This document shows positions 1 to 35,903 of a stretch of 35,903 nt of DNA, in pieces. This DNA comes from Nitratireductor sp. ZSWI3 (lineage in GTDB: Bacteria > Pseudomonadota > Alphaproteobacteria > Rhizobiales > Rhizobiaceae): contig NZ_JANKOF010000045.1 in assembly GCF_024655565.1 (NCBI RefSeq), forward strand, positions 1 through 35,903, in the 5' to 3' direction. The notes below the pieces were generated by a model, which was given only the letters and a program-made list of their open reading frames with translations, had not been told where the DNA came from and did no database searches. The translations under genes were made by a program, and so were the position numbers. The first letter of the stretch is position 1. Each line of letters begins with the position of its first letter.

Positions 1-38
1 TGCTTCCTGGCCTGCGGGGCGCGTGCGGGGCGGCTCAC
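1..38 (-). CDS. 5' end of a downstream gene, possibly rsmB-like 16S rRNA methyltransferase (partial)
   Basis: A GTG codon at 36-38 on the minus strand overlaps the htpX stop codon as GTGA, the usual sign of translational coupling. The frame stays open to the window edge and begins with a basic, Pro/Arg-rich stretch ([10 protein letters not shown]). In many rhizobia htpX is followed by the 16S rRNA cytosine-5 methyltransferase gene rsmB, whose N-terminus is similarly basic. Only 12 codons are visible, so both the identity and the existence of the gene are inferences from the overlap and remembered gene order. Confidence 0.35.
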
Positions 39-1051
39 GACCAGGGGCCTTTCGGCCCTTTGGCGTCACGGCCCCAGCGCTGTTCGCCGGGCTCGCTCTT
101 CGGCCGTTCCTCGCGCGGCCTGGCGGGGCGGGCACCCCACGGGCCTTCCTCCTGCGCGGTCCCGTCGCTGCCCGTGCCGCGCGGGGCAGGGCGGCGGGCA
201 CCGGCATCCATCTCGCGGGCCATCTGCTCCAGCGCGGCGACGCGGTTTGCCGTGTCGGGGTGGGTGGAGAACAGATTGTCCATGCGCTCGCCCGACAGCG
301 GGTTGATGATGAACATATGCGCGGTGGCGGGATTGCGCTCGGCATCCGGGTTGACGATCTGCCTGGCGCGCGCGGCGATCTTCTGCAGCGCCGAGGCGAG
401 CCACAGCGGATTGCCGCAGATCTCGGCGCCGCGCCGGTCGGCGGAATATTCGCGGGTGCGGCTGATCGCCATCTGCACCATCATCGCGGCCAGCGGCGCG
501 ACGATCATGGCGACCAGCACGCCGACGAAGCCGAAGGGATTGTTGTTGTTGCGGCCGCCGCCGAGGAAGAAGGCGAAATTGCCGAGCATGGAGATGGCGC
601 CGGCCAGTGTCGCGGTGATTGTCATGGTCAGCGTGTCGCGATGCTGCACATGGGCAAGCTCGTGCGCCATCACGCCGGCCACCTCCTCGTAGGAGAGGCG
701 CTGCAGGAGCCCGGTGGTGGCGGCGACGGCGGCGTTCTCGGGATTGCGGCCGGTGGCGAAGGCGTTGGGCTGGTCGTTCTGGATCAGGTAGACGCGCGGC
801 ATGGGAAGCCCGGCGCGCTGGGCCAGATCGCGCACGATGGCGTAATATTCGGGCGCGTTGCGCTCGTCCACCTCGACCGCATGGTGCATCCTCAGCACCA
901 TCTTGTCGGCGTTCCAGTAGCTGAAGAAATTCATTCCCGCGGCGATCAGGAAGGCGATCATCATGCCACCGGTGCCGCCGATCAGATAGCCGACGCCCAT
1001 GAACAGGGCCGTCATCAGGGCCAACAGCATGGCGGTGCGTATCGTGTTCAT
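35..1051 (-). CDS. htpX: Membrane zinc metalloprotease HtpX (M48 family)
   Basis: HtpX is a membrane-bound zinc endopeptidase that degrades damaged or misfolded membrane proteins. The 338-residue product has two N-terminal hydrophobic segments (about 7-24 and 28-44), the zinc-binding HELAH motif at 130-134, two further hydrophobic stretches after it, and a downstream TREYSAD segment that supplies the third ligand (Glu). The start chosen is the ATG opening MNTIRTAML; the frame continues 46 codons upstream but only the chosen start gives the standard family N-terminus. The C-terminal ~50 residues are rich in Pro, Arg and Glu and look like a disordered tail. It is divergent from the SdhAF4-type gene, with a 120-bp gap, and overlaps the next minus-strand gene by GTGA. 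Confidence 0.95.
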
Positions 1052-1171
1052 CGTCGTCTTCAGCTCCACAAACGCCGCGCGCCGGCAACTGCAATCGCGC
1101 GATCGATCGCTTATATGATGGGAAACAGGCTTCGTGTATTCAATATTCCCGTTTTTCAAGAGGAGCTGATC

Positions 1172-1375
1172 GTGGACGACGAAACGCAACGGATGGCGGC
1201 TCCGGCCCGCGAACTCGCGCCGGCGGCCAAGCGCGCCCTGGCGGAAGCCGCCGCGCGGCGCCAGGCCCTGGAGCGCAAGGCCGCCGAGGCGCCGAAGGAA
1301 CTCGGCGGCCGCGGCGGGCAGGACCCGGCCCGCTATGGCGACTGGGAAGTGAAGGGCATCGCGACGGATTTTTGA
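1172..1375 (+). CDS. DUF1674 / SdhAF4-type succinate dehydrogenase assembly factor
   Basis: This 67-residue protein ends in the DUF1674 signature, here [17 protein letters not shown] (residues 45-62), shared with the mitochondrial succinate dehydrogenase assembly factor SDHAF4. Family knowledge suggests it helps protect or assemble the flavinylated SdhA subunit; a role in this organism is inferred. The N-terminal half is a charged, Ala-rich likely helix (residues 14-40). I chose the GTG at 1172 because AGGAG at 1161-1165 lies six bases before it. An in-frame ATG pair farther upstream would add an unlikely hydrophobic extension. It is transcribed away from htpX. Confidence 0.85.
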
Positions 1376-1499
1376 GGATATAAGAATCTCATCCTAGTCT
1401 TCGTGCCGCTACTCATCAGACTGCTGTCTGCTCCACCGGCGAAATCCGAAGACGTGGTTTTCCTTGTTTTCGGAGCACTGACCGGCGCATAATAACTTG

Positions 1500-1787
1500 A
1501 TGGGCAGGGGAATCTTCGCAGCCGCCGTTGGGTTGGCGCTGTTGCTATCGATTGTCGCGGAGAGTTGGGCCGAACGGCTTTTGCCGGTTGCGGAGCCAAA
1601 GCTGTATTCTCAGCTTGCCAGAAGCCGTGGGGGTGGCTGCAAGAGCGTCAGCTCCTGTCGCGAAGCGGTGATCATGTGGTGCAACGGTTATAGCCGTGCA
1701 GACGGGGACGGTGACGGGATCCCCTGCGAGAACGTCTGTCCCAACAAAGCGGTCGTAGACAAGATCAGGAAGGAAATCGGCTGCTGA
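1500..1787 (+). CDS. Secreted excalibur calcium-binding-domain protein
   Basis: The 95-residue product has a signal peptide (hydrophobic core about 5-20, likely cleavage after SWA at 22-24). The mature part carries an excalibur-type domain: Cys47, Cys53, Cys61, then the DGDGDG loop at 68-73 followed by IPCENVC with Cys76 and Cys80, and a terminal Cys95. The loop resembles a short EF-hand and the family is thought to bind calcium outside the cytoplasm; the cysteines probably form disulfides. No partner or substrate can be read from the context. The start is the ATG right after an in-frame TTG; no clear Shine-Dalgarno sequence precedes it, so the start is less certain than the gene. Confidence 0.85.
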   Translation: MGRGIFAAAVGLALLLSIVAESWAERLLPVAEPKLYSQLARSRGGGCKSVSSCREAVIMWCNGYSRADGDGDGIPCENVCPNKAVVDKIRKEIGC

Positions 1788-1810
1788 CGGGCGATACCCG
1801 GCACCTACCC

Positions 1811-1842
1811 AAAAAACAAAGGCCGTTCCCGAAGGAACGGCC
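1811..1842 (-). terminator. Strong rho-independent terminator of the acs-side transcript
   Basis: A perfect 9-bp stem, ggccgttcc (1821-1829) against ggaacggcc (1834-1842), closes a 4-nt loop. On the minus strand it is followed by TTTGTTTTTT (1820 down to 1811), a textbook U-run. Read on the plus strand the tail is only CCCGTGTTTT, so it may also weakly stop the excalibur-gene transcript. It lies 85 bp past the stop of the 22-codon ORF and about 230 bp past acs. Confidence 0.9.
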
Positions 1843-1860
1843 CCGTGTTTTCAAGTTCTC

Positions 1861-1916
1861 GCACGGTCCTGGCGCTGGCTCCGCTGTTGATCTGATCCAG
1901 CGAAGCCAGTCCGTGC
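1861..1916 (-). ncRNA. Long hairpin in the RNA between the 22-codon ORF and the terminator
   Basis: Two 12-nt arms (1875-1886 and 1898-1909) pair around an 11-nt loop, and gcacgg (1861-1866) pairs with ccgtgc (1911-1916) outside them. The one irregular pair in the inner stem is a G-U wobble in minus-strand RNA but a C-A mismatch in plus-strand RNA. That favours the minus strand as the functional transcript. The structure sits just before the strong terminator, so the minus-strand RNA from about 2010 to 1811 could be a small structured mRNA or an sRNA. I do not recognise the family. Confidence 0.5.
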
Positions 1917-1926
1917 TTCCTGCGCT

Positions 1927-1995
1927 TCAGCGGAGAGGCTGCTCCCCGCGAAGGCAATCCATCGAGACCACGCTTGAACGGAAATCACTCGACAT
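1927..1995 (-). CDS. Putative 22-residue small protein or leader peptide downstream of acs
   Basis: A 22-codon ATG frame starts at 1995 and reads MSSDFRSSVVSMDCL then a short polar end. It is preceded by AAAGGAGGTG (2010 to 2001), close to a full anti-16S match at a good distance (5-6 nt). The peptide has no hydrophobic segment and one Cys. It is followed by a long hairpin and a strong terminator, so it may be the only ORF of a short transcript, or a tail cistron of acs, 74 nt downstream of the acs stop. No function can be given. The strength of the ribosome binding site is the main reason to think it is translated; conservation was not tested. Confidence 0.55.
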   Translation of the reverse strand: MSSDFRSSVVSMDCLRGEQPLR

Positions 1996-2032
1996 TGGAC
2001 CACCTCCTTTCAGTTCGTTGACGTCGACCGCA

Positions 2033-2056
2033 ATGTGGAGGCTGATGCCTCCACAT
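2033..2056. repeat. Perfect 10-bp inverted repeat between acs and the 22-codon ORF
   Basis: atgtggaggc (2033-2042) and gcctccacat (2047-2056) are exact reverse complements around a TGAT loop. It starts 14 bp after the acs stop and lacks a U-run on either strand, so it is not a standard terminator. It could protect the acs mRNA 3' end, be a processing point, or be an operator for the downstream small unit. Confidence 0.7.
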
Positions 2057-2069
2057 GCAAGGGGTCTTC

Positions 2070-4025
<1,956 letters not shown>

Positions 4026-4053
4026 CTTTCCTCCTCCGGGTAGGCACTTGCCA

Positions 4054-4120
4054 GTGGTCTGACCCGGACCGATGGTACCGATCTGTCCGGAAAAGTCAGC
4101 CCGCAGGCTATTCGATCTGG
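4054..4120 (+). repeat. Structured intergenic repeat, copy A (upstream of acs)
   Basis: This 67-bp segment matches 19186-19251 almost end to end: both start gtggtctgacc, then carry a 12-nt-arm hairpin with GATGGT at its tip, then aagtcagcccgc, then ttcgatctgg. In this copy the arms are 4064-4075 and 4079-4090 and pair at 10 of 12 positions. Relative to the 19.2-kb copy three base pairs differ on both sides while staying paired. It is probably a member of a dispersed palindromic repeat family; I cannot name the family. Confidence 0.75.
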
Positions 4121-4394
4121 CGGGGCGGTGCAGGTCGGCCGACGCCGGGCCCCCAGCGCCCCCAGCCGGCGCGCATTATTACCATTCTGTTGTCGCGAAC
4201 AACATTAGACATTCGGCTGCGGTGAAATGTGACGCGAATTTGCGACACGCCTTTTGTTAGCACTGCCTGAAATACGCTGCTAACATTTTGAAAATGCACA
4301 AGAAATTGATGGCCTTTAAGCAGCTTTCGACTGGACGATCAAGCCCCTCCGTTTCACAATCGTCATATCCGGAAGCGATTCGGAAAGGCGATGC
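4121..4394. promoter_or_regulatory. Divergent acs / usg intergenic region with two operator-like inverted repeats
   Basis: The 274-bp space holds no gene I can support. It becomes AT-richer after 4175 and contains tgttgt-N5-acaaca (4188-4204) and gttagca-N15-tgctaac (4256-4262 and 4278-4284), both perfect arms. Such repeats would suit regulator binding near the divergent acs and usg promoters. Which protein binds is unknown, and no promoter hexamers are clear enough to place. Confidence 0.4.
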
Positions 4395-4667
4395 ATGGCG
4401 CAGACGGGTGAATTGGAGCTGATGCTCAAGGGCTATGGGCTGACGACCGCGGAGTTCCTGTACCACATGCCGGATCATCCGCATCTTTTGCAGAGTTTCA
4501 TCTGGCAGCATTACGACGTCGCGCCGGAATTTCCCGCCCTCTACCGCTTCATCGATTTCTGGAGGGCGAAGCTGGACGGACCGCTGCATTCGGTCAGCTA
4601 CACGCATCGCCGCCTGGTGGCGAGCAGCGAATGGCGCAGCGTGACGGGAGAGCTGGTGCTGCACTGA
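4395..4667 (+). CDS. usg: Usg-like family protein
   Basis: The 90-residue product has the conserved Usg-like sequence: an opening that includes LMLKGYGLTTAEFLYHMPDH, then LLQSFIWQHYDVAPEFPAL, FIDFWR and a C-terminal half with S-Y-T-H-R. The name comes from genes found upstream of asd in other bacteria; here the neighbours are acs and an aldo/keto reductase. No biochemical role is established that I can cite. The ATG opens the standard family N-terminus. A strong terminator follows 23 bp after the stop, so it is probably a single-gene transcript. Confidence 0.85.
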   Translation: MAQTGELELMLKGYGLTTAEFLYHMPDHPHLLQSFIWQHYDVAPEFPALYRFIDFWRAKLDGPLHSVSYTHRRLVASSEWRSVTGELVLH

Positions 4668-4690
4668 TCTTTTCGGGGCGAGTGGCGGCT

Positions 4691-4731
4691 GCCGGGCATG
4701 GGTGGTGAACACCCACGCCCGGCTCTTTTTT
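4691..4731 (+). terminator. Rho-independent terminator after usg
   Basis: gccgggc-a-tgggtg pairs with caccca-c-gcccggc around a 5-nt loop and is followed by CTTTTTTT on the plus strand. The minus strand has no U-run after the stem. The last T touches the stop codon of the convergent aldo/keto reductase gene. Confidence 0.9.
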
Positions 4732-5765
4732 CAGACCGCGGGCGGGTTGAGCCGCGCGAAGGCTTCCTGGCGGCGATAGGGGAAGTAGGGGTAGGGCGCA
4801 TCGACGAGGCTCGCGGCGTCCAGCCTGGCGATCTGCTCGGCCGAAAGCGACCAGCCGACGGCGCCGAGATTCTGCCTCAGCTGCTCCTCGTTGCGCGCGC
4901 CGATGATGACCGAGGCGACCGAGGGTCGCCGGGTGAGCCAGTTGATGGCTATCTGCGGCACGGATTTACCGGTCTCCGCGGCGATCTCGTCCAGCGCATC
5001 GACCACGCGGTAGAGCAATTCGTCGGCAACGGGCGGGCCGAAGCTTGCCGTGTCGTGCAGCCGGCTGCCGGCCGGCAGCTTTTCGCCGCGGCGGACCTTG
5101 CCGGTCAGGCGCCCCCAGCCGAGCGGGCTCCACACCAGCGCGCCGACCCCCTGGTCGAGACCGAGCGGCATCAGCTCCCATTCATAATCGCGGCCGACCA
5201 GCGAGTAATAGACCTGATGCGCCACGTAGCGCTGCCAGCCGTTGCGGTCGGCTGCGGCGAGCGACTTCATGACCTGCCAGCCGGAGAAGTTGGAGACGCC
5301 GGTGTAGCGCAGCTTGCCGGCACGAACGAGATCGTCGAGCGTCGACAGCACCTCCTCGACGGGCGTCGCGGCATCGAAGGCGTGGAGCTGCAGGAGGTCG
5401 ATATAGTCGGTGCCGAGCCGCTTCAGCGATGCTTCGACGGCGCGGATCAGGCGGGCGCGCGAGGAGCCGGCGTCGTTTGGCCCGTCGCCCATCGGCAGCG
5501 TGGTCTTGGTGGAGATCAGGACCGTGTCGCGGCGGCCCTTCACGGCCTCGCCCAGCACGCTCTCCGAGGCGCCGTCGGAATAGACGTCGGCGGTGTCGAA
5601 CAGGTTGAGGCCGGCTTCCAGGCAGATGTCGATCAGGCGGCGGGCCTCGCGGGCATCGGTGTTGCCCCAGGCGCCGAACAGCGGGCCGGTGCCGCCGAAG
5701 GTGCCGGTGCCGAAGCTCAGCACCGGGACGTTGAGGCCCGATGCGCCAAGACGGCGGTATTCCAT
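4731..5765 (-). CDS. Aldo/keto reductase family oxidoreductase
   Basis: This 344-residue protein belongs to the NADPH-dependent aldo/keto reductases with a TIM-barrel fold. The catalytic tetrad is visible: Asp57 and Tyr62 in FDTADVYSDG, Lys87 in LISTKTTLP, and His128 in DLLQLHAFD. The N-terminus MEYRRLGASGLNVP is typical of the YajO/potassium-channel-beta-like branch. AAGGAG lies about 10 bases before the chosen ATG; a longer in-frame extension reads as low-complexity sequence. It lies 55 bp downstream of the MFS exporter on the same strand, so the two are probably co-transcribed and controlled by the divergent LysR gene. The natural substrate cannot be told. Confidence 0.9.
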   Translation of the reverse strand: MEYRRLGASGLNVPVLSFGTGTFGGTGPLFGAWGNTDAREARRLIDICLEAGLNLFDTADVYSDGASESVLGEAVKGRRDTVLISTKTTLPMGDGPNDAGSSRARLIRAVEASLKRLGTDYIDLLQLHAFDAATPVEEVLSTLDDLVRAGKLRYTGVSNFSGWQVMKSLAAADRNGWQRYVAHQVYYSLVGRDYEWELMPLGLDQGVGALVWSPLGWGRLTGKVRRGEKLPAGSRLHDTASFGPPVADELLYRVVDALDEIAAETGKSVPQIAINWLTRRPSVASVIIGARNEEQLRQNLGAVGWSLSAEQIARLDAASLVDAPYPYFPYRRQEAFARLNPPAV

Positions 5766-5820
5766 GATGGTTCTCCTTGGTTGTTGGGGTGGGGGCGTTG
5801 GGTGGGAGGTTGAAAGTTCG

Positions 5821-7002
5821 TCAGGACCGGTCGGATGCGGTCCGGGGGATCGGAGCGGAGCGGTCGAGCCACTGCGCCAGGAGCGCCACGGCAAGCGCTG
5901 CGAGCGGGACGAAGCCAGCCACCTGGACGACGGCATCGAGGCCCGGCCCGCGATCGATCACCGCGCCGCCAAGCCAGGCGCCGATGGCATTGCCAAGGTT
6001 GAAGGCGGCGATGTTGAAGGAGGAGGCGAGGCCCTGGCCGGCGCCTTCGGCCTTCTCCAGCACCCACATCTGCAGCGGCGGCACGGTGGCGAAGGCAGCC
6101 GCGCCGAACAGGCCGATGGCGACGACGGCGGCGACTTTTTCGTGCATGGCGAAGCTCATTGCGAACAGCATCGCCGACAGGGCGACCAGCGAGCCGAGCA
6201 TCGCCGGCACGAGGCTGCGGTCGGCCAGGCGGCCGCCGACGAGGTTGCCGGCGATGAGACCGCCGCCGAAGACGAGCAGGATCGGCGATACCGCGCTCTC
6301 CGAAAAGCCGGTGATGCGGGTCAGGATCGGCGCGATGTAGGTGAAGGCGGCGAAGACGCCGACCCAGCTCAGGACGGTGGTGAGAAGGCCGAGCAGCACC
6401 TGCGGCCGGCCGAGCACGGCGAGCGCGCCGCCGGTACCCTCTCCCTCTTCCTGCCGGTCGTCGCGCGGCACCAGCAGGGCGATGACGGCAAGGGCGGCGA
6501 CGCCGATCAGGGTGACGGCGAAGAAGGTGGAGCGCCAGCCATAGGCCTGGCCGAGCCAGGTGCCGAAGGGGACGCCGAGGATGTTGGCCACCGTCAGCCC
6601 GGTGAACATGATGGCGATGGCGGAGGCCTTGCGGTCGGGCGCGACGAGGCCGGTGGCCACCACCGAGCCGACGCCGAAGAAGGAGGCATGCGCGAAAGCG
6701 GTCAGCACGCGGGCCGCCATCAGCGTCGCATAGTCGGGCGCCAGCGCACAGGCGAGGTTGCCGAGCGTGAAGACGACCATCAACGCCATGAGCAGGGTCT
6801 TGCGCGACCAGCGGCCGGTCAGCGCGCCGAGGATCGGCGCGCCGGCGACGACGCCGAGCGCATAGCCGGAGATGAGCAGGCCGGCGGCCGAGATCGTCAC
6901 GCCGAGATCGGCGCTGACCTCGAGCAGCAGGCCCATGATGACGAATTCCGTGACGCCGATGCCGAAGGCACCGGCTGTGAGCGCGTAAAGGGCGAGGGGC
7001 AT
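5821..7002 (-). CDS. MFS transporter, DHA1 / AraJ-like drug or sugar exporter
   Basis: The 393-residue product has about 12 hydrophobic segments and the pattern of proton-driven DHA1 exporters. It opens LYALTAGAFGIGVTEFVIMG, has a loop with GRWSRK between segments 2 and 3, and TGLTVANILGVPFGTWLG in segment 5, resembling the antiporter motif C region. The chosen ATG (MPLALYALT) begins at the first membrane segment; the 35-codon upstream extension overlaps the regulator promoter region. It is divergent from a LysR gene with a 129-bp gap and is followed by the aldo/keto reductase. Likely an exporter of a toxic small molecule that the reductase also acts on, but that is inference. Confidence 0.88.
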   Translation of the reverse strand: MPLALYALTAGAFGIGVTEFVIMGLLLEVSADLGVTISAAGLLISGYALGVVAGAPILGALTGRWSRKTLLMALMVVFTLGNLACALAPDYATLMAARVLTAFAHASFFGVGSVVATGLVAPDRKASAIAIMFTGLTVANILGVPFGTWLGQAYGWRSTFFAVTLIGVAALAVIALLVPRDDRQEEGEGTGGALAVLGRPQVLLGLLTTVLSWVGVFAAFTYIAPILTRITGFSESAVSPILLVFGGGLIAGNLVGGRLADRSLVPAMLGSLVALSAMLFAMSFAMHEKVAAVVAIGLFGAAAFATVPPLQMWVLEKAEGAGQGLASSFNIAAFNLGNAIGAWLGGAVIDRGPGLDAVVQVAGFVPLAALAVALLAQWLDRSAPIPRTASDRS

Positions 7003-7131
7003 ATCTGTTCTCTCGGCAATTGGCGATGGCAGGGGCGCGAAGGGTGGACGGCCCTGCTCCGCTAGATGGACGCTCCGCCATTGATGAATTAGAGTGCCGA
7101 AGATCAAAAAACCTTGGATTTGATTTCACAG

Positions 7132-8040
7132 ATGGCACGGATCGACGTGAACCGCTTTGCGGAGATGGAGGTCTTCGTGCGGGTGGTGGAGACACAAGGC
7201 TTCTCCGCTGCCGCGCGCGACCTGAAGATGACGCCCTCGGCGGTCAGCAAGCTGATCGGCCGGCTGGAGGGCCGGCTCGGCACGCGGCTGGTGCGCCGCT
7301 CGACGCGGCGGCTGCAGGTGACGCCGGAAGGCAACGCCTTCTACGAGAGCAGCGTGCGCATCCTGGCCGACATGGCAGCGGCGGAACGCGAGGCGGCGGC
7401 CGGGGCCGCGCCGCGCGGCCGGCTGCGCATCAATTGCAACGTGCCCTTCGGCCAGCACCGGCTGGTTCCGCTGGTGCCCGAGTTCCTGGCGCGGCATCCG
7501 GAGGTCGCGGTCGACCTCGTGCTCACCGACCAGGTGGTCGATCTCATCGAGGAACGCGCCGATCTCGCCATCCGGGCGGGGCCGCTGGCCAATTCCAGCC
7601 TGATCGCCCGCAAGCTCGGCGAGACGCGCATGGCGGTGGTGGCTTCCCCCGGCTATCTGGAGGCGCATGGGCGGCCACGAACGCCGAGCGACCTCGAGCG
7701 CCACAACCTGCTCGGCTTCTGCTTCTCGCGCATCTATGAGGGCTGGCCTTTCAGCGGCCGGGACGGGCAGACAGTCACCGTGCCGCCCACCGGCCGGTCA
7801 CTGATCAGCGACGGCGAGACGATGCGCCTAATGGCGCTCGCCGGTGCCGGCATCGCCCGCCATGCCCGCTGGCATGTGGGACCGGACATCGAGGCGGGCA
7901 GGCTCGTCGCGCTGCTGGAGGACCACAATCCCGGCGACACGGAGGCCGTGCACGCGGTCTATGTGGGCCAGGGCAAGTTCCTGCCGGCGCGGGTCAGGGC
8001 CTTTCTGGATTTTCTGGTGGAGAAGATCGACCTCGGTTGA
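7132..8040 (+). CDS. LysR-family transcriptional regulator
   Basis: A 302-residue LysR-type regulator. The N-terminal winged helix-turn-helix covers about residues 8-67, with the hallmark FSAAARDLKMTPSAVSKLIGRLE and VRRSTRRLQVTPEG. Residues 90-300 form the periplasmic-binding-protein-like effector domain. The ATG at 7132 is preferred over an in-frame TTG 18 bases upstream. It resembles the branch next to quinone reductases, exporters and aldo/keto reductases. Its position, divergent from the MFS gene, suggests it controls the MFS-reductase pair and itself from the shared 129-bp region. The inducer is unknown. It ends in a dispersed repeat shared with the convergent yggS. Confidence 0.93.
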   Translation: MARIDVNRFAEMEVFVRVVETQGFSAAARDLKMTPSAVSKLIGRLEGRLGTRLVRRSTRRLQVTPEGNAFYESSVRILADMAAAEREAAAGAAPRGRLRINCNVPFGQHRLVPLVPEFLARHPEVAVDLVLTDQVVDLIEERADLAIRAGPLANSSLIARKLGETRMAVVASPGYLEAHGRPRTPSDLERHNLLGFCFSRIYEGWPFSGRDGQTVTVPPTGRSLISDGETMRLMALAGAGIARHARWHVGPDIEAGRLVALLEDHNPGDTEAVHAVYVGQGKFLPARVRAFLDFLVEKIDLG

Positions 8041-8073
8041 GACCGGCCCGTGCAGCAGCCGTTGCGGTGCGTT

Positions 8074-8143
8074 TAGACCGGTTCACCGTTTCAAGGAAAC
8101 GGTGTCCCGTTCTATCTCTTTGTTTTTCCGTATAAATGCTCTA
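8074..8143. repeat. Dispersed rhizobial palindromic repeat between LysR and yggS
   Basis: tagaccggttcaccgtttc begins the element; caccgtttc (8084-8092) and gaaacggtg (8096-8104) form a perfect 9-bp stem, followed by tctatctctttgttttt and a trailing aatgctctag. From memory, this arrangement of a hairpin plus the 'ctatctctttgtttt' tail is very common between genes in rhizobial genomes. The trailing ctag supplies the yggS stop codon. It may double as a terminator for either gene. Confidence 0.75.
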
Positions 8144-8803
8144 GCGCGCGCCGAAGATCGCCGATCCGACGCGCACGCTGGTGGCGCCGAAGGCAACCGC
8201 CGTCTCGTAATCGCCCGACATGCCCATGGAGTATCTTTCGACGCCGGCCTCGCGCGCCAGCTTCTCCAGAAGCGCGAAGTGCGGACCCGGATTCTCGTCG
8301 GCCGGGGGGATGCACATCAGGCCTTCGATGGCGAGGCCGTATTCCTCGATGCAATGCCTGACGAAGGCGACGGCCTGGCGCGGGTCGATGCCGGCCTTCT
8401 GCTCCTCAAGCCCGGTATTGACCTGGACATAGAGCCGCGGGGTCCTGCCCTGCTTCTTCATCTCGGCGGCCAGCGCGCGGGCGATCTTCTCGCGATCGAC
8501 CGTCTCGATGACGTCGAACAGCGCCACGGCATCCGCCGCCTTGTTGGACTGAAGCGGGCCGATGAGCCGCAGCTCGAGGTCGGGGAAATCCTTCTTCAGC
8601 GCCGGCCACTTGCCCTGTGCTTCCTGGACGCGGTTTTCGCCGAAGATGCGCTGGCCGGCCTCGATCACCGGGCGGATCGCCTCGGCGTCGAAGGTCTTCG
8701 ACACGGCGACCAGCGTCACCGCGCCCTCGGGACGGCCCGCTGCACGCTCGGCGCCGGCGATCTTTTCCCTCACCGCGCGCAGATTCTCGACGGCCTTGCT
8801 CAT
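8141..8803 (-). CDS. yggS: PLP homeostasis protein, YggS/PROSC family
   Basis: A 220-residue single-domain PLP-binding protein, the family that buffers pyridoxal phosphate and affects amino-acid and cofactor balance without a known catalytic reaction. The cofactor lysine is Lys36 in VAVSKTFDAE. Other family segments are FGENRVQEAQGKWP, LIGPLQSNK, VNTGLEEQKAG, and SMGMSGDYETAVAFGATSVRVGSAIFG at the phosphate site. The start MSKAVENL is preceded by GAGGAAA. It is divergent from leuS with a 121-bp gap, an arrangement I remember from other rhizobia. The stop codon lies in a dispersed repeat. Confidence 0.95.
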   Translation of the reverse strand: MSKAVENLRAVREKIAGAERAAGRPEGAVTLVAVSKTFDAEAIRPVIEAGQRIFGENRVQEAQGKWPALKKDFPDLELRLIGPLQSNKAADAVALFDVIETVDREKIARALAAEMKKQGRTPRLYVQVNTGLEEQKAGIDPRQAVAFVRHCIEEYGLAIEGLMCIPPADENPGPHFALLEKLAREAGVERYSMGMSGDYETAVAFGATSVRVGSAIFGAR

Positions 8804-8924
8804 GATGCTCGCTGTTTCCTCGCTTATGGCCCTGGCACGGCGCTGTAGGAGTTGACGCTTCGGCGAAACCATGGTGAAGGTCCGCCGTCAAAGTTTCCGC
8901 TTCTTATCTTGTGAAAATCCGCCC

Positions 8925-11543
<2,619 letters not shown>

Positions 11544-11589
11544 TTCGCTGCAGGCTCCATCCGATCCGGATTGCAAACAGGGGGTACCC

Positions 11590-12135
11590 TTGAACCCGAC
11601 GTCTCGTGTCTCGCTTTTGACAGGTCTGGCGCTGGCGTTCGCCGTTGCCTCGGGCTGCACGGTGCGCCCCCTGCTCGCCACGCCGGACGTCGCTCCCGGC
11701 AGCGTGGCGGCTGCCCCGGCGCTGTCGTCGATCGCCGTCTCGCCGGTCGACACGCGCTATGCCCAAGAGGTGCGCAATCATCTGATCTTCCTGCTCAACG
11801 GCGGCGCAGGCCAGCCGGCCAACGCGCGCTACACGCTCGACCTGTCGGTGACGCGCTCCACCTCGGCCGCCGCGCAGATCCAGGTCGGTACCGACAACGA
11901 GCCGACCGCCGGCACGTTGACGATGATCGCCTCTTACACGATCAAGGACGGCCAGACCGCGCAGCCGGTCGCCACGGGGCGGCGTCAGGTCACCTCGGCC
12001 TATGATGTGCCGCGTCAGGAGTTCGCCGCCTTGCGTGCGGTCCGCGACGCGGAGGATCGTGCAGCCCGCGAACTGGCCGAATTGTTGCGTCTTGCTTTGG
12101 GCCAGGACTTGGCGCGGATCGGCGGACAGTCGTAA
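11590..12135 (+). CDS. lptE: LPS assembly lipoprotein LptE
   Basis: LptE is the outer-membrane lipoprotein that plugs LptD and helps insert lipopolysaccharide at the cell surface. The 181-residue product begins with a lipoprotein signal peptide (hydrophobic 9-20) and a lipobox ending in ASGC with acylated Cys23. The rest fits the family: VSPVDTRYAQEVRNHL, then beta-rich sequence, then a helical C-terminus (REFAALRAVRDAEDRAARELAE region). The start is TTG with AGGGGG about six bases upstream. Its position right after leuS is typical in Hyphomicrobiales. In the order I remember, holA would follow, but here it does not. Confidence 0.9.
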   Translation: MNPTSRVSLLTGLALAFAVASGCTVRPLLATPDVAPGSVAAAPALSSIAVSPVDTRYAQEVRNHLIFLLNGGAGQPANARYTLDLSVTRSTSAAAQIQVGTDNEPTAGTLTMIASYTIKDGQTAQPVATGRRQVTSAYDVPRQEFAALRAVRDAEDRAARELAELLRLALGQDLARIGGQS

Positions 12136-12351
12136 TATCATGACAGGCGCAATTTTTGCGGGAAGCACAGGCATCCGTTCTTATTGCGCCGGCGTGTCAT
12201 TGCGTCGTCACAGTGTTCGGTGAAACAGCCGTGTGGCATGATCTTCGATGCGGGCCGATTCTGTTGCTTCGAGCGGGTCTGGCTGGATGAGAGGATGGGG
12301 CAGAATGGCGGTTCTGCGAGGGACCGGGATGCTTCAGGGAGCGCTTCACCC

Positions 12352-13269
12352 ATGGATCTTCACACGACGCTGACCTCCGTCGCAGCGGTGCTGGGAAACC
12401 GGGTTCTCGGGCGCGATCTCCATGCGCCGGGCAATGAGCACGTGGTCGATCAGCTGATCGCCGAGCGCACCACCCATTTGTCGCAGAATGCGTTGTGGCC
12501 GCTGGCCCAGCCCTTTCTCTATCGCTTCTTTCACTACCGGCAGGCCGTGTCGATGGCCGACGAGATCGCCGAATTGTCGGGCTGGGATTCGTTGAGCTAC
12601 ATCAGCAAGCTCCTGTCGCTGGATGTTTCGGCGACCGGCGTGGAGAACATCCCGCGCAGCGGCGGCTTCATCCTGGCGCCCACGCATCCGACGGGCATTG
12701 CCGACGGCATCGCGGTGTTCGATCTGATGCGTGAGCTGCGGACGGATCTCGCTATCTTCGCCAATCGCGATGCGTTGCGGGTCAATCCCCGCTTCCGCGA
12801 CCTGATCATCCCGGTGGAGTGGCGCCCGGCGGAAAAATCGCACGCCAAGAGCCGCGACACGCTGGAGATGACGGCCAAGGCTTTTGCCGCCCGCAAGGCG
12901 ATCGTCCTCTTCCCCTCCGGGCGCATCGCCTACTGGAACAAGGACAAGTTGACCGAGCGGCCGTGGCAGCCCTCGGTGGTGGCGCTGGCGCGGCGCTATG
13001 AGGTGCCGGTCGTGCCGGTCAACATCACGGCGCGCAACTCCGGCCTTTTCTATCTCCTGTCGCGCTATTCGAGCGAGCTGCGCGACATGACGCTGTTCCA
13101 TGAGCTTCTGAACAAGAAGGGACGGGCGATCAGCATGGTCATCGGCAAGCCGATCGACCACCAGGAGCTGCTGTCGGGCGAGCCGGCCGACGTCGCCGCC
13201 CGCCTTCAGGAACACGCGGTCGAGCGTCTGCGCGAGAATCCCGAGGTCGAGTTCAAGTCGGCCGGTTAG
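12352..13269 (+). CDS. PlsC-like lysophospholipid / 1-acylglycerol-phosphate acyltransferase family protein
   Basis: The 305-residue product has a PlsC-type acyltransferase domain at about 95-260. The active-site segment is APTHPTGIAD with His112 and Asp118, which is HX5D and not the usual HX4D. The later FPSG (187-190) replaces the common FPEG block, and the VPVVPVNI strand is present. An N-terminal region has one moderately hydrophobic stretch near 45-62. The substrate could be lysophosphatidic acid or a lyso-ornithine lipid; the sequence does not decide. The ATG at 12352 has AGGGAG about 10 bases before it; other in-frame starts exist at 12295 and upstream. It converges on the next gene with a 5-bp gap. 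Confidence 0.8.
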   Translation: MDLHTTLTSVAAVLGNRVLGRDLHAPGNEHVVDQLIAERTTHLSQNALWPLAQPFLYRFFHYRQAVSMADEIAELSGWDSLSYISKLLSLDVSATGVENIPRSGGFILAPTHPTGIADGIAVFDLMRELRTDLAIFANRDALRVNPRFRDLIIPVEWRPAEKSHAKSRDTLEMTAKAFAARKAIVLFPSGRIAYWNKDKLTERPWQPSVVALARRYEVPVVPVNITARNSGLFYLLSRYSSELRDMTLFHELLNKKGRAISMVIGKPIDHQELLSGEPADVAARLQEHAVERLRENPEVEFKSAG

Positions 13270-13274
13270 AGCCA

Positions 13275-14399
13275 CTAATGCCGTTTGCGGGCCGCGTTGA
13301 TGCGCTCGTAGGCGATTTCGGCGGCGATGTCGTTGGTCGGCCGGTCCTGCGCCTCGGCCCGCTCGAAGATGTCGCGCAGCGTTTCGGGGATCTCCGCCAC
13401 CTTGGCCATGGTCGCCTCGCGGTCGTAGCCGCCTGGGGCAAGTTCCGCAGCCACGTTGATCAGCCCCCCGGCATTGATGACGTAATCCGGCGCATAGAGC
13501 ACGCCGCGCTGCATCAGCAGCCGCGCATCCTCGTGGCGGGCGAGCTGGTTGTTGGCGGCGCCGGCGACGATCCGGGCGCCGAGCGAGGGGATCGACGTCG
13601 CCGACAGGACGCCGCCCAGGGCACAGGGAGCGAAGACCTGCGCCGGCACGGCCAGGATGGCGTCCGTTGCGACCGGCTCGGCGCCGAACGTTTCGCCCGC
13701 CTTCCGGGTGCGTGCCGCGTCGATGTCGGCCACGGTGAGCCGCGCCCCCTCGGCGTGCAGCTTTTCGCAAAGCGTCCAGCCGACCGAGCCAAGGCCCTGC
13801 ACGGCGACATGCACGCCATCGAGCCTGCCAACGCCGCGGTGCTTCAAAGCGGCCTTCAGGCCGAGGAAGACGCCATGCGCGGTGACCGGCGAGGGATTGC
13901 CGCTGCCGCCCACCGTGGTGCCGGTGACATTGGGCGTGCGGGCGCGCAGGAAATCGGCGTCGGCCACGGTGAAGCCGACATCCTCGCCGGTGAAGAACTG
14001 GCCCTCGAGCGCCGCCAGCATCTCGGCATAGGCCTCCAGCAGGGCCGGCGTCTTGTCGGTCTTCGGATCGGCGATGATCAGCGCCTTGCCGCCGCCGAAA
14101 TCCATGCCGGCGACTGCCGATTTGAAGGTCATGCCGCGCGACAGGCGCAGCACATCGGTCAGCGCCGCCTCGAAGGTCTCGTGCGGCCATACGCGCGTGC
14201 CGCCGAGGCCCGGGCCGAGCGTGGTGTCGTGGATGGCGACGATGGCGTTGAGGCCGCGCTTCTCGTCGCGGCCGTGCCAGACGCGCTCGTGATCGTCGAA
14301 CGCGTCCAGCCTGGATGCCTCTGCGGTGATGTCGGTGATCGCCAGCGTGGATTTGCCGACCGGCGTTTTGAGGCTCCGCGGAGCGTGGGTCTGCAGCAT
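13275..14399 (-). CDS. Glu/Leu/Phe/Val dehydrogenase family protein (leucine dehydrogenase type)
   Basis: A 374-residue NAD-dependent amino-acid dehydrogenase that would interconvert a branched-chain or aromatic amino acid and its 2-oxo acid, releasing ammonia. Catalytic lysines are Lys93 in TFKSAVAGMDFGGGK and Lys105 in the same block; the Rossmann motif GLGSVG is at 202-207. The length and the PGLGGTRVWP segment match the leucine/phenylalanine branch, not hexameric glutamate dehydrogenase. GGAGG lies eight bases before the ATG. It follows osmC on the same strand after 128 bp, enough for its own promoter. The exact amino acid is uncertain. Confidence 0.9.
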   Translation of the reverse strand: MLQTHAPRSLKTPVGKSTLAITDITAEASRLDAFDDHERVWHGRDEKRGLNAIVAIHDTTLGPGLGGTRVWPHETFEAALTDVLRLSRGMTFKSAVAGMDFGGGKALIIADPKTDKTPALLEAYAEMLAALEGQFFTGEDVGFTVADADFLRARTPNVTGTTVGGSGNPSPVTAHGVFLGLKAALKHRGVGRLDGVHVAVQGLGSVGWTLCEKLHAEGARLTVADIDAARTRKAGETFGAEPVATDAILAVPAQVFAPCALGGVLSATSIPSLGARIVAGAANNQLARHEDARLLMQRGVLYAPDYVINAGGLINVAAELAPGGYDREATMAKVAEIPETLRDIFERAEAQDRPTNDIAAEIAYERINAARKRH

Positions 14400-14527
14400 G
14401 TCATTCCTCCCGAACGACTTGTTTCGTAAGGAAATTTTAGCTGCATCGCCGGTTTTTTGATTGCGAAGTGTGCCCATCGAACGACCTTCCATTGCGCCGG
14501 CCGACGGATTTCATCGCAAATCTGTCG

Positions 14528-14971
14528 TCAGCCGTATCGGGCGTCCAGCGTCACCTCTATGGCGCCAAGCGCCTTCGAAACGGGACAGGATGCCTTTGCC
14601 TTGCCGGCGATCTCGAGAAATTTGTCCTCGTCGAGGCCTGGCACCTTGCCGACCAGCGTCAGGGCGCTCTTGACGATCTCGAAGCCACCGCCCTCGGCGG
14701 GCTGCAGGGTGACGTCCGCACGCACATCCAGCTTGTCGGCCGGCGTGCCGTTGCCCGCCAGCATGTGCGAGAGCTGCATGGCGAAACAACCGGCATGCGC
14801 GCCGGCGATCAGCTCTTCGGGATTGGTGCCGGTCTTGCCGGTCTCGTCCTCGAAGCGGGCCTTGAAGCCCAGCGGCAGGTCTTTCAGCGCGCCGCTCTGC
14901 GTGTCGAGGCTGCCGGAGCCCTCGACCAGCGATCCCTTCCAGGTGACGTCCGCATGCCGTTTCATTGCCAT
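14528..14971 (-). CDS. osmC: OsmC family organic hydroperoxide reductase
   Basis: The 147-residue protein is a thiol peroxidase of the OsmC branch, which reduces organic hydroperoxides in the cytoplasm. The two redox cysteines are Cys62 in GAHAGCFAM and Cys129 in ASCPVSKAL. The N-terminus KRHADVTWKGSLVEGSG and TNPEELIAGAHA are typical of OsmC more than Ohr. The first of two close ATGs is chosen because GAGGAGA lies just upstream at a good distance. It lies 45 bp after the UbiH-type gene on the same strand and is probably in its transcript. Confidence 0.92.
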   Translation of the reverse strand: MAMKRHADVTWKGSLVEGSGSLDTQSGALKDLPLGFKARFEDETGKTGTNPEELIAGAHAGCFAMQLSHMLAGNGTPADKLDVRADVTLQPAEGGGFEIVKSALTLVGKVPGLDEDKFLEIAGKAKASCPVSKALGAIEVTLDARYG

Positions 14972-15016
14972 GGTCTTCTCCTCTTGGAAATAGAGCGTTG
15001 AATGGCGAAGGCCAGA

Positions 15017-16267
15017 CTAGATGGCCTCGCCACGGAGCAGGCGCGGCGTGCCGGCGGCGAGACCGGCGGCCTGCTGGATGAAGTAACGCTTGAGGCCAGG
15101 CATCCGTTCAACCAGGCCGAGGCCGAAATCGCGCAGCGCCCGCACGGGCGCGATGTCGTTGGAAAAGAGGCGGTTCAGGACATCCGTCGTGGCGCCCATC
15201 TGCAGCGTGTCGAAGCGGCGCCAGCGCTCGTAGCGCTGCAGCACGTCGAGCGCGCCGATGTCCTCGCCGAGCCGCTCCGCCTCGACGACCACCTCGGCGA
15301 GCGCCGCCGCATCCTTGAAGCCGAGATTGAGGCCCTGGCCGGCGATCGGATGGATGCCATGCGCGGCATCGCCCGCCAGCGCGAAGCGCGGCTTGACGAA
15401 GTCGCGGGCCAGCGTGAGCCCGAGCGGCCAGGCGCGACGCGGGCCTTCGACGCGGATCTCGCCGAGCTTCAGGCCGAAGCGCAGCTCCAGCTCCTGTTCG
15501 AAGACGAGGTCGTTTTCCCTGACCAGGCGCTCGGCATCTGCCGTGCGCTCGGTCCACACGATCGAGGAGCGGTTGCCCTTGAGCGGCAGCGTGGCGAAGG
15601 GGCCGGCGGGCAGGAAATGCTCTTCCGCGCGGCCGTGGTGCGGGCGCTCATGGGCGACGGTGCAGACGATGCCCGACTGGCCGTAATCCCAATGCACCGT
15701 CTTGATGCCGGCCATGTCGCGCAGGCGCGAGCGCACGCCGTCGGCGGCGACCAGCAACCGCGCGCGGCAGGCGGTGCCGTCGGAGAGCCGTGCCTCCACA
15801 TGGCCGCCCGTGTTGAAGAAGCCTTCGACGGCGACGCCCTCGATGATCTCGATGCCGCATTCGGCGGCGCGGGCGCGCAGCGCCCCGTTCAGATGGCGGT
15901 TCATCACCATGTGGGCGAAAGGTTCGCCCTCCTGCGCCTCGCCGCCGAAGGTGAGGAAGACCGGCCGGACGGGATCGGCGGTGCGCGAATCGGTGATGAT
16001 CATCTCGGTGATCGGCTGCGCTTCGGGCTCGATCTCGTGCCAGCAGTCAAGCCGCTTGAGCATCCGGCAGGCGGCTGCGGCGATCGCCGAAGCGCGGCCG
16101 TCGCGCTGCCAGGCATCCTGCGGGGCCGCGTCGACGAGGGCGACCTTCAGGTTCGGCTGCGCGCGGCAGATCGAAACGGCGGTGGCGAGACCGACATAGC
16201 CTGCACCGGCGATCAGGATGTCCAATGTGCGCGATGAATTTTCCGTCGTGCCCTTGCTCTTGGCCAT
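15017..16267 (-). CDS. UbiH/UbiF/COQ6-family FAD-dependent monooxygenase
   Basis: A 416-residue flavoprotein of the class that hydroxylates the ubiquinone ring. It has the FAD-binding GAGYVG at 21-26, a VAADGVRSRLRDMAG (DG) segment, and ALAGDAAHGIHPIAGQGLNLG near 295-315 for the second FAD contact. The position on the ring (C1, C5 or C6) is not decided by these motifs, so no symbol is given. I prefer the ATG at 16267 because GGAG lies eight bases upstream; an ATG at 16285 is the alternative. It starts 129 bp from the divergent broken tesB gene and probably heads an operon with osmC. Confidence 0.9.
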   Translation of the reverse strand: MAKSKGTTENSSRTLDILIAGAGYVGLATAVSICRAQPNLKVALVDAAPQDAWQRDGRASAIAAAACRMLKRLDCWHEIEPEAQPITEMIITDSRTADPVRPVFLTFGGEAQEGEPFAHMVMNRHLNGALRARAAECGIEIIEGVAVEGFFNTGGHVEARLSDGTACRARLLVAADGVRSRLRDMAGIKTVHWDYGQSGIVCTVAHERPHHGRAEEHFLPAGPFATLPLKGNRSSIVWTERTADAERLVRENDLVFEQELELRFGLKLGEIRVEGPRRAWPLGLTLARDFVKPRFALAGDAAHGIHPIAGQGLNLGFKDAAALAEVVVEAERLGEDIGALDVLQRYERWRRFDTLQMGATTDVLNRLFSNDIAPVRALRDFGLGLVERMPGLKRYFIQQAAGLAAGTPRLLRGEAI

Positions 16268-16396
16268 TGCGCCTGCTCCATTCATCACCACAAATTCTGC
16301 CTTGCCGGGCCCGCCGGAGGCGCCTTGACTCGGGCCGTGCCTTGGTCTTGGAAACCCGACAGCACCGTTATCGTAGATGCCGGAAGGGACCAATTT

Positions 16397-17175
16397 ATGT
16401 CGTCGGCCATGCAAGACCTTCTTGCCATACTCGATCTTGAGCAGCTCGAACACAACCTGTTTCGTGGTCGCAGCCCGCAGTCTGCCTGGCAGCGCGTGTT
16501 CGGCGGCCGGGCGATCCGGTCGTGCCGATCATCTACGAGGTCGACCGCATCCGCGACGGCGGCAGCTTCACCACGCGGCGCGTGGTGGCCATCCAGCACG
16601 GCCACGCGATCTTCTCCCTGTCGGCCTCCTTCCAGAAGGATGAGTCGGGCCTCGATCACCAGATCCCGATGCCGCGGGACGTCACGCCGCCCGAGACGCT
16701 GCGCACGCAGCGCGAGTTTCTGCAGGAGTTCGGCGACCGCGTGCCGGAGAACATCCGCCGCTACTGGGCGCGCGAGCGGCCGATCGAGGTGCGCCCGGTG
16801 ATGATCGAGCACTACACGAGCCGCGACAAGCTGCCGCCGTGCCAGGACGTCTGGATCCGCACCACGGGCCCGGTGCCGGACGACCGCGCGCTGCAGGCGG
16901 CGGTGCTTGCCTATCTCTCCGACATGACCCTGCTCGACACCGCGACCTTCGCCCATGGCCGCTCCGGCTTCGATCCGGACGTGCAGATGGCCAGCCTCGA
17001 CCACGCCATGTGGTTCCATCGCCCGCACAAGCTCGACGGCTGGCTGCTCTACACGCAGGACAGCCCTTCGGCGCAGGGCGCCCGCGGCTTCTCGCGCGGC
17101 AGCATCTACGGCCTCGACGGCACATTGGTGGCCTCGGTGGCGCAGGAAGGGCTGATGCGCCTGCGCACCAAATAG
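16397..17175 (+). pseudogene. tesB: Acyl-CoA thioesterase II, disrupted by an internal deletion
   Basis: TesB hydrolyses acyl-CoA to free fatty acid and CoA in a double hot-dog fold. The first 38-40 codons from the ATG at 16397 (after GGAAGGGACC) are clearly TesB, ending in VFGGRAI. The frame then runs into noise, while the next frame takes up TesB at RPGD-equivalent PGDPVVPIIYEVD and continues to 17175. The C-terminal part keeps the Asp of the DHAMWFH segment, the DSPSAQGARG loop and the VAQEGL glutamine, matching the Asp/Thr-Ser/Gln triad. About 28 residues between VFGGR and RPGD are missing and the frame is shifted. The fused point is the 10-mer at 16507-16516. A 217-residue GTG frame remains but lacks the start of the first hot dog. 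Confidence 0.88.
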
Positions 17176-17202
17176 GCAAATTTCGAAAAATGCCTATTTT
17201 TT
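17171..17202 (+). terminator. Rho-independent terminator after tesB
   Basis: aataggca (17171-17178) pairs with tgcctatt (17191-17198) around a 12-nt loop and runs into TTTTTT on the plus strand. It overlaps the tesB stop codon. Confidence 0.8.
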
Positions 17203-17294
17203 GATCATCCGCCTTCGGCGCGTCGTTCCGGAGGCGTATTTGTGGTCGAATTTTTTCGTTGTTTTACAATGAATTGGTAAGCGTCAGACGCAAC

Positions 17295-17310
17295 TGGCAC
17301 GGCATTTGAT
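17295..17310 (+). promoter_or_regulatory. Sigma-54 (RpoN) promoter for glnK-amtB
   Basis: tggcacggcatttgat matches the -24/-12 consensus TGGCACG-N4-TTGC(A/T) at all key places except the last GC, which is GA. The spacing is exact. It lies 85 bp before glnK. This is the expected NtrC/RpoN control for glnK-amtB. I did not see a convincing NtrC dyad upstream; the 17203-17294 stretch is AT-rich and could hold bending or activator sites. Confidence 0.85.
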
Positions 17311-17388
17311 TCTCCTTTGCCGTCGCGGTCCGCCTGCGGGTGAACGGCGATGCAGGCAACCCGCGGGAACCCGCAAGAGCAAAGGTGA

Positions 17389-17795
<407 letters not shown>

Positions 17796-17828
17796 GGGGC
17801 CAGCCATTTCGACTCCAAGGAGAAAGCA

Positions 17829-19175
17829 ATGAACATTCGATCCAACATCGCGCGGTCCGCGCGAACCGCCTTGCTGGGCATGCTTGCCCTCAGCGCTCTG
17901 GGCACCGCCGCGGCGTTCGCTCAGGAAACCGCGCCGGCAGAGGTCATGGACAAGGGCGACACGGCCTGGATGATGACATCCAGCCTGCTCGTCCTCTTCA
18001 TGACGATGCCGGGGCTCGCCCTCTTCTACGGCGGCCTCGTCCGCTCCAAGAACATGCTCTCGGTCCTCATGCAGTGCACGATGATCGCCGCCGTGGTGAT
18101 GGTGGTGTGGGTCCTGTGGGGCTATTCCTTCGCCTTCGGCGGCGGCACCAATCCCTTCTGGGGCGGGTTCGGCAAGCTGTTCCTGGCCGGGGTGACCGCC
18201 GATTCGACGGCCGCCACCTTCACCGACGGCGTGGTTCTGCCGGAATATGTCTTCATCTGCTTCCAGATGACCTTCGCCGTCATCACCCCGGCGCTCATCG
18301 TCGGCGCCTTCGCCGAGCGAATCAAGTTCTCGGCGGTGATGCTGTTCACGGTGCTGTGGGTCACCTTCGTCTACTTCCCGATCGCCCATATGGTCTGGGA
18401 CGGCTCGGGCTACCTCTTCAACCTCGGCGCGCTTGATTTCGCCGGCGGCACGGTCGTCCACATCAATGCGGGCATCGCCGCGCTCGTCGGCGCGCTGATG
18501 GTCGGCAAGCGTGCCGGCTACGGCACCGACAACATGGCGCCGCATTCCATGACGCTGACCATGGTCGGCGCGGCGATCCTGTGGGTGGGCTGGTTCGGCT
18601 TCAACGCCGGCTCGAATCTCGAGGCCAATGGCGGCGCTGCGCTCGCCATGATCAACACCTTCGTGGCGACCGCCGGCGCGGCGATCTCCTGGGCTGCGAT
18701 CGAAAGCTTTACGCGCGGCAAGGCCTCCATGCTCGGCGCCGCTTCGGGCATCGTCGCCGGCCTCGTGGCCGTGACACCGGCCTGCGGCACGGTGGGCCCT
18801 GTCGGCGCCATCGTCCTCGGCGCCATCGCCAGCGCGATCTGCTACTACTTCGTGGCGGTGGTGAAGGTGAAGATGGGCTACGACGATTCGCTCGACGTGT
18901 TCGGCGTGCACGGCATCGGCGGCATCGTCGGCGCCATCGGCACCGGCATCTTCACCGCGCCGAGCCTCGGCGGCACCGGCGGCGAAGACTTCTCGATCGC
19001 CTCGCAGGTGTGGATTCAGATCGTCGCCGTTCTCGTCACCATCGTCTGGTGCGGCATCATCTCGGCCATTCTCTACAAGGTCGTCGACGCCGTGGTCGGC
19101 CTGCGTCCGACGGAAGAAGCCGAGCGCCAGGGCCTCGACCTGACCTCGCACGGCGAAGTCGCCTATCACTCCTGA
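17829..19175 (+). CDS. amtB: Ammonium transporter AmtB
   Basis: AmtB is the trimeric inner-membrane ammonium channel, gated by GlnK. The 448-residue precursor has a cleavable-looking signal sequence (hydrophobic 14-32, AFAQ near 34) and then 11 membrane segments. The pore twin histidines are His211 (VVHINAG) and His361 (GVHGIGG), 150 apart as in the family. The ADFYGG-type segment reads GLALFYGGLVRSKN, and FQMTFAVITPALIVGAFAER contains the Phe gate region. AAGGAG lies nine bases before the ATG. It follows glnK after 95 bp with a structured spacer and is followed by repeat copy B and a terminator. Confidence 0.97.
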   Translation: MNIRSNIARSARTALLGMLALSALGTAAAFAQETAPAEVMDKGDTAWMMTSSLLVLFMTMPGLALFYGGLVRSKNMLSVLMQCTMIAAVVMVVWVLWGYSFAFGGGTNPFWGGFGKLFLAGVTADSTAATFTDGVVLPEYVFICFQMTFAVITPALIVGAFAERIKFSAVMLFTVLWVTFVYFPIAHMVWDGSGYLFNLGALDFAGGTVVHINAGIAALVGALMVGKRAGYGTDNMAPHSMTLTMVGAAILWVGWFGFNAGSNLEANGGAALAMINTFVATAGAAISWAAIESFTRGKASMLGAASGIVAGLVAVTPACGTVGPVGAIVLGAIASAICYYFVAVVKVKMGYDDSLDVFGVHGIGGIVGAIGTGIFTAPSLGGTGGEDFSIASQVWIQIVAVLVTIVWCGIISAILYKVVDAVVGLRPTEEAERQGLDLTSHGEVAYHS

Positions 19176-19185
19176 GCCTGACCTG

Positions 19186-19270
19186 GTGGTCTGACCGAAA
19201 CAGATGGTGCCCATCTGTTTCGGCAAGTCAGCCCGCTAGCTTTCGATCTGGTGCGCGGGAAGCCGCGCAC
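19186..19270 (+). repeat. Structured intergenic repeat, copy B, plus a second hairpin (downstream of amtB)
   Basis: Bases 19186-19251 align with copy A upstream of acs. Here the hairpin is perfect: cgaaacagatgg (19196-19207) and ccatctgtttcg (19211-19222) around TGC. It is followed by aagtcagcccgc and ttcgatctgg, then a further 8-bp hairpin gtgcgcgg-gaag-ccgcgcac (19251-19270). It starts 10 bp after the amtB stop, before the terminator. Confidence 0.75.
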
Positions 19271-19284
19271 CCACCCCTTCCTTC

Positions 19285-19310
19285 GGCCCGGCTCGTCCGG
19301 GCCTTTTTTT
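19285..19310 (+). terminator. Rho-independent terminator of glnK-amtB
   Basis: ggcccgg (19285-19291) pairs with ccgggcc (19297-19303) around CTCGT, followed by seven Ts. It separates the nitrogen operon from ftsK. Confidence 0.92.
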
Positions 19311-19351
19311 GTCCGCCTCGGCCGGAGAAATCGGCCCGCAACCCGGCATGG

Positions 19352-19366
19352 TTAATGCCGCCTTAA
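19352..19366 (+). promoter_or_regulatory. CtrA-type binding site upstream of ftsK
   Basis: ttaatgccgccttaa is an exact TTAA-N7-TTAA full site, followed by CC, the known alphaproteobacterial CtrA consensus. It lies 73 bp before the ftsK start, a sensible place for cell-cycle control. That CtrA acts here is inference. Confidence 0.65.
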
Positions 19367-19439
19367 CCTTCCCCTCGCTAGTTTCGGGCAAAGCAATCCT
19401 GGCGGCCCTGCGTCGCCGGCAACGCGCGAGCGGAGAATT

Positions 19440-21992
19440 ATGCGCATGAGTTCCGGGTCTTCCGCATTTCTTGCGACGGGTGACAACGCCTATGGGCTGC
19501 ACGGCTTCCTGCGCCGCCAGGCGGCGCGGCTTGCCGGGGTGGCGCTGCTGGCCTTCGTCGCCTTCGCACTGGCGAGCCTTGCCACGTGGAATGTGGCGGA
19601 TCCGAGCTTCAGCCACGCCACCGCCAACCCGGTCACCAACGCGATGGGCTACCCGGGCGCGGTGTTCGCAGATCTGGCCATGCAGTTCTACGGCCTGGCC
19701 GCGGTGATCGGCCTCGTGCCGGCGGTGATCTGGGGTGCACTGCTCCTGCTCGGGCGCGAGCTCGACCGTCCGCTGAAGCGGGCCGGCGCCTGGTTCGTCG
19801 GCGCGATCCTGGCGGCGGCGGTCGTCGGCGCCTTCGCGCCGCCGGCCACCTGGCCGCTGCCGAGCGGACTCGGCGGCGTGCTTGGCGATATGCTTCTCTC
19901 GCTGCCGGCAAAATTCATCGGCAACTATCCGGGGGGCTTCCTCGGCTTCCTCATCGCCGCGGTGCTTTCGCTGCCCGGCGGCTGGCTGCTGCTGTTCGGT
20001 TCCGGTGTCCTGTCGCGTCCGGAGGGCGATCCCTTCGTGACGGAAGCCGACGACGGGCCCGCCTATGACGACCTGGACGACGAGGAGGACAGCGGCGGCT
20101 CCGTCGTCCTCGGTTACCTGGCACACTGGTGGCTGTCGCTGTGCGCCTTCTTCCGGCGCAATCTCGGCGGCCGCGGGACGTATCGCGAGGAGCGCGCCTA
20201 TCACGCGCCGGCCGGCGACGATGACGACGTGCCGTTCGACGATTTCGACATGGATGCGCGCGTCGAGCCCGATTTCGACGACGAGCCGGTGATGGCGCGC
20301 CGCCCGGCGGGCGATCAGGAATATGTCGCTCTGCAGCGGCAGGCGCAGGGCGAGCCGGTCCAGCCCGCCCGCCCGGTGGCGGAAAAGCGCGTCGACAATC
20401 CCGCGCCGCGCCCGGTGGAAGGGGCGCGGGTGCGCCGCGAAGCGCAACCCTCCTTCCTCGACAACGGCGTCTTCGAGCTGCCGCAGCTTCATCTGCTCGC
20501 CGAGCCCAAGGCATCGGCGCGCGATCCCATGCTGTCGAAGGAGGCACTGGAACAGAATGCGCGCCTGCTCGAGGGCGTGCTCGAGGATTTCGGCGTCAAG
20601 GGCGAGATCATCCATGTGCGGCCGGGCCCGGTCGTCACGCTCTACGAGCTGGAGCCGGCACCCGGCATCAAGTCGTCGCGCGTCATCGGCCTTGCCGACG
20701 ACATCGCCCGTTCGATGAGCGCCATCGCCGCCCGCGTCGCCGTGGTGCCGGGGCGCAACGCGATCGGCATCGAATTGCCCAACTCGACGCGCGAGACGGT
20801 CTATCTGCGCGAGCTGCTGGCCAGCCGCGATTTCGAGACCAGCAAGGCGAAGCTGGCGCTGGGCCTCGGCAAGACGATCAATGGCGAGGCGGTGATCGCC
20901 GACCTCGCCAAGATGCCCCACCTGCTCGTCGCCGGCACCACCGGTTCGGGCAAGTCGGTGGCCATCAACACGATGATCCTGTCGCTGCTCTACCGCATGA
21001 CGCCGGAGCAGTGCCGCCTGATCATGATCGATCCGAAGATGCTGGAACTGTCGATCTATGACGGCATCCCGCATCTGCTCACCCCGGTCGTGACCGACCC
21101 CAAGAAGGCGGTCGTGGCGCTGAAGTGGACGGTGCGGGAGATGGAAGACCGCTACCGCAAGATGTCCAAGGTGGGCGTGCGCAACATCGAGGGCTTCAAC
21201 CAGCGCGTCGTCGCCGCCAGGAAGAAGGGCGAGACGATCACCCGCACGGTGCAGACGGGCTTCGATCGCGAGACGGGCGAGGCGATCTACGAGAGCGAGC
21301 ATCTCGATCTCGACCCGATGCCCTTCATCGTCGTCATCATCGACGAGATGGCCGACCTGATGATGGTCGCCGGCAAGGACATCGAGGGCGCGGTGCAGCG
21401 CCTGGCGCAGATGGCGCGCGCCGCCGGCATCCACGTCATCATGGCGACACAGCGCCCGTCGGTCGACGTCATCACCGGCACGATCAAGGCCAATTTCCCG
21501 ACCCGAATCTCGTTCCAGGTGACGTCGAAGATCGACAGCCGGACGATCCTCGGCGAGCAGGGCGCCGAGCAGCTTCTCGGCATGGGCGACATGCTCTACA
21601 TGGCCGGTGGCGGGCGCATCCAGCGCGTTCACGGCCCGTTCGTCTCCGACAACGAGGTGGAAGGCATCGTCTCGCATCTGAAGGTGCAGGGCGTGCCGGA
21701 CTACCTTGATGCCGTCACCGAGGACGATGAAGAGGATGAAGACGGCCCGAGCGGCGGCGGCAGCGGCGGGGGCGGCAATCTCGGCGATTCGGACGATCCC
21801 TACGATCAGGCGGTGGCGGTGGTGCTGCGCGACGGCAAGGCCTCGACGAGCTACATCCAGCGCCGCCTCGGCATCGGCTACAACCGCGCCGCCTCGATCA
21901 TCGAGCGCATGGAGGACGAAGGCATCGTCGGCCCGGCCAACCATGCCGGCAAGCGCGAGATCCTCGTGCCGACCGAGCAGGACGAGGTGTGA
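19440..21992 (+). CDS. ftsK: DNA translocase FtsK
   Basis: FtsK couples septum formation to clearing and dimer resolution of the chromosome terminus. The 850-residue protein has four N-terminal membrane segments (about 30-190), an acidic linker (about 195-340), and the RecA-like motor with Walker A GTTGSGKS at 499-506 and Walker [12 protein letters not shown] near 636-646. A Gly-rich break near 770-780 precedes the C-terminal gamma winged helix (about 786-848, [22 protein letters not shown]), which reads KOPS-type sequences. GGAG lies close to the ATG at 19440; an ATG two codons later gives better spacing. A CtrA-type box lies upstream and lolA follows. Confidence 0.96.
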
Positions 21993-22096
21993 CCGCCTGG
22001 CGGTGGAACCGTTGGCGGGCGAGGGGGTTCTCCAGACAGCCCAATTTCAGCCCAACTGGGCGGCTATCGGGAGGACGAATGTGGAGATCGAGTAGA

Positions 22097-22738
22097 ATGA
22101 AACATCGGGTAGCCGATTATCTGAGGCGTCGGGCGGCGGTCGCCGCCGCCCTGTTCCTGGCGCTGTGCGTCGTGCCTGCCGCTTCCGCGGCCGCCGCGCC
22201 CGACAGTGCGCAGCGCATCGCCTCGCATTTTTCCAGCGTGCGCACCATGACCGGCGAGTTCGTCCAGTTCGGGCCGCGCGGCGAGCAGACCGGCGGCAAG
22301 TTCTACATCGAGCGGCCGGGCAAGATCCGCTTCGACTACGAGGCGCCCTCGGGCTTCCGGGTCACCTCCGACGGCAGCTCGGTGGTGATCTTCAACAAGA
22401 AGCTGAACACGGCCGATCTTTATCCCCTGTCGAAGACGCCGTTGAAGCTGCTTCTCGACGAGCGCATCGACCTGTCGGGCAACAAGGTGGCCTCGGTCAA
22501 GGAAGACACCGATCTGACCACCATCAAGCTCGTCGACAAGTCGGTCTTCGGCAATGCGACCATCACCATGATGTTCGATTCGAAGTCCTACGACCTGCGC
22601 CAGTGGACCATCACCGATGCCCAGGGCAAGGACACGACGGTGATGATCTTCAACGTCCGGCAGGGCGTCACCTTCGATCCGAGCGTGTTCAAGATCGACT
22701 ATCGCCGCGTCGACGAGATCAGCCGCAAGAACCGCTGA
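22097..22738 (+). CDS. lolA: Outer-membrane lipoprotein carrier protein LolA
   Basis: LolA ferries lipoproteins across the periplasm from LolCDE to the outer membrane. The 213-residue precursor has a signal peptide (basic RRR, hydrophobic about 14-28, cleavage near ASA). The mature part has the LolA-like beta-barrel sequence: MTGEFVQFGPRGEQTGGKFYIERPGKIRFDY is represented by MTGEFVQFGP, then GKFYIERPGK and RFDYEAPSG. An in-frame ATG at 22079 has GGGAGG just upstream and is an alternative start giving 219 residues. It lies 104 bp after ftsK on the same strand, an order I remember as common in rhizobia. Confidence 0.92.
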   Translation: MKHRVADYLRRRAAVAAALFLALCVVPAASAAAAPDSAQRIASHFSSVRTMTGEFVQFGPRGEQTGGKFYIERPGKIRFDYEAPSGFRVTSDGSSVVIFNKKLNTADLYPLSKTPLKLLLDERIDLSGNKVASVKEDTDLTTIKLVDKSVFGNATITMMFDSKSYDLRQWTITDAQGKDTTVMIFNVRQGVTFDPSVFKIDYRRVDEISRKNR

Positions 22739-22867
22739 AGCAAGGGCCGGCTGCGCTTCGCCGGGCTGTGGACAGCGCGGTCTTTGGCGCTGCGGAGCTG
22801 CGCGGCGCTTGTCATTGGCGCGGCGAGCGGGCAATTTGCGCCGCGCCATCACAGTCCGGACCTTGCA

Positions 22868-23674
22868 ATGCCCTTCTCCATCGCCACCTGGAACATCAAC
22901 TCCGTGCGGCTGCGCATGCCCATCGTGCAGCAGTTCCTCGAGCGTCACAGGCCGGATGTGCTCTGTCTGCAGGAGACCAAGTGTCCTGACGACCAGTTTC
23001 CCTCTGCCGCCTTCCGCAAGCTCGGTTACGAGCATATGGCGATCAACGGCCAGAAGGGCTATCACGGCGTCGCCACCGTCTCGCTGAGGCCGCTGGAGCT
23101 TGTCGAGAAGCGCGAGTTCTGCCGCATGGGCGACAGCCGGCACGTCTCCGTCTCGGTCGATGCGGGCGGGCGCCGGGTGCTCCTGCACAATTTCTACGTT
23201 CCGGCTGGCGGCGACGAGCCCGATCCCGACATCAACCCGAAATTCCGCCACAAGCTCGACTTCCTCGAGGAGATGCATGCCGTGGAAGCGCAGGAGGACG
23301 GAGATTCGGGCACGGTGCTCGTCGGCGATCTCAACATCGCGCCGCTCGAGACGGACGTCTGGTCGCACAAGCAGCTTCTGAAGGTCGTCAGCCACACGCC
23401 GGTCGAGACCGAGGGGCTGGAGCGGCTGCGGCATCGGGGCGGCTGGGTCGACCTGATGCGGCAGAAGATCCCGCCGGAAGAGAAGATCTTCACCTGGTGG
23501 AGCTATCGGGCGCGCGACTGGGACATCTCCGACCGCGGCCGGCGGCTCGACCACATCTGGTCGTCGCCCAATCTGTCACCGGCCTTGAACCGCATCGAGG
23601 TGCTGCGCGAGGCACGCGGCTGGGAGCGGCCGTCCGACCACGTTCCCGTGCTCGCCGGCTTCGATTTCGGTTAG
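22868..23674 (+). CDS. xth: Exodeoxyribonuclease III
   Basis: This 268-residue enzyme is an AP endonuclease and 3' exonuclease of the base-excision repair pathway. Active-site blocks are ATWNINSVR (4-12), LQETKC with Glu36, the HNFYVPAGG tyrosine block, GDLNIAP, the WWSYR region, and the C-terminal LDHIW and SDHVPV. MPFSIATWNIN is the standard N-terminus, so the ATG at 22868 is firm although the ribosome binding site is weak. It is third in an ftsK-lolA-xth row and converges on the cNMP-domain gene across a palindromic repeat. Confidence 0.96.
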   Translation: MPFSIATWNINSVRLRMPIVQQFLERHRPDVLCLQETKCPDDQFPSAAFRKLGYEHMAINGQKGYHGVATVSLRPLELVEKREFCRMGDSRHVSVSVDAGGRRVLLHNFYVPAGGDEPDPDINPKFRHKLDFLEEMHAVEAQEDGDSGTVLVGDLNIAPLETDVWSHKQLLKVVSHTPVETEGLERLRHRGGWVDLMRQKIPPEEKIFTWWSYRARDWDISDRGRRLDHIWSSPNLSPALNRIEVLREARGWERPSDHVPVLAGFDFG

Positions 23675-23692
23675 ATTCACGGGGGTCGATGA

Positions 23693-23808
23693 CCGCCCCT
23701 CACCCTTACCCTCTCCCCGCTGGCGGGGAGAGGGAGGCATTGACGTTGCGGCCATCTTCCTTCTCCCCGCTGGCGGGGAGAAGGTGCCGGCAGGCGGATG
23801 AGGGGCGG
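23693..23808. repeat. Palindromic mosaic repeat with two hairpins between xth and the cNMP gene
   Basis: Outer arms ccgcccctca (23693-23702) and tgaggggcgg (23799-23808) are exact inverted repeats. Inside are two near-identical 12-bp hairpins with TG loops, at 23709-23734 (ccctctccccgc arm) and 23759-23784 (ccttctccccgc arm). The 'ctccccgctggcggggag' core is, from memory, a very common intergenic repeat in Mesorhizobium and relatives. It lies between convergent genes and may end both transcripts. Confidence 0.8.
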
Positions 23809-23843
23809 GTGCCAGCGTCGGAACCATCGACGGGCCGGCAGTT

Positions 23844-24299
23844 CTACTCGATCAGCCGCGAGGCGACGCGCTCCATGCGGGCGATCATCGCCTGGAGGTT
23901 CGCGGCAATGCGCTTGTGCAGGTGCATCGCCGTCTCGGGGAACTCTTCGAGGATGCGATGGAAGGTCGACCGGCTGAGGCGGATCAGGCGCGTCTCCGTC
24001 TCCGTCATGGCGCTGGTCATGCGCCGCCCCTCGGTGATCAGGGCCAATTCGCCGAGAATCGCGCCGGGGCCGAGCCGCTCGATCACCTGGCGCTGCTCGT
24101 CGCGCTCCGTGTACAGGGTGACGCTGCCGGAGGCGATGATGAAGGCGCAGTCGGCCGTCGCGCCTTCCCCATAGATATCGCGTCCGGCGCCAAGCGTCAT
24201 GCTTTCAGCGCCGAAGGCCATGAGGCGCAACTGCTCCCGCGTGAACCCTTCAAACAGACCCACGCCGGACAGAACGCGAATGTCATCGTCCAGCGCCAT
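23844..24299 (-). CDS. Cyclic nucleotide-binding domain protein (no DNA-binding domain)
   Basis: A 151-residue protein made of one cNMP-binding barrel (about 10-125) and a short C-terminal helix. The phosphate-binding cassette reads GAILGELALITEGRRMTSA (79-97), with the Glu84 and Arg92/93 expected for cyclic nucleotide contact. There is no helix-turn-helix, so it is not a Crp regulator. It follows cenR by 55 bp on the same strand. In Brucella the equivalent neighbour of OtpR was described as a cAMP-dependent protein kinase regulatory-subunit-like protein; a joint role with the response regulator is inferred from that and the operon. Confidence 0.85.
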   Translation of the reverse strand: MALDDDIRVLSGVGLFEGFTREQLRLMAFGAESMTLGAGRDIYGEGATADCAFIIASGSVTLYTERDEQRQVIERLGPGAILGELALITEGRRMTSAMTETETRLIRLSRSTFHRILEEFPETAMHLHKRIAANLQAMIARMERVASRLIE

Positions 24300-24354
24300 T
24301 GACGTCGTCCCCGACCCGCTCCCCCAAATCCCCGCGCGCCCTCATGGCGCTCTC

Positions 24355-25038
24355 TCAGGGAACGAGCTTGTAACCACCGCTTTCTGTCACAAGAATTTCG
24401 GCTTTGGAAGGATCGCGCTCGATCTTTTGCCGGAGACGATAGACGTGGGTCTCAAGCGTGTGCGTAGTCACTCCGGAATTGTAGCCCCAGACCTCCTCGA
24501 GCAGCACATCGCGGGTCACCACCTTCTGTTCGGCGCGGTAGAGATATTTGATGATGGCCGCTTCCTTTTCGGTGAGGCGGATCTTGCCGCCGCGCTCGTC
24601 GATGAGCAGCTTCTGCGAAGGCTTGAACGTGTAGGGCCCGACGGAGAAGGTCGCGTCCTCGCTCTGTTCGTGCTGGCGCAGCTGGGCGCGGATTCGCGCC
24701 AAAAGCACCGCAAAGCGGAACGGCTTGGTGACGTAGTCGTTGGCACCGGCTTCCAGGCCGAGGATCGTGTCCGAATCGGTGTCCTGTGCGGTCAGCATGA
24801 TGATCGGCGCGCGGTAGCCGCCCTTGCGCAGCAGCTTCACCGCCTCGCGGCCATCCATGTCGGGCAGGCCCACATCCATGATCAGGATGTCGATGATCGC
24901 GTTGCGCGCCGTCTGGATGCCCTTCGTGGCGGTGGCCTCCTGGAGGATGTCGAATTCCTCGTAGAGCGCCAGTTGCTCGACCAGCGTTGCGCGGAGGTCT
25001 TCGTCGTCATCGACGATGAGAATTGTGCGTGACGTCAT
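24355..25038 (-). CDS. cenR: OmpR-family response regulator, CenR/OtpR type
   Basis: The 227-residue protein has a receiver domain (1-120) with phosphoacceptor Asp55 in LIMDVGLPDMDG, the acidic DDDED near 10-14 and Lys in VTKPFRF. An OmpR-type winged helix (about 130-226) contains LTEKEAAIIKYLYRA and the TTHTLETHVYRLRQKIE recognition region. The long match to what I recall of Caulobacter CenR and Brucella OtpR, and the cNMP-domain gene beside it, support the name. These regulators control cell-envelope genes and are often essential. No histidine kinase is adjacent. An 8-bp inverted repeat lies in its leader or promoter. Confidence 0.82.
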   Translation of the reverse strand: MTSRTILIVDDDEDLRATLVEQLALYEEFDILQEATATKGIQTARNAIIDILIMDVGLPDMDGREAVKLLRKGGYRAPIIMLTAQDTDSDTILGLEAGANDYVTKPFRFAVLLARIRAQLRQHEQSEDATFSVGPYTFKPSQKLLIDERGGKIRLTEKEAAIIKYLYRAEQKVVTRDVLLEEVWGYNSGVTTHTLETHVYRLRQKIERDPSKAEILVTESGGYKLVP

Positions 25039-25085
25039 GTTTCAGTCCACTATCCAGGAAAAAGCCTGCCGGTTCAAATGGAAAT

Positions 25086-25105
25086 GCTGGATTGACCAAT
25101 CCAGC
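25086..25105. promoter_or_regulatory. Perfect 8-bp inverted repeat upstream of cenR
   Basis: gctggatt (25086-25093) and aatccagc (25098-25105) flank GACC. It lies 48 bp before the cenR start, in the 156-bp space divergent from the L,D-transpeptidase gene. It could be an operator or a leader hairpin of cenR; nothing decides between them. Confidence 0.5.
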
Positions 25106-25194
25106 TTTATGCGGAACGTGATACTGCGAAAAGACCATGGCGAACATTTGTTCCACAGGGCGGGTGATAAGCCAAGAGGCACGGAGTTCGAGGA

Positions 25195-25743
25195 ATGCGG
25201 GGCAAAGCCGGCAAAAAGGTGAAGCTGATCGAGGTGCGCCGCCGCCCCGGATGCCGCACGCAGGGGCTCGTCTCGGCCGGCCCTTTCGTCTTCCCCTGCG
25301 CGCTCGGGCGCGGCGGCACGACCATATCGAAACGGGAAGGGGACGGCGCAACGCCCGCCGCGGGAATGCGGCTGCTGTGGGGCTATTTCCGCCCCGACCA
25401 CGCGCCTTCAGGACCTCCGGTGTCGCCGCTCACCCTCACCCCTATCGGTGCGCGCGACGGCTGGTGCGATGCGCCGGCAGACCGCAACTACAACCGCCCG
25501 GTGCGGCTGCCTTATCCGGCGAGCCACGAGCGGATGCGGCGTGACGATGTGCTGTACGATGTCTGCATGGTGACCGATTGGAACATGCGGCCGACGATCC
25601 GCGGGCGCGGCAGCGCCATTTTCCTGCACATCGCCAAGCCGGGCTTCCTGCCGACCGAGGGATGCATCGCCGTGTCGCCGCGCGCCATGGCGCGGCTCCT
25701 GCCGATGATCGGCCGCGACACGCGGATCAAGGTGTATCGCTGA
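25195..25743 (+). CDS. L,D-transpeptidase (YkuD-like) domain protein
   Basis: The 182-residue product carries the catalytic end of the YkuD-like fold: IFLHIAKPGFLPTEGCIAVS with His145 and Cys157 in an H-x11-C arrangement, close to the HXX..SXGC signature with Thr-Glu in place of Ser-x. It resembles the YafK/COG3786-type small proteins more than large ErfK proteins. Family members crosslink or modify peptidoglycan. No signal peptide is obvious, which is odd for an envelope enzyme; a start elsewhere or a cytoplasmic role is possible. GGAG precedes the ATG. It is divergent from cenR and converges on the AhpD-like gene with a 20-bp gap. Confidence 0.8.
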   Translation: MRGKAGKKVKLIEVRRRPGCRTQGLVSAGPFVFPCALGRGGTTISKREGDGATPAAGMRLLWGYFRPDHAPSGPPVSPLTLTPIGARDGWCDAPADRNYNRPVRLPYPASHERMRRDDVLYDVCMVTDWNMRPTIRGRGSAIFLHIAKPGFLPTEGCIAVSPRAMARLLPMIGRDTRIKVYR

Positions 25744-25763
25744 GGCGTGCCGGCCGGCCGCCC

Positions 25764-26330
25764 TCATCGCGCCATGGCGTGGTACTCCTCGTTGGGATGC
25801 ATGTCGACGGCGGCAGCCAGGCGGTTCGACATGTTGAAGAAGCCGGCGACGGCGGCGATGTCCCAGATGTCGCGCTCCGAGAAACCGGCCTCGCGCAGCC
25901 CCTGGCGGTCGGCTTCCTCGATCTTGCCGGGCGCCTCGGTCAGCTTCACCGCGAAGTCGAGCATCGCCTTCTGCCGCGGATCGAGCCTGGCCGCACGGTA
26001 GTTCATCACCATCATCTCGCCCAGCACCGGGTCGCCGGAAAGCTGGCGCACGGCCGCGCCATGCGCGGTCAGGCAATAGAAGCATTGGTTCACGCTGGAG
26101 ACGGCCACGGCGATCATCTCGCGCTCCAGCTTGCTCAGTCCCGAATCGCCGAGCATGAGGTCGTTGTACATCTGCGAGAAGGCGTCGAGCTTGGCCTCGT
26201 CGAAGGCATAGGCAAGAAGGACGTTCGGCACCATGCCGAGTTTTTCGCGGCATTTTGCAAAATAGGCCTCGGTTTTGTCGCTCAAGCCCTCCAGGGGAGG
26301 AAAATGCAGTGCGGTGACAGGCTTCGACAT
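25764..26330 (-). CDS. AhpD-like peroxidase-related protein (carboxymuconolactone decarboxylase family)
   Basis: This 188-residue helical protein has the redox motif SSVNQCFYCLTAHG with Cys83, Cys86 and His90, the AhpD-type CxxC-x3-H pattern. The downstream blocks RLDPRQKAMLDFAVKLT and RDIWDIAAVAGFFNMSNRLA are typical of the peroxidase-related subgroup. It probably protects against alkyl hydroperoxides or takes part in thiol exchange; no AhpC partner is beside it. The ATG gives a full-length family N-terminus (VTALHFPPLEGL); its ribosome binding site is weak. It is divergent from the glutamate dehydrogenase gene with a 125-bp gap. Confidence 0.88.
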   Translation of the reverse strand: MSKPVTALHFPPLEGLSDKTEAYFAKCREKLGMVPNVLLAYAFDEAKLDAFSQMYNDLMLGDSGLSKLEREMIAVAVSSVNQCFYCLTAHGAAVRQLSGDPVLGEMMVMNYRAARLDPRQKAMLDFAVKLTEAPGKIEEADRQGLREAGFSERDIWDIAAVAGFFNMSNRLAAAVDMHPNEEYHAMAR

Positions 26331-26455
26331 GGTGCAGATACCCTTTCGACAGGATTTGCGGTGTATTCAGCCTGCACGGAGCGATGACGGGTCGTCAAAC
26401 AGCTTTCGTCTGCATACGATAGATGAGTTTGGTCAACCAACAGGGAAGTTTCGGC

Positions 26456-29400
26456 ATGGTAGCCAAGGCAAAGACCTCCAAAACCGCTCGAAAAGGCGAG
26501 CCGAAGGGCAGGGCGGGAGGTGTCGAATGCCTGCATCAGCTCATTTTGTCGCGGACGCCTGCCGAAGATCTGCAATCCTACGACGACGCCGCGCTGGTCC
26601 GGACCGCCGAGCTGGTGACGGCGGCGGTCGAGGCTCACCAGCCCGGCCACAGCGTGCAGCGGGTCAACAACAGTTCGGGCGTCGAACGGTTCGGCCGGCA
26701 GGTCACCACGGTCACCGTCGTCAACGACAACATGCCGTTCCTGTTTGATTCCGTGCTCGGCGAGCTCAGCGATTCGGCCGGCGAGCCGACGCTCGTCCTG
26801 CACCCGGTGCTTTACGTCAGGCACGGCAGGAAGGGCGTCGAGGAAATCGCCGGCGATGCGGCGTCGACGAAGCCTGCGGCGGACCTTGCCAAGATCAGCG
26901 TCATCCATGTGCACCTGCCGCGCCTGTCAGACGAGGAGTGCAAGGCGCTCGAGGGGCGGCTCGCCCACATGCTGAAGCAGGTGCGCGCCGCGGTCACCGA
27001 CTGGAAGCCGATGCTGGCCCGCCTCGACCAGGAGATCACCGAGCTGCGCTACGCACCGGTGCCGCTCGAACAGGAGGCGGTGGCCGAGGCCATCGCCTTC
27101 CTCGAATGGCTGCGCGACGACAACTTCACCTTCCTCGGCATGCGCGAGTTCCGCTACACGGGCGGCGAGAAGAGCGGCACGCTGGAGCGCTCGCACAAGA
27201 AGGGGCTCGGCATTCTGGCCGATCCCGACGTGCTGGTTCTGAGGCGCGGCACGGAAGCCGTCTCCACGACGCCCGAGATCCGCGCCTTCCTGCACGGCCC
27301 CGATCCCCTGATCGTCACCAAGGCGAACGCCAAGTCGGTCGTCCACCGGCGCGCCTATCTCGACTATATCGGCGTCAAGACCTTCAGCGCCGAAGGCAAG
27401 CTGACCGGCGAATTGCGCATCGTCGGCCTGTTCACGTCGACCGCCTACACGCGCTCGGTGATGAAGATCCCCTATCTGCGCTCCAAGGCCGAGGCGGTGA
27501 TCGCCAAATCCGGCTTCGCGCCGACCGATCATTCCGGCAAGGCGCTGATCAACGTGCTGGAATCCTATCCGCGCGACGAGCTGTTCCAGATCGGCGTGCC
27601 GATCCTGCGCAAGCACGCCGAGGCGATCCTGGCGCTCGGCGAGCGCCCGCGGGTGCGGGCCCTCTACCGGGTCGACCAGTTCGACCGGTTCGTCTCGGTG
27701 CTCGTCTTCGTGCCCCGCGACCGCTACGATTCGCAGGCGCGCGTCGACATCGGCACCTATCTGAAGACCGTCTTCAAGGGGCGTGTGTCGGCCTATTACC
27801 CGGCGTTCCCCGAAGGCATGCTGGCACGCGTGCATTTCATCATCGGGCGGTCCGGCGGAAAGACGCCGCGCATCGAGACCGAGACGCTGGAAGCCGGCAT
27901 CCGCAACATCGTGCGCACCTGGGACGACGCGCTGCAGGAGGCAGTCGAGACGACCGGGACGGACCCCCGCTTCGCCCGCATCGCCGCGGCTTTCCCCGAG
28001 AGCTACCGCAACGGCTTTTCGGCCGAGACGGCGCTCATCGACGCCGAGCGCATGTCGGTGCTTTCGGACGAGAACCCGATCGCCATCGACTTCCACCGGC
28101 ACCCGGATCAGGAGCCGCACCAGGCGGTGCTGAAGATCCATCATCACCGCACGCCGGTGCCGCTGACGCAACGCGTTCCGCTGCTCGAGAACATGGGCTT
28201 CCGCGTCATCAGCGAGCGCACCTTCGAGGTCGGCGACGGCGACGACAAGGAGACCGCCCAGGTCTTCATCCACGACATGGAACTGGAGAATGCCTTCGAC
28301 GGGCCGATAGACCTGTCCGACGACGGGGCGCTGTTCGAGGAGCTGTTCCTGTCCGTCTGGCGGCGCGAGCAGGACGACGACCGCCTCAACGCGCTGGCGC
28401 AGACGGCCAGGCTGCGCGCCGCCGAGATCGCCATCCTGCGCGCCTACAGCCGCTATCTCCAGCAGGCGAGCATTCCGCAGAGCCAGGATTTCATCGCCGG
28501 CACGCTGAACCGCTACCCGCACATCGCGCGGAAGCTGTTCTCGCTGTTCGTCCTGCGCTTCGATCCAGCTGCCGCCAGTCGTCCCGAAGCGGAGAAGGAA
28601 GAGGAGGCCGTCGTCGCCGCGATCGGCACCGACCTCGACCGCGTGCCGAATCTCGACGACGACACCATCATCCGCCGCTTTTTGAACCTGATCCAATCGA
28701 CGCTGCGCACCAACCATTATGCGCCGGGGGCGCAGGGCGCGGCGCGGTCGCTGGCGCTGAAGTTCGATTCGAGGGCGATCACCGGCCTGCCGCAGCCGAG
28801 GCCCTGGCGTGAGATCTTCGTCTACGGCCAGGAGGTCGAGGGCGTGCATCTGCGCTTCGGCCCGGTGGCGCGCGGCGGCCTGCGCTGGTCTGACAGGGCG
28901 CAGGACTACCGCACCGAAGTGCTCGGCCTTGTCAAGGCGCAGCAGGTGAAGAATGCCGTCATCGTGCCGGTCGGCGCCAAGGGCGGGTTCTATCCGCGGC
29001 GCCTGCCCGCCGGCGGCAGCCGCCAGGAGGTGTTCGAGGCAGGCCGGGCGGCCTACATCAACTTCGTCTCCAGCCTCTTGTCGATCACCGACGACCTCGA
29101 CGGCGCCAAGGTGGTGCCGCCCGAGGGGGTCATCCGCCACGATGCCAACGACCCCTATTTCGTGGTCGCCGCCGACAAGGGCACGGCGACCTTTTCCGAC
29201 ACGGCCAACGAGATCAGCCAGGTGCATGGTTTCTGGCTCGACGACGCCTTCGCGTCCGGCGGCTCGGCCGGCTACGATCATAAGAAGATGGGGATCACCG
29301 CCCGCGGCGCCTGGGAGGCGGTGAAGCGGCACTTCCGCGAGATGAACCGCGACATCCAGAATGAGCCCTTCACGGCGGTCGGCGTCGGCGACATGTCGGG

Positions 29401-31255
29401 CGACGTGTTCGGCAACGGCATGCTCCTGTCGCACTCGACCAGGGTGATCGCCGCTTTCGACCATCGCGACATCTTCATCGATCCGGATCCCGACCCGGCG
29501 ATCTCCTATGCCGAGCGCAAGCGGCTGTTCGATCTGCCGCGCTCGAGCTGGCAGGACTACGACGCCTCGAAGCTCTCCAAGGGCGGCATGATCGTCTCGC
29601 GGTCGCAAAAGTCGATCACGCTGAGCAGGGCGGCGGCCGATGCCATTGGCCTCGCCGAGACCACCGCCTCGCCGACCGAGATCATGACGGCGATCCTCAG
29701 GGCGCCGGTCGATCTCCTGTGGTTCGGCGGCATCGGCACCTATGTGCGGGCAAGCTCCGAATCGAACCAGGAGGTCGGCGACCGCGCCAACGATCCGATC
29801 CGCATCACCGCGCGCGAGGTGGGAGCGAAGGTCATCGGCGAGGGCGCCAATCTCGGCGTCACCCAGCTCGCCCGCATCGAGTTCGGCCTGAAGGGCGGAC
29901 GCTGCAACTCGGATGCCATCGACAATTCCGGCGGTGTCAATTCGTCCGACGTCGAGGTCAACATCAAGATCGCGCTGGCGGCCGCCATGCGCGGCGGCTC
30001 GCTGGAGCGCCCGGCGCGCAACCGGCTGCTCGCCGACATGACCGAGGAGGTGGCGAAGCTGGTGCTGGCCAACAATTACCAGCAGACGCTCGCCATCTCG
30101 CAGGTCGAGCGGCGGGGCATGACCGAACTGCCGCACCAGGCACGCATGATGGTGCTGCTCGAGCAGCGCGGCCTGCTCGACCGGGCGGTGGAGTTCCTGC
30201 CTGGGCCGCAGCAGCTCGCCGATCGCGAAAGCCGCGGCGAGCCGCTGACACGCGCCGAGATCGGCGTGCTGCTCGCCTACGCCAAGATCGTCCTGTTCGA
30301 CGAGATCGTCGCCAGCAAGGTGCCGGACGAGCCGCATCTGGAAGCCGATCTTCTCGGCTATTTCCCCGAGCGCATGGCGAAAAAATACGAGGCGGAGATC
30401 CGTGGTCACCGGCTGAGGCGCGAGATCGTCGCGACCGAGCTCGCCAACGACGTCATCAATCGCGGCGGCCCGAGCTTCGTTACCCGCCTGCAGGACGTGA
30501 CGGGCCGTCCGGCGGCCGACATCGTCGCCGCCTTCACCGTGGTGCGCGAGGGCTTCGATCTGCCGGCCGTCTACGCCGCCATCGATGCGCTCGACAACAG
30601 GATCGACGGGGCGGCGCAGCTCGAGCTCTACCAGATCGTCTGGCGGCTGATCTATTCCGCCACCTCCTGGCAGCTCAAGAACGAGACGGCCCATGCACCG
30701 CTCGGCGAGCGGGTCGAGCGCCTGCGTAGGGCGCGTGCGGCGCTGGAGCCGAGAATGAAGGCGATGCTGCCGGCGGTGATCCGCGAGCATCTCCTGACGC
30801 GGTCGGGCCAGCTCGTCGCGGCCGGGGCGCCGGAGAAGCTGGCCGAGCGGCTCGCCTTCCTCGAGGTGGCCGAGATGGTGCCGGACATCGCGCTGGTGGC
30901 CGACAAGGCGAAGGCCGATCTTGCCAAGGCGGCGGAGGTCTTCTTCGGCATCATGGAAGCGTTCCGCATCGGCCGCATCGAGGAAGCGGCCAACGCGATC
31001 GTGCCGACCGATTATTACGATGGGCTGGCGCTGTTCCGGGCGATGGACATGATCAGCGCGGCGCGGCGCGGCATGGCGATCGCGGCGCTCAGCGAGCACA
31101 GCAAGGCGAACGATCCCGCCGGCAAATGGGTGGAGAGCGGCGGCGAGCACGTGGTGCGGGTGCGCGAGCGCCTGCAGTCATTGGTCGAAGGCGGCGAGAT
31201 CACCGTTTCGCGGCTGACCGTGGCTTCGGGACTGATGAGCGATCTGAGTGTGTGA
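26456..31255 (+). CDS. gdhZ: NAD-specific glutamate dehydrogenase, large ~180-kDa class
   Basis: The 1599-residue enzyme converts glutamate to 2-oxoglutarate and ammonia with NAD and belongs to the large L-GDH180 class found in proteobacteria. The N-terminal ~700 residues are the regulatory part (ACT-like segments, [17 protein letters not shown] near 90). The catalytic core begins near 795 with [24 protein letters not shown] and [15 protein letters not shown], followed by [16 protein letters not shown] and [14 protein letters not shown] near 975. I chose the ATG at 26456 because AGGGAAG lies upstream; an ATG 11 codons earlier has no ribosome binding site. It probably works in amino-acid catabolism; the symbol follows Caulobacter usage. 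It is followed by 378 bp of repeats. Confidence 0.95.
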   Translation: [1599 protein letters not shown]

Positions 31256-31350
31256 GGCTTCTTGGGTCAGGTGATGCCCTGTCGCACCCTCTTTGCGCTG
31301 CCGAACATCTCCCCGCTTGTGGCAGAGAAGTTTGCTTCTGGCGACGGGTT

Positions 31351-31448
31351 ACCCCCACCCCTTACCCCTCCCCTCAAGGGGGAGGGGGATGATGAAGCGC
31401 TGCACCTTTCTTCCCTCCCCCTTGAGGGGAGGGACCGAGGGTGGGGGT
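31351..31448. repeat. Nested palindromic repeat downstream of gdhZ
   Basis: Outer arms acccccaccc (31351-31360) and gggtgggggt (31439-31448) are exact inverted repeats. Two 20-bp blocks, 31367-31386 and 31413-31432, are exact reverse complements of each other and each is nearly self-complementary (cccctcaagggg type). The element could form one long cruciform or two hairpins and probably stops the gdhZ transcript. It resembles the common rhizobial 'cccctcaaggggg' mosaic repeats. Confidence 0.8.
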
Positions 31449-31632
31449 CGCAGGCGGAGCCTGCAGGAAAGACCATAGGCCATTACCTGCGCTCGATGGG
31501 GCGATCATCCCGGAACGGACGTTGGACCTTTTCTGCAGGGCCACACGATTGGCAAATCCGGCAATCTCAGCCAATCTCCGCCCTAGAGGGGGAGATGCCC
31601 GGCAGGGCAGAGGGGGGCAAGACGCGCTCGAC
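31449..31632. repeat. Second palindromic repeat region directly before the MFS gene
   Basis: No gene is supported here. At 31574-31596 atctcc and ggagat bracket a near-palindrome centred on the CCCTAGAGGG segment, followed by tgccc-ggca-gggca (31596-31609) and agaggggggcaa. This is the sort of 'gggggagatgcccggcaggg' repeat I remember from rhizobial genomes. It ends about 13 bp before the next start codon. Confidence 0.6.
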
Positions 31633-33057
31633 ATGAACCGGGAAAACGCCTCTGTCGCCGGACAGGCCGGCCCGGATGTCGCCGTGCCCCGTCGCGGCAT
31701 CTGGGGCTGGATGCTGTTCGACTGGGCGCAGCAGCCGTTTCACACGCTCATCATCACCTTCGTCTTCGCGCCCTATTTCGCCTCCGCCGTCGCTCCGGAC
31801 GCGGCGCGCGGGCAGGAGTTGTGGGGCCTTGCCACCGGCCTTGGCGGGCTCGCCATCGCGCTGTCCTCGCCGGTGCTTGGCGCCATCGCCGATGCCACCG
31901 GGCCGCGCAAGCCGTGGATCTTCGTCTTCTCGCTCGTCGGCGTCCTGGCCTGCGCCTCGCTCTGGTTCGCCCTTCCGGGCGCCGGGCACGCCGGGCTGGT
32001 CCTGATCGCCGTGGCGCTCGCCGTGTTCGGCATGGAGTTCGCAGCCGTTTTCAACAACGCGATGATGCCCGACCTCGTGCCGCGGTCCGAGCTCGGGCGG
32101 CTGTCCGGCTCGGCCTGGGGCCTCGGTTATGTGGGTGGGCTTTTTTCGCTCGTCCTGGTGCTCGGCTTCATGGCGGCCCAGCCGGAGACCGGGCGCACGC
32201 TGCTCGGCCTGAAGCCGATCCTCGGCCTCGACCCAGCGCTGCGCGAGGGCGACCGGGCGGCGGGCCCGCTGACGGCGCTTTGGTACGGGCTGTTCGTCCT
32301 GCCGATGTTCCTGTTCACGCCCGACGCAGCACGCCGCAAGGCTGCCGCCGGCGCGATCCGCGAGGGGCTTGCCCGACTTGCCGGCACAGTGCGCCGGCTG
32401 CCCGGCGAGCGCAGCTATTTCAGCTTCCTGATGTCGTCGATGTTCTACCGCGACGCGCTCAACGCGCTCTATGCGTTCGGGGGCATTTATGCGGCGGGCG
32501 TCCTGTCCTGGTCGATCACGCAGATCGGCCTGTTCGGCATCCTCGCCAATGTCACGGGCGCCCTCGGCGCCTGGCTGGGCGGGCGCATGGATCGGGCCTT
32601 CGGGCCGAAATACGTCGTCGGCCTGTCGATCGTCGTCCTCACGCTCAGCGCGCTCCTGGTCATCTCCACCACGCGCGAAGAGATCCTGTTCATCAAGCTT
32701 TCCGGCGCGACCAGCCTGCCCGACATCGCCTTCTTCGTCGCCGGCGCCCTGATCGGCGCGGCGGGGGGATCGATCCAGGCCGCCTCGCGCACGCTCCTCG
32801 TCGACCAAGTGCCGCGCGACCGCGTGACGGAGGCCTTCGGCCTCTATGCGCTGTCCGGCAAGGCGACGACTTTCATCGGTCCCTTCGCCATCGCGATCGC
32901 CACGGGATATTTCGCCTCGGAGGCTTTCGGCCTGTCGACCGAGGAGGCCCAGCGGCTCGGCGTGACGCCGATCCTGGTGCTGTTCGTCATCGGCCTGGTG
33001 CTGCTGCCCTTCGTCAAGAGCCGGCACCGCGAGGCGGCGGAGAGGCAAGCGCGATGA
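31633..33057 (+). CDS. MFS transporter, UMF1 / Atg22-like family
   Basis: The 474-residue product has about 11-12 hydrophobic segments. The opening GWMLFDWAQQPFHTLIITFVFAPYF corresponds to the DWA-type start of UMF1 (Atg22-like) transporters and is given here as the block WMLFDWAQQPFH. Other features are LGAIADATGPRKPW and a MPDLVPRSELGRLSGSAWG segment in the middle loop. The Atg22 relatives export amino acids from vacuoles; bacterial substrates are not established. The chosen ATG has no clear ribosome binding site because a repeat runs up to it. It lies between gdhZ and the convergent transaldolase gene, 60 bp from the latter. Confidence 0.88.
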   Translation: MNRENASVAGQAGPDVAVPRRGIWGWMLFDWAQQPFHTLIITFVFAPYFASAVAPDAARGQELWGLATGLGGLAIALSSPVLGAIADATGPRKPWIFVFSLVGVLACASLWFALPGAGHAGLVLIAVALAVFGMEFAAVFNNAMMPDLVPRSELGRLSGSAWGLGYVGGLFSLVLVLGFMAAQPETGRTLLGLKPILGLDPALREGDRAAGPLTALWYGLFVLPMFLFTPDAARRKAAAGAIREGLARLAGTVRRLPGERSYFSFLMSSMFYRDALNALYAFGGIYAAGVLSWSITQIGLFGILANVTGALGAWLGGRMDRAFGPKYVVGLSIVVLTLSALLVISTTREEILFIKLSGATSLPDIAFFVAGALIGAAGGSIQAASRTLLVDQVPRDRVTEAFGLYALSGKATTFIGPFAIAIATGYFASEAFGLSTEEAQRLGVTPILVLFVIGLVLLPFVKSRHREAAERQAR

Positions 33058-33117
33058 GACCGTCGGGATGGCGCAAACGATGACGCCACCCCGGAAAGCT
33101 TCGGTTCCTGCGTGCCG

Positions 33118-33771
33118 TCAGCCGATCTTCTGGCCGGTCTTGGCCCAGTCGGCGAGGAAGGCTTCGAGGCCCTTGTCGGTGAGTGGGTGCTTCACCAGCG
33201 CCTTCAGGACCGACGGCGGCACGGTGGCGACGTCGGCGCCGATGAGCGCGGCCTGCTTGACGTGGTTGACCGTGCGGATCGAGGCGGCGAGGATCTCCGT
33301 GCCGAAGTCGTAATTGTCGTAGATGGTGCGGATCTCGGCGATCAGCTCCATGCCGTCCTGGCCGAGGTCGTCGAGGCGACCGATGAAGGGCGAGATGAAG
33401 GTCGCGCCGGCCTTGGCGGCGAGCAGTGCCTGGTTGGCCGAGAAGCACAGGGTGACGTTGACCTGGCGGCCCGAGGAGGTGATGGCCTTGCAGGCCTTCA
33501 GCCCGTCCATGGTCAGCGGCACCTTGATGCAGATGTTGTCGGCGATCTTCGAAAGCACCTCGGCTTCCTTCATCATCCCCTCGAAATCGGTCGCCGTCAC
33601 TTCCGCCGAGACCGGGCCGTCGACGATGCCGCAGATCTCCCTGGTGACTTCAAGGATGTCGCGACCCGCCTTCATGATCAGCGACGGATTGGTGGTGACG
33701 CCGTCGAGCAGACCCGTGTCGCTCAATTCGCGGATCTCGTTGACGTCGGCCGTGTCGACGAAAAATTTCAT
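33118..33771 (-). CDS. tal: Transaldolase / fructose-6-phosphate aldolase-like (short subfamily)
   Basis: The 217-residue protein is of the short TalC/MipB-type transaldolase class of the pentose phosphate pathway. The Schiff-base lysine is Lys83 in NICIKVPLT. Other blocks are [41 protein letters not shown] and [10 protein letters not shown]. The length fits a decameric single-domain enzyme. Whether it acts as transaldolase or fructose-6-phosphate aldolase is not decided. AAGGAG precedes the ATG. It is divergent from priA with a 107-bp gap; I remember the tal-priA pairing from rhizobia. Confidence 0.94.
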
Positions 33772-33878
33772 GGCAAGCTCCTTGGCTGGGATTGAGGGCC
33801 GGGATCGGGGAAGGGACAGCACCCATCCATAATGTTGGGTCTTTGCTCTACTGCAAGAACAGGGCAAGGTCACGTCCG

Positions 33879-35903
33879 ATGACACAAGATTCGTCCGCAA
33901 ATCGCGTCGTGCCGGTCATGGTGCCGATGCCGGCAGACCGGCCCTACTCCTATGCCGTGCCGGAGGGCACGCGCGCCGAGCCCGGCGCGATCGTGCGCGT
34001 GCCGCTCGGCCCGCGCGAGGTGGCGGGCATCGTCTGGGACGGGCCGGGCGGCGAGGTGGCGGCGAAGAAGCTGAGGGCGATCTCGGAGGTCTTCGACTGC
34101 CCGCCGATCGCACCGGAGATGCGCCGCCTCGTCGATTGGATCGCCGCCTACACGCTGTCGCCGCCCGGCATGGTGGCGCGCATGCTGCTGCGTGCGCCGG
34201 CCGCCTTCGATCCCGAGCCGCCGACCGAGGGGCTGAGGCTGGTCGCGGGCATGGGCCCGGACCGCATGACAGCGGCACGCGGCCGGGTGCTGGAGATGGC
34301 GGGTGACGGACAGGCCTGGACGCGCAGCGGGCTGGCGCACGCGGCGGGCGTCTCCTCGAGCGTCGTCGAGGGCCTGCGCGAGCAGGGCGTGCTGGAGACC
34401 GTCGCCATTCCGCCGCTGCCGGTGGTGGCGCCGCCGGATCCGGATTTCGCCAAGGCCGACCTCACGCCGGATCAGGCGCGGGCGGCCGAGCGACTCAGCG
34501 AGAAGGCCGGTGCCGATGCCTTCAGCGTCACCCTGCTCGACGGCGTGACGGGCTCGGGCAAGACGGAGGTTTATTTCGAGGCTGTGGCGGCGGCCCTGAA
34601 ACGGGGCAAGCAGGTGCTGATCCTCATCCCGGAAATCGCCCTGACGCAGGCGTTCCTGGACCGTTTCCACGATCGCTTCGGCGCCAAGCCCGGCGAATGG
34701 CACTCCGATCTGGCGCCGAGGAAGCGCGAGCGCGTCTGGCGGCAGGTGGCCGAGGGGCAGGTGCGTGTCGTCGCCGGCGCCCGCTCGGCGCTGTTCCTGC
34801 CGTTCAAGGAGCTCGGCCTGATCGTCGTCGACGAGGAGCACGACCCGGCCTACAAGCAGGAGGACCGCGTCTTCTACAGTGCCCGCGACATGGCCGTGGT
34901 GCGCGGTCATATCGGCGGTTTTCCCGTCGTGCTGGCGTCCGCCACGCCGTCGCTCGAAAGCCGGGTCAACGCCAATCAGGGGCGCTACGAGCGCATCGTG
35001 CTGTCGGCACGCTTCGCCGATGCCGCGCTTCCCGATCTTGCCACCATCGACATGCGCAAGGCGCCGCCGGAGCGCGGCGGCTTCCTGTCGCCGGTGCTGA
35101 TCGGCGAGATGAGGAAGACGCTGGAGCGCGGCGAGCAGTCGCTGCTCTTCCTCAACCGGCGCGGCTATGCGCCGCTGACGCTGTGCCGTGTCTGCGGCCA
35201 CCGCTTCCAGTGTCCGGACTGTTCGAGCTGGCTGGTCGAGCACCGGTTTCGCGGCCAGCTCGTCTGCCATCACTGCGGCCATAATGAGCCGCGCCCGGAG
35301 GCCTGTCCCGAGTGCGGCACGCTCGACCATCTCGTCGCCTGCGGGCCGGGGGTCGAGCGCATCGCCGAGGAGGTCGAGCGGCATTTCCCCGAAGCCCGCA
35401 CGATCGTCCTGTCGTCGGACATGCTGGGCGGGGTGAAGCGTCTGCGGCTCGAGCTGGAGGCGGTCGCCAAGGGGGAGGCGGACATCATCATCGGCACCCA
35501 GCTCGTGGCCAAGGGGCACAACTTCCCCGCCATGACGCTGGTCGGTGTGGTCGATGCCGATCTCGGGCTCGCCAATGGCGACCCGCGCGCCGCCGAGCGG
35601 ACGTTCCAGCTCCTCGCGCAAGTGACCGGCCGCGCGGGGCGGTCGGGAAAGAAGAGCCTCGGCCTGCTGCAGACCTACCAGCCCGAGCACCCGGTGATGC
35701 GGGCCATCGTGACCGGTGACGCCGAGGCCTTCTACGAACGCGAGATCACCGAGCGCGAGCGCGCCGGCCTGCCGCCGTTCGGACGGCTTGCCGGCATCAT
35801 CGTCAGCGCGGCGAGCCGGCAGGAGGCCGAAGGCCACGCGCGGGCCTTGCGCCGCAGCGCGCCGCGCGCCGAGGGGATCGACGTGCTGGGACCGGCCGAA
35901 GCG
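33879..35903 (+). CDS. priA: Primosomal replication helicase PriA (3' end beyond window)
   Basis: PriA restarts stalled replication forks by loading the primosome. The visible 675 residues include the N-terminal fork-binding domain (about 8-105, [13 protein letters not shown]), a winged-helix region (about 125-180), Walker A GVTGSGKT at 222-229, the DEEH box at 318-321, and the zinc region starting CRVCG at 436 with four Cys pairs. Helicase motifs [14 protein letters not shown] and [10 protein letters not shown] follow. The frame is open to the last base, so an estimated ~50 residues are missing. The ATG at 33879 gives a complete N-terminus; an ATG at residue 14 is less likely. It is divergent from tal. 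Confidence 0.96.

Follow-up and report, generated by a model that had tools for sequence, protein, structure and literature searches.

Immediately downstream of acs in the 35,903-nucleotide contig that we analyzed (hereafter the window), the minus strand carries a self-contained unit that extends from promoter-like boxes to a terminator at approximately positions 2060–1811. With a probability of roughly 60%, we interpret it as an independently transcribed small mRNA or sRNA, about 200 nt long, that belongs to an Alphaproteobacteria-wide family that would include CC2171 and has ribosome engagement rather than a peptide as its product. Sequence comparison supports this reading, as the RNA appears to be an independent, class-wide unit in which a 16S-tail complement, a start codon and a bounded ORF are found together with no apparent constraint on the peptide. 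The family has so far been known only in fragments. It would join an Rfam sRNA of Caulobacter and, probably, the new Sinorhizobium meliloti sORF with the highest translation efficiency, a link that we did not find in the searched literature. It would also provide a natural message in which ribosome docking, not the protein, is the apparent selected feature, in a class where, in Caulobacter at least, most genes lack a Shine–Dalgarno (SD) sequence. Such a message would allow a direct test of whether bacteria gauge or adjust their initiation capacity by RNA.

The identity of acs is backed by Pfam matches to AMP-binding and ACAS_N, and its stop codon (2072–2070, minus strand) lies immediately upstream of the RNA unit. 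On the same strand follow, in this order, −35- and −10-like boxes, a short leader, the complement of the 16S rRNA 3′ tail, an ATG, 22 codons, a TGA, two hairpins and a terminator. The reading frame occupies positions 1995–1927 (ATG 1995–1993, TGA 1929–1927) and encodes the peptide MSSDFRSSVVSMDCLRGEQPLR. Hairpin 1, GCGGGGAG-CAGC-CTCTCCGC (1949–1930), is backed by covariation and codon use, bears the motif GGAGCARCCU and ends at the stop codon. Hairpin 2 (1916–1861) consists of an outer 6-bp stem (1916–1911/1866–1861) and an inner 12-bp stem (1909–1898/1886–1875) with a single U–G pair, which on the other strand would be an A–C mismatch. A pre-terminator motif CACGG (1847–1843), found in the family as UCACGG, GACAAUGG or GACCAUG depending on the lineage, overlaps the start of an intrinsic terminator identified by the terminator scan (1844–1811: stem 1844–1819, T-rich run 1818–1811); the terminator stem is listed on the plus strand too, where the convergent gene lies. 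Compared with shuffled sequences, the 259 nt downstream of acs form a more stable fold (z = −5.9; 0 of 200 shuffles as good). The initial annotation had listed a strong ribosome-binding site, the 22-codon ORF, the 12-bp stem with its outer 6-bp stem, the terminator and the strand-directional G–U pair, and all of these are present on the minus strand. Its extent of 1811–2016 holds for those parts, but the start lies further upstream: it had missed the promoter-like boxes at 2060–2032, because of which the unit is apparently larger.

The block in front of the ORF, GAAAGGAGGTGGTCCA (2011–1996, minus strand), forms an extended SD around the core AAAGGAGGTG (2010–2001) and pairs over 16 nt with the end of the genome's own 16S rRNA, the duplex having an energy of −30.0 kcal/mol. 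The best SD duplex among 16 selected long ORFs of the window reaches −19.4 kcal/mol, which bears out the early remark that the anti-SD match is far stronger than at most genes of the window; the match is in fact longer than had been stated. The 14-nt core AAAGGAGGTGRTCC occurs exactly at only two sites in the 5.2-Mb genome, the RNA locus and the complement of the 16S gene, and two more sites appear when one mismatch is allowed, against 6 for a reversed-pattern control. To 385 genomes we applied the pattern GAAAGGAGGTGRTCCRND, which demands no start codon and bars only C at the second base of the start codon. It was found at 62 places in 61 genomes (a total that includes locus L240 and three matches antisense to 16S), and the reversed pattern matched once. 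A start codon exactly follows the block in 57 of the 59 non-16S places (ATG 31, GTG 22, TTG 4); of the remaining two, one has an ATG one base earlier and one is without a start codon.

A larger set was obtained with a covariance or profile model, from which we retained 105 unique loci scoring 14 or more; below that threshold, L331, which resembles a normal gene, and L327, a shifted variant, were dropped. All 105 loci carry ATG (71), GTG (30) or TTG (4). Substitutions within their blocks comprise 74 that keep the pairing with the 16S tail (A>G, C>U), 12 transitions that lose a pair and 30 transversions, or 24, 12 and 15, respectively, without the two purine positions left free in the search pattern. 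All but one of the 12 pair-losing transitions fall on the first G of the block, and the final C shows 14 C>U changes that are absent from the training set of the model. Since the training loci of the 5′-block model R1 came from the exact pattern and the model scores start codons favorably, these substitution and start-codon data are supportive only and not independent. According to the available text of one study, an SD is carried by just 24.6% of Caulobacter CDSs (PMC4117421), and a maximal SD in front of a nonconserved peptide therefore stands out.

A blastn search with the 259-nt region gave matches in 56 of 100 genomes, its own included, the distant ones mostly limited to the SD and the first codons, and an exact 20-base pattern of SD and ATGTC retrieved at least 118 stretches from GTDB contigs. 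Among the matches listed, the titles cover Hyphomicrobiales, Sphingomonadales, Rhodospirillales, Parvularculaceae, Hyphomonadaceae and others, as well as two nonalphaproteobacterial MAGs. The contigs titled Candidatus Kuenenia (L097) and Gammaproteobacteria (L108) bear the typical block and are probably mis-binned alphaproteobacterial contigs. The R1 model, a sequence-only model built from an alignment (A1) of 70 sequences, matched 119 of 289 genomes of the class. The match extends beyond model position 32 in 81 of these, while in 32 the only matches end at position 30 or 31 and are 16S antisense; of the other six, G376, G159 and G315 carry the block and a start codon, and G235, G260 and G379 are undecided. 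We thus place the real count at about 84 of 289, the 81 plus the three with block and start codon. Within the order, 118 of 199 genomes matched (115 after removing two with 16S matches only and one doubtful), and all 76 matches in a 299-genome sample of the phylum fell within the class; each of the three tallies includes the genome of the window itself. In the class table, two matches past position 32 are found only in G111, whose copies are divergent, one of the MSHG type (L229) and the other of the MSHC type (L167). Judged from these matches, the RNA family is spread through several orders of Alphaproteobacteria. The initial annotation had named a lack of both peptide and stem conservation in relatives as evidence against the unit, and this is clearly not what the class-wide family presents.

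The −35-like box TTGCAT (2060–2055) and the −10-like box CACATT (2037–2032), separated by a 17-nt spacer, were recognized by comparing upstream stretches. As a generic sigma-70 scan found no promoter at these positions, the argument for a promoter of its own is drawn from the comparison of 157 deduplicated stretches. In 62 of them, CTTG begins at −53 to −50 from AAAGG, compared with at most 8 for any other position, and in 74 the best-scoring −35/−10 pair has its −35 box within −55 to −46. From the −10-like box, the 5′ end of the RNA is predicted at around 2025, ahead of a short leader GTCAACGAACT (2022–2012) that is conserved in the family alignment as UCAACaA. An 8-bp hairpin, GTGGAGGC-ATCA-GCCTCCAC (2054–2035, minus strand), lies right after acs between the −35 and −10 boxes; no counterpart was seen by eye in the upstream stretches of relatives that we inspected, and we therefore take it as chance or as part of the promoter. 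At the other end, the terminator scan of the window is weak by itself, as it gave 5 terminator-like sites in 6 kb with 4.4 expected. Across the family, a terminator was found at the expected distance in 171 of 249 elements (a set including repeats from loci retrieved twice) but in only 9 of 420 control windows; measured from −16 to the T tail, the median RNA length is 195 nt. Among the 149 deduplicated elements for which a terminator was detected, 110 match a loose pre-terminator pattern (raw count).

At gathering thresholds, Rfam gave no match in the window. In E-value mode, RF01867 (CC2171) matches the RNA over its full length (1–159 of 159; E = 5.6e-6) with 34.9 bits, which is below the gathering cut-off of 75 that defines formal membership. 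The same model was found in 69 of the 289 class genomes at E 0.01, nine of them above the cut-off, and at E 0.01 it hit two of 14 control genomes, Caulobacter vibrioides and the unrelated Deinobacterium chartae, the latter presumably by chance. CC2171 reportedly stems from Landt 2008. Its consensus starts with cAAcaAucGAAAGGAGGUGAUCCAGUGUCUCAU, that is, with the same GAAAGGAGGUGAUCCR block followed by a GUG start and UC. Rfam files CC2171 as a Caulobacter sRNA, whereas the family of the window is class-wide, led by ATG, GTG or TTG, and ORF-bearing, and the 3′ halves of the two RNAs differ. Intermediates between the types exist, however, with ATG preceding MSHC (L059, L097, L111, L151) or GTG preceding MSSD-like ORFs (L016, L231). 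Because of the full-length match and these intermediates, we regard CC2171 as a single branch within a broader family, though the cut-off is not reached. Another candidate, BASRCI153, was rejected, as it scored 21.8 bits against a cut-off of 137 and its match was without the SD block. In Caulobacter, 133 ncRNAs (106 new and 27 earlier) have been reported, most of them intergenic and in regions that ribosome profiling indicated are not translated; CC2171 is unnamed in the available text of that study (PMC4117421).

Against PLSDB, blastn gave four Sinorhizobium records. The homolog in S. meliloti Ak57 (CP090106.1, L339) encodes the 23-aa peptide MSNEISDLVMDMGEVKESRQPSA at a place where the incomplete gene table of the record lists no gene; its SD differs by one extra A (GGAAGG), and it matches CC2171 over the full length with 34.0 bits. 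The record is titled plasmid pSymB, and its size of 3.72 Mb suggests a chromosome. The small protein SEP1 of S. meliloti 2011, presented as novel and conserved in Rhizobiaceae, has 23 aa and a pI of 4.18, was positive in a Western blot and was detected with one PSM; among 54 nonannotated translated sORFs found by Ribo-seq and proteogenomics, it had the highest translation efficiency (PMC10117765). The pI that we computed for the S. meliloti peptide is 4.177, so that length and pI equal the published values, and a pI rounding to 4.18 is rare (2 of 1,351 random 23-aa ORFs and 0 of 232 other family peptides). From the match in length and computed pI, the homolog is probably SEP1 and hence translated, and a strong SD such as it has would agree with SEP1's top rank in translation efficiency. 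The available text of the SEP1 paper makes no mention of the RNA family (PMC10117765). In the open-licence PMC literature we recognized no paper describing the family, none among the matches listed that combined CC2171, Caulobacter and sRNA, and none that contained two overlapping SD–ATG strings, as a contiguous match would.

Two known systems bear partial likeness to the RNA. CrfA and SisA–D (alphaR8) of Caulobacter also set SD-like against anti-SD-like RNA segments in an alphaproteobacterium, but there the segments lie on separate RNAs and pair to a 10-mer rather than to the 16S tail, and the available text describes no ORF (PMC12559287). Among attenuator peptides and dual-function sRNAs, the rnTrpL/peTrpL system likewise has a short transcript with a short translated ORF; unlike the RNA studied here, it is leaderless, belongs to the trpE leader and yields a functional peptide, and no 16S complement is described in the available text (PMC10117765).

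The mini-ORF is kept in length and not in sequence. From codon 5 onward, pN/pS was 0.91–1.35 in seven groups, values that give no sign of purifying selection on the amino acids. The 5–95% range of ORF length is 18–31 codons, compared with 5–100 and 1–104 when the remaining two frames are read from that point, figures that are descriptive because the 266 ORFs (190 unique) include related sequences and repeats. The peptide of the window matched no Pfam or NCBIfam model, and across lineages the peptides have little in common past Met–Ser, apart from an xQ[PS]x motif in about half of those not of the SH type (present in 49 of 97 ORFs, missing from 48). The codons of the recurrent EQP motif are nearly fixed (GAG for 37 of 38 Glu, CAG for 40 of 49 Gln and CCT for 40 of 43 Pro), and of 37 elements, 31 have the underlying GGAGCA in one frame and 6 in another, from which it would follow that EQP/GGAGCARCCU is conserved as RNA. 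The peptide thus seems not to be the product, as the comparison shows no amino-acid selection while the start codon and the ORF length are kept. In five loci, Azospirillum among them (L069, L104, L118, L187 and L317), the same 5′ block opens an ORF of 56–59 codons with a signal-peptide-like N terminus, which looks as if the mini-ORF had turned into a secreted small protein in that lineage.

The initial annotation had expected either a conserved peptide, and thus a gene, or conserved stems, and thus an sRNA. What emerged is a third pattern in which the initiation signal and the ORF length are kept, the peptide is not, and the stems partly covary. We counted covariation among 26 family-level relatives in two hand-drawn helices, hairpin 1 and the outer stem of hairpin 2. 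In these, 89.9% of the cells are paired, and double changes occur in 7 of 16 pairs and 21 cells, compared with shuffled means of 3.6 and 6.2; the 18 further pair types do not exceed chance (shuffled mean 16.2; 60 of 500 shuffles). The numbers are 91.8% paired and 4 of 8 pairs with double changes for hairpin 1, and 88.0% and 3 of 8 pairs for the outer stem, counted over 8 pairs. The inner part of hairpin 2 is too variable between relatives for alignment. On these counts, part of the stems covaries among close relatives.

In the consensus fold, the SD pairs with GGAUUGCCUU inside the ORF, at a candidate cis anti-SD that resembles the 16S tail (TGGATTGCCTTC, 1961–1950, minus strand). In 135 deduplicated elements, the duplex of the SD with the element's own +12 to +104 stretch averaged −15.4 kcal/mol, compared with −12.9 kcal/mol for dinucleotide shuffles, and the pairing reached a p of 0.05 or less in 31.9% of them; it is also stronger than the pairing with the 3′ half (mean z −1.29 vs. 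−0.47). The duplex of the window element has −17.7 kcal/mol against a shuffled mean of −14.3 kcal/mol. Often, the cis partner is a 16S-tail look-alike at +33 to +56; it reads GGAUUGCCUU in the window, CCUGGAUCnUCGCCUC in the Caulobacter type and GGAGCAGCCUC in the others. In full-length folds of 60 elements, the SD core is not more hidden than in shuffles (unpaired 0.268 vs. 0.261), and a special closure of the SD was thus rejected; in the same folds, the start codon is unpaired somewhat more often (0.541 vs. 0.426). Covariation tests lent the candidate no support: the variable purine after the SD (R14) covaried significantly neither with its cis partner (p = 0.44), a covariation that was rejected accordingly, nor with the pre-terminator motif (p = 0.56). 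The five A–U cases at the SD–cis-partner pair in the consensus fold come from closely related elements and could trace back to a single event. Since the full folds show no extra hiding and the covariation tests were not significant, the helix between SD and ORF is plausible but unproven. A pairing of UCCR with the pre-terminator CAYGG was also rejected (covariation p = 0.56). In their 3′ halves, the family members L293 and L065 reproduce the 16S tail sequence GGATCACCTCC exactly.

From these features we infer a cellular role in which ribosome docking would be the selected act and the cis mimic the switch. Free or mature 30S subunits would dock on the extended SD, and the docked ribosomes would translate a few codons, opening the cis helix between the SD and the 16S-tail mimic within the ORF. 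Ribosome loading would then toggle the RNA from masked to ribosome-filled and back. As output, the RNA may occupy initiating ribosomes, acting as a decoy that favors or disfavors SD-led messages, or it may expose its anti-SD-like segment to other mRNAs. We put forward only tentatively, as one possibility, the full proposal that a class-wide RNA of 200 nt combines a 16S-tail complement with a 16S-tail mimic and, through peptide-blind translation of its mini-ORF, acts as a switch that detects or sequesters free initiating 30S subunits, thereby tuning SD-led versus non-SD-led translation.

The roles may also be reversed, in that the RNA would be a trans-acting sRNA with the anti-SD-like segment (GGAGCARCCU, GGAUUGCCUU or CCUGGAUCnUCGCCUC) as its seed, the SD-like block hiding that seed and ribosome binding gating its release. 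By duplex energies the segment is able to pair with SD-type sequences, the codon usage (37 of 38 Glu as GAG, 40 of 43 Pro as CCT) points to conservation of GGAGCARCCU at the RNA level, and other anti-SD sRNAs have been described in Caulobacter (PMC12559287). For hiding a seed, however, an ordinary SD-like stretch would suffice, whereas the block matches the 16S tail as far as UGAUCC and has kept its start codon at 57 of the 59 places, and the seed sequence varies between lineages; we find this reading rather doubtful. A role as a CrfA-like sponge of anti-SD sRNAs such as the alphaR8/SisA family, for which a sponge has been demonstrated in Caulobacter (PMC12559287), is improbable. Pairing of GGAGG with the alphaR8 core UUUCCUCCCU is possible, but over just 5 bp and with −8.7 kcal/mol, compared with 15–16 bp and about −29 kcal/mol for the 16S tail; UGAUCC, the start codon and the ORF length would be left unexplained, and for want of high complementarity to UUUCCUCCCU the alphaR8 sponge was rejected.

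Similarly slim is the chance of an ordinary small-protein gene. The retained ORF, strong SD and stop codon speak for it, as do the probable translation of the S. meliloti homolog and the predominance of one frame for GGAGCA (31 of 37), but they are set against a pN/pS of about 1 in all seven groups, peptides that share little between lineages but Met–Ser and a half-present motif with codon constraint at the RNA level, and the lack of a Pfam or NCBIfam match for the window peptide. The two ideas of the initial annotation that the evidence favors are a small mRNA and a putative dual-function RNA, given the RNA's own promoter-like boxes, its class-wide conservation, the kept start codon and short ORF, and the homolog that is probably SEP1. 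Its third idea, a leader peptide, falls together with an attenuator, because the downstream gene at 1500–1787 is convergent, no gene follows on the same strand in the window, and neighbors differ between lineages. That the RNA is part of the acs 3′ UTR, or attenuates a following gene, is highly improbable even though it lies directly after acs, where read-through may reach it, and an acs-like neighbor cluster recurs in 20 loci; it has promoter-like boxes of its own, other neighbors in other lineages and a convergent next gene.

The flanking genes gave no common function across lineages: the neighbor cluster was read as acs in 20 of the retrieved loci and the neighbors are others in other lineages. 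In L040, an S4-domain gene (Pfam), which we take to be TlyA-like, lies upstream on the opposite strand, and 31 sphingomonad loci share a neighbor cluster that we read by eye as the antisense of an S4-domain gene. In the window, the convergent gene facing the terminator stem of the RNA (1500–1787, plus strand) has 95 codons and a signal-peptide-like start, and its product gives a weak match to the Excalibur calcium-binding domain (E = 0.0017; 19.1 bits, cut-off 22).
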